Part shown: one piece after another, positions 1-58,033 of the stretch
How the letters are laid out: each line of letters starts with the position of its first letter
Position numbering within the stretch: position 1 is the stretch's first letter
Source: Deltaproteobacteria bacterium
GTDB taxonomy: Bacteria > Desulfobacterota > RBG-13-43-22
Direction of reading: 5' to 3'
Assembly (NCBI GenBank): GCA_016219225.1
Contig: JACRBX010000132.1
Span: 1 to 58,033, forward strand
Length of the DNA: 58,033 bases
Translations under genes and position numbers: made by a program
The notes under the pieces: generated by a model
What the model was told of the DNA's origin: nothing
The model's input: only the letters and a program-made list of their open reading frames with translations
The model's database searches: none

Positions 1-73
1 AGGAGGTGTTACCGCTTTTTTTGGAAGTTCTATGCGAAAGATATTTATCAAAAAAAATTAAAGGAGATACAAA

Positions 74-1501
74 ATGAATGCGATTGGTAAGGTCGGTAGA
101 TTGCTATTAATCCTTGTCTTTATTTTATCCTTTTTTTCCTTGACAGCGGTAACCCCATCCAAAACCCTGGCAGCCAATGCCGCTTTTGATGTTAAAAAAA
201 TGGGTGATATGTCCGACTTCGATCCGAATCATCCGGTGGTCCCTTCCGGGGACACCATCAAGATCGCCGTGGTGGCCTCCTTTTCAGGACCGGCCGCTTC
301 CGTGGGAGAGTTATTCTTTGTCTGCGTCCAATGGGCGGCCCATGACATCAACAAAAGGGGCGGGATTCTGGTGGACGGCAAGAAAAAGTTGGTTCAGGTC
401 ATCAAGGCCGATCACATGTCCAAGCCGGACCAGACCAAGAAAGTCTGCGAAAGGATGGTCCTGCAGGAAAAGGTCCATGTGCTCTGGGGCACCAACGGCA
501 GCAACCTGATGAAGATCATCAACGAAGTGGCCAATAAATACAAGGTCATCGCCATCGATTCCGCGGCCTTGTCCGATGATCTTTATGATGCCACCAGCTT
601 CAGCCGTTATTCTTTCATGGCCTCCTTTTCCAACGGGGCGATCGGCAAGAGTTTTGGTTATTATTACGGACAACTCCGAAAAAAAGAGAAAAAGTTTTAC
701 ATCCTTTGCCAGGACTACATGTTCGGGCATGACCTGGCCGATGGGTTTAAAAAAGGCCTGAAAGAATACTTTCCGACGGCCCAGATCGTTGGCGAGGATT
801 ATCACAAGCTGTTTTTGACGGACTTCGCCCCTTATCTGACCAAGATCAAGGCCTCCGGGGCCGAGGTGGTTTTCACCGGGGACTGGATTCCGGACGCGGC
901 CAACCTGGTCAAGCAGGCCAGGCAGATGGGGATGAACCTGCCCTTTGCCCATATTTTTCTGAATGACGCCCCTTTCCTGGCCGAGGTCGGCGTTGAGGGC
1001 ACCAAGGGATTGATCGGGGTCAGCCAGTTTACCTCCGGCCCTTTCTTCAAAAATCCTGATGTGATTAAATTCTATAAGACCTGGAATAATCTCTGGAAGA
1101 CCAAGTGGCAAGCCCCCTTCAACACGTTACGATACGAACATTTCTACGAGACCGGCGGGGCCTACACCATGCAAATGTACTGGCTCTTCAGTGTCATCGA
1201 GCGGGCCGCCAGCCTGGACCCGGAGAAGATCATCAAGGTCTGGGAAGGGGATACCTACCAGGACTTGCTGGGTACGGTCATGAAGATGAGACCTTGCGAT
1301 CACAAGGTCATTCAAGACTATTACATCGCCGAATATGTGCCGCCGGCACAACAAAAGGCAGCTTTTAATATGCCTCCCTATTATTGGTATAATAATACTT
1401 CTTTTTCCGGTCCGATTACCACGATCCCGGCCGCTAAGATCTTGCCCTTGATGGACCCGAATCTGGATCGGTGCAAAGGAAAGAGCCCAGCAGGGGATTA
1501 A
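74..1501 (+). CDS. ABC transporter substrate-binding protein (periplasmic binding protein type 1)
   Basis: The 475-residue protein has a secretion signal (about residues 1-34, hydrophobic core LLLILVFILSFFSLTAV, cleavage near TLAANA). It then shows the opening strand of the leucine/amide-type receptor fold (IKIAVVASFSGPAASVGE, about 63-80) and the two-lobe organisation of branched-chain amino acid, amide or urea receptors. It would bind a small ligand in the periplasm and deliver it to a LivHMGF-type permease, none of which lies in the window. A good ribosome site (aaggag) precedes the ATG. The ligand cannot be read from sequence. The gene ends before a strong hairpin at 1561-1599, so it is probably the last gene of an operon starting outside the window. 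Confidence 0.85.
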   Translation: MNAIGKVGRLLLILVFILSFFSLTAVTPSKTLAANAAFDVKKMGDMSDFDPNHPVVPSGDTIKIAVVASFSGPAASVGELFFVCVQWAAHDINKRGGILVDGKKKLVQVIKADHMSKPDQTKKVCERMVLQEKVHVLWGTNGSNLMKIINEVANKYKVIAIDSAALSDDLYDATSFSRYSFMASFSNGAIGKSFGYYYGQLRKKEKKFYILCQDYMFGHDLADGFKKGLKEYFPTAQIVGEDYHKLFLTDFAPYLTKIKASGAEVVFTGDWIPDAANLVKQARQMGMNLPFAHIFLNDAPFLAEVGVEGTKGLIGVSQFTSGPFFKNPDVIKFYKTWNNLWKTKWQAPFNTLRYEHFYETGGAYTMQMYWLFSVIERAASLDPEKIIKVWEGDTYQDLLGTVMKMRPCDHKVIQDYYIAEYVPPAQQKAAFNMPPYYWYNNTSFSGPITTIPAAKILPLMDPNLDRCKGKSPAGD

Positions 1502-1560
1502 AAGGTCTGTGAATTTTGGAATCCAGAAAAAAGGAGCCAGAATTCAGAATAAACCTATAA

Positions 1561-1599
1561 CCCTCCTTCTCCCTATCCGATGGGTAGGGTGAAGGAGGG
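1561..1599. terminator. Hairpin between convergent genes
   Basis: The outer arms CCCTCCTTC and GAAGGAGGG pair perfectly, and an inner CCCTA/TAGGG stem continues the helix. It lies between the stop of the substrate-binding protein and the stop of tex. There is no U-tract on either side, so it is a terminator or mRNA 3'-end hairpin by position only. Confidence 0.5.
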
Positions 1600-1621
1600 G
1601 ACCTGAATAAAAGAAAGCGGA

Positions 1622-3892
1622 TTAAGACTTAAATTTCCGGTCGCCCAAGGCGGCCGCAAAGGGGTTGTTGGTAAAAACGCTTTTGAGTTTCCTGTCCTTT
1701 TCCGGCCTTTTTTCTTCCTTCTTTTTCTCCTGGTTTTTTGACTGTCCTTCGGATCGGGGACGACCGGTTTTCATTGAAAGAGAAATCCGTTTTCTGGGCA
1801 GATCAACCTCCAGAACCGTAACCGATACATTTTGATGGACCTTGACCACCTCCGCCGGGTTTTTCACAAACCGGTCGGAAAGTTCGCTGATATGGACCAG
1901 TCCGTCCTGATGGACTCCGATATCGACAAAGACCCCGAAGGCCGTGATGTTGGTCACGATGCCCGGGAGTTTCATGCCGGGCTTGACATCCTCTATCTTT
2001 TCAACCCCTTCGGTGAACCGGAAGACTTCGAACAACTCCCTTGGATCGCGGCCTGGCTTGGAGAGCTCCGCCATGATATCTTTAAGGGTAGGAAGGCCCA
2101 CTTTTTCCGAGATATAGTGCTTCAGATCGATTTTATTCCGGATGATCTCGTCGTGCATCAGGTCCAGGACCGAGCACCCCAGGTCCCGGGCCATGGCATC
2201 GACAATGGGATAGCTTTCCGGGTGGACGGCGCTTCCGTCCAGGGGGTTTTCTCCGTCCCGAATCCTTAGAAACCCACCGGCCTGTTCAAAGGCCTTGGGT
2301 CCTAAACGAGGGACCTGTTTCAATTCTTCCCTGGACTTAAAAGGCCCGTGTTCATTCCGGTATTCGACAATCCCCTTAGCTAATTGAGGTCCCAAACCGG
2401 AGACATAGGCCAGTAACTGTTTGCTGGAGGTATTGACTTCCACCCCCACATGATTGACACAACTGACCACGACGTCATCGAGGCTCTTTCTTAAATCACC
2501 CTGGTCCACATCGTGTTGATATTGGCCGACCCCGATGGATTTGGGATCGATCTTGACCAGTTCGGCCAGGGGGTCCATCAATCTCCGGCCGATGGAAACG
2601 GAACCTCGGACCGTCACATCCTGATCCGGAAATTCCTCCCGGGCGGCTTCCGAGGCCGAATAGATAGAAGCCCCGCTTTCATTGACCATGACGACCTGAA
2701 TGGTCTTGGAGAGGTTGAGACTCCGGATGAAAGCCTCCGTCTCTCTCCCTGCCGTGCCATTCCCAATGGCAATGGCCTCAATGCCGAATCGCCGGCACAG
2801 GTCGAGGATTTTCAAAGCGGCCTCAGTGGTCCCTTTTTCGGAAAGCAGAAAAATCATTTCGTGATGGAGCAGCTTGCCCTGACGGTCAAGGCAGACCACT
2901 TTACAACCGGTCCGGAACCCGGGATCGATGGCCAGAACATTTTTTTGACCCAGGGGCGATGCCAGAAGCAGTTGTCTAAGGTTTTCGACAAAGACCCTTA
3001 TGGCTTCTTCATCGGCCCGCTTTTTAGTGGCCAGGCGGATCTCGGTTTCCATGGAGGGGGAGAGCAGTCTTTTGTAGCTGTCGTGAACGGCCATTTTGAC
3101 CTGTTCGGAGGCCAATCCTTCTCCTTTGACAAAAAGGCTTTCAAGGATGCTAATGGCTTCTTCCTCAGGGGGCAAGACCCGCATGAGGAGAAAGCCTTCC
3201 TTTTCCCCCCGCCTCATGGCCAGGATCCGGTGAGATGGTGCCGTAGCCGCCTCCTCCTCCCAGCCGAAGTAATCTTTGTACTTGACCCCTTCAGCCTCTT
3301 TTTCCGGGATAACCTTAGACTTAAAAACAGCACGGGAAGCATAAAAATCACGCAGTTGGGTCCGGGCGGTCTGGTCTTCATTAACCCATTCGGCGATGAT
3401 GTCGCGGGCCCCGGACAGGGCTTCTTCCGGGCCGTCAACACCCTTTTCCGGATCGACAAAAGCTGCCGCGGCGGCCGTCGGATCGGTTTCTTCCTGGGCA
3501 AAAAGCAGTTGGGCCAAAGGCTCCAACCCTTTTTCCCTGGCAATCGTCGCACGGGTCCGGCGTTTGGGACGGTAGGGCAAATAGATATCTTCCAAGACGA
3601 CCAGGGTTTCGGCCGCCAGGATCTTCTCCTTTATCTCATCGGTAAGCAGTTTACGTTCGTCAAGGGATTTGAGGATAGCTTCGCGGCGTTTGTCCAGCTC
3701 CTGGAGTTGGGCCATCCGGTCGCGAATCGATTGGATGGCTACCTCGTCCAGGGAACCGGTGGCTTCTTTCCGATAACGGGCGATGAATGGGACAGTGGCC
3801 CCTTCATTCAATAAGTCGGCGGTGGCCTGGACCTGTTGGGGGGCAAGACTTAATTCCTGGGCAATCTTGAAAATATGGTTCTGGTTCGTCAT
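1622..3892 (-). CDS. tex: Tex-family S1 RNA-binding protein
   Basis: A 756-residue cytoplasmic protein with the complete Tex architecture: N-terminal helical/HTH part (SLAPQQVQATADLLNEGATV), YqgF/RNase-H-like domain (NVLAIDPGFRTGCKVVCLD), helix-hairpin-helix region (VNTSSKQLLAYVSGLG) and C-terminal S1 domain (PGIVTNITAFGVFVDIG ... HQDGLVHISELS). Tex proteins bind nucleic acid and act around transcription and RNA metabolism. The ATG at 3892 is chosen because homologues begin close to it and the 24 upstream in-frame residues are hydrophobic and atypical. A lysine/glutamate-rich tail follows S1. Length agrees with the family. Confidence 0.95.
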   Translation of the reverse strand: MTNQNHIFKIAQELSLAPQQVQATADLLNEGATVPFIARYRKEATGSLDEVAIQSIRDRMAQLQELDKRREAILKSLDERKLLTDEIKEKILAAETLVVLEDIYLPYRPKRRTRATIAREKGLEPLAQLLFAQEETDPTAAAAAFVDPEKGVDGPEEALSGARDIIAEWVNEDQTARTQLRDFYASRAVFKSKVIPEKEAEGVKYKDYFGWEEEAATAPSHRILAMRRGEKEGFLLMRVLPPEEEAISILESLFVKGEGLASEQVKMAVHDSYKRLLSPSMETEIRLATKKRADEEAIRVFVENLRQLLLASPLGQKNVLAIDPGFRTGCKVVCLDRQGKLLHHEMIFLLSEKGTTEAALKILDLCRRFGIEAIAIGNGTAGRETEAFIRSLNLSKTIQVVMVNESGASIYSASEAAREEFPDQDVTVRGSVSIGRRLMDPLAELVKIDPKSIGVGQYQHDVDQGDLRKSLDDVVVSCVNHVGVEVNTSSKQLLAYVSGLGPQLAKGIVEYRNEHGPFKSREELKQVPRLGPKAFEQAGGFLRIRDGENPLDGSAVHPESYPIVDAMARDLGCSVLDLMHDEIIRNKIDLKHYISEKVGLPTLKDIMAELSKPGRDPRELFEVFRFTEGVEKIEDVKPGMKLPGIVTNITAFGVFVDIGVHQDGLVHISELSDRFVKNPAEVVKVHQNVSVTVLEVDLPRKRISLSMKTGRPRSEGQSKNQEKKKEEKRPEKDRKLKSVFTNNPFAAALGDRKFKS

Positions 3893-4137
3893 AATAAAAA
3901 GAACTCCGATGTTTAGGAAGGATGAAAAAACTAAAAGAAGTGGAGTATAAAATGCGAAGTCCAAAGGGTCAAGGAGAAAATAATATTTTCTCCGCCTACT
4001 CAGGTTTAGAATTAAATATACAGGCTATACCTTATTTACCTTAATAACCAATTCGTGTAAAAATAAAATCAATATGAAAATTTAAGAGGAACTTCAAAAA
4101 AAACCATAAAGAGTTTGAAAAACGATTTAAAGAACAA

Positions 4138-4896
4138 ATGGCTGAATTGGTTGATACTGACAGGCATTCCCCGCAAGGGATAAAAGGACGGGAACCGGTG
4201 GAGGAGGCCCTGGCGGTGTCGGAAAAACGTCTTCGCTATCTTTCCTCGCAAATTTTAACCGCCCAGGAAAATGAGAGGAAACGGGTGGCCCAAGAACTCC
4301 ATGACGGCATTGAGCAATATTTAAGCGCCATTAAATATCGGGTGGAAGATGCCATTCAACGATTAGGCCGTGAGGACACGGGAAAAGTCAAGGAAGGTCT
4401 AAAGATAATTATTCCCGTCATTCAAGAAGCGGTCGAAGAAGTTCGAAGGATTTGCATGGATATGATCCCGCATTCTCTGGAAAGTTCAGGGATCCTGGCG
4501 ACGATATCCCGGTTTTGCCGGGAATTCCAGACTAAACATCCAGCCATCCGAATCAACTCCAAGATTTCTATTAAAGAAAACGATGTCCCGGTCTTACTGA
4601 AGAGTGTAATCTTCAGGATTGTCCAAGAAGCCTTGAACAATGTCGCCCGGCATAGCGAGGCTGATGCGGTCTCCTTATCCCTCGGGAGGCGGGGGGAAAA
4701 TTTAATTTTAACGATCAAGGATAATGGGCTGGGATTTGATCAGCGGAAAATATCTCCCATTGCCAATTTCGGGCGAGGATTAGGTCTTGTCAGTATGAAG
4801 GAAAGGGCCAACCTTTCGGGGGGTAGATTAACAATCCGGTCCGTTTCCGGTACTGGAACTCAGGTTAAGGCCGTTTGGAAAATTTTTTCCGGATAA
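4138..4896 (+). CDS. Sensor histidine kinase, NarX/DegS type (HisKA_3 + HATPase)
   Basis: A 252-residue soluble kinase. The HisKA_3 dimerisation/phosphoacceptor segment has the predicted phospho-His at residue 55 (AQELHDGIEQ). The ATPase domain follows, with the N-box (FRIVQEALNNVARHSEA) and G-boxes (DNGLGFD; GRGLGLVSMKERA). No transmembrane or recognisable sensor domain is present; only a short amphipathic leader precedes the phosphoacceptor. The frame stays open for about 20 codons upstream (to 4078) with coiled-coil-like sequence but no ATG, and the ribosome site at 4138 is weak, so the N-terminus may be truncated or start elsewhere. It converges on the response regulator gene at 4914, its probable partner. 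Confidence 0.85.
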   Translation: MAELVDTDRHSPQGIKGREPVEEALAVSEKRLRYLSSQILTAQENERKRVAQELHDGIEQYLSAIKYRVEDAIQRLGREDTGKVKEGLKIIIPVIQEAVEEVRRICMDMIPHSLESSGILATISRFCREFQTKHPAIRINSKISIKENDVPVLLKSVIFRIVQEALNNVARHSEADAVSLSLGRRGENLILTIKDNGLGFDQRKISPIANFGRGLGLVSMKERANLSGGRLTIRSVSGTGTQVKAVWKIFSG

Positions 4897-4913
4897 GGTG
4901 CGTGCCTAAAAAT

Positions 4914-5570
4914 CTATTTGGCGATTAGTCCTTTCTCCAATGCAAAGGCCGTCAAAGCTGAAGTGCTATGGAGATTTAATTTGCTCATGAGATTGGATCG
5001 ATGTTTTTCCACGGTTTTAGGGCTGATGCAAAGGAACTCGGCGATTTCTTTGTTTTTATAACCCTCGCCGATCAGTTTGAGGATCCCTCTCTCCCTTTGG
5101 GTCAGGGTCTCCCAGGAAGATTTGGATTTTAACGGGTCTTTTCCTTCCAGATAACCTTCTATGACCATTTTGGATATTCCAGGACTGAGATAGCGCTTTC
5201 CGAGAAAAACACTCTTTATGGCGGTTATCAAATCGCTGTGAGTCGAATCCTTTAAGATATACCCGTCTGCACCGGCCCTCAGGGCAGCCAATACGTATTC
5301 TTCGGTTTTATGAACCGTCAGGGCCATAATTTTTGTGGCAGGATGGCGTTTTTTGATTTCTTTGATAGACTCAATTCCGTCCATTCTGGGCATGGAAAGA
5401 TCAATTAAAACCAAATCCGGTGAAAATTTTTCTATCCCCTGTATCGCCTCAAGTCCATCGGCGGCCTCCCCGATAATTTCAAAATCCGGGCAGGAGGACA
5501 AAAGGAGCTTTAATCCCTCCCTGAGAATGGTATGGTCTTCAGCAATGAATATTCGCTTTTTTTCTCCCAT
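4914..5570 (-). CDS. LuxR/NarL-family response regulator
   Basis: A 218-residue two-domain regulator. The receiver has acidic residues E11/D12, phospho-acceptor D57 (LVLIDLSMP) and the conserved Lys in LKDSTHSDL. The C-terminal LuxR-type HTH has LTQRERGILKLIGEGYKNKEIAEFL and SPKTVEKHRSNLMSKL. The ATG at 5570 is preferred over an upstream TTG at 5603 because homologues start at this point and GAGG precedes it. It is convergent with the kinase at 4138, an unusual layout for a pair that normally shares an operon. A spaced inverted AAATACAG/CTGTATTT pair sits upstream and recurs before the secreted protein genes at 7842 and 9453, making these candidate targets. Confidence 0.9.
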   Translation of the reverse strand: MGEKKRIFIAEDHTILREGLKLLLSSCPDFEIIGEAADGLEAIQGIEKFSPDLVLIDLSMPRMDGIESIKEIKKRHPATKIMALTVHKTEEYVLAALRAGADGYILKDSTHSDLITAIKSVFLGKRYLSPGISKMVIEGYLEGKDPLKSKSSWETLTQRERGILKLIGEGYKNKEIAEFLCISPKTVEKHRSNLMSKLNLHSTSALTAFALEKGLIAK

Positions 5571-5591
5571 CTTCCTCACTCCTGCTGGATA

Positions 5592-5635
5592 AAATACAGA
5601 CAATTAAACAGCAATATACTCTAATTACTGTATTT
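5592..5635. promoter_or_regulatory. Spaced inverted repeat AAATACAG...CTGTATTT upstream of the response regulator
   Basis: Half-site AAATACAG (5592-5599) and its exact reverse complement CTGTATTT (5628-5635) flank AT-rich DNA in the divergent region between the regulator (minus) and the gene at 5834 (plus). Near-identical half-sites occur at 7626-7650 and 9260-9284. An autoregulatory operator is inferred, not shown. Confidence 0.35.
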
Positions 5636-5833
5636 ATTATTATAAAGTTATTTTTTAGAATAACAAACAAAATAATTCATTCTTCCTGATTTTATATTGA
5701 GGGGTACTTTAAAATAGAAACGGAAAATAGACAAGAAGATTCGCGACTGGGAGCCCTTAATATTCATTCAGGAGCCCGTTATGGGTTTTTAATGGCTAAT
5801 TGTATGAATTTATTCTTTTATGAGGAGGAATCA

Positions 5834-6112
5834 ATGGGACGTACTATCAATTCAGTAGAGTATTGGCTGTCAATGAACCTTCAAGAAAGGATTGACTGTC
5901 CTTATCAGCCTGGAAATTTAAAGATTTCAAAGCAGGCCTGCCAGAAAAGGTATAAGGCCTCAGAGAAGGCAAAAGCTGACCTGATTAGTCGGGGTGACCT
6001 TTTTACCTATACCGTAGGACAGGGACTTTTGCGTTGCAAGAGTTGCCCGATTGTAAAAGGGTTGTCGGATAAGTCGATAGAGGCCCCGCTGAGCCCTTTA
6101 AGTCATTATTAA
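5834..6112 (+). CDS. Small cysteine-containing protein of unknown function
   Basis: A 92-residue protein from an ATG with an excellent ribosome site (gaggaggaa, 3-nt gap); an upstream in-frame start at 5792 lacks one. It carries dispersed cysteines (RIDCPYQPG, KQACQKRY) and a CxxC pair near the C-terminus (LLRCKSCPIVKG), a pattern compatible with a small metal-binding or redox-sensing module. No signal peptide or membrane segment is visible. It is divergent from the response regulator and has no partner in the same direction. Function is not assigned. Confidence 0.6.
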   Translation: MGRTINSVEYWLSMNLQERIDCPYQPGNLKISKQACQKRYKASEKAKADLISRGDLFTYTVGQGLLRCKSCPIVKGLSDKSIEAPLSPLSHY

Positions 6113-6216
6113 AAGAATCCATCTTCCCAGATGGTTTGATTTTGGAGAGGATCACCATGTCAATAAAGATAAAAGAAAAGGTACGGAAAACCTGGTCGTG
6201 CGGGTGTAAGACAGAA

Positions 6217-6276
6217 AAAAGAGACCCCGGTCATCACCGGACAAGACCTTTTCTCCGGGATTCCAGAGTCTCTTTA
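6217..6276. terminator. Candidate bidirectional terminator
   Basis: Outer arms AAAGAGAC and GTCTCTTT are complementary and enclose a local CCGGT-catc-ACCGG hairpin. A-rich and T-rich flanks lie on either side. It sits downstream of both the plus-strand gene ending at 6112 and the minus-strand cupin gene ending at 6290. Confidence 0.35.
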
Positions 6277-6289
6277 TTGTATTCGAAGC

Positions 6290-6658
6290 TTATTTTTTTA
6301 CGGACGCCTTGGCATAATCGACCATTCCTTGAAAATCGACCACCACCACCGGTTCGTCTCCGACCACCCAGGCATCGTGCCCGGGTGGCAATAAGGAGAC
6401 CTCCCCGGCCTTTAAATCAGCCTGGGTCCCGTCGTCCATTAGAACTCTCAAAGTTCCGGAGAGATGATATTGGAAATGGGGTGCCTCACAGCTTTTGGTA
6501 TTAACCAGGGGTTTAACCGATTCGGACCATTTCCAACCCGGCTGAAAGGTCGCCCGGCCCACAGTCGCCCCTCCAATATTAATGAGTTCCAATTTGCCTT
6601 TATCAAAGGTCCTTACTTCATCGGGAACGTTCAAACTTTTTACTTCCATCTTTTCCAT
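6290..6658 (-). CDS. Cupin-domain protein
   Basis: A 122-residue single cupin barrel. Motif 1 is degenerate (FQPGWKWSESV ... APHFQYHLSGTLRVLMDDG) and motif 2 is recognisable (LKAGEVSLLPPGHDAWVVGDEP). The final strands and short helix (VVVVDFQGMVDYAK) resemble small cupins annotated as ethanolamine-utilisation or anti-sigma-type cupins. Metal-ligand histidines are only partly conserved, so an enzymatic role cannot be asserted. It has a strong ribosome site (GGGAGGG) and is the last gene of a three-gene minus-strand run with 6698 and 7007. Confidence 0.75.
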   Translation of the reverse strand: MEKMEVKSLNVPDEVRTFDKGKLELINIGGATVGRATFQPGWKWSESVKPLVNTKSCEAPHFQYHLSGTLRVLMDDGTQADLKAGEVSLLPPGHDAWVVGDEPVVVVDFQGMVDYAKASVKK

Positions 6659-6697
6659 TTTTAGTCCCTCCCAAGAATGTCGGTCGCAACATTCCTC

Positions 6698-6958
6698 TCA
6701 GGTGTAAATAAAAACATATTCTCCGTTATTAATGACAAACTTTCCCTGCCCCCCATGGTGGATCCCGTATTCCTCCCACCCGGTAATGTTTTCGGCATTG
6801 CATTCTACTTCAGAAGGGGAATGTTTGTTTTTATTTTTATCGAACCAGGCCATTAAAGAGGTTTCCTGATTCAATCCTTTGGCGACGGCCCAAGAAATAT
6901 TCCGGGCGGTTTCGAAATCCAATTGGACATTCTCGATGTTAATAGGAATGGTTTTCAT
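6698..6958 (-). CDS. Small AF1514-like (DUF5619-type) protein
   Basis: An 86-residue soluble protein. It opens with a beta strand and helix (VQLDFETARNISWAVAKGL), has a SLMAWFDKNKNKHSP segment followed by a conserved-looking cysteine (VECNAE), and ends in two strands (GKFVINNGEYVFIYT). This pattern resembles the AF1514/DUF5619 family of anaerobic archaea and bacteria. Function is unknown. It is the middle gene of the small minus-strand cluster 7007-6698-6290, with gaps of about 40-50 bp. The family assignment is from memory of the fold pattern, so moderately sure. Confidence 0.6.
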   Translation of the reverse strand: MKTIPINIENVQLDFETARNISWAVAKGLNQETSLMAWFDKNKNKHSPSEVECNAENITGWEEYGIHHGGQGKFVINNGEYVFIYT

Positions 6959-7006
6959 GGTTGCTCCTTTCTGGTTGTTTGAAATTCCCTTTGTTTCCGG
7001 CTTGCG

Positions 7007-7336
7007 TTATGATTTTTCCTCGAACCCCTTGGCGGCCTTAATCGATTTAAATCGCGCATAATGGTCATGCAGGCGTTTTCTTAGATTTCCAATCTTTTTG
7101 GAATATTCTTCCGATGCCCCTCGAGGTTCGCTGATCGAAAAGACAAAGTTAGACAAATCATCTATCACATGTTCAATGGCCCTGGCCCATTCTCCGGTTA
7201 CCTGGGAAGACATATTTTCCGCTTCGGTTAATTTTTCATCAAGCATTTGGATGGATTTTTCCAGGTTGTCAATAAAACCTTTCCAGGCATCGGTTACGCA
7301 ACACTGGAGATCGATATGTCCCATAATAGTTTCCAT
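7007..7336 (-). CDS. Hypothetical helical protein
   Basis: A 109-residue protein, almost entirely predicted helix, with heptad-like stretches (FIDNLEKSIQMLDEKLTEAE; SKKIGNLRKRLHDHYARF). There is no signal peptide or known motif apart from a lone N-terminal CC. The first ATG is preceded by a GGGGGAA ribosome site. It is the promoter-proximal gene of the minus-strand trio with the DUF5619-like and cupin proteins. Function cannot be assigned. Confidence 0.55.
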   Translation of the reverse strand: METIMGHIDLQCCVTDAWKGFIDNLEKSIQMLDEKLTEAENMSSQVTGEWARAIEHVIDDLSNFVFSISEPRGASEEYSKKIGNLRKRLHDHYARFKSIKAAKGFEEKS

Positions 7337-7625
7337 AGTTCCCCCTTTTTCTAAGCCATTTATTTAATAAACTAACCCCTTTTTAATTTTCATCATTGGT
7401 GAAAAAGAGAAGGAAGTAAATAGTATCCATTCTGTATATTTTTTTAAAAATAACCTTATTTTGATCAAACCGACAGGACTGAAAAAAGGGGCTTCGGTTT
7501 TGCGGAGAGTTTAATCGGCCGGATATCCGCCGCCTGATCTTTGAATGGGCCTGTTCCGGAAAAAATAAGAAAATAAAAGGGATAATATTTAAAAAACGCT
7601 TTAAATTACAGTATTTTTATTAAAA

Positions 7626-7650
7626 AAATACAGGGTTCACCCTATTTATT
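7626..7650 (+). promoter_or_regulatory. Imperfect palindrome in promoter of the secreted protein at 7842
   Basis: AAATACAGGG and CCCTATTT form an imperfect inverted repeat around ttca. Fourteen bases after TATTTATTCT comes TTATATT, a candidate -10 box. The same blocks with the same 14-base gap occur at 9260-9310 upstream of the paralogue, and a TACAGT box precedes both. Confidence 0.45.
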
Positions 7651-7680
7651 CTAAATTCTAAACTGTTTATATTATACTTA

Positions 7681-7752
7681 AAAATAAGGCATGCCCATAA
7701 CAACACCGGCAACAATAAAAATAAGGCATGCCAATAACATCCCGGCAACAAT
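7681..7752 (+). repeat. Two-copy tandem repeat, about 36 bp per unit
   Basis: Copies at 7681-7716 and 7717-7752 share AAAATAAGGCATGCC and CCGGCAACAAT with a few internal differences. They lie in the likely 5' leader of the secreted protein gene at 7842 and are absent upstream of its paralogue at 9453. Confidence 0.7.
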
Positions 7753-7841
7753 AAGATTTAGATCGTTTGGTAGTTTGAAGTAAAAAATTTTAGGCCCGCA
7801 AGTTTCGTAGCGGAGCTACTTAAAAGGAGGGAGGTGAAAAA

Positions 7842-8243
7842 ATGATGAATTTCAAAAAGTATTGTTTAGTCCTGGGCGTATTGGTGGCGTTGTTAGTCCC
7901 TGCTTTGGTAGCCAATGCTGAAATGATGTCGGTAACCGGTAAGATCACCGGTTTTACTTGTCTGACCAGAGGGTATATTTGCCCGATCGACAAAGCCGAT
8001 CCGATGATTAATTTGGAAAAGGATTTTGTGCTGGTTACGGCGAGCGGTGAATATTATTTCATGCCGAATATCAGCATCGGCCTTAAAGCCAGACACGCCC
8101 TGGAGGTCGTCACCGTGAGTGGGGATGTTAACGCCAAGTACAAATCCATTAAGGTGAATACCATGTCGGTCGGCGGTAAAGAGGTTTACAGCAAGGCGGC
8201 AGAAGACAAAATGTTTGAAGAGTTGAACAAACCTGCCCCTTAA
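7842..8243 (+). CDS. Small secreted OB-fold-like protein, copy 1
   Basis: A 133-residue protein with a clear Sec signal peptide (MMNFKKYCLVLGVLVALLVPALVANA). The mature part is beta-rich (VTGKITGFTC ... KDFVLVTASGEYYFMPNIS ... VVTVSGDVN), similar in rhythm to small bacterial OB-fold proteins, with a distinctive CLTRGYICPIDKADPM segment holding two cysteines that could form a disulfide or bind metal. It is strongly similar to the product at 9453, including identical CLTRGYICPIDKADPMINLE. The ribosome site is AGGAGGGAGGT. Function is unknown; a periplasmic location is predicted. The promoter palindrome and downstream hairpin are duplicated with the gene. Confidence 0.7.
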   Translation: MMNFKKYCLVLGVLVALLVPALVANAEMMSVTGKITGFTCLTRGYICPIDKADPMINLEKDFVLVTASGEYYFMPNISIGLKARHALEVVTVSGDVNAKYKSIKVNTMSVGGKEVYSKAAEDKMFEELNKPAP

Positions 8244-8252
8244 CCTTTAGAA

Positions 8253-8282
8253 GAGAGGTGGCGGTCCTGGCCGTCACCTCTC
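8253..8282 (+). terminator. Terminator-like hairpin after copy 1
   Basis: Arms GAGAGGTGGCGG and CCGTCACCTCTC form a 12-bp stem (one G-U pair) with a 6-base loop just after the stop codon. There is no long U-tract. A near-identical hairpin follows the paralogue (9861-9890). Confidence 0.6.
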
Positions 8283-8489
8283 AATCATTGAATCTTGTCT
8301 AATCCGTTCTATACATGTCCATATCCGATAAGCCGTTAACCCTAATCATTCTCTTCTCTTTCTCGGCAGGAAAGCTGTCGGGCCCAAGGGAACCAGGAGG
8401 GAAGGGATAAAGTCGGTCAGAGTATTATTAAAAAGAATACGATGGAGGACCAAAAGGGTGCTGTTAACGATTTCCCTGATTGTTGAAAT

Positions 8490-9227
8490 ATGAAGGAAAA
8501 AGAGACCCTTAGAAGTCTGTATCATTTTCCCGGATTTGAAGCCTTCCAAGAGCTTAAACCCCACCTGAAAGACCCGGGGGCCCGGGTCGTCACCTTACAA
8601 AGGATTCAAAATAAAAATATTTGCTCCTCTTGTCAGGAAATCCAAAACGGATATTATGACAGCCGCTGGCATTGTATCCGGGATTTATCCTGTGGGGGTA
8701 CCCGGATTTATGTGGAGTTTGAATATCGACGAATTTTATGCCATAAATGCGGAGCCGTAAAGCAAGAGGCCTTGCCCTGGGTCGCAGCTTGTGGACGGTT
8801 CACCAGGCGGTTCGAGGATGAGATCGGCAGACAATGCAAGGATATGAGCATCAAACGGGTTGCCGAAGTGAATCATCTGGGATGGGCCCAAGTTCAACGG
8901 ATGGATAGGAGCTATTTGCCTCCGCCCCTGCGCCGGCCCCTTCTTTTCGATGAACTTCCCGAACCAGGGCCGGAAAATAATTTTTTAAAAGCCCGTTGCT
9001 ACCGGGTTACCGTTTTCGGAGTAGATTATTCGTGGTTCCTCCGCGGCGGGGGCAAGGGACAGGACCAGATGGAGCCCGAGACCTTTTTTGTTGAACTCCT
9101 TTCCAGGAAGGGACAAAAAGCAAACCTGGTTGTCTTGAATACGGGGAAGCCCTTTCGAAAATCGATGCTGACCATCAAGCCGCTCGGCCTTGGCCGCAGA
9201 AGGCTGGTCCACACCAAACTTGAATAA
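8490..9227 (+). pseudogene. Decayed ISL3-family transposase fragment
   Basis: The N-terminal part is a convincing ISL3 transposase: zf-ISL3 cysteine pairs (ICSSCQE ... RILCHKCGAVKQ), LPWVAACGRFTRRFED and helix-turn-helix (MSIKRVAEVNHLGWAQVQRM). Intact family members are near 400 residues with a DDE domain. Here the reading frame stops at 245 residues. The DDE part is garbled around FGVDYSWFLRGGGKGQDQ, and where the second catalytic Asp is expected the sequence reads NLVVLNTGKPF. No terminal inverted repeats or target duplication were recognised. It lies between the two copies of the duplicated secreted protein, suggesting transposon-linked duplication. Confidence 0.75.
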
Positions 9228-9259
9228 TTTTTTTTTAATTTACAGTTTTTTATCTTAAA

Positions 9260-9284
9260 AAATACAGGATTGACTGTATTTATT
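9260..9284 (+). promoter_or_regulatory. Perfect palindrome in promoter of the secreted protein at 9453
   Basis: AAATACAG-N6-CTGTATTT is an exact 8-bp inverted repeat, followed by ATTCT, 14 bases and TTATATT. This mirrors the arrangement upstream of copy 1 (7626-7677). It is probably an operator overlapping the promoter, possibly for the NarL-type regulator at 4914. Confidence 0.5.
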
Positions 9285-9452
9285 CTCAGCCTCGAGTGGG
9301 TTATATTGAAATAAAAAGGGGCCGGGAAAAAGAAATAATGTTTAATCTTTAGAATTGCAGTGGGCCCTGGAGTAACCCAATTTTTTTTTTAATCGTTTTC
9401 CCCCGCGGGTTTTTTTCTGCGGAGTTGCTGAAAGAAAGGAGGTGAAAAAAGA

Positions 9453-9851
9453 ATGAAGACCAAAAAATATTGTTTTTTCCTGGCAGTGCTGGTGATGTTA
9501 TTAATCCCTGCTTTGGTGGCCAATGCCAAGATGTCGACCGTAAAAGGCAAGATAACCGGCTATACCTGTCTGACAAGGGGTTATATTTGCCCGATCGACA
9601 AAGCCGATCCGATGATCAATTTGGAGAATGATTTTGTGTTGGTAACCCCAAAGGGTGATTATTATTTCATGCCGAATCTTACCCTCGGCCTCAAAGCCAG
9701 ACATGCCCTGGAGACGGTCGAAGTGACAGGTGAAGTGAGCAAGAAATATAAATCTATTAAAGTGAACACCCTGTCGGTCGGCGGCAAAGAAGTGTATAGC
9801 AAGGCCGCAGAAGACAAAATGATTGAAGAGTTGAACAGACCCGCCCCTTAA
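9453..9851 (+). CDS. Small secreted OB-fold-like protein, copy 2
   Basis: A 132-residue paralogue of the protein at 7842: signal peptide (MKTKKYCFFLAVLVMLLIPALVANA), then VKGKITGYTCLTRGYICPID and the same strand pattern through YYFMPNLTLGLKARHALE to the C-terminal EELNRPAP. Most differences are conservative, so both copies appear under selection. It has an aaaggaggt ribosome site. It lies about 150 bp upstream of apbE in the same direction, but a terminator-like hairpin intervenes. Periplasmic location is predicted; function is unknown. Confidence 0.7.
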   Translation: MKTKKYCFFLAVLVMLLIPALVANAKMSTVKGKITGYTCLTRGYICPIDKADPMINLENDFVLVTPKGDYYFMPNLTLGLKARHALETVEVTGEVSKKYKSIKVNTLSVGGKEVYSKAAEDKMIEELNRPAP

Positions 9852-9860
9852 CCTTTGGAT

Positions 9861-9890
9861 AAGAGGTGGCGGTTAAGCCCGCCACCTCTT
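9861..9890 (+). terminator. Terminator-like hairpin after copy 2
   Basis: AAGAGGTGGCGG and CCGCCACCTCTT form a perfect 12-bp stem with a short loop, starting 9 bases after the stop codon. It is homologous to the hairpin at 8253-8282, showing that the 3' end was duplicated with the gene. Confidence 0.65.
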
Positions 9891-10001
9891 CAACTTTAGA
9901 CGATTATAACCTTCTTCAGTATAAAAAGGTTCTTCACCGAAATCGCACATCGCTTTCATCTCATAATAAGAAGACACTCCGACTACGGAAGGGAGCAATA
10001 G

Positions 10002-11057
10002 ATGAAATCCTTTATGGACCGGCGAACTTTTATTCAAACCCTGTGTATTCTAGGGGCCGGGAAGGCCGTTGAAAGCTTTGCCGCACCGCTGAATACGACT
10101 TCATTTTCTTCCTCCCTGGTCCAGGTCTCCGAGACCAGAAATCTTATGGGGACCTTTGTCACCATTACCCTTTTGCATCCTTCCCGTGATCAGGCCCAAA
10201 CGGTTCTTGGAACGGCCTTCCACAAAATGGAAAACTGGGTTCAACTATTTAATCGCCATGAAAGCGGGACACCTCTCGATTATTTGAATGAGAGAGGTTT
10301 TATTAAAAATCCCCCGCCGGAACTGGTTAAGGTGCTGCGCCAATCCCTGATGATCCATTCCAGGACCGGAGGTCTTTTTGATGTAACCGTCAAACCTCTT
10401 CTGGACCTTTATGAAACCGAAAACAGGCTGGGACATCTTCCCTCAGACCCGTCCATCCAGGAGGCTTTAAACCGGGTAGGTGCCTCAGGATTAAAAATCG
10501 AACCTAAGAAAATCTCTTTTTGTAAAGAGGGCATGGGGATCACCCTTGACGGAATAGCCAAGGGGACGATTGTGGATAAGATTATCGGTTTTCTCCAGGG
10601 AAATGGGATAGAACATGCTTTAGTAGATGCCGGTGGGGACCTCCGAGTTTTCGGAGGACGAAATGGAACCGGGTTGCCCTGGCGGATTGCGGTTCATGAT
10701 CCCGTCAACGAGCGGGCTACTGGAGAGAGAATCTTTCTGACGGATGGTGCGGTTGCCACTTCCGGGAATTATATGGTCTATTTCGACCAGGAAAAGATCC
10801 ACCATCATATACTCTCTCCCGAAAGCGGCCTGTCACCATCCTGGTCGGTCAGCTCCTCCATCATAGCCCCCACGGCAGAAGAAGCCGATGCCCTGGCAAC
10901 CGCTACCATGGTCCTTGATCGGCGGGAAAGCCAGTCCCTTATCAATCAGGATCGGCGGCTGGCTGCTTTGTGGATAACTCGGGAAGGGGAGAAAATAAAA
11001 TCATTAAGATGGAAGAGAATAATGGAAAGGCGGGAAAGGGGGAGCGACCATGCTTAA
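10002..11057 (+). CDS. apbE: FAD:protein FMN transferase (ApbE)
   Basis: The 351-residue protein begins with a twin-arginine-like/lipoprotein-type leader (MDRRTFIQTLCILGAGKAV). It has the ApbE hallmarks: ETRNLMGTFVTITL, TGGLFDVTVKPLLDLY, LDGIAKGTIVDKII, ALVDAGGDLRVFG, DGAVATSGNYM and the C-terminal TAEEADALATATMVL. ApbE uses FAD and Mg2+ to attach FMN through a phosphoester to a Thr/Ser of periplasmic flavoproteins. The next gene starts 8 bp inside this one and encodes a secreted FMN-binding-domain protein with a flavinylation-type motif, almost certainly its substrate. The start could also be the second Met (10014). Confidence 0.93.
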   Translation: MKSFMDRRTFIQTLCILGAGKAVESFAAPLNTTSFSSSLVQVSETRNLMGTFVTITLLHPSRDQAQTVLGTAFHKMENWVQLFNRHESGTPLDYLNERGFIKNPPPELVKVLRQSLMIHSRTGGLFDVTVKPLLDLYETENRLGHLPSDPSIQEALNRVGASGLKIEPKKISFCKEGMGITLDGIAKGTIVDKIIGFLQGNGIEHALVDAGGDLRVFGGRNGTGLPWRIAVHDPVNERATGERIFLTDGAVATSGNYMVYFDQEKIHHHILSPESGLSPSWSVSSSIIAPTAEEADALATATMVLDRRESQSLINQDRRLAALWITREGEKIKSLRWKRIMERRERGSDHA

Positions 11058-12165
11058 GAGAAACCTGTTGTTGTTCATTCTGTCAGGGGCAGTTCTATTG
11101 GCCCCGGGATGGACCAATCCCATCCAGGCTCAGGAAAAATCAGTGATCACGGCAGGGGATATTTTTCCAAAAACAACTCTGAATGCCCCGGTTAACCCCA
11201 GGGATAAAACCTATTTGGGGATTCCGAAGAAGAAATTTTTTGCCGTCAAGGACATTCAGGCTGAGGTGATATTGGTAGAAATTATGAATGTTTATTGTGC
11301 CAGTTGCCAGAATATGGCTCCGGTTTATAATAAGCTTTTTGCCCGCCTTGAGGCCCGGCAGGAGATCAGAAAAAAGATTAAAATCGTAGCCTTTGGCGTG
11401 GGCAACAATGAAGAGGAAATTAAAATTTTTCGAGATCATTTCCAGGTGCCTTTTCCTATCGTTCCCGATCCTGACTATGACTTGCACAAGGCCATAGGGG
11501 GAGGCCCAACCCCCTTTTCGATTTTGGTTAGAAGAGGGGCAAAAGGGAAATCGGTTGTCGTGGCCTCGACGCACCTGGGGTTCACCGAAAAGGTTGAAGA
11601 GCTTTTTTCGGAATTGGAGCTGTTGCTGAAGACCAATCCGGAGGATATTAAAAAAAAAGGTGAAAGAACCGAGGCCAGGATATTAACGGCCAAGCCTCCC
11701 ATGACGGATGAGGAAATTCAAGCTAAAATCAAAGAAGCTTTTACCGAAGAAGGCAAGGCGTTAACCGGATTTGAAAAAGTTGATCTCCGAGGGGGAAGAG
11801 CCATCTATGCCGGAACCGTTAAAAAAGAAGGGCAGACCGGAAATCTTTTTGCTGCAGTGATCAGCCAACTCCCGACCTGCGACCTCTGTCATGACACCCA
11901 TTTTATCGTCACCTTTGAACCCAGCGGCAAGATTCAACAGTTTATACCTCTCCAATTAACCAAAACTGATAATGAGAACTGGACTGAAGCCGATATAGCC
12001 AGGATGCGCAAAAAGATCGTCGGCCGATTTATTTACCACCCTTTTTCTTTCAAGGCCAAGGTCGATGCCGTTTCCTCCGCTACCATTACCTCGGCTGCCA
12101 TCTTTAGAGGTTTGAACGAGGGGCAGGAAATTTTCAAGGAACTGAAAAAGAAGGGGCTGCTTTAG
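11050..12165 (+). CDS. Secreted thioredoxin-like / FMN-binding domain fusion protein
   Basis: 371 residues with a signal peptide (about 1-28). Residues about 35-195 form a thioredoxin/redoxin fold with a CxxC active site C83-A-S-C86 and cis-Pro segment (GGGPTPFSILV). Residues about 235-350 form an FMN-binding domain ending in VDAVSSATITSAAI, which fits the ApbE flavinylation motif with T345 as acceptor (Ser replaces the usual Gly). A CxxCH sequence (C277-DLC-H281) sits inside the flavin domain and could bind haem c or act as a thiol pair. It overlaps apbE by 8 bp, so the two are translationally coupled. A periplasmic electron-transfer protein linking flavin and thiol chemistry is inferred. 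Confidence 0.85.
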   Translation: MLKRNLLLFILSGAVLLAPGWTNPIQAQEKSVITAGDIFPKTTLNAPVNPRDKTYLGIPKKKFFAVKDIQAEVILVEIMNVYCASCQNMAPVYNKLFARLEARQEIRKKIKIVAFGVGNNEEEIKIFRDHFQVPFPIVPDPDYDLHKAIGGGPTPFSILVRRGAKGKSVVVASTHLGFTEKVEELFSELELLLKTNPEDIKKKGERTEARILTAKPPMTDEEIQAKIKEAFTEEGKALTGFEKVDLRGGRAIYAGTVKKEGQTGNLFAAVISQLPTCDLCHDTHFIVTFEPSGKIQQFIPLQLTKTDNENWTEADIARMRKKIVGRFIYHPFSFKAKVDAVSSATITSAAIFRGLNEGQEIFKELKKKGLL

Positions 12166-12230
12166 GCACTTATCGGCAGGAGGCAATGGGCAATAAGCTA
12201 TGGATAAAGAATAATGGAATTGTAAAAGTC

Positions 12231-12258
12231 GTCATTCCCGCGCAGGCGGGAATCCAGG
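12231..12258. repeat. Dispersed GTCATTCCCG...CGGGAATCCAG palindromic element
   Basis: ATTCCCGC-gcag-GCGGGAAT forms a hairpin at the end of the apbE unit. Related copies occur at 35159-35253, 44155-44188 and, truncated, 48272-48308. Confidence 0.6.
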
Positions 12259-12319
12259 TAACCACATAATCCATTAAAAATATTCGATTCCAGTTCCCGA
12301 TTAGGAAATTCGGGCCTCA

Positions 12320-12739
12320 TTAATTGCAGGCTGGCCGTTCTATCCCAACCTTTTTCCGGATAAAGTCGATGATATCCGTGGTATAGGTCCCCGGGCCGAA
12401 GATTTCGCTGATGCCGGCGGCTTTCAGATTCGGGATGTCTTCTTCCGGGATTACCCCCCCGCCAAGCACCAACACATCTTTTAAGCCTTTTTCTTTGACC
12501 AGTTCCATGACCCTGGGAAAGAGGTAATCATGGGCCCCGGAAAGGACGCTCATGGCAATGACATCCACGTCTTCCTGAACCGCGGTGGCCACGATCTGCT
12601 CCGGGGTTTGGCGCAGACCGGTATAAATGACCTCCATGCCGGCATCCCGCAAGGCATGGCAAATTACCTTGATCCCTCGATCATGACCATCCAGGCCGGG
12701 TTTGGCGGCCAGAACGCGTATTTTCCTTCCTGCAACCAT
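12320..12739 (-). CDS. Methylmalonyl-CoA mutase small subunit / cobalamin-binding domain
   Basis: A 139-residue B12-binding Rossmann-like domain with the DxHxxG signature ([14 protein letters not shown]), the SxL segment ([15 protein letters not shown]) and the GG segment ([14 protein letters not shown]). It carries the adenosylcobalamin of the mutase whose catalytic TIM barrel is the next gene upstream (12753), so the enzyme is of the split type. The ATG at 12739 has an AGGAGGT ribosome site; longer in-frame starts run into the neighbouring gene. It is the last gene of the minus-strand module starting at 18607. Confidence 0.93.
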
Positions 12740-12752
12740 TGAATAAGACCTC

Positions 12753-14429
12753 CTATAGGGTTGAGACCGCGGTATATTCGCCAAAAATAGACCGCAAGGT
12801 ATCGCAAATTTCTCCCAGGGTGGCATAAGCCCGAACGGCCTCTAAAATGGGAGGCATCAGGTTTTCCGAGCCTTCGGCTGATTTCTTCAGATCGGCCAAA
12901 CAGGATTCAACCTTCTGGCTGTCCCGTGACTGTTTCAGTTGGATAATCTTCCGGATTTGTTGTTCCCTGACGGCCGGATCGACTCGTAATAACCCGGATG
13001 GCGGCGGTTCTTTGACCTGAAACTTGTTGAGTCCAACCACGGTCCGTTCCCCGGTTTCCACGCCCCTCTGAAAGCGATAAGCGCTTTCCTGAATCTCTTT
13101 TTGAATAAACCCCTGTTCAATAGCCGCGGCCGCTCCCCCCATCTCATCGATCCGCCGGATATACTCCATGGCCTTTTCTTCGATAGTGGTGGTCAAATGC
13201 TCAAGATAATAAGAGCCGGCCAGGGGATCGATGGTATCAGTAACCCCGGTCTCATTGGCGATGATTTGCTGAGTCCGTAAGGCAATCTGGACCGCTTCCT
13301 CGGTCGGCAGGGACAGGGCCTCATCCATGGAATTGGTGTGCAAGGACTGGGTTCCTCCCAGGACCGCCGACAGGGCCTGAAAAGCCACCCGAACGATATT
13401 GTTTTTGGGCTGCTGGGCGGTCAAAGAACAGCCGGCCGTTTGGGTATGGAATCGAACCATCAGGGAACGGGGGTCTTTGGCCCCAAAGCGTTCCTTCATC
13501 AGTCGGGCCCAGAGTCGACGGGCGGCCCGGTACTTGGCAATTTCTTCCAGGAAATCCAAATGGGCGTTAAAAAAGAAGGACAAGCGAGGCCCGATCGTGT
13601 CCACGGAAAGTCCGGCCTTTTGAGCCGCTTCCACGTAGGCAATCCCGTTGGCCAGGGTAAAGGCCACTTCCTGGACGGCCGTGGACCCTGCTTCCCGGAT
13701 ATGGTAGCCGCTGATACTGATCGTATTCCATTTAGGGACCTCTTTGGAGCAAAATTCAAAGATATTGGTAATGATGCGCAAAGAAGGCTGGGGCGGAAAA
13801 ATATAAGTCCCCCTGGAAGAATATTCTTTCAGGATATCGTTTTGGATGGTCCCGTTCAACTCTTTGGAGGAAACGCCCTGTTTCTCCGCCACCCCGATAT
13901 ACATAGCCAGCAGGATAGCGGCCGGGGCATTAATGGTCATGGAGGTGCTGACTTTATCCAACGGGATCTCTGCAAAGAGTGTTTCCATATCCTGAAGGGA
14001 ATCGATGGCCACTCCGACCTTTCCCACCTCCCCCTGTGATAAGGGGTGATCGGAATCATATCCGATCTGGGTAGGCAGGTCAAAGGCTACGGAAAGACCG
14101 GTCTGACCTTGCTCCAACAGATATTTATAGCGGCGGTTGGATTCTTCGGCGCTGGCAAAACCGGCATATTGGCGCATGGTCCAGAACCGGCCCCGATACA
14201 TGGTGGGCTGAACCCCGCGGGTAAAAGGGTATTCTCCGGGGAACGAGAGGTCCTGGTCATAATCCAGACCGGAAACATCGGCCGGGGTATAGACCCGCTG
14301 GATCGGGATCTCCGAAATGGTGGAAAAGGCATTTTTTCTTTCCGGTGATTTGGTCAGTTTGGCCTCAATTTTCTCCTGCCAGTCGCTTTGTTCTTTTTTG
14401 AGATGGGCCGTTTTATCGGGATCAAACAT
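12753..14429 (-). CDS. Methylmalonyl-CoA mutase large (catalytic) subunit
   Basis: A 558-residue TIM-barrel mutase of the type lacking its own B12 domain. Family motifs are intact: [89 protein letters not shown]. The Tyr in TMYRGR and Arg in PSLRII correspond to substrate residues typical of methylmalonyl-CoA rather than isobutyryl-CoA mutases, by recollection of the family. It interconverts succinyl-CoA and (R)-methylmalonyl-CoA, reversibly linking propionate and the TCA pathway. The ATG at 14429 has a GGAG ribosome site; an upstream TTG at 14441 is less likely. Confidence 0.93.
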
Positions 14430-14494
14430 GATACTCTCCAAATATTATCTCGGTATAAGGTTTAAGGTAAAGGATAAGGTGAAAGGATTTAAGC

Positions 14495-14533
14495 CCCAAA
14501 CCTTGGACCTTGGACCTTGAACCTTGGACCTTT
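14495..14533. repeat. Short-word intergenic repeat (CCTTGGA/CCTTGAA)
   Basis: Four to five near-tandem copies of CCTTGGA/CCTTGAA lie between the carboxyltransferase and mutase genes. The same word family recurs at 16150-16180, 20630-20650, 34000-34030 and 49905-49931. Confidence 0.6.
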
Positions 14534-14535
14534 AT

Positions 14536-16089
14536 TTATAATGGTATGTTCCCGTGTCTCCTGGGGAGAGGGCGGACCTCGACCTTGGTTTTTAAAGACT
14601 CCAGGGCTCGAATCAATTTGGGCCGGGTGAATTCCGGCAGGATTATTTCATCAATATACCCCAGCTCGGCAGCTTTATAGGGGCTGGCAAAGGTCCGCCG
14701 ATAATCCTCAATCAATTCCTGGCGGGTTTTTTCCGGATCAGCGGCTTCTTTGAGCTGGTTGCGGAAGACGATAGGCACGGCCCCTTCCGGCCCCATGACC
14801 GCAATCTCGGCCATCGGATAGGCCAGGTTAATGTCGGCGCCGTGGTGTTTGCTGCCCATGACATCATAAGCCCCGCCATAGGCCTTGCGGGTAATGACCG
14901 TGACCTTAGGTACCCAGGCATCACAGTAAGCATAGATGATCTTGGCCCCGTGACGGATAATCCCCCCATGTTCCTGGGCCACACCGGGCAGGAAGCCGGG
15001 GACATCGACAAAGGTGACAATCGGGAGATTAAAACAATCGCAAAAGCGGACAAATCGGGCACACTTATCGGAGGCATTGATATCCAGACAACCGGCTAAA
15101 GACCGAGGCTGGTTGGCTACGATTCCTACCGGCATCCCGTTTAAGCGGGCGAAACCGACGATCATGTTGGTGGCGTATGATTTCTGGACTTCAAAAAAAT
15201 GATTGTCATCCACCACGGAGAGAATGATCTTTTTCATGTCATAGGGGGTGCGGGGGTTGTCCGGAATGACGGTCCTCAGATTCAGGTCTATGCGGTTGGG
15301 ATCGTCCTGGGGCTCTCTCTGGGGAGGTTTCTCATTACAGTTTTGAGGCAGGAAGGATAAGAGTTCCCTGATCATATCCAAAGCCTTTTTGTCGTCTTTG
15401 GCCGAGAAATGGGCTACCCCGCTGGTAGTGTTATGTCTGGTCGCTCCGCCTAAGGCCTCAGGTTCCACCTCTTCATGGGTGGTGGCCTTAATAACCTGGG
15501 GACCGGTAATAAACATATGGCTGGTCTTTTCCACCATGATGATAAAATCGGTTATGGCCGGCGAATAAACCGCCCCTCCGGCACAGGGACCCATGATGGC
15601 CGAGATTTGGGGAATGATTCCCGAGCACTGGACATTCCGCCGGAAAATATCTCCATAGCTTCCCAGACTGACGACGCCCTCCTGGATACGAGCCCCCCCG
15701 GAATCGTTGAGGCCGATAACCGGGGCCCCGTTTTTTAAGGCCAGGTCCATGATCTTACAGACCTTTTCTCCAAAAGGGCCGCTCAGACTGCCGCCAAAGA
15801 CGGTGAAATCCTGGGAAAAGACATAAACTAACCGGCCGTTGATCCGACCGAATCCGGTGACCACCCCGTCGCCAAAAATTTTTTGTTTTTGCATGCCGAA
15901 ATCATAACAACGATGGACCACAAACTTATCGAGTTCCTCGAAGGTATCTTTATCTAAGAGATGTTCGATCCGCTCCCGGGCGGTTAATTTGCCTTTTTGA
16001 TGCTGACTGTCGATCTTATCCTGTCCGCCGCCCAATTCGGCCTGGGCATTCAGCGCTTCTAATTCCTTAATTCGGTCTTCGTTTGTCAT
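14536..16089 (-). CDS. Acyl-CoA carboxyltransferase (propionyl-CoA / methylmalonyl-CoA type)
   Basis: A 517-residue carboxyltransferase with both crotonase-fold halves. N-terminal: [56 protein letters not shown]-terminal: [55 protein letters not shown]. It moves CO2 between carboxybiotin and propionyl-CoA. Its biotin carrier is probably the small protein at 16398. No biotin carboxylase or membrane decarboxylase subunit lies here, so transcarboxylase, Na+-pumping decarboxylase and carboxylase roles all remain possible. It lies directly upstream of the mutase genes in one operon. Confidence 0.93.
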
Positions 16090-16397
16090 CCTTCACCTGT
16101 CTGAAGTAGTTAATATGAAATAAAGTTTCAAGATACAAGTTTCAAGTGAGAAAACCCTGAACCCTGTCCCTTGAACCTATTTTCATGATATAAGGTCCTC
16201 CCCTGGGCATAAGTGCTTACTATCTGATTAGTTTACTAAAATATTCACAATCTTTCGGAAAGATCAAATATTAACGCCGAAAAACAGAACATTAGTCGGG
16301 CTTTTTTAATCATTTTTAAGGGGGTGCCGGCTTTGCAGCCAGGAACAAAGTCAGCACCCGCAATCTGTTTATTAATCTGCTTGTCTGGTTTGGGCCT
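16090..16397. other. 308-bp spacer with dispersed repeat and hairpin
   Basis: No coding sequence is seen. It contains a copy of a composite dispersed repeat (16118-16188) immediately upstream of the carboxyltransferase gene, and a hairpin at about 16322-16361 (arms starting GGGTGCCGGCTTTG, closing CAAAGTCAGCACCC, two mismatches) downstream of the biotin carrier gene. Confidence 0.5.
16118..16188. repeat. Composite dispersed intergenic repeat, copy A
   Basis: It contains AATAAAGTTTCAAGATACAAG, then TTTCAAGTGAGAAAA, CCTTGAAC-type words and TATTTTCATG, in the same order as copy B at 20592-20669 upstream of aspS. A partial copy is at 44099-44137. Confidence 0.65.
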
Positions 16398-16610
16398 TTA
16401 TTCGATGATCATCAAGACCTGATCGGCCTCGACCGAATCCCCTTTGGCCACTTTGATCTCTTTTACCGTCCCTTCTCCGTCATTCAGGATCGGCATTTCC
16501 ATTTTCATAGCCTCAAGAATAGCCACCTCATCCTCATCATGAACCGAATCGCCTACATTCACTTTAATATCAATGACCTTCCCGGCCATAGGTGCCAATA
16601 CCGCTGCCAC
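16398..16610 (-). CDS. Biotin carboxyl carrier protein (biotinyl/lipoyl domain)
   Basis: A 70-residue stand-alone biotinyl domain with the biotinylation motif EAMKMEMP (target Lys of AMKM) and paired half-barrel repeats (VLAPMAGKVIDIKVNVGDSV; DGEGTVKEIKVAKGDSVEAD). It starts at GTG with an AGGAGG ribosome site. It would shuttle carboxybiotin to the carboxyltransferase encoded just downstream (14536). The lack of the long Ala/Pro-rich leader typical of decarboxylase carriers makes it a minimal carrier. Confidence 0.93.
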   Translation of the reverse strand: MAAVLAPMAGKVIDIKVNVGDSVHDEDEVAILEAMKMEMPILNDGEGTVKEIKVAKGDSVEADQVLMIIE

Positions 16611-16777
16611 AATAATTCCTCCTTTGGGTTTAATAAATTATTTCCGAAATAACAACTTGAAGTTTTTAATAATTCTAAGTTGTTTTGTCAAGTCTAATTA
16701 AAAATATGATCAAAAAAATGGTGGATCTATAAAAAGTCAATCAGCAACCCTAGTTCCGGCGGGGTCAAGCCTCGATA

Positions 16778-18607
16778 CTACAATTCTCCATTCTGGTCCA
16801 TTTTGGCCAGGTCCTCAAATTTGATATCGATCCCCAGAACCCCCAGGATTTCATCCCCCTCATTTCGGATCGTTCCGGAAACGGTAATGCACAAGGCCCC
16901 GGTGATTTTGGAGGTGTAAAAATCGGTAATATGGATCTTTCCGTCTTTAATGGGTTGGGTAAACCAGGAACGGTCTGAAAAGTCCTCATCCAACTTGAAA
17001 ATCTGGTATTTAGCCCGGTCAACGATGCGGGTAATATTTTTGGTGATTTTTTTCCCTTCCAGATTGGTGATGTAAATAAACTGGATAAAAGGATTGAGTT
17101 CGATAAAATTTTCCATGACCGGTTCCTGGATAACCGGGTTCATACTGCGAATTTCTTCCCGCTCCAGAATTTCTTCAACGATATGGAAGGCCAAATGATA
17201 GGCCTTTTGTTTGAGCTCATCAAATTCGGAGACAAAATATTCCGGCAGGTATTTCCGGCTGATCCGTTCCATTTCCTGGGCGGAGATGGAGGTAACCCGC
17301 CCCTCCTCATACTGTCTCATGACCCATTTGTAAATCTTAACCACCCCGGGATGATGTTTGTCTACGGCCCTTGGACCTTCGAGATTAAGGTGTTTGTTTA
17401 ACCAGTGGATGATACCGGCTGTCCCTGATTTATCGGTAATAATAATACTGATCGGCCGACCCAGGATTTTCTGGGTATCGAAGATATTATAGATTTCTTC
17501 ATTTTTGATTAAGCCGTCGGCATGGATCCCGGCGCTGGTGGCATTAAAATCCGTCCCCACGAAAGGGTAATTGGCCGGTATGACGTAATGGATTTCTTTC
17601 TCAAAATACTCAGCCATTTCGGTAATCGCCTTGGTATCAATGCCGTTATCCTGTCCCAGAAGGCTGATATATTCGATCAGCAGGCCTTCAACCGGGGTAT
17701 TGCCGGTCCTTTCTCCAAAGCCCAGCAGCGCCCCGTTTACAGCGGCACACCCGTAAAGCCAGGCCGTTGTGGCATTAATAAATCCCTTATGAAAATCATT
17801 GTGGCCATGCCATTCCAGGAGTCGTCCCGGCACCCCGGCGTCATCAATCATGGCCCGGATTAATTTAGCGACGCTGCGGGGCAGGGCCACCCCCGGATAA
17901 GTAACCCCATAGCCCATGGTGTCACAGAGACGAATTTTGATATCCACACCCGAGGCCTCTCTCAGTTTCATCAGTTCAATGGCCAGGGGAACGCAAAACC
18001 CGTAAATATCGGCTCTGGTAACGTCTTCCATGTGGCAGCGGGGGGTAATCCCCATGTCCAGAGCCTTCTGAACGATGGAAATATATTGTGAAAAGGCCTG
18101 GGGTCGGGTCATGTTCAATTTATAGAATATGTGGTAGTCGGAGACCGAGGTCAATATCCCTGTTTCTTTAAGTTCCATCTCCTTGACCAGATTTAAATCA
18201 TTGGGATGGGCGCGAATCCAACCGGTAATTTCCGGATAAGGATAACCCCTTTCCTGACACTTTCGGAGGGCCTCTTTATCCCTGTTGCTGTAAAGGAAAA
18301 ATTCAGTCTGCCGGATAACCCCGTAGGGGCCTCCCATCCGATGGAGAAAATCAAATATCTTGAGGATTTGCTCCAAGGTATAGGGAGGGCGAGCCTGCTG
18401 GCCGTCCCGAAAGGTGGTATCGGTGATCCATAATTCTTCGCTGGGATCAATGGGGAGGATTTTATGGTCGAAGTCGATGCGGCAGACCTGATCATAGGGG
18501 AAGATGTCCCGCTGCAGATTCGGATCACTGACATCCTTCAACTCATAGCGCCAGAACGGCGTGTGTTCATGGTCCAAGACTTTTTTGTTCGGGTTCCAGC
18601 GGGCCAT
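16778..18607 (-). CDS. HMGL-family (Re-citrate synthase / homocitrate synthase-like) protein with C-terminal Cache domain
   Basis: A 609-residue protein. Residues about 45-470 form a DRE-TIM metallolyase: WITDTTFRDGQQARPPYT at the metal/acyl site, GRLLEWHGHNDFHKG, NGALLGFGERTGNTPVEG, FNATSAGIHADGL and a Thr/Ser-rich exit loop. This resembles Re-type citrate synthases of anaerobes and homocitrate/isopropylmalate synthases. Residues about 495-605 are a Cache/PDC-like sensor module (FIQFIYITNLEGKKI, SDRSWFTQPIKDGKIHITDF, ILGVLGIDIKFEDLAKM). No signal peptide or membrane span is present, so the Cache part is cytoplasmic. The operon with BCCP, carboxyltransferase and mutase fits a propionate/TCA role. 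An ATG at 18607 with an AAGGA site is preferred over TTG at 18622. Confidence 0.8.
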   Translation of the reverse strand: MARWNPNKKVLDHEHTPFWRYELKDVSDPNLQRDIFPYDQVCRIDFDHKILPIDPSEELWITDTTFRDGQQARPPYTLEQILKIFDFLHRMGGPYGVIRQTEFFLYSNRDKEALRKCQERGYPYPEITGWIRAHPNDLNLVKEMELKETGILTSVSDYHIFYKLNMTRPQAFSQYISIVQKALDMGITPRCHMEDVTRADIYGFCVPLAIELMKLREASGVDIKIRLCDTMGYGVTYPGVALPRSVAKLIRAMIDDAGVPGRLLEWHGHNDFHKGFINATTAWLYGCAAVNGALLGFGERTGNTPVEGLLIEYISLLGQDNGIDTKAITEMAEYFEKEIHYVIPANYPFVGTDFNATSAGIHADGLIKNEEIYNIFDTQKILGRPISIIITDKSGTAGIIHWLNKHLNLEGPRAVDKHHPGVVKIYKWVMRQYEEGRVTSISAQEMERISRKYLPEYFVSEFDELKQKAYHLAFHIVEEILEREEIRSMNPVIQEPVMENFIELNPFIQFIYITNLEGKKITKNITRIVDRAKYQIFKLDEDFSDRSWFTQPIKDGKIHITDFYTSKITGALCITVSGTIRNEGDEILGVLGIDIKFEDLAKMDQNGEL

Positions 18608-18679
18608 ACTATTTCCTTCCAAACTTTTACTTTAAGGGTTAAAGAGTCTATGGATAAAGGTGTTATAAGTCGGGCCAAC

Positions 18680-18730
18680 AGTTCGGAGTTCGGAGTAATG
18701 AGTTTTGCTCCGAACTCCGAACTCCGAACT
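18680..18730. repeat. Short-word hairpin (AGTTCGG words)
   Basis: AGTTCGGAGTTCGGAG (18680-18695) and CTCCGAACTCCGAACT (18708-18723) are perfect 16-bp arms around a 12-base loop, with one more CCGAACT word after. It lies between aspS and the HMGL gene, both minus strand. Confidence 0.75.
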
Positions 18731-18788
18731 AATAATTAGCCTCTCGAATACTTGGACCCTGTAACCACCAGCGATATTCGATAGAGTT

Positions 18789-20570
18789 TTATTTTTTGAC
18801 ATCCAACCGCAACCCCAACTCATTCAACTGAATTCTGCTGACACCGGTCGGGGCGTTGGTCAAGGGACAGACCGCCTTTTGGGTCTTGGGAAAGGCGATC
18901 ACTTCCCGGAGCGAAGGGGCTCCGGTCATGAGCATGATCAAGCGGTCCAGCCCGAAGGCGATTCCGCCGTGGGGAGGGGCCCCCATTTCCAGGGCCTCCA
19001 ATAGAAAACCGAATTTTTCTTCGGCCTCTTCCTGCGAAATGTTAAGGACCTGGAAGACCTTTTCCTGCATTCCCCTTTGATGAATACGAATACTGCCCCC
19101 GCCGATCTCGTTTCCGTTCAGGACCAGGTCATAGGCCCGGGATCGGACCTTCCCCGGCTGGGACATCAGGAGCGGAAGGTCTTCCTCCAACGGTGCGGTA
19201 AAGGGGTGATGAACCGCTCCGTATCGTCCTTCTTCCGGCCGGTACTCCAGGAGGGGGAATTGATGGACCCAGGTAAATTCATATTGGTTTTTGGGCAGGT
19301 CTTGACGATTCCCCAAATGGAGACGGATCTTCCCCAGGACTTCATGGACTATGGAGGGGACGTCGGCCTGGAAAAGGATCAGGTCCCCTGGTTGGGCGTC
19401 CAGGGTCCGGTCAATGGTCTTCCGTTCTTCTTCTTTAAAGAACTTGGCCAACGGAGACTGCCAGCCTTCGGGAAGGATCTTGGCCCAGGCCAGGCCTTTG
19501 GCCCCCCATTCCTGCGCCAAACCGGTCAGGTCGTCTAATTCCTTACGGGAGAAGGCTGCACCTCCCGGCACCAGCAGGGCCTTGATACATCCCCCTTTTT
19601 GGGCCGCCTCGGCAAAAACTTTAACCTCGGATCGGCCGGCTGGTATGGTCAGATCCTTTATTTCCAGCCCAAAACGCAGGTCCGGCCGGTCGGTTCCGTA
19701 GCGGTTCATGGCTTCTTCATAGGTCAGGCGCCGGAAGGGAGAAGGGATTTCCATTCCAAGAATATGCTTGAACAATTTACAGATAAGTTCTTCAATTAAA
19801 ATAACAATATCATCCTCATGCATAAAGGATAATTCCATATCCAACTGGGTGAATTCGGGTTGGCGGTCGGCCCTCAAGTCTTCATCCCGGAAACAGCGGA
19901 CTACCTGGTAATAGCGATCAAAGCCGGCCACCATCAGGAGCTGTTTAAAAAGTTGAGGAGACTGGGGCAGGGCAAAGAATTTCCCCTGTTGGACCCGGCT
20001 GGGGACCAAATAATCCCGGGCTCCTTCCGGTGTACTTTTGGTCAGGAAAGGGGTTTCCACGTCTATGAACCCTTTTTGGTCCAGGAAATTTCGAATAAAC
20101 CGGATAGCCTGGTGACGGACAAAAAAGTTTTTTTGCAGGCTGGGACGGCGCAGGTCGAGATAACGGTAACGGAGGCGGACGGTCTCCGAGACTTCGGCCG
20201 TTTCTTCCAGGGTAAAGGGCGGGGTTTTGGAGGTATTGAGTAATTGATACTCATTGACCAGCACCTCAATTTCCCCGGTTTTCAGGTTGGGATTGGCCAT
20301 GCCTTCAGGCCTGGCCCGGACTTTTCCGTGGATGGTGATCACATATTCACTGCGCAGTTGATGGGCCTGTTGATGGGCCTGACTGTTGGTCTCCGGGTTG
20401 AAGACCACCTGAGTGATTCCGGCCCGGTCCCGAAGGTCGATAAAAATAAGTCCTCCGTGATCCCGGCGGGTGTCCACCCAGCCGGCTAAATGGACCATCC
20501 GTCCTATATCCTGGGCTGTCAGAGATCCGCAGTCGTGGGTCCGCTGCCCGATCGGTTTATTTTCAGTCAA
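18789..20570 (-). CDS. aspS: Aspartyl-tRNA synthetase
   Basis: A 593-residue bacterial-type class IIb synthetase. It has the anticodon-binding OB domain (about 1-110: [20 protein letters not shown]), class II motif 1 ([20 protein letters not shown]), motif 2 ([20 protein letters not shown]), the bacterial GAD insert (about 290-420) and motif 3 ([16 protein letters not shown]). It charges tRNA-Asp. Full length with no gaps. A composite dispersed repeat lies in its 5' region and a perfect short-word hairpin follows its stop. hisS lies upstream on the same strand. Confidence 0.97.
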
Positions 20571-20591
20571 TAGGTTCTCCTTAAGCCCGAA

Positions 20592-20669
20592 AATAAAGTT
20601 TCAAGATGCAAGAGGCATGTTTCAAGTAAGAAAAACCTTGGACCTTGAATCTATTTTCAGGTTTCGTAG
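20592..20669. repeat. Composite dispersed intergenic repeat, copy B
   Basis: AATAAAGTTTCAAGATGCAAG, a TTTCAAGTAAGAAAAA block, CCTTGGA/CCTTGAA words and CTATTTTCAGG follow the same order as copy A (16118-16188). It continues into GTTTCGTAGTGTCCCG and a small hairpin (TCCCGCT/AGCGGGA). Both copies lie just upstream of a minus-strand gene. Confidence 0.65.
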
Positions 20670-20753
20670 TGTCCCGCTCCAAGCGGGACATGAGGGTTTA
20701 ATAAGCTGATTAAGGATCGCTTCGCTTAACTATCTATCCCCTGGATTCTGAAT

Positions 20754-22055
20754 TCAGGAATTTTCCCCAGGTCCTTTTACCTTACACCAGTCGCCTTGAT
20801 TTTCTATGTATTTTCCCAAAAAATAATCCAGGAATTGGGGGATCGGAATTTCTTCCTGGCTCTGGGTATTCAGATTACGGATCAAAATTCGATCCTTATT
20901 CAACTCCTCCGTGCCCAGAATGGCGGCATAAGGGCTTTTGGCTTTATCGGCCCGCTTAAGTTGGCTCTTCAGACTTTTGTCCTCATATTCCATGAGGGCC
21001 GGGATTTCTTTTTTATAGAGGGTCCTTAAAAGACCAAAGGCCTTATCCCGAGCCTCTGCGCCCAAAGGGATCAGAAAAACAAAGGGTCGGTTGATCCATT
21101 CTTCCTGAGAAGTCAATAAAAGGGCGGCCCGTTCCAATCCGATAGCAAACCCGATTGCCGGCAGGTCGGGTCCGCCCATTTGCCGGATAAGGCCATCGTA
21201 ACGCCCCCCTCCGGCCACGGCATCCTGGGCGCCCAGGTGGCTGGCGCTGATCTCAAAGGTGGTCCGGCAATAATAATCCAAGCCGCGTACCAACCGGGGG
21301 TCCAGGTGGACCTGGACGGAAAGTCGTTCGATAAGTTCCTGGACCTGACTGAAATGCTTCTGACAATCGGGACAATTAAAATCTGTAACGGTCGGGGCCC
21401 CGCTCAAGACCTCCTGACACCGTTCCACCTTGCAGTCAAATACGCGCAGGGGATTGGATTCCATCCGCCGCCGGCAGTCCGGACAGAGAACTTCTTTTTG
21501 CCCTTCTAAAAAATCCTTCAAGGCTGCGCTGAAAGACGGTCGGCAAAGGGGGCAGCCTAAAGAGTTTATTTTCAAACGGGTCTCCTGAAGACCCATGCGG
21601 TCCAGGATTTTTATCAATAAATAAATAATCTCGGCATCGGCATAGGGGCTGGCGGTTCCGATATATTCGGCATTGATCTGATGGAACTGGCGAAACCGGC
21701 CTTTTTGCGGGCGTTCATGACGGAACATGGGACCGATGGAAAAAAGCTTATGGATTTGTTGCTGGCCCTGGAGATTATGTTCGATAAAGGCCCTGAGGAC
21801 CGAGGCCGTGGCCTCAGGCCGTAAGGTAATCGAATCCCCACTTCGGTCCGTTATCGTATACATTTCCTTTTCAACGATATCCGTATAGGACCCGATGGAC
21901 CGGATAAAAAGCTCTGTTTTTTCCAGTATGGGGGTCCTGATTTCCGAAAAGCCGAAGGTTTGGAAAACCCGGCGGGCCGTTTCTTCCATAAAGACCCATT
22001 TCTCCGATTCACCGGGGAGAATGTCTTTAAATCCTTTTAAAGCCTGAATACCCAT
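20754..22055 (-). CDS. hisS: Histidyl-tRNA synthetase
   Basis: A 433-residue class II synthetase with the HisRS-specific motifs: GFKDILPGESEKW at the N-terminus, motif 2 (FSIGPMFRHERPQKGRFRQF), HisA (RLVRGLDYYCRTTFEI), GGGRYDGLI and motif 3 (AIGFAIGLERAALLL). An anticodon-binding domain forms the last 100 residues. Length is normal. A four-Cys stretch (CPLCRPSF ... VLCPDCRRRM ... NCPDC) indicates a zinc-ribbon-like insertion. Confidence 0.97.
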   Translation of the reverse strand: MGIQALKGFKDILPGESEKWVFMEETARRVFQTFGFSEIRTPILEKTELFIRSIGSYTDIVEKEMYTITDRSGDSITLRPEATASVLRAFIEHNLQGQQQIHKLFSIGPMFRHERPQKGRFRQFHQINAEYIGTASPYADAEIIYLLIKILDRMGLQETRLKINSLGCPLCRPSFSAALKDFLEGQKEVLCPDCRRRMESNPLRVFDCKVERCQEVLSGAPTVTDFNCPDCQKHFSQVQELIERLSVQVHLDPRLVRGLDYYCRTTFEISASHLGAQDAVAGGGRYDGLIRQMGGPDLPAIGFAIGLERAALLLTSQEEWINRPFVFLIPLGAEARDKAFGLLRTLYKKEIPALMEYEDKSLKSQLKRADKAKSPYAAILGTEELNKDRILIRNLNTQSQEEIPIPQFLDYFLGKYIENQGDWCKVKGPGENS

Positions 22056-22240
22056 GGAGCCTCTTTTTCCAAGATCATAGACCGTATTAGAAATACCAAA
22101 CTTATATTTATACCAAAATTTTTCTCTTTTGTCCAGAATTTATTGATTTTTATGGAAAGTCAACCGATACAACTTGGCGGGATTTGGGGACTAAAACAAT
22201 TCTAAGACTCAGAAAACCTTTTTTCAGCGACTTTTTGGCC

Positions 22241-22304
22241 ACCAGCATCCGGTATCCGGTATCCAGCAACCAGTAACCAGTATCCAGTAACCAGCAACCA
22301 GCCT
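22241..22304. repeat. Short-word tandem repeat (CCAGTA/CCGGTATC words)
   Basis: About nine near-tandem copies of a CCAGCA/CCAGTA/CCGGTAT word run between the SDR and hisS genes, in one orientation only and so not hairpin-forming. The same word set, arranged as an inverted pair, appears at 39930-40022. Confidence 0.65.
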
Positions 22305-22305
22305 C

Positions 22306-23100
22306 CTAATGCATCTTGGCTCCTCCATCGACATTGATGGCCTGGCCGGAGATATTCTTGGCTTCCTCGGAGACTAGAAAGGCCACCAGGTTGGCGATAT
22401 CTTCCGGGTCCTGGGGACGGCGCAAAGGGGTGACGGATTTGACCCGGGCTTCGAAAATTTCCCGGGGAGTTTTATCCGCCAGGGTCGGAAAATTCTCTTT
22501 GAACCAAACGGCCATTTGTTCCCACATGGGCGTCCAGATATATCCCGGACAAACGGCATTGACCGTTATCTGGTAACGCCCCAGTTCCTTGGCCATAGAT
22601 TGGGTCAGACTGATGACACCGGATTTGGAGGCGCAATACCCGCCAATGAATTCTTCACCCTCTTTCCCGCCGATAGAGGATATATTTACGATCCGTCCCT
22701 TTTTTCGGGGGATCATCTCTTTGGCCGCTTCACGGGAACATAAGAAGGTCCCTTTGAGGTTTACCTTCATGGATTTTTCCCAGTCTTCCACCGTATGGTC
22801 GATAACCAACCCGGTAGCTCCCGTCCCGGCATTGTTAACCAGGATGTCGATCCGACCGAATTTTTTCAGGCTTTCCTGAACCATTTGTTGAACCTCTTTT
22901 TCGTTGCCGACGTCCATTGGCCATCCAAGACCCTGTCCACCTCGACTGAGGATTTCCTGGATTACGGCTTCCACGGCCTTTTCATTAAGATCCGCAGCCA
23001 CCACGGTTGCCCCTTCGTTGGAGAGACGTAAAGCAATGGCCCGGCCGATCCCGCTGGCCGCTCCTGTGATTATGGCTACCTGACCATCCAGATTATACAT
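22306..23100 (-). CDS. SDR-family NAD(P)-dependent oxidoreductase
   Basis: A 264-residue short-chain dehydrogenase of the FabG-like classical type. It has the nucleotide-binding TGAASGIG, NNAG, catalytic Ser in IVNISSIGG, the YxxxK pair in GGYCASKSG, and a C-terminal NVDGG. An acidic residue after strand 2 (VVAADLNEKAV) suggests NAD rather than NADP preference. The substrate is not deducible; acyl-CoA or ketone reduction is typical for such enzymes. It is upstream of hisS but separated by 250 bp with repeats. Confidence 0.88.
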   Translation of the reverse strand: MYNLDGQVAIITGAASGIGRAIALRLSNEGATVVAADLNEKAVEAVIQEILSRGGQGLGWPMDVGNEKEVQQMVQESLKKFGRIDILVNNAGTGATGLVIDHTVEDWEKSMKVNLKGTFLCSREAAKEMIPRKKGRIVNISSIGGKEGEEFIGGYCASKSGVISLTQSMAKELGRYQITVNAVCPGYIWTPMWEQMAVWFKENFPTLADKTPREIFEARVKSVTPLRRPQDPEDIANLVAFLVSEEAKNISGQAINVDGGAKMH

Positions 23101-23344
23101 GGCTATTCTCCTTTTCTATTGTATTAAACGATCCGCCTTTTCCTTTTTATCGACCAGAAAAGACCGGTCGCATTTTTTTCAGAATACCCTTATACTAAAA
23201 ATTATCCCCTGTCCATTGTCTTTTATCATCAGCCCCTCCAGCATTTTCCCTTGAACTTAACCCCCCTTTAATATAGCAATATAATATCGAAAATGAACAG
23301 GGATAGGGAGCGCATTACCCGAGGGGTGCCCTATTGTCAAACCC

Positions 23345-23941
23345 ATGCCGTTAGGTTTTTCATCGTTAAGCCACGGAGAAGTGGTTTTCGGATTTTTTAA
23401 TATCGAGTCCGATCTCCTGCTTCTTAATAATTATTTCTGGTTTGCCCAGGATTTTTGCGGCTATATCAATCGCCTGGCCGATAAGGACCCTGATGATTTC
23501 TCCGGGATGGAATGGGACGGGTATATTCTGAACCAGGGGGATATCGGGGATTTGCATGGAGCCATCAGAGGCACCAGGCTGAAGGGATTTATCGGCGAGG
23601 TGTACCGCCGATTTCCTTTTCCCCGAGATCTTGAGCTGTTTAAACAGAATCCGGAGGGGTTTAAAACCAGGGAAATCGTAAAGGCCTTGATAGAAAAATA
23701 CACACCCCTGTCTCCAATAGCGATTACTTTGGAAGAGGCCGGGAAAAAGATCCGAATAAGGGACTATCTTTTCAGTAAAGAGGGATTGGCTGAACTCTTG
23801 AATTATGTCTGGCTGGGAGGGTATCCCCGGTGGAAACAGGAAATAAGGCCTTCCTATGTTCTTAAAATGAAGGAAAAAGTGGAGGGCTCCCGTCACCCAT
23901 TGTTTAAGGATATGGACCTATCTAAAAGTAATAATTTGTAA
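23345..23941 (+). CDS. Conserved hypothetical protein
   Basis: A 198-residue soluble protein opening MPLGFSSLSHGEVVFGFFNI. The remainder is mixed alpha/beta with charged helices and a KIRIRDYLFSKEGLAELLNY segment. There is no signal peptide, membrane span or nucleotide-binding motif. The start has no clear ribosome site, and an upstream in-frame stop at 23294 leaves no other ATG. The N-terminal pattern is one I associate with uncharacterised deltaproteobacterial proteins, without a known function. It is the gene immediately upstream of the NACHT island and in the same direction. Confidence 0.55.
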   Translation: MPLGFSSLSHGEVVFGFFNIESDLLLLNNYFWFAQDFCGYINRLADKDPDDFSGMEWDGYILNQGDIGDLHGAIRGTRLKGFIGEVYRRFPFPRDLELFKQNPEGFKTREIVKALIEKYTPLSPIAITLEEAGKKIRIRDYLFSKEGLAELLNYVWLGGYPRWKQEIRPSYVLKMKEKVEGSRHPLFKDMDLSKSNNL

Positions 23942-24005
23942 ATTGGATTGACAAATTGTATAAGATTAGAGGAAAGATGAGAACCGGAATCGTTCAGGGA
24001 TAAAA

Positions 24006-24149
24006 GTGCTGCCCTGGAAGGGGAGCCCAAAGCCCTTTGAGATCGAGCGCTATTATCGGGAGTTAGAAGGTGTACTTAGCCTTCCTTCAAGACAAATAAA
24101 TCTAACAAGAATTCTCCGAGAAAAAGTGGGGGGATATGGGTCCGTTTGA
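24006..24149 (+). CDS. Small overlapping ORF ahead of the NACHT gene
   Basis: A 47-residue frame from GTG with AGGGA five bases before it; the product starts LPWKGSPKPFEIERYYRELE and continues with a helical SLPSRQINLTRILREK. It overlaps the NACHT start by 14 bases, the kind of overlap that gives translational coupling. A short ATG frame with a better ribosome site begins at 23977 but stops after eight codons, so this could instead be the remnant of a longer frameshifted gene. No family was recognised. Confidence 0.3.
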   Translation: MLPWKGSPKPFEIERYYRELEGVLSLPSRQINLTRILREKVGGYGSV

Positions 24150-25014
24150 AATTGGGTATTTATCCAAAGTGGCTGCAGACCTGACTGTTGTGATTTTAAA
24201 GGCCCTGGGAGGACGTCTTAAGGATTCCTTCAGCCTCAGTGAGAAAGAGAAGGCCCTGGAGAGATGTGTACAGGCCGGAACGATCGCTTTGCTGGCCAAA
24301 GCGACAACCGATAAACCGGAGGAAATACAACTTCTGGCCGATATTTTTGAGCGCTTCGCCGCTGATGAGGATGTGGGCAAGGAATTCAGGGATCTACTCA
24401 AGGGAAATCTGCCCGATGTGTCCGAATTGAAATATCTCTTTGAGCACGCAGGGTACGATCCGGAGACCTTGCCGGTTTTAAGTTTCGAAGAATCGATAAC
24501 GAGTTTTGAAGCCGCCTTCCTGGCCGCTGCTACTACTGAACCGGAATTGCAGGGCATTATTCAGACTAATCAACTATTAGAGCAGACCCAACTCCTGCGG
24601 GAGATGGCGGGCAGGATGGGACAGCTTGTGGAACTAATCCGGTTTGCTCAACCAGGGACCCTCATCATTCAACCAGGGAAGATTCTGGCTACCAGAGGAG
24701 GGAACCAATCCCAATACCTGCTCGATCAAGGATACCTCAGTGCCTTAGGTTCAGAAACCAATGAGGCTCTGTTCACCTACTGCCGGGTTCTCCGGGACGA
24801 TATTAGAGACTTACCGATGCGCGGACTCGATATCGAAGCCAGTGATCCGGGTAGCAAACAACAACGCATGGATCTGGCCCGGGTTTATATTGATTTGAAT
24901 ACAAAGGCCCTTATTTTGGTAAAAAAGAAGGATAAAAAAAAATCGAGCCACTTCTCCGGAAGAAGAACAGAAAACCCGGCCATTGAGTGCCCTGGAGGCT
25001 GCTATTCAAAATAA
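24136..25014 (+). CDS. NACHT/FGE protein 1, N-terminal part (frame broken at an A9 tract)
   Basis: 292 residues. About 1-260 are largely helical with no catalytic motif (SFEESITSFEAAFLAAATTE; LREMAGRMGQLVELI), a possible effector or death-fold-like adaptor. Residues about 225-270 (LRDLPMRGLDI ... RMDLARVYIDLNT) match the pre-NACHT linker of the neighbouring protein (LYVGLNT). After KKKDKKK the frame runs into nonsense. Reading one base later gives TSPEEEQKTRPLSALEAA and continues into the NACHT domain of the next entry, paralleling TKSLSALQAV in the second protein. This entry and the next are thus one gene (24136-27292, about 1050 residues) interrupted at 24934-24942. Confidence 0.7.
   Translation: MGPFEIGYLSKVAADLTVVILKALGGRLKDSFSLSEKEKALERCVQAGTIALLAKATTDKPEEIQLLADIFERFAADEDVGKEFRDLLKGNLPDVSELKYLFEHAGYDPETLPVLSFEESITSFEAAFLAAATTEPELQGIIQTNQLLEQTQLLREMAGRMGQLVELIRFAQPGTLIIQPGKILATRGGNQSQYLLDQGYLSALGSETNEALFTYCRVLRDDIRDLPMRGLDIEASDPGSKQQRMDLARVYIDLNTKALILVKKKDKKKSSHFSGRRTENPAIECPGGCYSK
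24934..24942 (+). other. A9 homopolymer at the frame break of NACHT protein 1
   Basis: Nine adenines after GAT. Removing one A joins the upstream frame to the NACHT frame with homologous sequence on both sides. Such tracts are classic sites of polymerase slippage, phase variation and sequencing error. Confidence 0.75.
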
Positions 25015-27292
25015 ACAGATGGTGCTGCTTGGGGACCCCGGCTCCGGCAAAACCACCTTTATCAACCATCTTGCTTTATGCTTAGCGGCCCATCGCCTGG
25101 AACCTCAAAGCGATTGGTTGGCCCGTCTTTCCATTTGGCCGGATACAGAGGCCGACCTTATCCCTGTTCTGGTGACTCTACGAGATTTTGCCCAATGGAG
25201 TCGAACCTGCGATACGACGGCCGAGCCCTGTCACCTGTGGAACTTCATTGTTAACCGCCTGGAAGCCCAGAACCTAAAATCTGTGGCGGCTCCCCTCGAA
25301 CGGGTTCTTGAGGAGGGTCGTGTTATTGTTTTGCTCGATGGTCTGGATGAAATCCCGGATAAAGCCAGAAGCGCTTTTGTTCGGGAGGCCATACGCGCCT
25401 TTGCCAAACGCTATCCCGAGACACGCTTGATTGTCACTTGTCGGGTCCTTTCGTATCAGCATGAAGGTTATAAGCTAAATGAGTTTCCGTATCTTGAGTT
25501 GGCGGCCTTTGATGAAGACATGATAAGCCGATTTATTAAGGCCTGGTACACAGAATTGGTCCATCTTGGCACGCTTAAAACCGACCAGGCCGAAACATTA
25601 AAAAGAGGACTGGAAGATTCAATGAGGCGGCCGGATATCCGTGAACTGGCTTCCAATCCCCTTTTGATTACCGTTATGGCCCTGGTGAATACCCACAAGG
25701 GCCGACTCCCTGATGCCAGGGCCAAGCTTTACGAAGAAGCCGTCGATATATTGCTTTGGCGCTGGGACCAGAACAAGGCTATCGGAGGAGAGAAGTCGTT
25801 ACCACGTCTAAGTGAGCTTCTTTGGGAGGCCGGACGAACGGATGCAGACCTCAGAAGGGTGCTCTGGCATCTGGCCTTCCTGGCCCAGGAAACAGGCGGT
25901 GCCAAAAAAGGAGATTCCCGGGCGGACATACAGGAGTGGCATTTGCAAAAGGCCCTGGCAGAGCTTCATCCGACTAAAAGTTTGGATTGGTCTCAGCTAA
26001 TGATTGACGCCATCAAGCTGAGGTCAGGGCTGCTGCTGGAACGAGAGCCTGGAGTATATAGTTTCCCACACCGCACTTTTCAGGAGTATCTCGCAGCATC
26101 CCATCTTTCCATACAAACCGATTTTGCCAAGAAGGCGGCCGGGCTGGCCGGAGAGGGGGCCCTTTGGCGCGATGTCATCCTTCTCGCGGCCGGACGGTTG
26201 TTTTATGTCAATGGGGAACTTGAAAAATCCATTGTGCTTTTGAGTGAGTTATCTCCGAAGGAATTGAAGGATGAAGATGTCTCGTGGTACAAAGCCTGGC
26301 TTGCCGGAGACATCATCCTGGAGATTGGTGTCAACCGGGTTGAGCAGATGGAAATGGGCGTGGAATTGAGAGATCGAATCCGAGGGAGATTGGTCCAGAT
26401 ATTGAGCTTGGGTCGGTTGGCTGCCAGAGAAAGGGTTTCTGCGGGGGATACACTGGCCAAGTTAGGGGACCCGCGGTTTCGGACCGATGCCTGGTATTTG
26501 CCTGATGAGCCTCTACTGGGATTTGTAGAGATCCCTAATGAAGTTTTTCTTCCTGCCTATTATATTGCCAGGTATCCTGTGACCATGGCCCAATATGAGA
26601 TGTTTGTTGAGGATGGCGGGTATAGCCAAGATCGATACTGGAAGGAGGCAGAGAAGGCTGAAGTGTGGAGGAGTGGTAAGATTAAGGAAACAAGGGAGAC
26701 CGATTTTCGTGAGAGACCTCATAATTATGGTGTACCTTTCAATCTTCCTAATCATCCCATCGTAGGGGTCACCTGGTATGAAGCCCTTGCATACTGCCGA
26801 TGGCTCACGGAGCAGTTGCAAAACTGGACAGCCACGCCGAAGCTAATAGCAAAGCGGATACAGGAGGAACAATGGGAAATACGCCTTCCAACGGAGGCCG
26901 AGTGGGAGAAAGCTGCCCGAGGACCGCAAGGTCGCATCTACCCCTGGGGTGACCAAGCTGATCCGAATTTGGCGAATTCTTATGACGCGGGGATTGGTTC
27001 AACCAGTGCCGTGGGTTGTTTTCCTTGTGATGGAAGACCTTATGGCTGTATGGATTTGGCTGGGAATATTTCGGAGTGGTGCCTGAATAGCCCATCAGGA
27101 GATGAGTCCCGGGTGCTGCGCGGGGGGGCGTTCAACGAGAACCTCCGTACCGCGTACCGTAACAGGCTTAATCCCGTCAGCAGGGGTTACAATTTTGGGT
27201 TTCGTGTTGTTCTGGCTCCACTATGGTTTCGGTATGGAAATACCGTGGGATTGCGCAAGGCGGTTTTTGGAAGGGGAGTGTTCAAAAGATAA
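24983..27292 (+). CDS. NACHT/FGE protein 1: NACHT NTPase with C-terminal FGE/C-type-lectin-fold domain
   Basis: NACHT module: Walker A GDPGSGKTTF, Walker B VIVLLDGLDEIP, sensor-like RLIVTCRVLSY, NPLLITVMALVNTHKGRLPDA and winged-helix YSFPHRTFQEYLAAS. A helical linker ends in the AGDTLAKLGDPRF motif common in STAND-FGE proteins. The FGE-like domain (about 510-769) has NHPIVGVTWYEALAYCRWL, IRLPTEAEWEKAARG, YPWGDQ and CMDLAGNISEW, ending VLRGGAFNENLRTAYRN ... FGFRVVLAP. It lacks the catalytic Cys pair of true formylglycine-generating enzymes, so a binding role is inferred. About 22 codons present in protein 2 (the GSFLIGSDK loop) are missing near 26536. The nominal TTG start is an artefact of the frame break. 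The gene ends 18 bp before the next. Confidence 0.85.
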   Translation: MSALEAAIQNKQMVLLGDPGSGKTTFINHLALCLAAHRLEPQSDWLARLSIWPDTEADLIPVLVTLRDFAQWSRTCDTTAEPCHLWNFIVNRLEAQNLKSVAAPLERVLEEGRVIVLLDGLDEIPDKARSAFVREAIRAFAKRYPETRLIVTCRVLSYQHEGYKLNEFPYLELAAFDEDMISRFIKAWYTELVHLGTLKTDQAETLKRGLEDSMRRPDIRELASNPLLITVMALVNTHKGRLPDARAKLYEEAVDILLWRWDQNKAIGGEKSLPRLSELLWEAGRTDADLRRVLWHLAFLAQETGGAKKGDSRADIQEWHLQKALAELHPTKSLDWSQLMIDAIKLRSGLLLEREPGVYSFPHRTFQEYLAASHLSIQTDFAKKAAGLAGEGALWRDVILLAAGRLFYVNGELEKSIVLLSELSPKELKDEDVSWYKAWLAGDIILEIGVNRVEQMEMGVELRDRIRGRLVQILSLGRLAARERVSAGDTLAKLGDPRFRTDAWYLPDEPLLGFVEIPNEVFLPAYYIARYPVTMAQYEMFVEDGGYSQDRYWKEAEKAEVWRSGKIKETRETDFRERPHNYGVPFNLPNHPIVGVTWYEALAYCRWLTEQLQNWTATPKLIAKRIQEEQWEIRLPTEAEWEKAARGPQGRIYPWGDQADPNLANSYDAGIGSTSAVGCFPCDGRPYGCMDLAGNISEWCLNSPSGDESRVLRGGAFNENLRTAYRNRLNPVSRGYNFGFRVVLAPLWFRYGNTVGLRKAVFGRGVFKR

Positions 27293-27310
27293 AGGACCAA
27301 CGGAGGGGCC

Positions 27311-30300
27311 GTGAGCAAAATAACCTGGTTGCACTTGTCGGATCTGCATTTTCGGGTTGATGAATCGAATAAAAATCACACCTGGGACCAAGACCTTGTT
27401 CTGAAGAAGTTACTTGAAGATATCCGGCAAAGGAGAGAAGAAAATGCCATTTTTCCTGATTTCATTGTCGTGACCGGGGACGTTGCTTTTAGCGGGTCGA
27501 AAGAGGAATATACCCTTGCGAAGGCCTTTTTAGATGATTTATTAAAGGCCGCAGGACTTGTCGGGAAAAAAGACCGGCTTTTTATTGTACCGGGGAACCA
27601 CGATGTGGACAGGAGCGCTATCACACGGGGTGTGATAGGCATGGCAGCATCTTTGAAAGATGAGGAATCTGTGAATGAGGTCCTGGCGAGCAAGGGGGAC
27701 AGAAGCCTGTTATTGAAGAGGCTAAAGAAATTCGGAAAATTTGTGAAGGGATATTTTGAAGAATGCCTTTTGTTTGATCAAAACCATTATTTCTATGAAA
27801 AGATTCTTCCCGTCGGGGAGCACAAAGTGGCTGTGTTGGGGCTTAATTCTGCTATTCTTGCCCGGGGAGAAGGGGAGGAATACGGAAAATTAGTTTTAGG
27901 GGAACGCCAGGTCAAGGAAGTCCTCGAAAAAGTTCCAAAGGCAGATCTTTATATTGCCCTCATGCATCATCCCTTTGACTGGTATTGGAAGTTTGATCGG
28001 GACCACTGCATGCCCATGTTGATGGAGAAATGCGACTTCATCCTCCACGGGCATCTTCACGATGCAGGTCTTGGGCTTGAGTCGACACCGGATGCCTCCT
28101 CCATGATCGTGGCGGCCGGTGCTTGCTATGAAACCCGTCAGTCTCGAAATTCCTATAACTATGTTCAATTGGATTTAAAAACCGGTAGGGGGATTTTGTT
28201 TTTGCGGATGTTTTCGGATCGTAGTGGCGGATTCTGGACTGAGGATACCCAAACCTACAAAAACGCAAAGAATGGACAGTACAAGTTCCAATTTTCGGTT
28301 TCGGCAAAAAAGTCGGCAAAAAAGAATAGAAAGAAGGGTCCTTCGGTCCCAAGGATTAAAGACATTGACATGTCACTACTGGAAGAAAACTATCTCCAAA
28401 GGATGCAGGAAATATGTAACGCCTTGCCCCTCGGTACTATAGATCCCTTGGCCGCAGAAAGGACGCGCGTACACATCATGAACTTGCAGTCATTGTATGT
28501 GGGATTAAATACGCGTTCAATTATTCAGGAAATGGATGAATCCGGTTGGAAAATTAAGAACAAAAAGGGGAAAGTCACCCTAAAGTTGCAAACCGAAACC
28601 AAATCACTTTCCGCTTTGCAAGCGGTTGACCGGGAAAGGGAGATTGTTCTTCTTGGCGATCCGGGAAGCGGTAAATCTACATTTGCAAACTATCTGGCCC
28701 TTTGCTTGGCCGGGGCCCGACTTGAAGAAATGGGCAAATCCAAACCGGAATTTGGAGAAAAGTGGCTTAAAAAAATTGAACCGGAGTGGACCCACGGAGC
28801 TTTATTGCCGATCCGTGTAACATTGCGTGATTTCGCTGCCAGTCGGCATTGCACTGGAAAGAGCGCCGGAATCTGGGGCTTCCTTGCCGATTGCTTGACA
28901 GACGAGTGTTTCCCGGAGTTGACCGCTTATCTCCGAAAACAAGCCTTGGCAGGAGGAGTATTGTTCCTTTTTGACGGTTTGGATGAGGTGGCAGAACCGC
29001 GAATGCGTGAGGCCGTACGGGACACCTTGGTAGATTTTGTGAGGAGTCACCGAGACCCGCAAAACCGGTACTTGGTGACCGGCCGGACCTATGCCTATCA
29101 GGATACCACCTGGCAATTAAAGGGATTTGCAGCCCACACTCTGGCGTCCCTGAATCAAGACCAGATCGATACTCTGGTCAGCCATTGGTATGAAGAGACT
29201 TGCCGTTTGGGGTGGAAAAATCGTTCAGAAGCAAAAGAACTAACCCATTGGCTGCAGACAGCGGCTAAAAGACCTGATTTGATGCCTCTTGCAGTGAATC
29301 CTTTACAGCTCACAATGATGGCGTCCCTTCAATTTTCATGGGGAAAGCTCCCGGATGACCGTGTGGATCTTTATCAAGAAATGGTGAGACTTCTTCTGGT
29401 TCGTTGGCAAGAGGGCAGGCTCGGGAAAGAAAGCGGAATAACAAAGATAGTGGGTGCCAAAACGCTGGAATCGGCCTTGGAGCGCGTGGCTTTTGTGGCC
29501 CACAATTCCCAGGGAAACCCGGAGGGTGTTGCCGATATAGCAGAATCTCAACTACTTGAAGTTTTACAAGACAGCCTGGAGGGTAGCTGGGACAAGGCCA
29601 GTGAAGTGGCAAAGTACATAAAAGAGAGAGCCGGTCTACTGGTTGAGAGAGGTCCAGGGATGTACGCTTTCCCTCACAGGAGCTATCAGGAGTACCTCGC
29701 AGGTGCTTTCCTTGCTGTTCAGGACAATTTCCCTGATGATGCTGCCTCTTTCGCTCATGAAAATTATGGACAATGGCGTGAGGTTGTACTCTGGGCCGTA
29801 GGGATCATGTCCAGGACAAAGAAAATGATTCATGTAGCGGTAGATGTTGTCGATGCTCTGTGTTTTGACGATGTACCCGGGGAGGATATATCAGAGAAGG
29901 CCTGGAGGGCCGCAAATCTGGCGGGTGAGGCCTTACTCGAGATCGGTCTTGATACCGTACGGGCCAGGTCCAGATACGAAAAAATTATAAGTCGTGTTCG
30001 GAAATGGCTGGTAGAATGGTTAGAGAGGGGAGTACTTGCCCAAGGAGAGCGCGTTGTCGCCGGCAATACTCTGGCCAAGTTGGGTGACCCGCGGTTTCGG
30101 GCCGATACCTGGTATTTGCCTGATGAGCCTCTGCTGGGATTTATGGAGGTTCCTGAAGGTTCGTTTTTGATAGGCAGCGACAAGAACCGGGACAAAGAAG
30201 CTTATGATGCTGAAATGCCGCAACACGAGGTCTATCTGTCAACCTATTATATGGCCAAGTATCTTGTGACCGTGGCCCAGTTCAAGGCCTTTGTGCAAGA

Positions 30301-30784
30301 AAGTGGACACAAGCCAAAGGATGAAGATAGTCTTAAGGGTTTAGAGAACCATCCCGTGGTGTATGTCTCCTGGAATGATGCCCGGGCTTACTGCCGGTGG
30401 TTGACGGTGCAATTGAAAAACAGCCCTGCCACCCCGGAGCCGATAGCCAGGCGGGTACAGAAAGAACAATGGGAAATACGGCTTCCAACCGAGGCCGAAT
30501 GGGAGAAGGCGGCCCGAGGACCGGATGGTCACATTTATCCTTGGGGTGACCAGGTTGATCCGAATAAGGCGAACTATGGCGACACAGGGATTGGAACTAC
30601 CAGTGCCGTGGGGTGTTTTCCTGGTGGTGCAAGTCCTTTTGGCTGTCTGGATATGGCCGGGAATGTTTGGGAATGGACGGGAAGCATCTTTAAGCCCTAT
30701 CTCGATACACCAGAGGACAAACAAGAAGACCTTAAAGGAAAAAGCCCCGGTGCTGCGCGGGGGGGCGTTCTTCAGTTATCATAG
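27311..30784 (+). CDS. NACHT/FGE protein 2: metallophosphoesterase-NACHT-FGE/CLec fusion
   Basis: 1157 residues from GTG (GGAGGGG site). About 1-340 are a calcineurin-like phosphoesterase with all metal motifs: LSDLHF, VTGDVAFSG, VPGNHDVD, LMHHPFDW, LHGHLHDAG. A linker (LYVGLNT) precedes NACHT: Walker A GDPGSGKSTF, Walker B GGVLFLFDGLDEVAE, NPLQLTMMASL, YAFPHRSYQEYLAG. The FGE/CLec domain starts GSFLIGSDKNRDKEAYDAEM and has RLPTEAEWEKAARGPDG and CLDMAGNVWEWTG. The frame stops at 30784 after GKSPGAARGG; in the +1 frame VLRGGAFFSYHRNLRSAYR continues to GFRVVLSPSGF (stop 30876-30878). The phosphoesterase is the likely effector and the lectin-fold end the sensor. It is in an operon with protein 1. 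Confidence 0.88.
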   Translation: MSKITWLHLSDLHFRVDESNKNHTWDQDLVLKKLLEDIRQRREENAIFPDFIVVTGDVAFSGSKEEYTLAKAFLDDLLKAAGLVGKKDRLFIVPGNHDVDRSAITRGVIGMAASLKDEESVNEVLASKGDRSLLLKRLKKFGKFVKGYFEECLLFDQNHYFYEKILPVGEHKVAVLGLNSAILARGEGEEYGKLVLGERQVKEVLEKVPKADLYIALMHHPFDWYWKFDRDHCMPMLMEKCDFILHGHLHDAGLGLESTPDASSMIVAAGACYETRQSRNSYNYVQLDLKTGRGILFLRMFSDRSGGFWTEDTQTYKNAKNGQYKFQFSVSAKKSAKKNRKKGPSVPRIKDIDMSLLEENYLQRMQEICNALPLGTIDPLAAERTRVHIMNLQSLYVGLNTRSIIQEMDESGWKIKNKKGKVTLKLQTETKSLSALQAVDREREIVLLGDPGSGKSTFANYLALCLAGARLEEMGKSKPEFGEKWLKKIEPEWTHGALLPIRVTLRDFAASRHCTGKSAGIWGFLADCLTDECFPELTAYLRKQALAGGVLFLFDGLDEVAEPRMREAVRDTLVDFVRSHRDPQNRYLVTGRTYAYQDTTWQLKGFAAHTLASLNQDQIDTLVSHWYEETCRLGWKNRSEAKELTHWLQTAAKRPDLMPLAVNPLQLTMMASLQFSWGKLPDDRVDLYQEMVRLLLVRWQEGRLGKESGITKIVGAKTLESALERVAFVAHNSQGNPEGVADIAESQLLEVLQDSLEGSWDKASEVAKYIKERAGLLVERGPGMYAFPHRSYQEYLAGAFLAVQDNFPDDAASFAHENYGQWREVVLWAVGIMSRTKKMIHVAVDVVDALCFDDVPGEDISEKAWRAANLAGEALLEIGLDTVRARSRYEKIISRVRKWLVEWLERGVLAQGERVVAGNTLAKLGDPRFRADTWYLPDEPLLGFMEVPEGSFLIGSDKNRDKEAYDAEMPQHEVYLSTYYMAKYLVTVAQFKAFVQESGHKPKDEDSLKGLENHPVVYVSWNDARAYCRWLTVQLKNSPATPEPIARRVQKEQWEIRLPTEAEWEKAARGPDGHIYPWGDQVDPNKANYGDTGIGTTSAVGCFPGGASPFGCLDMAGNVWEWTGSIFKPYLDTPEDKQEDLKGKSPGAARGGVLQLS

Positions 30785-30878
30785 GAACCTCCGTTCCGCG
30801 TACCGTAGCAGAAACTATCCCGTCAGCAGGCTCAACAACGTTGGTTTTCGGGTTGTTTTGTCCCCATCAGGGTTCTGA
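30750..30878 (+). other. Out-of-frame continuation of NACHT/FGE protein 2 (putative variable region)
   Basis: This frame encodes VLRGGAF, NLRSAYRSRNYPVSR and GFRVV, the conserved end of the FGE/CLec fold and homologous to the end of protein 1. The break lies between about 30720 and 30750. Dropping one base near the A5 (30739-30743) or C4 (30745-30748) run would restore a protein of about 1189 residues. Confidence 0.75.
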
Positions 30879-30930
30879 CCTCTGTTCCTCTGAACTCTAA
30901 AGACGGGTAAACCGCGGGCATTGCTTCCGA

Positions 30931-30958
30931 TTCCGGAAATCCTCAATCGGAGTCCACC
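30931..30958. terminator. Hairpin downstream of the NACHT island
   Basis: TCCGATT and AATCGGA are complementary around a 12-base loop, some 55 bases after the restored stop of protein 2. There is no U-tract. It could be a transcript-end hairpin, or the structured element that follows variable regions in some DGR targets. Confidence 0.3.
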
Positions 30959-31006
30959 CAATATGCAGGATTTGTCATCGTGACAATCCGGTCAGGAGGA
31001 TTGAAT

Positions 31007-31405
31007 TTGATCTGTCATGTCCATCATGTCCATCTCTTTGCTTCCGATGTAAAGAAAAGCATTCAATTTTATACCGATGGCTTTGGGGGAAAGGTTGTTG
31101 CCGATCTGGAAATGGCCGGGGCCAGAAATATCTTTATCCGGATCGGGAAGGGCAGGGTACATCTTTATGATCAGCCGCCCAGGCATCCGGTCAGGGGCAA
31201 TATCCATCATTTCGGAATACAGACCGATGATATCGAGGCGGTGATTGAACGGTTAAAGTTTATGGGAGTCCATTTTCAGAAAGGGATCGTTGATTTTGGA
31301 TTCTGGAAATATGTCATGGTCCCGGCCCCGGACGATGTTTTGATCGAGCTTTTTCAGGTTGACACCACCCAGCTTCCTGTTGAACTTGCGGACTATTTCG
31401 AGTAA
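31007..31405 (+). CDS. VOC-family (glyoxalase/dioxygenase-fold) protein
   Basis: A 132-residue single VOC domain. Potential metal ligands sit where expected: HHVHLFASD (strand 1), VHLYDQ, GNIHHFGIQTDD and the terminal IELFQ Glu. Helices VKKSIQFYTDGFGGKVV and IEAVIERLKFMGV are typical. A TTG at 31007 is chosen because AGGAGG lies 7 bases upstream; the longer GTG frame (30980) would place that ribosome site inside the gene. The substrate is not deducible; lyase, epimerase or dioxygenase activities occur in this fold. Confidence 0.75.
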   Translation: MICHVHHVHLFASDVKKSIQFYTDGFGGKVVADLEMAGARNIFIRIGKGRVHLYDQPPRHPVRGNIHHFGIQTDDIEAVIERLKFMGVHFQKGIVDFGFWKYVMVPAPDDVLIELFQVDTTQLPVELADYFE

Positions 31406-31562
31406 GATCGGGTTTGATTCGAAAATGCCGTTCAAGGTTCAACGGTCAATGTTCAAAGTTCGGAGAAACCCATTTTCATGTTTCGGGGAGTCCCCTCGGG
31501 CATGAAGATTTAATCGTATTTGTTTCTGTGGTTATTTAATTTTTGAGGCAAGGGAGATCGTT

Positions 31563-31862
31563 ATGCGAAAGAAGTATACCGTTATCGTTCGCAAGAGCAA
31601 GCTGGAATATGTGGCCGTTTGTTTAGAGCTGAATGTGGCCGCTCGTGGGGACACCTTGGCTGATGTGGAGAAGAATTTAAAAGGAACCATAGAATTATAT
31701 CTCACCGACCTCAAGGATCATCCGGAGACAATCTCCCATCCGATGCCGATTGAGGATTTTATTGAATTTTTAGGAGATACGGAACCAGACTGGATTAAGG
31801 AACCGGAAGAAGGTTTTATCCTGAAGCCGCTGGAAATCCATGAGGTTCCTTCTTATGTCTAA
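31563..31862 (+). CDS. hicB: HicB-family antitoxin
   Basis: A 99-residue protein with the HicB-like partial RNase-H fold: KYTVIVRKSKLEYVAVCLEL, VAARGDTLADVEKNLKGTIELYL. It has an acidic C-terminal extension (IEFLGDTEPDWIKEPEEG) in place of an obvious DNA-binding HTH. It would neutralise the HicA-like product of the overlapping downstream gene, whose ATG lies 8 bases inside this one. The antitoxin-first order is less common but known. The GGGAG ribosome site is good. Confidence 0.8.
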   Translation: MRKKYTVIVRKSKLEYVAVCLELNVAARGDTLADVEKNLKGTIELYLTDLKDHPETISHPMPIEDFIEFLGDTEPDWIKEPEEGFILKPLEIHEVPSYV

Positions 31863-32745
31863 TATTCCATCTCTATCGAGCAAGGAATTGATAAGACTTC
31901 TTGAAAAGGGCGGGGCAGGCTTTGTTCGGCAGGGATCAACCGACCATGCTATTTATGCCAGGGTAGTAGAAAGCAAGAGATATTCTGCCCCGGTTCAAAC
32001 CGGGAAGAAGACGCTGGACCCGATTTACTGTAAACGAGTCTTTCGACAATTGAAATTTTCTGATCTGGAAATTGAAAAACTATTGACTTATAGACCCCAT
32101 TCGCTTTTGGTTTTTGAAACACACGAGCAGTTCGGAAACCAGGGAGAAAAACAGATAGAAAGGAGCCTGAAGATGGATCTTTTTACAGCGATTAAGGAAA
32201 GACGGAGTTGCCGGAATTTTTTACCCGACCCGGTGGAGGAGGCCACCATTGAAAAGATCCTGGAGGCCGCTACCTGGGCGCCATCCCCTTTGAATGCCCA
32301 GCCCTGGGAATTTATTGTGGTCACCGGCAATGAAATGAAGGAAAAGATTTATGCCGAGGCCGACGGCCGTCGGAAATGGATCTTTGAAAAAAGCGGCTGG
32401 AAGTGGCTGGACCGCTATCAGGTGGATTTTCTCAAGTCAGCGCCGGTCCTGATTGTTGTGGTGGGCGATCCCCAGAAGACCGGGGCCGATATGTTTATGG
32501 AGGGCGGAGGAGTGGCCTACCAATTAGCCTGCGCCGCGGCCATCCAGAATATGATGCTGGCCGCTCAGGCCCTGGATCTGGGGACCTTATGGTACACCCT
32601 GTTTGATCGGAAGGCCTTGGGGGAGATCCTGGGGATCGATCCGGCAAAATCTCCCATATCGATTGTCTGTCTTGGAAAGGCCGCCGGTTCTCCCGGGACC
32701 ATGGCCAGAAAAGATGTTAAGGAGAAAATAAGATATTTTCGTTAA
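31855..32745 (+). CDS. HicA-like toxin domain in frame with a nitroreductase
   Basis: The open frame from ATG 31855 gives 296 residues. About 1-75 are a HicA/YcfA-type mRNA interferase domain: SSKELIRLLEKGGAGFVRQG, STDHAIYAR with the catalytic-type His, and TLDPIYCKRVFRQLKFSD. Instead of the usual stop after IEKLL, the frame continues without interruption through about 30 linker residues (TYRPHSLLVFETHEQF) into the nitroreductase at 32173. Either the toxin stop was lost, giving a true fusion, or two proteins are made, the second from its own ribosome site. The overlap with hicB (ATGTCTAA) suggests coupling. Confidence 0.6.
   Translation: MSNIPSLSSKELIRLLEKGGAGFVRQGSTDHAIYARVVESKRYSAPVQTGKKTLDPIYCKRVFRQLKFSDLEIEKLLTYRPHSLLVFETHEQFGNQGEKQIERSLKMDLFTAIKERRSCRNFLPDPVEEATIEKILEAATWAPSPLNAQPWEFIVVTGNEMKEKIYAEADGRRKWIFEKSGWKWLDRYQVDFLKSAPVLIVVVGDPQKTGADMFMEGGGVAYQLACAAAIQNMMLAAQALDLGTLWYTLFDRKALGEILGIDPAKSPISIVCLGKAAGSPGTMARKDVKEKIRYFR
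32173..32745 (+). CDS. Nitroreductase-family FMN oxidoreductase
   Basis: 190 residues from an internal ATG with a good AAAGGAG site, the start normally seen in the family (MDLFTAIKERRSCRNFLPDP). FMN-binding segments are clear: RRSCR, WAPSPLNAQPWEFIVV, and a C-terminal GGVAYQLACAAAIQNMMLAA ... LGTLWYT ... VCLGKAAG. These enzymes use FMN and NAD(P)H to reduce nitro groups, quinones or related acceptors; the physiological substrate is unknown. The frame is open upstream into a HicA-like domain. The aminotransferase at 32781 follows after 35 bp. Confidence 0.88.
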   Translation: MDLFTAIKERRSCRNFLPDPVEEATIEKILEAATWAPSPLNAQPWEFIVVTGNEMKEKIYAEADGRRKWIFEKSGWKWLDRYQVDFLKSAPVLIVVVGDPQKTGADMFMEGGGVAYQLACAAAIQNMMLAAQALDLGTLWYTLFDRKALGEILGIDPAKSPISIVCLGKAAGSPGTMARKDVKEKIRYFR

Positions 32746-32780
32746 CAGATTAAATTTTAACGCTATTCAGGAGAAGAACT

Positions 32781-33890
32781 ATGAAGAATTTGTTGGACGG
32801 TATTGAAGAAATTTTACTGATGGGCCCCGGCCCTTCTTGTGTTCCCCCTGAAGTCTATTGGGCCTTAAGCCAAAAGACCCTGGGGCATCTGGACCCTTAT
32901 TTCCTGAATATCATGGAAGAACTAAAGTCCCTGCTCCGCCGGATTAAGAATACCCAAAATACCCTGACGATCCCCATATCAGGAACGGGTTCGGCCGGCA
33001 TGGAAGCCGCTTTTGTGAACCTGGTGGAACCCGGCGACCGGGTATTGATTCTCAAAAACGGTGTCTTTGGTATGAGGATGCAGGACGTGGCGGGCCGGCT
33101 GGGGGCCCAGGTGGATGTCCTGGAGTTTCCCTGGGGGACTCCGGTTGAGCCGGAGGCGGTGGCGCAAAAGATCCGACAGGAATCTTATAAGATCATTGCC
33201 GTAGTCCATGCCGAGACCTCTACCGGTGTGCGGAATCCCGTTGCCGAAATCGGGAGGTTCCTCGAAGGACAAGAAGCCCTTTACCTGGTGGATACGGTCA
33301 CCAGTCTGGGGGGATTGGAGGTCCGCATGGATGACTGGAATATCGATGTACTGTACAGCGGCACCCAAAAATGCCTCTCCTGTCCTCCTGGCTTGGCGCC
33401 CCTGTCATTTTCCGACAAAGCCATGGCCAAGTTGAAGGGCCGTAAAACGAAAGTACCCAACTGGTATCTGGACCTGACCCTTATTGCCGAATATTGGGGA
33501 CAGAATCGGGTTTACCACCACACTGCCCCGGTGAACATGCTTTATGGCCTCTATCAAGCCCTTTTGCTGATTTTTGAAGAAGGGCCGGAAAAGGTCTTTC
33601 AGCGCCACCTGGAAAGCCACCTGGAATTGGTAAAAGGGTTGGAAGGGTTGGGGATGAAGATGCTGGTGGAAGAACCCTTTCGTCTGCCCATGTTGAACGC
33701 CGTCCGCGTCCCGGATGGGGTGAACGAACTGTCAATCCGAAAACGATTGCGTAGCGAATTTAAAATCGAGATCGGCGGCGGCTTGGGACCATTGGCAGGT
33801 AAAATCTGGCGTATCGGGCTCATGGGGCATACGGCCAGGAAGGAGAATGTGGAGCGGTTGCTTGCGGCACTCAGAGCGGTGCTGCGTTAG
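32781..33890 (+). CDS. Class V aminotransferase (alanine-glyoxylate / serine-pyruvate type)
   Basis: A 369-residue fold-type I PLP enzyme: MGPGPSCVPPEVYWALSQ at the N-terminus, SGTGSAGMEAAFVNLVEPGD for the cofactor phosphate, HAETSTGV, YLVDTVTSLGG with the ring-contacting Asp, and the PLP lysine K197 in SGTQKCLSCPPGLAP. The subfamily transfers amino groups to glyoxylate or pyruvate. The next gene encodes a DapA-fold lyase, several of which produce or consume pyruvate and glyoxylate, so the two may share a substrate pool; this is inferred from adjacency. Confidence 0.9.
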   Translation: MKNLLDGIEEILLMGPGPSCVPPEVYWALSQKTLGHLDPYFLNIMEELKSLLRRIKNTQNTLTIPISGTGSAGMEAAFVNLVEPGDRVLILKNGVFGMRMQDVAGRLGAQVDVLEFPWGTPVEPEAVAQKIRQESYKIIAVVHAETSTGVRNPVAEIGRFLEGQEALYLVDTVTSLGGLEVRMDDWNIDVLYSGTQKCLSCPPGLAPLSFSDKAMAKLKGRKTKVPNWYLDLTLIAEYWGQNRVYHHTAPVNMLYGLYQALLLIFEEGPEKVFQRHLESHLELVKGLEGLGMKMLVEEPFRLPMLNAVRVPDGVNELSIRKRLRSEFKIEIGGGLGPLAGKIWRIGLMGHTARKENVERLLAALRAVLR

Positions 33891-33902
33891 TAATAAAAAT
33901 TT

Positions 33903-33930
33903 AGTTCGGAGTTTGGAGTTCGGAGTTCGG
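33903..33930. repeat. Short-word repeat (GTTCGGAG words)
   Basis: Four near-tandem copies of GTTCGGA/GTTTGGA follow the aminotransferase stop, with a complementary CTCCGAAC at about 33993-34000 and CCTGAACC/CTTGAACC words after it. The word family matches 18680-18730. Confidence 0.55.
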
Positions 33931-34043
33931 TGATTGGGAAAAAGCTCAAGCTGAAAGCTGAAATCAAAGCTCAAGGCATGAAAATGGGTTTCTCCGAACC
34001 CTGAACCTAATACTTGAACCTTAAACCTTCCAAGGGAGGAATC

Positions 34044-34928
34044 ATGAAATTGCATGGCATAATGCCCCCCATCACCACCCCTTTCGTCGGGGGTGAAGTG
34101 GCCTATGATCGGCTAAAAGAGAATTTCCAGAAGTGGAACCGGACCAAGCTCTCCGGATACCTGGTCCTGGGATCGAATGGAGAAGCGGTCTATCTGAGTG
34201 AAGCGGAAAAGATCAAGGTTATCGAAGTCTCCCGGGAGGCTATCCCCAAAGAGAAGATTATGCTCGTGGGGACAGGCATGGAATCCACCATTGAAACCAT
34301 CCGGTTTACCAATGAGGCTGCCCGAATAGGGGCCGACTTGGCCCTGGTGGTGACCCCTTACTACTTTAAGGGGTCCATGACGGCCCAAATCCTGTATGAG
34401 CATTTTTGGGCCGTGGCCGAGGCCTCCCGTATTCCCATTCTCGTTTATAATGTGCCCCAGTTTACGGGGGTCAACATGGATCCGAACCTGTTGGCCCGGC
34501 TCTCCAAACACCAGAACATCATCGGCTGTAAAGACAGTTCGGGTAATATCGACCAACTCAGCCGGATTATCCATCAGTCGACCAAAAATTTCGGAGTATT
34601 TGTCGGCTCCGCTCCGGTCCTTTTCCCGGCCCTGTGCGTCGGTGCGGTCGGCGGCATTCTGGCGGTAGCCAATGCTCTCCCCGAGCTGTGCACCCGGATC
34701 ATAGACCTTTATATGGAAGGCCAATACGCTGAGGCCCGAGAGCTTCAGAACCGGCTTACCCCCATGGCCAATGCCGTCACCGTGACTTATGGTATAAGCG
34801 GGCTGAAAACGGCCATGGATCTGATGGGCTATTTCGGTGGTGAGCCGAGAGCACCTTTAAAGAAAGTGGGTCCTGAGGTTGAGAGGGCCTTGAAAGACTT
34901 GATGGAAGGATTGAAAGATATTCTGTAA
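34044..34928 (+). CDS. DapA/NAL-family lyase (dihydrodipicolinate synthase-like)
   Basis: A 294-residue class I aldolase-fold enzyme. It has the GSNGEAVYLSEAEK phosphate/carboxylate loop, Y135 in LVYNVPQFTG and the Schiff-base lysine K163 in IIGCKDSSGN. It could be dihydrodipicolinate synthase or a pyruvate-dependent lyase such as 4-hydroxy-2-oxoglutarate aldolase. The absence of other lysine-pathway genes and its position beside a class V aminotransferase favour a catabolic role, without proof. An ATG with AAGGGAGGA is preferred to an upstream TTG at 34014. Confidence 0.88.
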   Translation: MKLHGIMPPITTPFVGGEVAYDRLKENFQKWNRTKLSGYLVLGSNGEAVYLSEAEKIKVIEVSREAIPKEKIMLVGTGMESTIETIRFTNEAARIGADLALVVTPYYFKGSMTAQILYEHFWAVAEASRIPILVYNVPQFTGVNMDPNLLARLSKHQNIIGCKDSSGNIDQLSRIIHQSTKNFGVFVGSAPVLFPALCVGAVGGILAVANALPELCTRIIDLYMEGQYAEARELQNRLTPMANAVTVTYGISGLKTAMDLMGYFGGEPRAPLKKVGPEVERALKDLMEGLKDIL

Positions 34929-34973
34929 CTCCTTTTAAAGTCAAACAAAAGATATTTAAAATGCCTCTGTTAT

Positions 34974-35037
34974 GAGTTACGAGTTGTGGGTTACGGGTTG
35001 AGAAGATGGAAGCTTGATAACCCGCAACCTGTAACTC
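34974..35037. repeat. Short-word hairpin (GGGTTACG/GAGTTACG words)
   Basis: The left arm repeats GAGTTAC, GAGTTGTGGGTTAC and GGGTTG; the right arm AACCCGCAACCTGTAACTC is its near-perfect complement. It follows the DapA-family gene. Confidence 0.7.
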
Positions 35038-35158
35038 AAAATGTCAGAGATAAATTTGCAGATCCAGGGCCTAAGCGCTTAAGCTTCGTCCGGGAGTTAT
35101 CCCGGAAGAGGTGGCACCTGATGGGGCAGTTGACTTAACACTGTAGATCCCCTTTTTC

Positions 35159-35253
35159 GTCATTCCCGAATGTCTTTATCAGGAATCCAGGTTTATTAAG
35201 AAAATTGCAAATCAAAGTCCCTGGATTCCGGCTTAAATCTTGCCGGAATAACG
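35159..35253. repeat. Inverted pair of the GTCATTCCCG dispersed element
   Basis: GTCATTCCCGAATGTC ... GGAATCCAGG (35159-35191) faces CTGGATTCCGGC ... GCCGGAATAACG (35221-35253). Single copies of the first type occur at 44155-44188 and 48286-48308. Confidence 0.65.
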
Positions 35254-35339
35254 GTAGAGGGGCACAGCTCACCTGATCGACAAAACTTAGTCGATGTTCG
35301 CTTACTAAGCGCCTATCAGTTTGCCTCAGTAATTATCAA

Positions 35340-35879
35340 TCATAGGGATCCATCCAATCCATCGGCTACCGGTTTTTTACAAACCCGGCAGTGCTGAGCC
35401 CCTCTGAAAAGGGGGTTGCCGCAATCCGGGCAGTGATAGCGTTCCAATTCCGCCCGGGCCCATTCCTCGCTGCCTTTCTCGTCACCATACTCAGCCACCT
35501 TGCTGCGCCAGAGGGGGATAGCCCTTTTCATGACCCTTTGGCCCGTGGCAAATCCGAAGTTATCGGTTATAGTACAGGGCCAATCGGCACACTGATGGCA
35601 GGAGCAATAGGCTTTGGATTTTATGCAATCCCTGATCGGGCAGGCGGCGCAATACTTATACATTATTTCCGGAGGATCGGGCTGCATACATCCCAGACAG
35701 GCCGTTTCTTCCGGTTTCGTTCCATAGAGGTTTCCCATTATGGCCCTGAATTTCTCGTTTCCGTCCCTGGTTGCGATATAAACGCCGCAGGCCCCGCAAT
35801 ATAAGCCGCAGGGGGCCATTAAATCCTTGTTTCGGATTTCCTCTTCGGTCCATCCTTCCATAGTTTCTATAACCTCCAT
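35340..35879 (-). CDS. Cysteine-rich DUF3795-type protein
   Basis: 179 residues with about sixteen cysteines. The DUF3795 core is MAPCGLYCGACGVYIATRDGNEKF, followed by CLGCMQP, KYCAACPIRDCIKSKAYCSC and QCADWPC. The C-terminus adds a zinc-ribbon-like pair (CPDCGNPL ... CRVCKKPV). Such proteins are common in anaerobes and probably bind zinc or Fe-S; no reaction is known. Met7 (35861) has a better ribosome site (GGAGGT) than the first ATG and may be the true start. Confidence 0.78.
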   Translation of the reverse strand: MEVIETMEGWTEEEIRNKDLMAPCGLYCGACGVYIATRDGNEKFRAIMGNLYGTKPEETACLGCMQPDPPEIMYKYCAACPIRDCIKSKAYCSCHQCADWPCTITDNFGFATGQRVMKRAIPLWRSKVAEYGDEKGSEEWARAELERYHCPDCGNPLFRGAQHCRVCKKPVADGLDGSL

Positions 35880-35904
35880 AACCAGTCTATCTTTTTAGAA
35901 AGTT

Positions 35905-36720
35905 TTACTCATCCAAATCACCCATCAAAAAGGCTGTTATCCTTTCGAAGGCCCGCGGATCTTGCAGAAAAAATAGATGCCCTCCCTCGAAAAGTTCCAA
36001 CCGAGCCCCCGGGATCATTTTCTGCATGGCTTTGAGGTTGGCTGGGGCCGCGATGCCGTCGTATAGACCGCTGCAAAGGTAGGTCGGGATTTTTAAAGTG
36101 GAAAGTCGCTCATAAGTATCATGATCGACCCTGGCCCCAAGTTGTCGGCAGGCGCCTATTCGATGCCCGGGTTCGTCGACTCCTACTTTAAGACCTGTCA
36201 GGGTCAGGTTGATCAAGGTCTGGAATTGCTCCGGGTTGGCAGCCTGCCAGGCTGGGTCACGGCGGGTGTCGCTTAAAACGAGGATGCGGTGAACATATTC
36301 CTCCATGGGGAGGTCGAAGAGTTCATGCAAGGGATAAGAGGCACCGCCGGCTCCACCACTGCTGGTGCAGGCCAGGACCAGTCGTTCCACCCGGTCCGGA
36401 AAACGGAGGGCCAACTCCTGGGCCACCATCCCCCCGAAGGAAACCCCCATGACTGAACAGCAGTCCCAGCCTAAAGCCTCCAGCAACCCTTCGGCATCGG
36501 CAGCATAATCAGCCATGGTGTAAGGGATATCCGGTTTGGAGGTTCGACCTAAGCCGCGTTGATCATAGGCCAGGATCTCGAAGTGCCTGGCTAAGGGCGA
36601 GTCAAAAATCGTCGGCGAACGGCGCAAATCTCCGCCCGTACCGCTGATGCCTAACAAACGGGGACCTGTGCCCTGAACGTCGTAATATACCTGGATGTCC
36701 CGCACCGAAATAAAGGGCAT
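35905..36720 (-). CDS. Alpha/beta-hydrolase (enol-lactonase-like)
   Basis: A 271-residue single-domain hydrolase: oxyanion region GISGTGGDLRRSP, YDQRGLGRTSKP, nucleophile elbow GVSFGGMVAQ, acid near GLYDGIAAP and catalytic His in EGGHLFFLQDP. The fold and length resemble 3-oxoadipate enol-lactonases. It follows a carboxymuconolactone-decarboxylase-like gene two bases upstream in the same operon, echoing the PcaC-PcaD pairing, but other aromatic-pathway genes are absent, so the substrate is open. Confidence 0.85.
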   Translation of the reverse strand: MPFISVRDIQVYYDVQGTGPRLLGISGTGGDLRRSPTIFDSPLARHFEILAYDQRGLGRTSKPDIPYTMADYAADAEGLLEALGWDCCSVMGVSFGGMVAQELALRFPDRVERLVLACTSSGGAGGASYPLHELFDLPMEEYVHRILVLSDTRRDPAWQAANPEQFQTLINLTLTGLKVGVDEPGHRIGACRQLGARVDHDTYERLSTLKIPTYLCSGLYDGIAAPANLKAMQKMIPGARLELFEGGHLFFLQDPRAFERITAFLMGDLDE

Positions 36721-36722
36721 AA

Positions 36723-37055
36723 TTATTTCTTTTTACCCTTGCTCAAGACATCCTCGGCCCAGCGCATGGCCGCCGAGGTGCGGGGAAACCCAATGGTCGA
36801 GATCAGAAGCAATAAGGTGTGATAGACTTCTTCCTTTGTGGCCCCTTCCTGAATAGCCCGGCGGGTATGGGAATGGACCGAGCCTTCGGACTGGACGGCT
36901 GCCGCTCCGGCTAATTGAATAAGCTCGACGGTTTTCCCTTTTAACGGACCGGAATCGCGAACGGCTGTGCCAAGGTTTTCAAGGGCGGAGATGGCCTCGG
37001 GGAAGAGTTTAGCTAATTGCTGGTAATGTCTGATGGGGACTTTTGGTTGAGCCAT
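36723..37055 (-). CDS. Carboxymuconolactone decarboxylase family protein
   Basis: A 110-residue all-helical CMD/AhpD-fold protein. The segment that in peroxidase-type members reads CxxCxxxH is here SEGSVHSHTRRAI, with both redox cysteines replaced by serine, so alkylhydroperoxidase activity is unlikely. The helix ATKEEVYHTLLLLISTIGFPR is typical of the family. It may be a decarboxylase-like or binding protein. It is the first gene of a two-gene operon with the hydrolase at 35905 (2-bp gap). Confidence 0.82.
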   Translation of the reverse strand: MAQPKVPIRHYQQLAKLFPEAISALENLGTAVRDSGPLKGKTVELIQLAGAAAVQSEGSVHSHTRRAIQEGATKEEVYHTLLLLISTIGFPRTSAAMRWAEDVLSKGKKK

Positions 37056-37234
37056 AAGGACCTCCTTCTTTTGAATTCTTTAAACATATTAAAACTTTCT
37101 CTTTGATATTGCAAAAACAATTTTTCGCCGATCGAATGGAATTACTCGGGATTTGAAAAAAAATAGGAAATGGGTTATAAATAAAATATGACAAGATCGT
37201 AATTTCATTAGCAGATGGTAAAGGAGAAAAATTA

Positions 37235-37909
37235 ATGAGAAAAGGATTATGGTTTGGTTTTTGTATCACTCTATGTTTGACTCTAATCCTGAGCCCTTCG
37301 GCCCAGGAAGGGATATTATGGGTGGAAAAATTTTCCGGCGGCCATTCGGCAGATAATATTCCGGAGGATTGGAAATTAGAGGAAAAGACCGGGACCCCGG
37401 ATATACTCATGGAGAAATCCGGCGAGAACGCTTTTATCCATTTCCGGTCCACTAACGCCTCTTATGGTATAAAAAAAGAAATGGATTTTAGTATCAAAGA
37501 TTATCCCTATCTGAACTGGAAATGGAAAGTAACCGATCTTCCGGAACGAGGCGATTTTCTTAAAAAAGAGACCGATGATCAGGCCGCTCAGGTCTATGTC
37601 TTATTCCCTCGTTTTCCGGCCAAGCTGAATACCGAACTGGTCGGCTATCTCTGGGAAAGCAATCCTAAAAACAAAGGCAGGGAAGGGGAGAGCCCGGCCT
37701 GGTCAAAATCCAAGGTCATTGTCCTTCAGGCCGGTCCTGAAAAGCTGAATCAGTGGGTTCAGGAAAAAAGAAATGTCTATGAGGATTATAAAAGGTTATT
37801 CAAGAAAGAGCCGCCCAAGGTGGGGGCAATAGCCCTGTATATTAATACGCAACATACCCAGGGCAAAGCCGAATCCTATTTCGGTCCTATCTATTTTTCT
37901 AAGAAATAA
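37235..37909 (+). CDS. Exported DUF3047-family protein
   Basis: 224 residues with a signal peptide (MRKGLWFGFCITLCLTLILSPSAQ). The mature part shows the DUF3047 pattern: YPYLNWKWKVTDLPERGDFL, TDDQAAQVYVLFP, SPAWSKSKVIVLQAG, WVQEKRNVYEDYKRLF and GKAESYFGPIYF. It is a beta-sandwich-like periplasmic family of unknown function, frequent in proteobacteria. The AAAGGAG site lies 9 bases before the ATG. It stands alone and is divergent from the CMD operon. Confidence 0.8.
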   Translation: MRKGLWFGFCITLCLTLILSPSAQEGILWVEKFSGGHSADNIPEDWKLEEKTGTPDILMEKSGENAFIHFRSTNASYGIKKEMDFSIKDYPYLNWKWKVTDLPERGDFLKKETDDQAAQVYVLFPRFPAKLNTELVGYLWESNPKNKGREGESPAWSKSKVIVLQAGPEKLNQWVQEKRNVYEDYKRLFKKEPPKVGAIALYINTQHTQGKAESYFGPIYFSKK

Positions 37910-37915
37910 AGGAGG

Positions 37916-37999
37916 CTATGGGCTATAGGCTATGGGCTATGGGCTATGGGCCAAACCATTTTACAGCTTTCCCTTTTCTTTTGCCTATAGCCTATGGCC
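37916..37999. repeat. Short-word hairpin (GGGCTATG words)
   Basis: Five tandem copies of GGCTATG/GGCTATA (37913-37951) are matched by the inverted GCCTATAGCCTATGGCC at 37983-37999. It lies between the DUF3047 gene (plus) and the Mrp gene (minus), where both transcripts end. Confidence 0.7.
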
Positions 38000-38011
38000 T
38001 GTATTTTATTC

Positions 38012-38818
38012 TTACCTTTGCCTGATCACCTCCTCGGCGATGTGTTTAAAGGCCCGGACCACGGCTGAATCTTCTTGACCTGTGAAAAAGGGCCGGCCGG
38101 CATCAGTCCCTGAAACCAGCTCGGGTTCAAGGGGAATTCTGCCTAAAAAAGGGACTCCCCACTCTTGAGCCAGGGCCTCACCTCCCCCATGTTTAAAAAG
38201 GTCAATTTCATTATGACAATGGGGGCAGATGAGACCGCTCATGTTCTCGATCACTCCGATGATGGGCAGAGATAACTTATCCAGGAATTGCAAGGACCTT
38301 CGCACATCCTGGATGGCCACTTGTTGGGGGGTGGTTACCACAATAGCCTTAACGCCGGGAATGGATTGAGCCACGGAAAGGGGCTCGTCTCCGGTCCCCG
38401 GGGGGGCATCAATAACCAGGAAATCCAACGGCCCCCAAAGGACTTCCCCCAGGAGTTGCCGAATGGCCCCCCCCTTACGCGGCCCCCGCCAGATAACCGC
38501 CGTATCCTGATCCCCCAGGATGGAGGCCATGGATAGGACCTTTAATTTTTCGCTATAGGCTAAGGGTATGAGTAACCCCCCCTCGGCTGTAACCCGTTTA
38601 TCGGAAAGCCCCAGCATCCTGGGGATACTCGGGCCGTGCAGATCGATATCCAAAAGGCCTGTTAAAAATCCTCTGTCGGATAAAGCAACAGCCAGATGAA
38701 CCGCTACAGTGCTTTTCCCTACCCCTCCTTTGCCACTCAGGACCAGGAGCTTATTTTTAATCTGGGCCATGGTTTCCCTTATCCTGGCCTTTTTACTGAT
38801 TTGATCGGGAAATTCCAT
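38012..38818 (-). CDS. Mrp/NBP35-family iron-sulfur carrier ATPase
   Basis: A 268-residue ParA/MinD-type ATPase: deviant Walker A SGKGGVGKSTVAVHLA, LLDIDLHGPSIPRMLG, Walker B LDFLVIDAPPGTGDE, and the CxxC (LICPHCHNE) that binds a bridging [4Fe-4S] cluster in the dimer. ApbC/Mrp proteins assemble and transfer Fe-S clusters in the cytoplasm. It lacks the N-terminal MIP18-like domain of longer Mrp proteins. An ATG at 38818 with AAGG upstream is preferred to the unsupported ATG at 38842. Confidence 0.9.
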   Translation of the reverse strand: MEFPDQISKKARIRETMAQIKNKLLVLSGKGGVGKSTVAVHLAVALSDRGFLTGLLDIDLHGPSIPRMLGLSDKRVTAEGGLLIPLAYSEKLKVLSMASILGDQDTAVIWRGPRKGGAIRQLLGEVLWGPLDFLVIDAPPGTGDEPLSVAQSIPGVKAIVVTTPQQVAIQDVRRSLQFLDKLSLPIIGVIENMSGLICPHCHNEIDLFKHGGGEALAQEWGVPFLGRIPLEPELVSGTDAGRPFFTGQEDSAVVRAFKHIAEEVIRQR

Positions 38819-38863
38819 GAAACGCCTTTCATTATTACACATTAGGATTTTGAAAAAAAATAT

Positions 38864-39030
38864 TTGACAGGATTATCAGGTTTTACATGCACTTTACTCG
38901 AGTTCCGAAAGACTCTGAGCAACCTTGATCCGTTTCCCGTGAAACTAAGGTTCTGTCCGCAGGACGATGTGGTTTGTGCCTTTCTTCGGGAAAGGCATAA
39001 AAATCCAGGTAATCCAGTAAATCCTGTCAA
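38864..39030. repeat. Long-range inverted TTGACAGGATT pair
   Basis: TTGACAGGATT (38864-38874) and AATCCTGTCAA (39020-39030) are perfect 11-bp arms followed by related ATCAGG/TCCAGG words, enclosing about 145 bp between larE and the Mrp gene. No coding sequence was recognised inside. Confidence 0.55.
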
Positions 39031-39073
39031 GAAAGTATTTTGAATTTCGAAAAACCTAAACAGATACTTTTTA

Positions 39074-39913
39074 TTAAGCCCCTTCGCCTGGCGGGACGAT
39101 CCTCTTCCGCTTTTTGATCGCTTCATCCATACTCCCCGACCGAAATCCTTTAAGATCGAGGGTGATGTAATTGAAACCCAGGGCAGTCAGGCGGGACAAG
39201 AGGTCGTTTTTCTTCTGAGGGTCAAAGATAAGCGGGAATTCTTTTTCCGGGACTTCGATTCGGACCAGTAGGTTATGGACCCGAAGCCGGCTTTCACTGA
39301 ACCCCATCCTGGCCAACAGGTCCTCTCCATAAGCCAGGCGCTTGAGTAAAGGGAGGGTAATGGGTTGACCATAGGCAACCCGTGTGGCCAGACAAGGGGA
39401 AGAAGGCTGGTCCCAGGTAGGCAGACCCAGACTCCGGCTGACCTGCCGAATCTCCTTTTTAGTCCAGCCAAAAAGGGCAAAAGGGCTAATGACCTTGGCT
39501 TCATGGGAAGCTCGGATTCCGGGTCGATGGGCCTTCAGGTCGTCGGCATTGGTCCCATCAAGAAGGAATTTAATCTCCTTTTGATTCAAAAAAGGGCGGG
39601 CCTCTTTAATTCTTGATTTCTTGCAATAATAACATCTTGTTGGAGTATTTTTTTTAAACATCGGGTTTAGGTATTCCCTGGTTTTTACCCGATGCAGTCG
39701 GGCCCCAAGAAATTCAATCAATTTTTGAATTCGGTCCCGTTCTTTTGAAGTCAATAAAGGGGAAACGAAGGTCAGGGCCAACGGGGAGGCAGACCAGGCT
39801 TCCCGGGCCAGATAAAGGAGTAAAGTACTGTCAACTCCTCCGGAAAAGGCTACGACACCGGGCTGGTTTTGCTTTAAGAAATTGATCAGGGTTTTGGTTT
39901 TCGAAGGAGACAT
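39074..39913 (-). CDS. larE: ATP-dependent sacrificial sulfur transferase LarE
   Basis: A 279-residue PP-loop protein: N-type ATP-pyrophosphatase motif FSGGVDSTLLLYLA, LDGTNADDLKAHRPG and the conserved WDQPSSPCLATRVAYG with the cysteine used as sulfur donor or cluster ligand. A further CxxC (RCYYCKK) is present. LarE adds sulfur to the pyridinium bis-thiocarboxylate precursor of the nickel-pincer cofactor of lactate racemase-type enzymes. No larB, larC or larA is nearby, so the synthesis genes are elsewhere or the protein serves another sulfur-insertion role. Confidence 0.9.
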   Translation of the reverse strand: MSPSKTKTLINFLKQNQPGVVAFSGGVDSTLLLYLAREAWSASPLALTFVSPLLTSKERDRIQKLIEFLGARLHRVKTREYLNPMFKKNTPTRCYYCKKSRIKEARPFLNQKEIKFLLDGTNADDLKAHRPGIRASHEAKVISPFALFGWTKKEIRQVSRSLGLPTWDQPSSPCLATRVAYGQPITLPLLKRLAYGEDLLARMGFSESRLRVHNLLVRIEVPEKEFPLIFDPQKKNDLLSRLTALGFNYITLDLKGFRSGSMDEAIKKRKRIVPPGEGA

Positions 39914-39929
39914 GTGTTCTTCCTCGTTG

Positions 39930-40022
39930 CGGGTTGCACGTTCCTGGTTGCTCGTTCCTGGTTACCGGTTACTCGTGACTGGAGATCTGGTAACAAGTAT
40001 CGAGCAACCAGGAACCAGTATC
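39930..40022. repeat. Short-word hairpin (TTCCTGGTTGCTCG words)
   Basis: TTCCTGGTTGCTCG (39941-39954) and CGAGCAACCAGGAA (40001-40014) are perfect 14-bp arms flanked by further GGTTAC/GGAACCAG words. It lies between the CBS-domain gene and larE. Confidence 0.72.
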
Positions 40023-40033
40023 GTTTTTATTAA

Positions 40034-40633
40034 TCATTCTACATAAGAGGTAATGCGATGGCCTTTCTTTTCCAGGGCCTGGATGATCGGGTCCAAGGGG
40101 CACCGTTTTAACCGGAAGATATAATTCTTTTTTTCCCCTTTGCCCATCATGCCGACACTGATGATTTCCCCTCCTTTTTTCTGGATAATCCCCGAAGCCT
40201 CTTCAAAGGCCTTAGGCCTGGGGGCCAATTGGATATCCATTCTGGAACTGGCCTCCAGGACGCCCATCAACTGGATAAAGGCCGCCAGAATATCCGGTGT
40301 CGTTAAGATCCCTACCAATTTCCCCTTGTCGACAACCGGCAGGCCTCCGATTTTGTAGCGGTAGATCAACCTGGCGGCCTCTTCAAGAGATTCATCCGGA
40401 CCGACTGTGACCGGGTTCTTGATCATAATCTGGTCCACACGCATTTCTTCCATCAGGGGGGGGATCATGATCGGACGGAGGTCGCCTTCGGTAATCAATC
40501 CCAGAAGGTTTTTCCCTTCCACTACAGGAAGATGCCGGATGGAATATTTTTTCATCAAGGACAAGGCCTCCACGATATGACCGTTTTGGGGAATGGAAAC
40601 CACTTTTTTGACCATCCAGTTTTTGACTTGCAT
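40034..40633 (-). CDS. Tandem CBS-domain protein with C-terminal ACT-like domain
   Basis: 199 residues. Two CBS motifs (VKNWMVKKVVSIPQNGHIVE ... HLPVVEGKNLLGLITEGDL; MIKNPVTVGPDESLEEA ... GLPVVDKGKLVGILTTPDI) form a Bateman module that typically binds adenosyl nucleotides. The last 60 residues (GEIISVGMMGKG ... YIFRLKRCPLDPIIQALEKK) look like an ACT-type regulatory domain. It is probably a cytoplasmic energy- or ligand-sensing regulator whose target is not evident; it has no operon partner. Confidence 0.87.
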   Translation of the reverse strand: MQVKNWMVKKVVSIPQNGHIVEALSLMKKYSIRHLPVVEGKNLLGLITEGDLRPIMIPPLMEEMRVDQIMIKNPVTVGPDESLEEAARLIYRYKIGGLPVVDKGKLVGILTTPDILAAFIQLMGVLEASSRMDIQLAPRPKAFEEASGIIQKKGGEIISVGMMGKGEKKNYIFRLKRCPLDPIIQALEKKGHRITSYVE

Positions 40634-40783
40634 CGGCCCTCCTTGGTAATATTGAGAAGTTTGGGGTTCAAGGTCCGAGAGAGATTCAGGCCTTGAATCT
40701 TTTATATTTTTTTCAACCAGGTAATCCCATGATAATAGTTTTTATTTTTTTTTTCAAGGGAAAGGAGAAAGGCGTCACTTAAG

Positions 40784-40810
40784 TTGACATTTTCTTCGAT
40801 TTGGTATAAG
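40784..40810 (+). promoter_or_regulatory. Possible promoter of pyrG
   Basis: TTGACA (40784-40789) and TATAAG (40805-40810) are 15 bases apart, shorter than optimal, ending 30 bases before the pyrG start codon. Weak evidence. Confidence 0.3.
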
Positions 40811-40831
40811 TTCCGTTCAGATGAAGGATAG

Positions 40832-42475
<1,644 letters not shown>

Positions 42476-42490
42476 GCGGGCAGAATCCTA

Positions 42491-43330
42491 TTGAAAGAAA
42501 TACGTATAGGGCCATGGAAGGTTTGCAAGAACACCCCGCTCCTGATAATTGCCGGCCCTTGTGTCATAGAAGATGAATCGACTACCGTAGCCATCGCCCG
42601 TGAGCTCAAGGAAATTCAGAAACGGCTGAACATTCCCCTTGTTTTTAAGGCCTCTTACGACAAAGCCAACAGAACCTCGATCCACAGTTTTCGCGGTCCC
42701 GGTCTGGAAGCCGGATTGGATCTCCTGGATTTTATACGGGCCCGCTTTGAACTTCCGGTTCTATCCGATGTCCATCAGGTCCATGAAATAGAAAAGGCCG
42801 CTCAGGTCCTGGATGTGATCCAGGTACCGGCTTTCCTGTGCCGTCAGACCGATCTGTTGACGGCCGTCGGTCGGACGGGCCGGCCGGTCAATGTAAAAAA
42901 AGGGCAGTTTCTTTCTCCCTGGGATATGCGGTTTGTATTGGATAAAATTACCGAAACCGGTAATGACCAAATTCTGGTGACTGAAAGAGGAACCACCTTC
43001 GGATATAATAATTTGGTGGTGGATTTTCGGTCTTTGCCGATTCTTTCCGGTTTTGGGTATCCTGTAATCTTCGATGCCACTCACAGTGTTCAACTGCCTG
43101 GAGGCCGTGAAGGGGAATCCGGTGGGGAACGGAAATTCGTGCCTTTTCTGTCGAGGGCAGCCGTTGCAGCCGGTGTGCAAGGGGTCTTCCTGGAGGTCCA
43201 CCTGGAACCGGAAAAGGCCTTATGTGACGGGGCCAATTCCTGGCCTTTGAATAAATTAGAGGACCTTTTACGTTCTCTTATGGCGATTCATGAGTTGGGA
43301 ACTACCTGGAGTGACGAGTACGATATGTAG
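42491..43330 (+). CDS. kdsA: 3-deoxy-D-manno-octulosonate 8-phosphate synthase
   Basis: 279 residues: LIIAGPCVIEDES, FKASYDKANRTSIHSFRGPG, IIQVPAFLCRQTDLL-type segment (VIQVPAFLCRQTDLL), VNVKKGQFLSPWD, TERGTTFGYNNLVVDFRS and DATHSVQLPGG. It condenses phosphoenolpyruvate with arabinose 5-phosphate. Cys24 in GPCVIE matches the metal-ligand Cys of the Aquifex-type, metal-dependent class. It starts at TTG, 15 bases after pyrG; the ribosome site is weak, so it may depend on coupling. It forms the KDO pathway with kdsC next door. Confidence 0.96.
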   Translation: MKEIRIGPWKVCKNTPLLIIAGPCVIEDESTTVAIARELKEIQKRLNIPLVFKASYDKANRTSIHSFRGPGLEAGLDLLDFIRARFELPVLSDVHQVHEIEKAAQVLDVIQVPAFLCRQTDLLTAVGRTGRPVNVKKGQFLSPWDMRFVLDKITETGNDQILVTERGTTFGYNNLVVDFRSLPILSGFGYPVIFDATHSVQLPGGREGESGGERKFVPFLSRAAVAAGVQGVFLEVHLEPEKALCDGANSWPLNKLEDLLRSLMAIHELGTTWSDEYDM

Positions 43331-43384
43331 CTCTGCGAAAATCAGCGTCCTAATTTATACAGAGCCGGTTGATCGGAATGAAGT

Positions 43385-43930
43385 ATGAACTTGAATCAGA
43401 AGGCCCTTCTTCAAAAGGCCCAAAAAATTCGTCTGCTTCTGCTTGATGTGGACGGGGTCCTGACGGACGGCAGAATCCTTTATAATGAGAACGGCAGGGA
43501 GATTAAGGTTTTTCACGTCCAGGACGGCCAGGGTATTCGGTGGCTTCAAAGGTGGGGGATGGAAGTGGGGTTTCTGTCAGGACGATCCTCCCGGGCTGTC
43601 GAGGCCAGAGCAAAGGAATTGGGTATTTCCCTTCTTTTTCAAGGGGTCAAAGATAAAATAAAAACTTTTGAAATGATCCTGAAAAGAACAAAGTTTGATC
43701 AAGAAGAGGTTTGCTTTATGGGGGATGACTTTATTGACCTGCCTCTGCTTAAAAGGGTCGGCTTGTCGATCAGTGTGATCAATGGCCATCCTTTGGTTCA
43801 AAAGGAGGTCGATTATGTGACCAGGACAGCCGGGGGTAACGGGGCTGTGCGGGAAGTCTCCGAGTTTATTCTCAAAGCCCAGGGCAAATGGGGAGCTATT
43901 CTTGGGGATTATGGATTAATACGAAAATAG
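43385..43930 (+). CDS. kdsC: 3-deoxy-D-manno-octulosonate 8-phosphate phosphatase
   Basis: A 181-residue cap-less HAD phosphatase: motif I LLLDVDGVLTDG (nucleophile D21, D23), the beta-hairpin FHVQDGQGIRWLQRWG, motif II FLSGRSS, the motif III region GVKDKIKTFE and motif IV FMGDDFIDLPLL. It dephosphorylates KDO-8-phosphate to KDO, following KdsA. Tetramer-forming KdsC proteins have exactly this length and hairpin. Confidence 0.95.
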   Translation: MNLNQKALLQKAQKIRLLLLDVDGVLTDGRILYNENGREIKVFHVQDGQGIRWLQRWGMEVGFLSGRSSRAVEARAKELGISLLFQGVKDKIKTFEMILKRTKFDQEEVCFMGDDFIDLPLLKRVGLSISVINGHPLVQKEVDYVTRTAGGNGAVREVSEFILKAQGKWGAILGDYGLIRK

Positions 43931-44240
43931 GGTTCAGGGATCAGGGGCCAGGGGTCGGCGAAAGACATTTTCATGCTTCGTGGTGACCCCCATTCCCAAG
44001 CCTTCACTCTCTTCGGTGGTGGGATGAGGGAGGGGGAAAGCGGCAGGAATCCATTGACCGGGGGATTAGATTTGGTTATATTGGCCAATAAAAAAAATAA
44101 AGTTTCAAGTCACAAGATGCAAGTTGCAAGGATGAAAAACGATCTCTTGAAAAACCTGGATTCCCGATAAAGACATTCGGGAATGACGGGAAAAATGTCG
44201 CTGTAGTATTAGGACATGAGAATTTAATAAGAATCTTGAC
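43931..44240. other. 310-bp intergenic region with repeats
   Basis: No convincing gene is seen. It contains AGGGGTC/AGGGGCC words and the TTTTCATGCTTCGTGGTG element (43968-43986, also seen near 20652 and 31476), a partial composite repeat (44099-44137) and a GTCATTCCCG element (44155-44188). Confidence 0.55.
44155..44188. repeat. GTCATTCCCG dispersed element (reverse copy)
   Basis: CCTGGATTCCCGATAAAGAC followed by ATTCGGGAATGACG is the reverse complement of the copy at 35159-35191, upstream of lptC. Confidence 0.65.
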
Positions 44241-44807
44241 GTGAAAAATCTAAAGAATATATTGATCATCGGCATTCTGTGTGTCGTTGCTTTCTGGATC
44301 GGCCTATATGCTTTTCGAATCCAGAAACCATCCCCCCCACCTAAGGTCCAGGCGGAAAAAGGGATTCCCGGCCAAATAGGTATGCAGGAGATCAATTTCG
44401 TTCAGGTCAAGGAAGGGGTTAAGTTGTGGGAATTGAAGGCCGAGGCGGTGACCTATCAGCAGTCTCAAAACCAGGTCTCTTTTAAAAAGGTAATATTGAC
44501 TTATTTCCCGAAGGGGGAAGGTCCTATCACCCTGGTAGGGAACCTGGGGAAACTGGATACGCAAAAAAAAAATGTTTTCATTGAAGGGGAAGTGGTTATT
44601 TCAACCCCGGATGGCTATGAACTCAAGGCCCCTTCCCTTCAATATCAGGATGATAAGAGGGAGGTCTTCACAGAAGGGCATTTCTCTTTTAAAGGCCCCA
44701 ATATTTCCCTGGATGGTCAGGGGGTCACTATGAACCTGGATTCCCAGAAGCTTTGGGTTAAAAAAAGGGCCAGAATGCTTTTTTACCATTCTTTTTTTAA
44801 ATCCTGA
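44241..44807 (+). CDS. lptC: LPS export ABC transporter periplasmic protein LptC
   Basis: 188 residues with one N-terminal membrane anchor (ILIIGILCVVAFWIGLYAF) and a periplasmic beta-jellyroll of the OstA/LptC type (INFVQVKEGVKLWELKAEAV, VFIEGEVVISTPDGYELKAP, REVFTEGHFSFKG, GQGVTMNLDSQKLWV). LptC receives LPS from the inner-membrane LptBFG transporter and passes it to LptA. It starts at GTG with a weak ribosome site. Adjacent lptA and lptB support the call. Confidence 0.9.
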   Translation: MKNLKNILIIGILCVVAFWIGLYAFRIQKPSPPPKVQAEKGIPGQIGMQEINFVQVKEGVKLWELKAEAVTYQQSQNQVSFKKVILTYFPKGEGPITLVGNLGKLDTQKKNVFIEGEVVISTPDGYELKAPSLQYQDDKREVFTEGHFSFKGPNISLDGQGVTMNLDSQKLWVKKRARMLFYHSFFKS

Positions 44808-44923
44808 TAAAGTTAGAGATAAATTCGCAGATACGGAGCGCCTGTCAAAGAGAAGTTTTCTGAAGGTCCCCGACCGAAGGTCGGGGGTCCCCGATCATGG
44901 AAGGGGATGAAAGGAGGGGGGGA

Positions 44924-45508
44924 ATGGGAAAAAAAATAAGAAAAGGATTTCTGTTCTACGGAATTATTGGATTCATTTTGGTCGGATCCTTTTTGCCGGG
45001 TTTGGTGAATGGGAAAGAAAAGGACCCCTTGGAAAGCAATCGCCCCATAGTGGTCACCTCCGATACCCTGGAAGCGGATAATAAAAACAAACTGGCTACC
45101 TTCTCGGGAAATGTTGTGGCCAGGCAGGAACAACAGGGTAAAGATCCCTTTCTGATCTATTGTGATACCATGGTGATTTATTATACCGAAGAGACCGATA
45201 AAAAACCTTCTGCCGCTCAACCGAACCGGAACGAAAAGAAAAGTCCTGCCGGCCAGAACCGGGTAGATAAGATTGTAGCCAAGGGCCAAGTCAAGATCGT
45301 TCATGGCAAAGATGTGGCTACTGGAGAAACAGCCACTTTTTATAATGCGGATCAGCGCATCGTTCTATCGGGCAATCCCAAGGTCTGGCAGGGGAAGAAC
45401 CTGGTCAAAGGAGAAGAGATCACCGTCTGGATAAAGGAGAATCGAAGCCTGGTCACCGGTAAGGGTTCTAATCGAGTCCAGGCTGTTATTCATCAAGAAG
45501 AGAAATAA
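44924..45508 (+). CDS. lptA: LPS transport periplasmic protein LptA
   Basis: 194 residues with a signal peptide (GFLFYGIIGFILVGSFLPGLVNG) and an OstA domain: PIVVTSDTLEADNKNKLATF, GNVVARQ, KIVAKGQVKIVHGKDVATGE, IVLSGNPKVWQGKNLVKGEE. LptA forms the periplasmic bridge carrying LPS to the outer membrane. A hydrophilic insertion of about 25 residues (TDKKPSAAQPNRNEKKSPAG) interrupts the strand series. The ATG at 44924 follows AAAGGAGG; an upstream ATG at 44897 is less likely. Its stop overlaps the lptB start. Confidence 0.92.
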   Translation: MGKKIRKGFLFYGIIGFILVGSFLPGLVNGKEKDPLESNRPIVVTSDTLEADNKNKLATFSGNVVARQEQQGKDPFLIYCDTMVIYYTEETDKKPSAAQPNRNEKKSPAGQNRVDKIVAKGQVKIVHGKDVATGETATFYNADQRIVLSGNPKVWQGKNLVKGEEITVWIKENRSLVTGKGSNRVQAVIHQEEK

Positions 45509-46233
45509 TGAAACAATTAGCCGTTCGAGACCTGGTAAAAATGTATCACCGGAAAGCGGTGGTTAACAAGGTCAGTCTGCATCTGACCGAGGGGGAAATT
45601 GTCGGGCTCTTAGGCCCGAACGGTGCAGGCAAAACAACGACTTTTTATATGATCGTCGGCCTGACCCGACCCAACCAGGGGACTGTTTTATTGAACCAGG
45701 AAAATATCAGTGATTTGCCCATGTATCTTCGGGCCCGGAAAGGCATCAATTATCTGCCTCAAGAACCCTCGGTTTTTACCCGACTGACCGTTGGGGAAAA
45801 TATAATGGCTATTTTAGAAACCCTGGATATCTCGGCTGAAGAACGGGAAACCCGATTGGCCGGGCTTCTTAAGGAGCTCAAGCTGACCCATTTGGACCAA
45901 CATAAAGCCTATTCCCTTTCCGGCGGGGAGCGGAGGCGGGTCGAGATTACCAGGGCCCTGGTCACTTCACCGTCTTTTATCTTGTTGGATGAACCTTTTG
46001 CCGGGATCGATCCCTTGGCCGTTAATGATATCCAGAACATTATCGAGGCGTTAAAGGCTAAAAATATCGGAATTCTGATTTCTGATCACAATGTCCGGGA
46101 AACCCTTTCCGTATGTGATCGGGCTTATATCATTCATGAAGGGAAGGTCCTGGAAGAAGGGACTCCCCAGGAGTTGGCCGAAAGCGAAACGGCCCGAAAA
46201 ATTTACCTGGGAGAAAAGTTTCAATTACTCTGA
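45508..46233 (+). CDS. lptB: LPS export ABC transporter ATPase LptB
   Basis: A 241-residue ABC ATPase: Walker A GPNGAGKTTTFYM, Q-loop INYLPQEPSVF, signature SGGERRRVE, Walker B FILLDEPFAGIDP, H-loop LISDHNVRE. The SVFTRLTVGENI and GIDP segments are LptB-typical. It powers extraction of LPS from the inner membrane with LptF and LptG, which are not in this window. Start and stop overlap lptA and rpoN by one or a few bases (TAATGA, TGATGG), indicating tight coupling. Confidence 0.96.
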   Translation: MKQLAVRDLVKMYHRKAVVNKVSLHLTEGEIVGLLGPNGAGKTTTFYMIVGLTRPNQGTVLLNQENISDLPMYLRARKGINYLPQEPSVFTRLTVGENIMAILETLDISAEERETRLAGLLKELKLTHLDQHKAYSLSGGERRRVEITRALVTSPSFILLDEPFAGIDPLAVNDIQNIIEALKAKNIGILISDHNVRETLSVCDRAYIIHEGKVLEEGTPQELAESETARKIYLGEKFQLL

Positions 46234-47696
46234 TGGCCTTAGAGATCAAACAACAACTCAGACTGAGCCAGCAGTTGATCATGACTCCCCAGTTGCAGCA
46301 GGCCATCAAGCTGCTGCAGCTCTCCCGACTGGAGCTCCTGGAGAACCTGCACCAGGAATTGGAAGCCAATCCGGTCCTGGAAGAGGCCCTGAGCGAGGAC
46401 TTGGAAGCCTCGCAGGTTGAAAAGACCGAGGGCGGTTCGGAGGCCGAGGTCGAAGATCGACAGCCCGAGGTGAATATCGGGGAACAGGCCTTCGAAAATA
46501 TGGATTGGGATAATTATCTTAACGATTATTATACCCCTCGCAGTGAAGATATTTCCGAAGACCGGGACATCCCCTCTTATGAAAACATGGTTTCCAAAAA
46601 AACCTCCTTGACCGACCACCTCATGTGGCAACTCTCTCTTTCCAATTTGACCCCGGAAGAGGAGAGGATGGGATCGGAGATCATAGGGAATTTGGATGGT
46701 AACGGATATCTGAAGGCCTCTTTGGAAGAGATTTCTCAAAGTACCGGATTGGATATGGACCTGGCAGAAAGGGTTTTGAAGCGTATTCAGGAATTTGATC
46801 CCCTGGGGGTCGCCTCCAGGGACCTTAAAGAATGTCTGCTGATCCAGGCCCGGCATTTGACCCATTCGAATCCCTGGGTGGAGTCGATTATCTTAGACCA
46901 TTTGAATTCCCTGGAAACCAAAAATTACCAGGCCATAGCCCGGGCTTTACAAGCCCCGATCGAAGAGATTATCCCGGCCATAGAAGTTATCTTGCACCTG
47001 GACCCCAAACCAGGACGACTCTACAGCGACGAAGAGTCTCAGTATATCAGTCCTGATATCTTCGTTTATAAAGTAGGGGAGGAGGTCCATATTGTTTTAA
47101 ATGAAGACGGCCTTCCCCGTTTGAGGATCAACGCCTTTTACAAACAGGCCTTAAGTCAGCGGGGAGCCGTATCAGAAACCACCCGAGATTATATTCAAGA
47201 AAAGCTGCGTTCGGCTATCTGGCTGATCAAGAGTATTCATCAAAGGCAGCGGACCATCTATCGGGTTGCTGAGAGTATTTTTAAATTTCAACATGATTTT
47301 TTGGATCACGGCATTTCTCATTTGAAACCCCTGATCCTGAAAGATGTAGCCGAAGAGGTCCAAATGCATGAATCGACCATCAGTCGGGTGACCACCAATA
47401 AATATGTCCATACTCCCCAGGGGATTTTTGAATTAAAATTTTTCTTCAACAGTTCTTTGGCCGGGGCCAATGGAGAAACCGTAGCCTCAGAAAGTGTCAA
47501 AGAAAGGATCAGGCTCTTGATATCCGGGGAAGATCAGACCCACCCCTTGAGTGATCAGGAACTTACCGAACTTCTCTTGAAAGAGAATATCCATATTGCC
47601 CGGCGAACAGTGGCCAAATATCGGGAAGCCTTGGGTCTCCTTCCCTCTAATAAGCGAAAAAAAATTCCCATGGAACAATGGATGCGTTCTAAATAA
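46233..47696 (+). CDS. rpoN: RNA polymerase sigma-54 factor
   Basis: 487 residues with all three regions: Gln/Leu-rich region I (KQQLRLSQQLIMTPQLQQAI), an acidic region II, the core-binding region and HTH, and the C-terminal RpoN box ARRTVAKYRE. It directs enhancer-dependent transcription from -24/-12 promoters together with AAA+ activators. Its start codon overlaps the lptB stop, an order conserved in proteobacteria. hpf, ptsN and rapZ follow. Confidence 0.98.
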   Translation: MALEIKQQLRLSQQLIMTPQLQQAIKLLQLSRLELLENLHQELEANPVLEEALSEDLEASQVEKTEGGSEAEVEDRQPEVNIGEQAFENMDWDNYLNDYYTPRSEDISEDRDIPSYENMVSKKTSLTDHLMWQLSLSNLTPEEERMGSEIIGNLDGNGYLKASLEEISQSTGLDMDLAERVLKRIQEFDPLGVASRDLKECLLIQARHLTHSNPWVESIILDHLNSLETKNYQAIARALQAPIEEIIPAIEVILHLDPKPGRLYSDEESQYISPDIFVYKVGEEVHIVLNEDGLPRLRINAFYKQALSQRGAVSETTRDYIQEKLRSAIWLIKSIHQRQRTIYRVAESIFKFQHDFLDHGISHLKPLILKDVAEEVQMHESTISRVTTNKYVHTPQGIFELKFFFNSSLAGANGETVASESVKERIRLLISGEDQTHPLSDQELTELLLKENIHIARRTVAKYREALGLLPSNKRKKIPMEQWMRSK

Positions 47697-47727
47697 TTTT
47701 TCCGACCCGTTCGGAGTAGGAGGTATT

Positions 47728-48267
47728 ATGCAAATTTCTGTATCTTTCCGGAATGTAGATCCCTCGGACCATCTTAAAGGCTATGCTGAAAACCGGATGG
47801 CGCGCCTCAAAAAATATATGGACGAGCCGATAGAAATTTATCTGGTCCTTTCCATTCAAAAATTCAGACATACCGCTGATGTGACCATTTCGGCTAATGG
47901 GATGAAAATAAAGGCCCAGGAAGAAACAGGGGACTTATATTCGGCCATAGATATGGTTTTGGATAAAATAGAAAAACAGGTCAAAAGGCGTCGGGAAAAA
48001 GTCAAAGAACATAAAGCCGAGGGGATGACCAAAGGGTTAACAGAAGAGAAAAAAACAGGGGAGGAAAAAGAAGTTGAAGAAGAAGTTCCTCAGATTGTAA
48101 AGACCGAGAGGATCCTGGCCAAACCGATGGATGTAGAAGAAGCTTCTTTACAACTCAAACTCTCGAATAGCGAATTTATGGTTTTTACCAATTCCAAAAC
48201 CCGGTTGATCAATGTCTTGTATCGCAGGAAGGATGGGAATTTTGGATTGATTGAACCGGCGAGTTAA
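47728..48267 (+). CDS. hpf: Ribosome hibernation-promoting factor, long form
   Basis: 179 residues: an N-terminal S30AE/YfiA domain (ISVSFRNVDPSDHLKGYAEN, VLSIQKFRHTADVTISAN, GDLYSAIDMVLDKIEKQVKR) then an acidic linker and the C-terminal dimerisation domain (KPMDVEEASLQLKLSNSEFM, VLYRRKDGNFGLIEP). The long form pairs 70S ribosomes into inactive 100S particles. The ATG has a TAGGAGG site 5 bases away. It sits between rpoN and ptsN as in many proteobacteria. Confidence 0.95.
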   Translation: MQISVSFRNVDPSDHLKGYAENRMARLKKYMDEPIEIYLVLSIQKFRHTADVTISANGMKIKAQEETGDLYSAIDMVLDKIEKQVKRRREKVKEHKAEGMTKGLTEEKKTGEEKEVEEEVPQIVKTERILAKPMDVEEASLQLKLSNSEFMVFTNSKTRLINVLYRRKDGNFGLIEPAS

Positions 48268-48271
48268 CACA

Positions 48272-48308
48272 ACGGCGACGCTTTTTTGTCATTCCCGAAT
48301 GTCTTTAT
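48272..48308. repeat. Truncated GTCATTCCCG element abutting the ptsN start
   Basis: CGGCGACGCTTTTTTGTCAT and CCCGAATGTCTTTAT match the outer part of the element at 44155-44205 and end exactly at the ptsN ATG, so the usual ribosome site is absent and repeat DNA forms the leader. Confidence 0.6.
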
Positions 48309-48768
48309 GAAAATTTGTCACTATTTAGATCCCGCTCTGATCTTATCCGAGCTGAAGGCCCAGGATAAGGAAGGGGTATTGGCCGAACTGGCCGATCTGA
48401 TTGCCGGGCATGTCCCCGGAACGAAATCCGGAGAGGTGCTGCAGGTATTACTGGACCGGGAACGTCTTGGCAGTACCGGAATTGGGGAAGGCTTTGCCAT
48501 TCCCCACGGGAAAATGAAAAACATAGATCAAATGATCATCGCTTTCGGCCGGTCTCGCCAGGGGATCCCCTTTGATTCCATGGATGGTAAAGAAGCTTTT
48601 TATTTTTTTGTTTTAATCGCCCCGGGAGATTGCGCCGGCCTTCATTTAAAGGCCTTGGCCAAAATTTCTCGTTTTTTGAAAAACAGCGCCTTCAAAGAAA
48701 GTTTGTCTCGGGCCGCAGATCGTGATGCATTGCAGAAGGTTATTCAGGAACAGGATGATTTACCGTGA
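48307..48768 (+). CDS. ptsN: PTS EIIA (nitrogen-regulatory, PtsN type)
   Basis: A 153-residue EIIA of the fructose/nitrogen family with predicted phospho-His H67 in GIGEGFAIPHGK. N-terminal MKICHYLDPALILSELKAQD matches the usual start of PtsN, so ATG 48307 is chosen over TTG 48286. PtsN accepts phosphate from the nitrogen PTS and regulates transport and metabolism rather than importing sugar. No good Shine-Dalgarno exists because a truncated dispersed repeat runs up to the ATG. It overlaps rapZ by 4 bases. Confidence 0.92.
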   Translation: MKICHYLDPALILSELKAQDKEGVLAELADLIAGHVPGTKSGEVLQVLLDRERLGSTGIGEGFAIPHGKMKNIDQMIIAFGRSRQGIPFDSMDGKEAFYFFVLIAPGDCAGLHLKALAKISRFLKNSAFKESLSRAADRDALQKVIQEQDDLP

Positions 48769-49658
48769 GGGAAACCCCGCCCTCCAAGATAGAAAAAAAC
48801 ATCCGACTGGTGGTCATCACCGGCCTGTCGGGATCGGGCAAGAGCACGGCCCTTAAAGCCTTTGAGGATATCGGTTTTTTTTGTATCGACAATTTACCGG
48901 CCACCTTGCTTCCGCGGTTTTTAGAGTTGCGGGATGAGATTTCCCGGGAGGTTATTAAGATCGCCCTGGTTATGGACCTCCGGGGAAAAGATTTTTTAGC
49001 CAAGTTCCCGAAGATTTTCCAGGAAATTAAGCGGAAGGGTTTTGTCATCGAGGTCTTGTTTTTAGAGGCTGAGGAAGAAGCCCTGGTCCGTCGTTTCAGT
49101 CAGACCCGACGTCATCATCCCCTCGGGGACCATCGGACCCTTTCCGGAACTATTCGCCTGGAAAGGAAAAAAATGGAGCCCATCAAGAAACTGGCTACCT
49201 ATTGCCTGGATACCAGCCATCTTAATGTCCATCAACTTCGGGAGGAGATCCTGCGTCTCTTTTCCAAAGTGGCCCAACCGGCCAAGATGACCATGAACCT
49301 GATCTCTTTCGGATATAAATACGGCCTCCCCAATGAAGCCGATATCGTGATGGATGTCCGATTCCTGCCTAACCCTTTTTTTGTAACGGAATTAAAAGAG
49401 ATGGATGGGAATCAAAAACCGGTGATCGATTATATTATGAAATGGAAAGAGACTAAGATTTTTTTGAAAAGTTTTTACGAATTGATTTCCTTTTTAATTC
49501 CTCAATATCAGAAAGAAGGGAAATCCCAACTGACGATTGCTGTGGGGTGTACCGGGGGAAAACACCGTTCGGTGACGATCATCAATGCCTTATCCGACTT
49601 TTTAAAGAAGCAAAAGCTTTTGATTAATATTCGCCACCGGGATATTCGGTTGGGGTAG
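48765..49658 (+). CDS. rapZ: RNase adaptor protein RapZ
   Basis: A 297-residue RapZ/YvcJ-type protein: Walker A ITGLSGSGKSTALKAFED, IDNLPATLLPRFLEL, LEAEEEALVRRFSQTRRHHP, and a C-terminal half with SFGYKYGLPNEADIVMDVRFLPNPF and VGCTGGKHRSVTI. In enterobacteria it guides RNase E to the small RNA GlmZ; elsewhere it is a nucleotide-binding regulator. It begins at GTG, overlapping the ptsN stop. The sRNA target in this organism is unknown. Confidence 0.96.
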   Translation: MRETPPSKIEKNIRLVVITGLSGSGKSTALKAFEDIGFFCIDNLPATLLPRFLELRDEISREVIKIALVMDLRGKDFLAKFPKIFQEIKRKGFVIEVLFLEAEEEALVRRFSQTRRHHPLGDHRTLSGTIRLERKKMEPIKKLATYCLDTSHLNVHQLREEILRLFSKVAQPAKMTMNLISFGYKYGLPNEADIVMDVRFLPNPFFVTELKEMDGNQKPVIDYIMKWKETKIFLKSFYELISFLIPQYQKEGKSQLTIAVGCTGGKHRSVTIINALSDFLKKQKLLINIRHRDIRLG

Positions 49659-49669
49659 TATTAACGTTT

Positions 49670-49694
49670 TGCGTTCGGCGTTCGGCGTTTGGCG
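49670..49694. repeat. Short-word repeat (GCGTTCGGCGTT words)
   Basis: Tandem GCGTTCG/GCGTTTG words (GTTCGGCGTTCGGCGTTTGG) follow the rapZ stop. The rest of the 292-bp gap to the next gene holds CTTGAACC words at 49905-49931 and no coding sequence. Confidence 0.55.
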
Positions 49695-49950
49695 AAAAGA
49701 ACAAAACTGAAAGCCAGGAAGCTAAAGTTTAGATAATAACAATACAGCGATGGGCGAGAGGCAAACAAAGATCCGAAAAAAGCCAGCCTTTAGCCTTCTC
49801 CGAGCTGTAGGCGCTCCGGGCCGGTAGCTTGGCCCATTGCCCATAGCTCGGCATGAAGTAAATTTCAGGTTTGGTGGCGCTCCGATTCTTTCGGACCTTG
49901 TCCCCCGGACCTTAAACCTTGAACCTTGAATTTATAGAGGCGGCAGGCCA

Positions 49951-50358
49951 ATGATTGGAATTGTGATTGTTACCCATTGTAATCTGGGTCAGGAACTTAT
50001 TCGATCCGCGGAATTTATTGTAGGGAGTCTTAACCAGGCCCAGGCGGTTTCCTTAAACCCGGAGGATCAGGATGAGGCCTTGCGGGGAAAAATCAACGAG
50101 GCTATTGAAAAGGTCAATGCCGGAGAGGGCGTCATTCTTCTCACGGATATGTTTGGTGGAACCCCATCCAATATCAGTCTTTCTTTTTTAGCCGACGGAA
50201 AAGTGGAAGTGGTTACCGGCGTGAATCTGCCCATGTTGATCGGTCTGGCTTCCAAAAGGGAAGGCAAATCCTTGAACCAGGTCGCCCGGGAAATCAAGGA
50301 TTATGGTCTCCGAAGTATTGCTTTAGCAGGGGAAATATTAAAAAAGGAGATCAAATAA
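49951..50358 (+). CDS. PTS EIIA, mannose family
   Basis: A 135-residue mannose-family IIA domain with phospho-His H9 (IGIVIVTHCNLGQEL), ILLTDMFGGTPSNIS and VEVVTGVNLPMLIGL. In deltaproteobacteria this type usually sits with HPr and EI in an incomplete, regulatory PTS. Here no IIB/IIC, HPr or EI gene follows, so it probably acts in phosphorelay regulation together with PtsN, using partners elsewhere. rimI follows 11 bases after the stop. Confidence 0.9.
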   Translation: MIGIVIVTHCNLGQELIRSAEFIVGSLNQAQAVSLNPEDQDEALRGKINEAIEKVNAGEGVILLTDMFGGTPSNISLSFLADGKVEVVTGVNLPMLIGLASKREGKSLNQVAREIKDYGLRSIALAGEILKKEIK

Positions 50359-50369
50359 AGGATTCAACC

Positions 50370-50810
50370 TTGCTCCTTATTCCCGCTCAGGTGGTCGACC
50401 TGCCTGAATTATTGATCATAGAATCGGCTTCTTTTATTCAACCCTGGTCAAAAGCCATTTTTCATTTTGAATTAAGCAAGTCGCCTTCCACGATTTATGT
50501 GGCTCGAAGGGGCTCCGGAACACCGGTCTTAGGGTACATTTGTTTCTGGGAGGTGGCCGACGAGTTCCAGATGCTCAATCTGGCTGTTCATCCGGATCAC
50601 CGACGTCAAGGATTGGGCCGTACCCTCTTGACCTTTCTCCTGAAAAAAGCTGAAGGGAAAAAGACCTCAAGAGTGTTTCTCGAGGTCCGGCCCTCCAATC
50701 TGACTGCCCTGGCCCTGTATCGCTCCGTGGGGTTTAGAATACTTTACCGGCGTCCTGGTTATTATCCCCCGGAGGGAGAAGAGGCCCTGGTTATGGAATG
50801 GGCGCGTTAA
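50370..50810 (+). CDS. rimI: Ribosomal-protein-alanine N-acetyltransferase (RimI-like GNAT)
   Basis: A 146-residue GNAT enzyme: FIQPWSKAIFHFEL (RimI-typical after the SxxxPW motif), acetyl-CoA loop HPDHRRQGLGRTLL, LEVRPSNLTALALYRSVGF and RRPGYYPPEGEEALVMEW. It acetylates the N-terminal alanine of ribosomal protein S18 and possibly other proteins. It starts at TTG with AAAGGA 7 bases upstream. The rimI name rests on overall motif order and is moderately firm. Confidence 0.87.
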   Translation: MLLIPAQVVDLPELLIIESASFIQPWSKAIFHFELSKSPSTIYVARRGSGTPVLGYICFWEVADEFQMLNLAVHPDHRRQGLGRTLLTFLLKKAEGKKTSRVFLEVRPSNLTALALYRSVGFRILYRRPGYYPPEGEEALVMEWAR

Positions 50811-50822
50811 AGGCGAAACTAC

Positions 50823-50918
50823 GAATATTGAATATCGAACACTGAATATCGAATCATGAAGTGATTTGTTTTTGTCTTCCTTCGACATTCATTATTCATT
50901 ATTCGACATTCGATATTC
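50823..50918. repeat. Short-word hairpin (GAATATCGAA words)
   Basis: The left arm (50823-50860) repeats GAATATTGAATATCGAAC-type words; the right arm (50880-50918) carries the inverted TTCGACATTCATTATTC words ending TCGATATTC. Pairing is near-perfect around a T-rich loop. It lies between the convergent rimI and the secreted protein gene. Confidence 0.72.
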
Positions 50919-50956
50919 TCCTGTTTTCTCGACGTCCATCAAGAGGATGAGGTTTA

Positions 50957-51277
50957 TTACCGTCCGGCCCAATGTCCGGGAACCCAGAACCGTTCGATAT
51001 TTCCATAAGGGCCGTATTGTTCTACCCAATGCCCGTCTATCCATCTTTCCCGATGGGGTGGAGGGGGAGGGCCATAATATTCAGGCGGGTTATAGACTCG
51101 AACCGGATGACGATCGTGATAATAGTCCCTTGGGGGATGGAACATCTGCCCCAGGAGGATAGCCGAACCTACCCCCACGGCTACGCCCGGCCAAAACCGG
51201 TCCGCCCTGACGGGGGTGACCGAAAAAAAGGTGACTGTTAAGGACAGGGCCAGTATCATAACAACGGTTTTTTTCAT
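50957..51277 (-). CDS. Small secreted Tyr/Pro/Trp-rich protein
   Basis: 106 residues with a signal peptide (MKKTVVMILALSLTVTFFSVTPVRA) followed by a short hydrophobic glycine-containing segment (WPGVAVGVGSAILLGQM) and a low-complexity tail rich in Tyr, Pro, His and Trp (NPPEYYGPPPPPHRERW; IDGHWVEQYGPYGN; FWVPGHW). Such YxWG/WxPGHW tails occur in small envelope proteins induced by stress. It has an AAAGGAG site and is transcribed divergently from the ECF sigma gene at 51449, with a similar promoter-like motif. Confidence 0.7.
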   Translation of the reverse strand: MKKTVVMILALSLTVTFFSVTPVRADRFWPGVAVGVGSAILLGQMFHPPRDYYHDRHPVRVYNPPEYYGPPPPPHRERWIDGHWVEQYGPYGNIERFWVPGHWAGR

Positions 51278-51307
51278 GGCAACTTCTCCTTTCTGTTTTA
51301 TAGTTTT

Positions 51308-51335
51308 GACTGGATAAAAAATATAAAGGTTAAAA
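51308..51335 (-). promoter_or_regulatory. Candidate ECF-type promoter of the secreted protein
   Basis: On the minus strand TTTTAAC is followed after 18 bases by GTC, with TTATCC just before it. A matching TTTTAAC-N17-GTCTAA is at 51400-51429 facing the other way. Inferred from similarity only. Confidence 0.3.
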
Positions 51336-51399
51336 TATTTTTGCGTTATTTTTATAAAAAGATTAACCGGTAAATGGCTGTAAAATTCCCAAATTTTTG

Positions 51400-51429
51400 T
51401 TTTAACTATTTATTTTATCCGGTGTCTAA
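51400..51429 (+). promoter_or_regulatory. Candidate ECF-type autoregulatory promoter
   Basis: TTTTAAC (AAC core) and GTCTAA are separated by 17 bases, the spacing usual for RpoE-like promoters, ending about 20 bases before the sigma gene ATG. Consistent with autoregulation. Confidence 0.35.
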
Positions 51430-51448
51430 TTTCAACAAAAGATGAAAT

Positions 51449-51976
51449 ATGACGGACGACCAGTTAGTTGAGCGGGTAAAAAATGGGGATTCCCTGGCCT
51501 TTGAAGAACTGGTCTTTCGATACCAGAAGCCGATTTATTATTTTGTCTTGCGGATGCTGAAGAGTCCTTTAGACGCTGAAGATGCTGTCCAAAAAATATT
51601 TTTACTGGCTTATAAAAATATCAAGGGATTCAGGGCCGATTCGACTTTTAAAACCTGGTTATATCGAATAGGGATCAACCAATGTAATAATTTTTTCCGT
51701 CAAAATAAAAATCGGGAATTCATCTCCGTGGATGAAATCCCGGTGGCCGATTTCAGTGCCGATCAAGAAGGGGATTTGTCGGAAAAGGAAATACTGGTCA
51801 GTCTCCGGAAAGCCGTAGATCGGCTTCCCTATAAGCAAAGGATGGTGGTTTCCTTAAGAATTTATCAGGATCTCTCCTTTGATGAAATTGGAAAGTCCCT
51901 TGATATCCGGGCAAACTCGGCTAAGGTTAATTTTCACCATGCCATGGAAAAACTCAAAAATTGGATGAAGACCTAA
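51449..51976 (+). CDS. ECF-subfamily RNA polymerase sigma factor (RpoE-like)
   Basis: A 175-residue sigma-70 group IV protein: region 2 (LVFRYQKPIYYFVLRMLKSP, DAEDAVQKIFLLAYKNIKGF, TFKTWLYRIGINQCNNFFR) and region 4 (LRKAVDRLPYKQRMVVSLRI, LSFDEIGKSLDIRANSAKVN). It would direct RNA polymerase to envelope-stress promoters. The following gene encodes a zinc-binding anti-sigma factor and the third a Spy-like periplasmic protein, a classic stress operon. There is no strong ribosome site (AAAGATGAA). Confidence 0.93.
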   Translation: MTDDQLVERVKNGDSLAFEELVFRYQKPIYYFVLRMLKSPLDAEDAVQKIFLLAYKNIKGFRADSTFKTWLYRIGINQCNNFFRQNKNREFISVDEIPVADFSADQEGDLSEKEILVSLRKAVDRLPYKQRMVVSLRIYQDLSFDEIGKSLDIRANSAKVNFHHAMEKLKNWMKT

Positions 51977-52003
51977 CCAAAACTATTTAAGAATCTTAAA
52001 ATC

Positions 52004-52687
52004 ATGAAAGTGCTATCCTGTAAAAAAATAAAAAAACTGACCGGCGGTTATTTTCAGAGCCTGTTGTCCCCCGATCTGGTCCAGGGGGTTGATAGGCATC
52101 TCGCCGCTTGTCCGGTCTGTAAAAAGGAATACCAGGAAACTCAAGAGGTCCTGGACCTCTTGAACCGGGACCGTCTGCCGGATCCCGGACCGGATTTCTG
52201 GAAGGGGTTGAACTCCAGGATTATGGCCCAGGTGGGCCTTAGCCGGCCTCATTCCCTGAAGGTCCCCTGGTATAAAAAGATCGGGAGTAACCCTTTCACC
52301 TGGCCCGGCTATGCCTGGGTAACGGCCTTGATTCTCATCCTTTTGACCCCCTGGGCCATTTATACTATTCCTTTTAAAGGCCAACCATCCACTCTGGTCC
52401 AGGAATTCCCGGAGAACGAATTGAAATGGGAATTGGGTTTTGAGTCCGTACCGGCAGCGGTTGATTCCCTTTCCGCCAGGGAGTCCGTTCGTTTGGGAGA
52501 AAGGATAGTGGCTCGAATGGGAAAGGATTTGACCGGGAAGCCTCCATTATCGACTGAGGATGAATTGCAGTGGGATGTTTCTCCTTCTCTGGAAGGTCTT
52601 AATAATGAACAGTTGGATACTCTGTTTAAAAAAATGAAAACCGGAGGTTTTCCCGGTTTTAAGGAGGAAGAAAAGCATGTATCCTGA
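52004..52687 (+). CDS. Anti-sigma factor (zinc-finger, single-pass membrane)
   Basis: 227 residues. The N-terminus has the ZAS zinc motif (VDRHLAACPVCKKEY, His-x3-Cys-x2-Cys). One transmembrane helix follows at about residues 104-122 (AWVTALILILLTPWAIYTI), and the C-terminal half (about 125-227) is periplasmic. It should hold the ECF sigma factor at 51449 inactive until an envelope signal arrives. The stop overlaps the start of the next gene by 11 bases. Confidence 0.88.
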   Translation: MKVLSCKKIKKLTGGYFQSLLSPDLVQGVDRHLAACPVCKKEYQETQEVLDLLNRDRLPDPGPDFWKGLNSRIMAQVGLSRPHSLKVPWYKKIGSNPFTWPGYAWVTALILILLTPWAIYTIPFKGQPSTLVQEFPENELKWELGFESVPAAVDSLSARESVRLGERIVARMGKDLTGKPPLSTEDELQWDVSPSLEGLNNEQLDTLFKKMKTGGFPGFKEEEKHVS

Positions 52688-53207
52688 AAAAATTATCCGG
52701 ATTTTTCTTTTGTCCTTTATCCTTGTCCTTGGGGCTTCTTCCCTTTGGGCCGAATCCTGGAAGGAAGGTAAGGACTCCCGTGATAAGACCCGGGAACGGA
52801 TTCATATGATCAAGATGTGGAAAATGACCGAGGCCCTTAAGCTGGACCGGGAAGGGGCGGCGCGTTTTTTCGCCGTTAATAATCAATTCGAAGAGACCAA
52901 AAGAAAACTCTGGAGGGATTTTCACGAGGACACCCAAAGGCTTAGAAATCTGATGCGGGACATGAATCCTCCGGAACGGGAGTTGCGGGACCTCCTGGTG
53001 CGAATCAAGGGCCGGAAAAAAGAAATCAATGATTTATCGAATAGACAAATGGAAGATGAGATGAACCTCATGAGGCCGGAACAGCAGGCCCGGTATATCT
53101 TGTTTCAAATAGACTTCCGTCGGGAGATGGAGGATTTGATTCGGGAAGTTCGTGAAGAAAAACCCCCCAAACCAGGATATGAATCCATTCCTGAAAAAAT
53201 AAGATAA
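52677..53207 (+). CDS. Spy/CpxP/ZraP-like periplasmic protein
   Basis: 176 residues with a signal peptide (IRIFLLSFILVLGASSLWA). The mature protein is all-helical and highly charged (RIHMIKMWKMTEALKLDREG; RRLRNLMRDMNPPEREL-like segment; KKEINDLSNRQMEDEMNLM; LRPEQQARY-like MRPEQQARYILFQ). This is the heavy-metal-resistance/chaperone fold of Spy and ZraP, often the sensor or effector of an ECF system. It overlaps the anti-sigma gene and completes the operon. There is no His-rich zinc motif. Confidence 0.8.
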   Translation: MYPEKIIRIFLLSFILVLGASSLWAESWKEGKDSRDKTRERIHMIKMWKMTEALKLDREGAARFFAVNNQFEETKRKLWRDFHEDTQRLRNLMRDMNPPERELRDLLVRIKGRKKEINDLSNRQMEDEMNLMRPEQQARYILFQIDFRREMEDLIREVREEKPPKPGYESIPEKIR

Positions 53208-53221
53208 AGAGGTTCTCCTGG

Positions 53222-53971
53222 ATGGATCTGAAGCTGAAAGACAGGGTAACCCTTGTCACCGGAGCCGGTCAGGGGATCGGACGGGCCATCGCCCTCCTGG
53301 CGGCCTATGAAGGGGGCAGGGTGGCGGTAGTGGATTGGAACCCGGAAACCGGGCAGGAAACCTTAAAGCTTTTGGAAGGGGCCGGGGGGGAAGGTTTTTT
53401 TTGGGCAGCCGACGTGACCCAACCTTCGGCAGTTTCTGAGGTGGTCGATCAGGTGCATAAGCGATGGGGCCGGATCGATATCCTGATCAATAACGCCGGA
53501 TTTGATCGTCCCGCAGGGATTTTTAAAATCAAGACCGAAGATTGGGATGCCGTGCAGGGGGTTCATCTTCGGGCTGCCATGCTTTTCATCAGCCGGGTCA
53601 TGCCCATCATGCGGGATCAGAAATATGGGCAGGTCGTTAATATATCGTCGGTTTACGGCAAGGTAGGCGGTAAGGGAGAAATCGCTTATGCTGTGGCCAA
53701 GGCCGGTCTCCTGGGATTGACTAAAAGTGTTGCCAAAGAGGTGGGGAGATATGGGATCCGGGTCAACGCCGTCTTGCCCGGCCTGACCGAGACCCCGTCT
53801 ATTCAAGCCATGATGGCCGAAAAATTCAAAGCAGAAATTCTGGCCCAGACCCCTTTGGGTAGAATGGCCCGACCGGAAGAGATCGCCCGGGCCGTTGTCT
53901 TCCTGGCATCCGATGAAGCCAGCTTCATTACCGGAGCCGGTCTGGAAGTCAGCGGCGGCTGGGAGATGTGA
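53222..53971 (+). CDS. SDR-family oxidoreductase (FabG-like)
   Basis: A 249-residue classical short-chain dehydrogenase: TGAGQGIGRAIALL, VVDWNPETGQE (acidic residue suggests NAD), NNAG, VVNISSVYG, catalytic YAVAK and NAVLPGLTETP, ending LEVSGGWEM. 3-oxoacyl-ACP or 3-hydroxyacyl-CoA-type chemistry is typical; the substrate is not deducible. It starts 14 bases after the Spy-like gene but probably belongs to a separate functional unit. A second, different SDR is at 22306. Confidence 0.88.
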   Translation: MDLKLKDRVTLVTGAGQGIGRAIALLAAYEGGRVAVVDWNPETGQETLKLLEGAGGEGFFWAADVTQPSAVSEVVDQVHKRWGRIDILINNAGFDRPAGIFKIKTEDWDAVQGVHLRAAMLFISRVMPIMRDQKYGQVVNISSVYGKVGGKGEIAYAVAKAGLLGLTKSVAKEVGRYGIRVNAVLPGLTETPSIQAMMAEKFKAEILAQTPLGRMARPEEIARAVVFLASDEASFITGAGLEVSGGWEM

Positions 53972-53988
53972 GAGGGGTTTTTTATCTG

Positions 53989-54017
53989 TTGACATTTTAA
54001 AAGGTTCGATTTAATAA
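53989..54017 (+). promoter_or_regulatory. Sigma-70 promoter of the fluoride-riboswitch operon
   Basis: TTGACA (53989-53994), a 17-base spacer and TAATAA (54012-54017) form a near-consensus promoter. Transcription would start near 54024, just before the riboswitch aptamer. Confidence 0.7.
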
Positions 54018-54028
54018 TTCTAAAAATT

Positions 54029-54082
54029 GAGGTGATGAAGTTCACCTGAACCGTCCGTTTTGGCGGACTGATGACTTCTGCT
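54029..54082 (+). ncRNA. Fluoride riboswitch (crcB motif)
   Basis: The aptamer elements match the crcB consensus in order: GGTGATG (54031) pairing with CACC, the GAACC segment, a stem GTCCG/CGGAC, then CTGATGACTTCTGC. The GATGAAGT segment can pair with ACTTC to form the pseudoknot. The element lies 5 bases after a predicted transcription start and is followed by a terminator that shares ACTTC, so fluoride binding should block termination and switch on the antiporter and universal stress protein genes. Both gene types are known members of fluoride regulons. Confidence 0.88.
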
Positions 54083-54116
54083 TCGGATTGGTCCGGGGTG
54101 GAAGTTTTTTATTTTT
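54074..54116 (+). terminator. Intrinsic terminator serving as riboswitch expression platform
   Basis: ACTTC and TTCGGA pair with TCCGGG and GAAGT around a TTGG loop, followed by TTTTTTATTTTT. The left arm ACTTC is also part of the fluoride aptamer, so the two structures are mutually exclusive. Confidence 0.75.
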
Positions 54117-54128
54117 AGAGGTTGTTGA

Positions 54129-55286
54129 ATGGACGATCAGTTGATATCCCTGGTACTTTGGGCACTTATTTTTGTGGCCAGTTTTTTTTCGGTTGAATTG
54201 GGGCTTTCGGTGGCCATCATCGAAATTTCCCTGGGAGTTATCGGAGGTAACTTTCTGGGACTCCACCCCACCCCCTGGATTAGCTATCTGGCCGGTTTTG
54301 GAGGCATATTGCTGACCTTTCTGGCCGGGGCCGAGGTGGACACCCAGGTCATGAAAGCCAAATTAAAGGAAAGCTTTCTGATCGGGGCCGTATCCTTTCT
54401 GTTCCCTTTTTTAGGGGCCATGGTCTATGCCCATTACCTGTTGGATTGGTCCTGGCCGGCATCCAAGATCGCCGGGATAGCTTTGTCGACCACTTCTCTG
54501 GCCGTGGTCTATGCCGTTTTGGTCGAAACCGGCCTGACCAACACCGAACTGGGCAAGATCCTTATGGCCGCCACCTTTTTTACCGATCTGGGCACCGCTA
54601 TGGCCCTCTCCCTGCTCTTTCTTGAGTTTAACTGGTTCACCCTGCTTTTTTTGGGGGTGTCAATTGTATTGATCCTGGTTATTCCCAGAATCTATCCCTG
54701 GATCTGCCGGCGCTACGGCGACCGGGTGATCGAGCCGGAAATTAAGTTTCTTTTTCTTGTTTTGGTCGTCATCATGTTTTTCGCCAAAGTCGGGGCCAGT
54801 CATGCCATCCTGCCGGCCTTTGTTCTGGGCCTGGCCATGTCCAACAGCTTTATGGAAAACCGGAAGCTTCAACGTCGTCTCCGGGTGGTGGCCTTTGCCA
54901 TCATTACCCCCTTCTTTTTTATTAACGGCGGTATGAATATCTCCTTAAAATTGCTCCTGGTAAATTCAGGTCTCCTGGTCCAGATGCTTCTGGTCAAACA
55001 GGTTACTAAAATAGCAGGGGTCTATCCCCTGGCTAAAAAATATCTCCCTGAAAATGCCATGTATACCACCCTGTTGATGAGCACGGGTCTGACCATGGGG
55101 ACCATTTCGTCGGTTTTCGGATTAACGGCCGGCCTCATCAGTCAGGCCCAGTTTTCCGTGCTGGTGGCCACGGTGGTTCTGAGTGCCATCATCCCCACTT
55201 TTATCGCCCAGAAATGGTTTGAGCCCGCTTATGAACTGCCCGAAATGAACGGCTTGTCTACAAACTCGGAAAATTTGGAGGAATAG
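54129..55286 (+). CDS. Cation:proton antiporter (CPA2-type), fluoride-riboswitch controlled
   Basis: A 385-residue membrane protein with about 11-12 hydrophobic helices. It has the NhaA/KefB-type core ELGLSVAIIEISLGVIGGNF, FLAGAEVDTQ, GIALSTTSLAVVYAVL and FFTDLGTAMALSLLF, where the charged TD pair fits the ion-binding region of CPA2 exchangers, then SHAILPAFVLGLAMS and TPFFFINGGMNISL. It exchanges monovalent cations and protons across the inner membrane. Control by a fluoride riboswitch suggests a role when fluoride or acid enters the cell. It is in an operon with the universal stress protein (10-bp gap). Confidence 0.92.
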   Translation: MDDQLISLVLWALIFVASFFSVELGLSVAIIEISLGVIGGNFLGLHPTPWISYLAGFGGILLTFLAGAEVDTQVMKAKLKESFLIGAVSFLFPFLGAMVYAHYLLDWSWPASKIAGIALSTTSLAVVYAVLVETGLTNTELGKILMAATFFTDLGTAMALSLLFLEFNWFTLLFLGVSIVLILVIPRIYPWICRRYGDRVIEPEIKFLFLVLVVIMFFAKVGASHAILPAFVLGLAMSNSFMENRKLQRRLRVVAFAIITPFFFINGGMNISLKLLLVNSGLLVQMLLVKQVTKIAGVYPLAKKYLPENAMYTTLLMSTGLTMGTISSVFGLTAGLISQAQFSVLVATVVLSAIIPTFIAQKWFEPAYELPEMNGLSTNSENLEE

Positions 55287-55296
55287 GAGGTGTTCC

Positions 55297-55737
55297 ATGT
55301 TTAAAAAATTATTGGTGGCTTATGACGGATCGGAGGATTCCAAGAAGGCCCTGGAGATTGCCTTGGAACTGTCCAGGAAGTTTGATTCGGAAGTGCATCT
55401 GTTGACCATCGTCGAACAGCTCCCCCATTATGCAGCCACCATCGGGGAGGTCAAAGAAGCCCTGGCCGAGATCACCAAGGAGATCGAAAAGGAGCAAACT
55501 CTGGTCTGTGAAGGTGCCAGGGAACAGGGGGTGGACATCAAATGCCGGATACTTCCGGGCCATGAGGTGGAGGCCATCATTGCCTTTGCCCAGAAGGGCA
55601 ACTTCGATGCCCTGCTCCTGGGCAGAAAGGGCCGGTCCGCTATCCTGCACACCAAAAGCGGCAGCACGGCCGTGCAGGTCAGCACCCATGCCCCCTGCAC
55701 GGTCATCCTGGCCCAGGCGGGAAAAAGGAAGGAATAA
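55297..55737 (+). CDS. Universal stress protein (UspA family)
   Basis: A 146-residue UspA domain: LLVAYDGSEDSKKALEIAL, EVHLLTIVEQ, IIAFAQKGNFDALLLGRKGR and the ATP-loop-like SGSTAVQVSTHAPCTVILA. It is probably nucleotide-binding and cytoplasmic. It lies directly downstream of the antiporter (GGAGG site) and so also under the fluoride riboswitch, a pairing known from other fluoride regulons. The exact role is unknown. Confidence 0.92.
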   Translation: MFKKLLVAYDGSEDSKKALEIALELSRKFDSEVHLLTIVEQLPHYAATIGEVKEALAEITKEIEKEQTLVCEGAREQGVDIKCRILPGHEVEAIIAFAQKGNFDALLLGRKGRSAILHTKSGSTAVQVSTHAPCTVILAQAGKRKE

Positions 55738-55767
55738 AATTTTTGACCTATTAACCTCGGTTTCGAA

Positions 55768-58033
55768 TCAGGCCGCTATCTTTTTTTCGGATCGTAAAGG
55801 GCTTGGCCCCAGACGCTTGGCCCGCCCGACCATTTCTTTAACCGCTTCGGCCCAGCCCGGGGCATCGGAGGCCCCGACGTGGAACATCTCGATCCGCTCC
55901 GGTTCTAAGCCGCAGTCGGCCAGAATCTGTTTGGTTTGGGCCACCCGCTTGACGGCCCGGTAGTTGCCTTCCCGGAAGTGGCAGTCTCCCAGTTCACAAC
56001 CCGAGACCATTACGGCATCCGCACCGGCCTCGAAGGCTCCCATGAGGTGCTTGACATCTATCCGGCCGGTGCAAAGCAATTTTACCACCCGGACATCAGG
56101 CGGATACTGGAGACGCATGGAACCGGCCATGTCGGCCGCGGTATAGGTACAGAAGGTGCAGATGAAGGCCAGGACCCGCGGCGTATAGTCATCGCTATGG
56201 GACGGCTCATTGAAAAGGGCTTCGGCCTTGGCCATGATCTGATTGTCCTGGTGGTGGGCCACCTGAATGGCCTTGCCCGGACAAACCCCGGCACAGACCC
56301 CGCAACCACGACAGGCCGCCGGGTCCATTTGGGCTGCCCCGTTGATCACCCTGGGCACGCCGAAGGGACAGGCCCGGACACAACTCAGACAAACAGAGCA
56401 TTTCCTGCGATCGACGACGGCCACTTCACCGCCCACCTGAAGAAATTTACGGCCCAGGATGGTGGCTGCCCTGGCCGCCGCACCTTTGGCCTGGACAACG
56501 GTTTCGTCGATCGGTTTCGGTCCGTGGGCCAGTCCGCACAGGAAATAGCCTGAAGAGGAAAAATCTAGGGGACGCAGTTTGAGATGGGCTTCCATGAAGA
56601 ACCCATCCCTGTCCAAAGGAAGTTTGAGAAGCGAGGCCAGAGCCTTGGCCTCCGGATCGGGCCTCACGGCCGCCGAGAGGACGACCTTATCCATTTGGAT
56701 GGATAACCTTTCCTGAAGGCTTTGATCCAGTACGGTTACGGTCAGTTGGCCGTCCTTAATCGCAACGGACGGCGGTTCTTCGGGATCAAAACGGACAAAC
56801 CGCACGCCGGCCTCCCGGGCCTGCTTATAATAGACCTCTTTGAGGCCATAAGTCCTGATGTCGCGGTAAAGGATGATGACTTCAGCCCCGGGATTGAGGG
56901 CCTTGAGCTTCAAGGCATTTCCAATGGCCTGAGAACAACACAGGCGGGAACAATAAGGATGCTCGGCCTCCCTGGACCCGACGCATTGGATCATGACTAC
57001 TTTACGGAAGTCTTCTGCTGTGCCCTTGTCCAAAGCCTCTTGGAATTCCATCTGGGTTAGTATGTCGGTCGTCGAGCCGAACCCATACTCGCTGGGCCGG
57101 TATTCGGTTCCGCCGGTGGCGACGATCACCGCCCCGTGATCCACTCGAGTAACGGCTCCGTCAGTACCCTTCATGTCCGTGGTGAACCAACCCACCACGC
57201 CATCGATCTGTTGCACTTCTGTGTTGGTAAAAATCCGTATCTTGGGGTGGGCCTCGATTTTTGAAATCAGGTCCTTCAAATAATCCCGGACCTCAAAGCC
57301 TTCGGTCGTCTGAATAAGCCGGCGGGCTAAACCCCCCAACTCCGGGCCTCTTTCGACCAGAGTTACCGGAAAGTCCTGTTCGGCCAGGGACAGGGCAGCC
57401 GTCATCCCGGCCACCCCACCACCAATGACCAGACCGGACTGGTGGACCGGGGCGCTAACCTGTTCGAGGGGTTCAAGCAGTCGCGCCCGGCTGACACTCA
57501 TTCGCACCAGATCCTTGGCCTTTTGTGTGGCAGCCTGGTGATCGTCTGCATGGACCCAGGAGCAATGGTCGCGGATGTTGGCCATCTCGAAGAGGTATTT
57601 GTTCAATCCGGCCTGTCGCAGATTTTCCTGAAAAAGCGGCTCGTGGGTCCGGGGGCTGCAGGAAGCCACGATGACCCGGTTAAGCCCCTGTTCCACGATG
57701 GCCTGGCGCATCCGGTCCTGGCTGTCGGTGGAGCAGGCAAACAGGATATCTTCGGCCCAAACCACATCGGGCAGACTCCGGGCGTAGGCGGCCACATCGG
57801 CTACATCCACCACGCCGGCGATATTGATGCCGCAATGGCAGACAATCACACCGATCCGCGGTTGCTCTGAGGTAACCGGTCGGGCTACGGGAAAGGTCTT
57901 TTCCGGGATCAGGCTCCCCCGGGCCGGGGCCAAAAGCTCGCCTACCTGTCCGGCAGCGGCCGAGGCCTGGGTAACCGATTCAGGGATGTCCTTGGGGCCG
58001 TTGAAAACGCCGGCCACGTAGATTCCGGGTCGA
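55768..58033 (-). CDS. hdrA: HdrA-like heterodisulfide reductase subunit A with fused MvhD domain (partial, N-terminus beyond window)
   Basis: At least 754 residues are visible; the gene runs off the right edge (frame open to 58033, beginning RPGIYVAGVFNGPKDIPESV, itself the end of an upstream FAD domain). Then come VIVCHCGINIAGVVDV, the Cys-containing IQCVGSREAEHPYCSRLCC, FAD site VIGGGVAGMTAALSLAEQ, two [4Fe-4S] ferredoxin motifs (CSVCLSCVRACPFGVP; CRGCGVCAGVCPGKAI) and a C-terminal MvhD/FrhD-like domain (ICTFCTYTAADMAGSMR, VKLLCTGRIDVKHLM, GCELGDCHFREGNYRA). Such HdrA proteins bifurcate or confurcate electrons in anaerobes; a second flavin module upstream is inferred. Convergent with the uspA-like gene. 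Confidence 0.9.
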   Translation of the reverse strand, partial: RPGIYVAGVFNGPKDIPESVTQASAAAGQVGELLAPARGSLIPEKTFPVARPVTSEQPRIGVIVCHCGINIAGVVDVADVAAYARSLPDVVWAEDILFACSTDSQDRMRQAIVEQGLNRVIVASCSPRTHEPLFQENLRQAGLNKYLFEMANIRDHCSWVHADDHQAATQKAKDLVRMSVSRARLLEPLEQVSAPVHQSGLVIGGGVAGMTAALSLAEQDFPVTLVERGPELGGLARRLIQTTEGFEVRDYLKDLISKIEAHPKIRIFTNTEVQQIDGVVGWFTTDMKGTDGAVTRVDHGAVIVATGGTEYRPSEYGFGSTTDILTQMEFQEALDKGTAEDFRKVVMIQCVGSREAEHPYCSRLCCSQAIGNALKLKALNPGAEVIILYRDIRTYGLKEVYYKQAREAGVRFVRFDPEEPPSVAIKDGQLTVTVLDQSLQERLSIQMDKVVLSAAVRPDPEAKALASLLKLPLDRDGFFMEAHLKLRPLDFSSSGYFLCGLAHGPKPIDETVVQAKGAAARAATILGRKFLQVGGEVAVVDRRKCSVCLSCVRACPFGVPRVINGAAQMDPAACRGCGVCAGVCPGKAIQVAHHQDNQIMAKAEALFNEPSHSDDYTPRVLAFICTFCTYTAADMAGSMRLQYPPDVRVVKLLCTGRIDVKHLMGAFEAGADAVMVSGCELGDCHFREGNYRAVKRVAQTKQILADCGLEPERIEMFHVGASDAPGWAEAVKEMVGRAKRLGPSPLRSEKKIAA

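Follow-up and report, generated by a model that had tools for sequence, protein, structure and literature searches.

A Re-citrate-synthase-like protein of Desulfobacterota with a cytoplasmic Cache domain as a putative C-terminal regulatory domain

Introduction

Prokaryotes sense small molecules outside the cell mainly through Cache domains, which normally belong to chemotaxis receptors. Re-citrate synthases, frequently mis-annotated, provide the way into citrate for many strict anaerobes. In a 58,033-nucleotide stretch of DNA from a Deltaproteobacteria bacterium (hereafter the window), a single gene appeared to join the two. A reading of the letters alone, here called the sequence-only reading, had described its product as a Re-citrate-synthase-like enzyme with a C-terminal Cache domain, encoded in a propionate module. 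The locus thereby raises the question of whether the Cache domain is genuine, what the enzyme makes, and what a sensor domain might do on an enzyme of central metabolism.

Results

The gene and its product

The open reading frame was confirmed at its position on the minus strand, and the motifs that had been quoted from it were found in the translation. The features of the gene and its surroundings are listed in Table 1. No hydrophobic segment was detected in the 609-aa protein; the highest 19-residue Kyte-Doolittle mean was 1.14, and the Cache domain is therefore attached without a membrane segment, as had been proposed. Conservation was assessed in alignment A1, which consists of the window sequence and 74 of the best 80 loci of the genome collection (75 rows); L026, L031, L046, L063, L077 and L080 were left out because of a stop in the translation, partial length or lack of the Cache domain. 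In this alignment, residues 461-490, covering the linker, had a mean majority fraction of 0.50 versus 0.75 in the barrel. The full-length AlphaFold2 model reached a pTM of only 0.73, which leaves the packing of the barrel against the Cache domain unsure. A search of positions 12000-22500 for RNA elements gave no Rfam match at gathering thresholds.

Table 1. Positions of the Cache-bearing synthase gene, its parts and its neighbours in the window.
Feature	Position	Strand	Basis or remark
Re-citrate-synthase-like protein with C-terminal Cache domain, 609 aa	16778..18607	-	ATG at 18607; stop codon 16778-16780
Shine-Dalgarno-like GGAAGG, 7 bases before ATG	18615..18620	-	Sequence itself
DRE-TIM barrel (HMGL-like), aa 59-340	17588..18433	-	Pfam PF00682; RDGQQ (67-71), WHGHND (266-271)
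Post-barrel subdomain of Claisen-condensation DRE-TIM enzymes, aa 341-460	17228..17587	-	Weak HCS_D2 match; structure match 6ktq
Linker helix, aa 461-488, less conserved	17144..17227	-	AlphaFold2 helix 461-481
Cache (PDC) domain, aa 489-609	16781..17143	-	PF22673; model pLDDT 92.7; KinD, Tlp3, YkuI matches
Codon R546, equivalent to PctA R126 (carboxylate-binding) and KinD R131	16970..16972	-	R in 70/75 rows; alignment
Codon W548, equivalent to PctA W128	16964..16966	-	75/75 rows; alignment
Codon S566, at PctA D146 position; Ser also in KinD	16910..16912	-	75/75 rows; alignment
Codon D594, equivalent to PctA D173	16826..16828	-	75/75 rows; alignment
aspS (aspartyl-tRNA synthetase with GAD domain)	18789..20570	-	Pfam; commonest conserved neighbour
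hisS (histidyl-tRNA synthetase)	20754..22055	-	Pfam
Biotin carboxyl carrier protein	16398..16610	-	PF00364 E 3e-19; window context, outside conserved system
Methylmalonyl-CoA/propionyl-CoA carboxyltransferase subunit	14536..16089	-	TIGR01117 1.5e-238, below cut-off; window context
Methylmalonyl-CoA mutase N-terminal subunit	12753..14441	-	TIGR00641 over cut-off; window context
Methylmalonyl-CoA mutase B12-binding subunit	12320..12826	-	TIGR00640 over cut-off; window context

A genuine Cache domain

The Cache domain on this DRE-TIM synthase is genuine. Residues 496-601 matched the Pfam family MCP-like_PDC_1 (PF22673) with an E-value of 4.4e-15 and a score of 56.5 bits, the cut-off being 27; a further hit, to dCache_1 (PF02743; E 9e-9), scored 35.6 and stayed below its cut-off of 45. 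Modelled alone by AlphaFold2, the last 121 residues adopted a Cache fold, with the long N-terminal helix and the PAS-like sheet, for which KinD was the closest solved structure (E 1.4e-7, Z 14.2, rmsd 2.9 over 110 residues), followed by Tlp3 (Z 11.4) and YkuI (Z 10.5). When a profile of the 75 rows was compared with solved sequences, Tlp3 (E 4e-11), KinD (2e-10), PctA (4e-7) and YkuI (6e-4) were found. The Cache/PDC reading of the C-terminal segment was in this way borne out by profile, solved sequences and predicted fold for residues 489-605.

A LeuA-dimer fold, or homologues in which the segment aligned with a known allosteric domain, would have spoken against that reading. A LeuA-dimer or a RAM domain (the C-terminal regulatory domain of the Sulfolobus homocitrate synthase) was considered and rejected, as neither had a Pfam or solved-sequence match and the fold search returned Cache domains. 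The LeuA-dimer family PF08502 is absent here and present at the C-terminus of the LeuA and CimA of the same genome, and the Cache segment is kept as such in the homologues. These two paralogues also agree with the proposal that the segment takes the position of the allosteric LeuA-dimer domain of related synthases. The one usual Cache feature lacking is an extracytoplasmic location between membrane helices, which is typical of most families and not strict: that Cache domains are normally extracytoplasmic was rightly remarked, though YkuI_C, Diacid_rec and the stand-alone dCache_1AM are intracellular precedents.

A probable citrate synthase

The sequence-only reading's assignment of the enzyme to the DRE-TIM metallolyases agrees with the Pfam match to HMGL-like PF00682 at residues 61-333 (E 4.4e-31), with the match of residues 56-459 to the catalytic domain of the Sulfolobus homocitrate synthase (6ktq, Z 33.8), and with the R-D/E-x-x-Q and HxHN signatures on the barrel, by which DRE-TIM enzymes of Claisen condensation are recognised. 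RDGQQ was present in 81/81 Cache-bearing and 11/11 Cache-less rows, WHGHNDF in 80 of the 81 Cache-bearing rows and WHGHND in all 11 Cache-less ones; neither motif occurred in any of the four paralogues of the same genome. Two of these paralogues are LeuA and CimA, separate genes that score over their cut-offs. The other two are HMGL-like synthases of about 440 aa that remained below all NCBIfam cut-offs and so stay unassigned (L083 and L085, G000:C58), one of which adjoins an ABC transporter of the branched-chain amino-acid type.

No ordinary citrate synthase (PF00285) was found in the genome of the window; the control search was positive in 13 of 14 genomes. Among 148 genomes of the phylum, 11 had both the homologue and PF00285, 64 the homologue only, 67 PF00285 only and 6 neither (Fisher p 4.6e-23), and when only full-length PF00285 was counted the numbers were 9, 66, 60 and 13 (p 1.1e-18), although both p-values overstate independence because the genomes are related. 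The gene thus stands in place of Si-citrate synthase in its own genome, with 11 exceptions among the 75 homologue-bearing genomes, and among 23 additional genomes that carry the gene, 18 had no PF00285. The homologue occurred together with a full-length PF00285 protein, which may be a true citrate synthase or a methylcitrate synthase, in nine genomes (G004, G017, G041, G072, G089, G118, G122, G139 and G141). Downstream in the pathway, the genome of the window encodes an NADP-isocitrate dehydrogenase over the cut-off; aconitase was seen only as fragments at two contig ends, below the cut-off. The Re-citrate-synthase-like identity that had been proposed is supported by the missing PF00285, by the mutual exclusion and by isocitrate dehydrogenase and aconitase-family neighbours of homologues in several lineages, on the 2-oxoglutarate route, and because these three lines come together we infer that the 609-aa protein probably makes citrate, Re-citrate synthase being its best function. 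One report names Re-citrate synthase as the enzyme used by Thermodesulfobacteriota, Syntrophus and Desulfovibrio vulgaris among them (PMC12016533).

Spread of the fusion

A homologue (E <= 1e-60) was present in 75 of the 148 sampled genomes of the phylum. In 72 of these 75 the homologue runs through the Cache domain in a single reading frame; two others end at residue 458, and the last is truncated at the edge of its contig. The fusion is therefore not an assembly artefact, and the counts answer the sequence-only reading's call for its distribution in Desulfobacterota. In Bacillota, the phylum of locus L080, 32 of the 299 sampled genomes had a homologue, with 37 matches, all of them Cache-less and ending by residue 471. 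Cache-less homologues thus stop at the end of the post-barrel subdomain, and since the Cache domain is missing from the Bacillota relatives, it is dispensable for catalysis. Outside the phylum, the fusion was found in about ten others. The best 80 loci of the genome collection included Cache-bearing homologues from records named Thermodesulfobacteriota/Deltaproteobacteria, Nitrospirae, Spirochaetes, Omnitrophota, Elusimicrobia, Lentisphaerae, Fibrobacteres, Armatimonadetes, Termititenax, Erginobacter and UBP15; some of the names may be wrong, as most are metagenome bins. Homologues were picked by likeness to the whole query, so that conservation counts are biased towards Cache-bearing rows; the counts from the 148-genome and the 299-genome samples are the less biased ones for the Cache domain.

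A quick tree of 96 rows was made with 11 Cache-less rows, to which nine Bacillota genomes out of the 32 contributed a single row each and the phylum of the window two; L099, at a contig end, was excluded. At least four changes between presence and absence of the Cache domain were needed on this tree, of which well-supported branches force only two, and gain and loss of the domain are not separable because the root lies on very long branches. The two Cache-less homologues ending at residue 458 were those of genomes G013 and G031. The former (L097) stands alone in the tree, and the latter (L098) groups with sequences of Bacillota, a placement suggestive of horizontal transfer. No separate Cache gene was seen beside Cache-less homologues in the stretches fetched, most of which had little flank. 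No plasmid copy covered 80% of the query; the nearest plasmid proteins, a related group, were those of Deinococcus (NZ_CP031163.1 and NZ_CP097152.1), annotated 'pyruvate carboxyltransferase', with 39-40% identity to residues 23-450 only.

Genomic neighbours

Neighbours were counted at 81 loci including the window, and distances at the 74 that could be anchored (7 of the 80 loci could not). Upstream on the same strand, aspS was found at 34 of the 74 anchored loci, within 300 bp at 27 of them, and hisS was near the gene at 25. The sequence-only reading had stressed a propionate module instead. The module is real in the window, where the biotin carboxyl carrier protein, the carboxyltransferase and both mutase subunits are encoded, but it is rare elsewhere: counting the window, 5 of the 81 loci had methylmalonyl-CoA mutase near the gene and 4 had the carboxyltransferase. 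The propionate setting is thus local; a propionate-specific role was rejected on these counts, and a propionate operon as the physiological setting is not supported, hisS-aspS and, in several lineages, isocitrate dehydrogenase and aconitase-family genes being commoner.

At L028, L029, L033 and L035 a large subunit of the aconitase/isopropylmalate-dehydratase family lies 3-5 bp downstream of the gene (overlapping by 14 bases in L029), with an isocitrate dehydrogenase about 1.76 kb downstream. Isocitrate dehydrogenase was also near the gene in Desulfovibrio L055 and in L043, L064 and L066, aconitase-superfamily members in L055, L066 and L070, and an aconitate hydratase over the cut-off in L061 (Omnitrophota) and L064 (Elusimicrobia). 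Such neighbours, which in L029, L033 and L066 were assigned by clustering only, therefore occur in Syntrophorhabdales, Desulfovibrio, Omnitrophota and Elusimicrobia, and together they point to 2-oxoglutarate and glutamate supply. For the hydratases of L055 and L070 the best match was NF008503 'hydratase', and in L028 and L035 the large subunits passed subfamily models only, so that these matches do not prove the substrates.

Elsewhere in the window, positions 24983-27292 on the plus strand encode a protein that joins an NACHT NTPase with an FGE-sulfatase-like domain, FGE being the formylglycine-generating enzyme. Its architecture is of the STAND type and may have a link to defence.

The Cache pocket

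Alignment with the amino-acid sensor PctA placed R546 at R126, W548 at W128, F549 at Y129, Y564 at Y144, S566 at D146 and D594 at D173. Beyond the invariant positions of Table 1, F549 was kept in 74 of the 75 rows and Y564 in 64 (F in 9), and W548, S566 and D594 were still invariant in 40/40 rows after thinning to less than 70% identity. The seven PctA-derived positions had a mean entropy of 0.63 versus 1.72 for the whole Cache domain (p 3e-4). The dCache_1AA amino-acid motif (PctA Y121, R126, W128, Y129, Y144, D146 and D173) is not kept in full: D146 was found in 0/75 rows, where Ser stands instead, and the Y121 position held E, K, S and others, with Y in 10 rows. In the alignment with KinD, R131 fell on R546 and YSSRITG under YTSKITG (564-570), and an Ala was at D594.

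Two studies describe R126 as binding the ligand carboxylate, Y129 as structural, and the roles of W128, Y144 and D173 in the pocket (PMC10104139, PMC11245519). KinD binds pyruvate, and a mutant with Ala for Arg binds acetate, according to PMC3831638; the mutated residue is numbered 95 there and 131 in PDB titles, presumably for one and the same arginine. Neither pocket is a full match, since KinD is without an equivalent of D594 and PctA has Asp where S566 is found. The Cache pocket is kept and sits between those of the amino-acid and pyruvate sensors, and a small carboxylate is most likely its putative ligand.

The Cache profile had one further match in the genome of the window, the C-terminus (E 7.6e-8) of a 443-aa EAL protein of YkuI-like layout (L086, G000:C243:12495-12947, minus strand). 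This protein keeps the Y-x-S and the final Asp, and has Lys and Tyr instead of Arg and Trp.

Discussion

Known ligand-pocket positions rank with the most conserved ones in the Cache domain. We infer from this that the domain acts allosterically in the cytoplasm and takes a small carboxylate, and it seems to us rather probable that the protein is a Re-type citrate synthase with the Cache domain as its C-terminal regulatory domain. The barrel would condense acetyl-CoA and oxaloacetate to citrate. A small carboxylate would be held by R546 together with the polar pocket residues Y564, S566 and D594, and the resulting change of conformation would pass from the Cache domain through the linker helix to the activity of the barrel. 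Such ligand-gated allostery, suggested by analogy, would be placed like the LeuA-dimer domain through which leucine acts on isopropylmalate synthase. Pocket residues favour a carboxylate-type ligand, and the likeliest candidates would be small acids at the citrate/2-oxoglutarate node, such as pyruvate or other acids of the 2-oxo or 2-hydroxy type. For the wider proposal the chances appear evenly balanced: that a Cache sensor was taken into the cytoplasm as an allosteric domain, in roughly half of the Desulfobacterota genomes sampled and about ten further phyla, and that direct binding of a small carboxylate there sets carbon entry to citrate, 2-oxoglutarate and glutamate.

The chief rival is that the Cache domain is a structural module for oligomerisation or stability, without ligand, on a Re-citrate synthase that is not regulated through it. 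We regard this as unlikely, even though the Cache-less homologues of Bacillota and of two genomes of the phylum evidently work and PAS and Cache domains are described in PMC8694187 as also serving for dimerisation: a structural role would not obviously be expected to keep R546, S566 and D594, nor to place the ligand-pocket positions among the most conserved, thinned or not. An equally doubtful variant keeps the regulation and has the domain bind an alpha-amino acid, most simply glutamate, as end-product feedback like that of leucine on isopropylmalate synthase. It would account for the retention of R126, W128, Y129 (as Phe), Y144 and D173 of the PctA motif, and at loci next to isocitrate dehydrogenase and aconitase-family genes this branch would be expected to end in 2-oxoglutarate or glutamate. 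The motif is nevertheless incomplete, because Y121 is mostly lost and D146 is replaced by an invariant serine that is shared with the pyruvate sensor KinD, and this serine makes glutamate the less favoured ligand.

That the enzyme is instead a homocitrate synthase, for the nitrogenase cofactor or another pathway, is highly improbable. Its best solved matches are indeed homocitrate synthases and its top NCBIfam match is nifV (TIGR02660), and the genome has nifD and no clear nifV, no paralogue being above the nifV cut-off. Yet the score of 139.9 is far from that cut-off (462.9) and is exceeded by those of L083 (243.3) and L085 (235.8), one of which may serve as nifV since nifD is present without a clear one. 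A nitrogenase role was rejected for lack of correlation with nifD in the 148 genomes (22 of 75 with the gene, 21 of 73 without; p 1.0), and homocitrate synthesis would leave the exclusion with ordinary citrate synthase unexplained. The Re-citrate synthase with a regulatory Cache domain is the reading favoured here.

If this reading is true, the DRE-TIM synthase superfamily would gain a further type of C-terminal regulator beside LeuA-dimer and RAM, and Cache sensing would extend from receptors to metabolic enzymes, with a soluble Cache protein that offers an enzymatic read-out. Citrate synthesis in many anaerobes may then be switched by direct sensing of small acids. In genomes, RDGQQ, WHGHND and the Cache domain together form a sequence mark that separates these genes from LeuA and NifV. 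Enzyme and domain are each known; within the open-licence PMC literature, their combination and compartment were not found in print, and no report there joined a Cache domain to Re-citrate synthase, isopropylmalate synthase or an allosteric citrate synthase. Nor was a description of Re-citrate synthase regulation found in the small part of the literature that was covered. Pfam and similar databases may already include the Cache/DRE-TIM architecture without comment.

Among known systems, the Re-citrate synthases of Syntrophus aciditrophicus and Clostridium kluyveri, compared by description only, are likewise DRE-TIM synthases of anaerobes without Si-citrate synthase; the present protein differs from this type in its C-terminal Cache domain, which the Bacillota homologues examined do not have. 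LeuA and the Sulfolobus homocitrate synthase share the barrel, the post-barrel subdomain and an extra C-terminal domain in the equivalent place, but theirs is a LeuA-dimer (PF08502) or RAM domain. The membrane-distal Cache domain of KinD from Bacillus subtilis is the closest solved fold and shares the Arg and the Y-x-S-[KR]-I-T-G stretch; KinD, however, is an extracytoplasmic histidine-kinase sensor without an equivalent of D594. The dCache_1AA sensors PctA and Tlp3 have the pocket Arg, Trp, aromatic residue, Tyr and Asp at aligned positions, whereas Y121 and D146 are not kept here and the domain is a single, cytoplasmic Cache instead of a double one. Upadhyay et al. name two small Cache families as principally intracellular, YkuI_C and Diacid_rec, and describe Cache outputs as all signalling except for SMP_2 (PMC4822843); the intracellular stand-alone dCache_1AM is called a rare case of repurposing in PMC10104139. 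YkuI (EAL with YkuI_C) and the stand-alone actinobacterial dCache_1AM are thus alike in being intracellular Cache proteins, but they are tied to c-di-GMP or transcription signalling, whereas the Cache domain described here is carried by an enzyme of central metabolism.

Follow-up and report, generated by a model that had tools for sequence, protein, structure and literature searches.

The 58,033-nucleotide stretch of deltaproteobacterial DNA analysed here (the window) carries a predicted fluoride-ON riboswitch unit on its plus strand, whose first gene encodes an antiporter of a distinct, compact and riboswitch-linked subfamily that occurs mostly in genomes devoid of both known fluoride exporters, and it is this affiliation that is new. 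On the reading preferred here, to which a probability of roughly 0.55 is assigned, the antiporter would exchange a cation for protons and thereby lower fluoride accumulation as part of a two-gene fluoride-resistance operon.

The leader of this unit begins with a sigma-70-like promoter predicted by a consensus scan at 53989..54018 (TTGACA, 18 nt, AATAAT; 11/12 consensus matches), which would place the transcription start just ahead of the aptamer; within the 501 bases scanned, 0.5 promoter-like sites are expected by chance. The fluoride riboswitch aptamer (crcB motif) follows at 54022..54087 and was matched by cmscan to RF01734 over its full length with 51.3 bits (E 2.5e-11), well above the gathering cut-off of 34 bits, and no other Rfam family exceeded its cut-off anywhere in the 58-kb window. 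Hence, both the promoter and the crcB aptamer that the first-pass annotation had read from the letters are corroborated, the latter by the covariance-model scan proposed there. The search for further crcB motifs that it had likewise suggested was run as well: no second fluoride riboswitch was found in the rest of the 5.9-Mb genome (98.9% complete), leaving the copy of the window as the only one.

Within the aptamer, the 5' strand of the pseudoknot, GAAGU in the loop of P1 (54037..54041), forms five of five pairs with the 3' strand ACUUC (54074..54078). Compared to the consensus GGAGU/ACUCC, this constitutes a compensatory change from G-C to A-U, and the five pairs are kept in all 13 relatives checked. 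The 3' strand is in turn common to the left arm, GACUUC (54073-54078), of an intrinsic terminator hairpin at 54073..54106, which comprises 15 pairs and a tetraloop at about -19.4 kcal/mol, so that the overlap of ACTTC with the aptamer had been correctly noted before. Directly 3' of the hairpin, a U-tract can be read from the sequence (TTTTATTTTT, 54107..54116), and the likely ribosome-binding site AGAGG (54117..54121) lies 7 nt ahead of the ATG. The folding energy of the 109-nt leader is 4.7 sd below that of shuffled sequences, with the terminator included in the minimum free energy fold. Among the leaders of relatives, a crude scan detected a hairpin beginning within the aptamer in 12/36, the others featuring a later hairpin or none.

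Since ACUUC belongs to the left arm of the terminator, pseudoknot and terminator are predicted to be mutually exclusive, which in turn predicts the fluoride-ON transcription switch already proposed in the first-pass annotation. When fluoride is absent, the 3' strand of the pseudoknot would pair into the terminator and transcription would end before the antiporter gene is reached. Binding of Mg-fluoride, on the other hand, would steady the pseudoknot and keep ACUUC from the terminator, allowing transcription of the antiporter and the adjacent universal stress protein (USP) gene. This regulatory half of the proposed mechanism, a putative fluoride-ON attenuator, is strongly supported by the arrangement of the leader. 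A decayed or non-functional riboswitch might be suspected from the mid-range score of 51 bits and from a loop, GAAGU, that departs from the consensus; however, the loop change is compensated in the 3' strand, the overlap with the terminator is exact and the RF01734 score lies well over the cut-off, and on these grounds this scarcely credible explanation was rejected.

The antiporter gene (54129..55286, 385 aa) and the USP gene (55297..55737, 146 aa, PF00582 at 99.6 bits) follow the riboswitch on the same strand. Because the gene after them, encoding an HdrA-like protein, is convergent, the operon comprises two genes, and the domain matches together with the gene order agree with the antiporter-USP operon described earlier. 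The nucleotide-binding motif of the USP, G-2X-G-9X-G-S, is intact as read from the sequence (GRKGRSAILHTKSGS), and the protein would presumably act as an accessory or regulatory stress protein. Further upstream in the window, the gene at 52677-53207 matches Metal_resist (PF13801) weakly, at 22.3 bits and below the cut-off, and is a possible periplasmic stress sensor; it is preceded by what appear by eye to be a sigma factor gene and an anti-sigma gene (51449-52687).

The antiporter itself matches PF00999 with 126 bits over residues 14-357 (cut-off 26.2 bits) and is devoid of a PF02537 domain, which upholds the earlier statement that the regulated transporter is neither CrcB/Fluc nor CLC-F. Its designation as a CPA2-type antiporter holds only in part: the best-scoring solved relatives are indeed NapA (4bwz) and KefC (8bxg/8by2), but the curated CPA2 model TIGR00932 yields 106 bits, below its cut-off of 238.3, and the protein is therefore termed CPA2-like here, i.e., a divergent relative instead of a formal member. 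An AlphaFold2 model built from three sequences was set aside owing to a mean pLDDT of 49.5.

Distribution of the antiporter was surveyed across 395 genomes belonging to the phylum of the window's genome, 158 of which contain a fluoride riboswitch and 176 CrcB. At E values up to 1e-20 the antiporter was detected in 60 genomes, of which one (G198) was dropped as an outlier on account of an E-value gap between 2.5e-71 and 3.3e-36. In the remaining 59 genomes the subfamily is nearly always accompanied by the riboswitch, which is present in 55 of them (93%) as opposed to 103 of the 336 others (Fisher 2e-20). Covariance-model scoring of 61 fetched antiporter loci placed a riboswitch on the same strand at most 3 kb upstream in 50 and at most 350 nt upstream in 37, some of the remaining loci being cut by contig ends. 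Four antiporter genomes (G061, G103, G172 and G360) feature no recognised riboswitch, and relaxing the threshold revealed none in the vicinity of the gene. Moreover, homologues outside the phylum also reside behind a fluoride riboswitch, namely in a Clostridiales MAG (L033, 63% identity) and a KSB1 MAG (L034, about 75%). Neighbours recurring in the 61 loci are USP (39), MFS transporters (19), dynamin-like GTPases (12), enolase (11) and CrcB (7), and in six of the seven CrcB-containing loci, CrcB shares the strand of the antiporter and belongs with it to one run of genes headed by the riboswitch.

In a gene tree of 71 sequences, which includes the 59 subfamily members, Kef-like paralogues, the second PF00999 subfamily discussed below (L185 type) and G198, the 59 group together and apart from all of the latter, and riboswitch linkage occurs on both deep branches. 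The antiporter of the window clusters with L034, G016 and G061 and more loosely with G298 and L033, while a genome of the same genus (G047) possesses a copy of about 40% identity on another branch, equipped with a riboswitch of its own. Since the copies of the two congeneric genomes sit on separate branches, each with a riboswitch, the riboswitch-antiporter unit has likely been replaced or transferred laterally.

The presence of the riboswitch in 55 of the 59 genomes strongly supports the predicted status of the antiporter as a fluoride-response gene, and the subfamily would represent a dedicated fluoride-response branch of CPA2-like PF00999 transporters. It also bears on the notion of a general stress pair, made up of antiporter and USP, that merely acquired a riboswitch, fluoride being incidental. 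USP proteins are common companions of CPA2 antiporters, and four subfamily genomes lack a recognised riboswitch, as would suit such a pair. Nevertheless, the linkage in 93% of the genomes, its occurrence on both deep branches and in other phyla, and the recurrence of enolase and CrcB, known fluoride-response genes, in the antiporter loci speak against it; the incidental stress operon, largely refuted by the riboswitch linkage, was rejected as very improbable.

Several further arrangements were encountered around the fluoride riboswitches of the loci examined. An nhaA-I riboswitch (RF03057) lies just 3' of a fluoride-riboswitch antiporter (L101:4375-4431), and MFS transporters (PF07690; e.g., L208:1364-2527) are recurrent. 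Dynamin-like GTPases (PF00350, 80 bits in L187:3708-5372) often follow the fluoride riboswitches of the phylum, frequently with enolase nearby, as also seen for the GTPases in L191, L203, L138, L142, L196 and others; in the literature searched, no paper mentions fluoride riboswitches together with dynamin. In addition, some fluoride riboswitches come in divergent pairs, one on either strand with about 100-200 nt between them, and apparently serve two opposite genes (L074, L090, L105, L112, L117 and others).

Aligned with NapA, the antiporter of the window places T152-D153 at D156-D157, K290 at A301, K294 at K305 and T322 at E333. The Asp-Asp pair of the NapA type in TM5 is absent from the window's antiporter as well as from all 59 subfamily members: position 152 is N or T in 59/59 and D153 is present in 58/59. 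K290, which sits one turn from K294, is invariant in 59/59 together with K294 and T322, and is absent from the Kef-like paralogues and from G198. Hence, an [N/T]-D pair in TM5, a K-xxx-K motif in TM10 and the lack of the TM11 Glu are diagnostic of the subfamily, although G198 also lacks the TM11 Glu, which suggests that this loss predates the subfamily.

Only two types of fluoride exporter are recognised in bacteria, and the majority of the bacteria surveyed possess one of them (PMC11139923). In the genome of the window, no CrcB/Fluc protein (PF02537) was found, and its sole CLC protein displays the motifs GHGTE, GKEGP and GGIVTP, thus none of the three CLC-F signatures GNNLI/GMGLI, GREGT/V and GEVTP (PMC11139923); despite 38% identity to one CLC-F, it was rejected as a candidate for want of any signature. 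The antiporter is also the only PF00999 match found in this genome. Apart from a small residual doubt arising from genome completeness and search sensitivity, the genome thus appears to sense fluoride yet to lack either recognised exporter.

A shortage of Fluc also marks the subfamily at large. CrcB is encoded in 10 of the 59 antiporter genomes but in 166 of the 336 others (p 2e-6), and the shortage persists among riboswitch genomes (10/55 with the antiporter vs 44/103 without, p 0.003) as well as when these are counted by genus (9/44 vs 32/68, p 0.005). Three genomes encode clear CLC-F proteins, and the antiporter is missing from all of them. A second PF00999 subfamily, the L185 type, which retains the classical D-D motif, is present in 32 genomes, 27 of which contain a riboswitch and merely two CrcB; antiporters of this type were seen directly behind a fluoride riboswitch in L185:222-1685 and also in L186, L188, L193, L195, L197 and L200. 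When both families are pooled, CrcB is found in 12 of the 79 riboswitch genomes that encode at least one of them vs 42 of the 79 with neither (p 7e-7). In all of these tests, phylogeny was allowed for by the genus count alone. In 36 riboswitch genomes, neither Fluc nor CLC-F nor either antiporter family was found; many of the riboswitches examined there precede genes for dynamin GTPases, MFS transporters or NADHdh-type complexes.

It is mainly the shortage of Fluc along with the residue signature that raises a serious, if tentative, rival to cation/proton exchange: the antiporter, despite its CPA fold, could itself export fluoride by F-/H+ exchange and would then form a third class of exporter that takes the place of Fluc and CLC-F. 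A genome that senses fluoride without a PF02537 protein, and whose only CLC is devoid of CLC-F signatures, would fit such a role, as would the 49 of 59 subfamily genomes without CrcB, a deficit that holds within riboswitch genomes and by genus, and the absence of the antiporter from all three clear CLC-F genomes. Relative to NapA, moreover, the exchange of D156 for N/T and of E333 for T322 together with the gain of the lysine K290 adds net positive charge and might yield a more anion-friendly site. On the contrary, CrcB resides within seven antiporter loci and is also encoded in the genomes from which the close relatives L033 and L034 stem; the 36 riboswitch genomes without Fluc, CLC-F or either antiporter imply that a lack of Fluc alone proves little; and the L185-type subfamily, whose D-D motif is the classical one, exhibits the same Fluc shortage (2/32). 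The broader proposition, that the riboswitch-linked CPA2-like subfamily might constitute a third class of bacterial fluoride exporters that substitutes for Fluc and CLC-F across much of the phylum's fluoride-sensing or other genomes, is regarded as slightly more doubtful still.

Cation/proton exchange, which the first-pass annotation had put forward alongside the transport of fluoride-linked ions, is favoured by the conservation of NapA D157 and K305, to which D153 and K294 correspond, and by the neutral residue that replaces D156, as in KefC. Likewise, the seven loci that contain CrcB suggest a role of the antiporter beside Fluc, and the riboswitch linkage of the L185-type D-D subfamily (27/32) is counted in its favour, as is the published association of Na+/H+ antiporters with this riboswitch and with pH homeostasis (PMC11139923). 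On the other hand, the shortage of Fluc (10/59 vs 166/336) is not expected from pure pH homeostasis, and a cation site would not usually lose two acidic residues while acquiring an invariant lysine, both of which argue against it. If cation/proton exchange is correct, the uptake of H+ in exchange for K+ or Na+ would diminish the pH difference by which HF is trapped as F- in the cytoplasm, and fluoride would then leave the cell as HF. Tolerance of a lower internal pH by fluoride-acclimated cells is discussed in PMC11139923. Fluoride responsiveness, the direction and ion specificity of transport and the role of the USP are what we infer here.

The first-pass annotation had implied that an antiporter is an unusual target of this riboswitch, a view in need of qualification. 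According to PMC11139923 (citing Baker et al. 2012), Na+/H+ antiporters are the commonest class associated with fluoride riboswitches after the exporters and are linked to pH homeostasis, and the regulated transporter is therefore less unusual than supposed. In the literature searched, where Baker et al. 2012 was represented by its citation in PMC11139923, no paper was found that defines the antiporter subfamily, its signature or its shortage of Fluc. Many fluoride-sensing genomes of the phylum thus lack both exporters but keep a dedicated antiporter subfamily under riboswitch control, which may constitute an alternative way to cope with fluoride. The question of what else removes or tolerates fluoride hence becomes directly testable with one gene, and the residue signature allows recognition of the subfamily from sequence.

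Among known systems, the leader corresponds to that of crcB RNAs (PMC2864571), with which it shares the aptamer, the pseudoknot and a terminator overlapping the 3' end; nothing substantive differs apart from the one loop pair changed from G-C to A-U. The fluoride-induced resistance operon of Enterobacter cloacae FRM, of which a uspA gene is part (PMC5533749), likewise combines a fluoride riboswitch with a USP gene and is experimentally tied to fluoride resistance, but its exporter is CrcB, and it comprises six genes with no antiporter reported. CLC-F, an F-/H+ antiporter, resembles the window's antiporter solely in a possibly analogous function, as it belongs to another protein family whose signatures are absent from the genome of the window. 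A closer likeness exists to the riboswitch-associated Na+/H+ antiporters as described in PMC11139923, in which a PF00999-type antiporter is also the first gene after the riboswitch; within a comparison that extends to this account, the subfamily of the window is distinct, with its own residue signature and its shortage of Fluc. Unlike NapA, the antiporter of the window features Thr in place of the first TM5 Asp (N or T across the subfamily) and Thr in place of the TM11 Glu; unlike KefC, it is devoid of a C-terminal cytoplasmic domain; and its subfamily is set apart from both by the extra invariant lysine K290, while the TM5 Asp and the TM10 Lys of NapA and KefC are retained.
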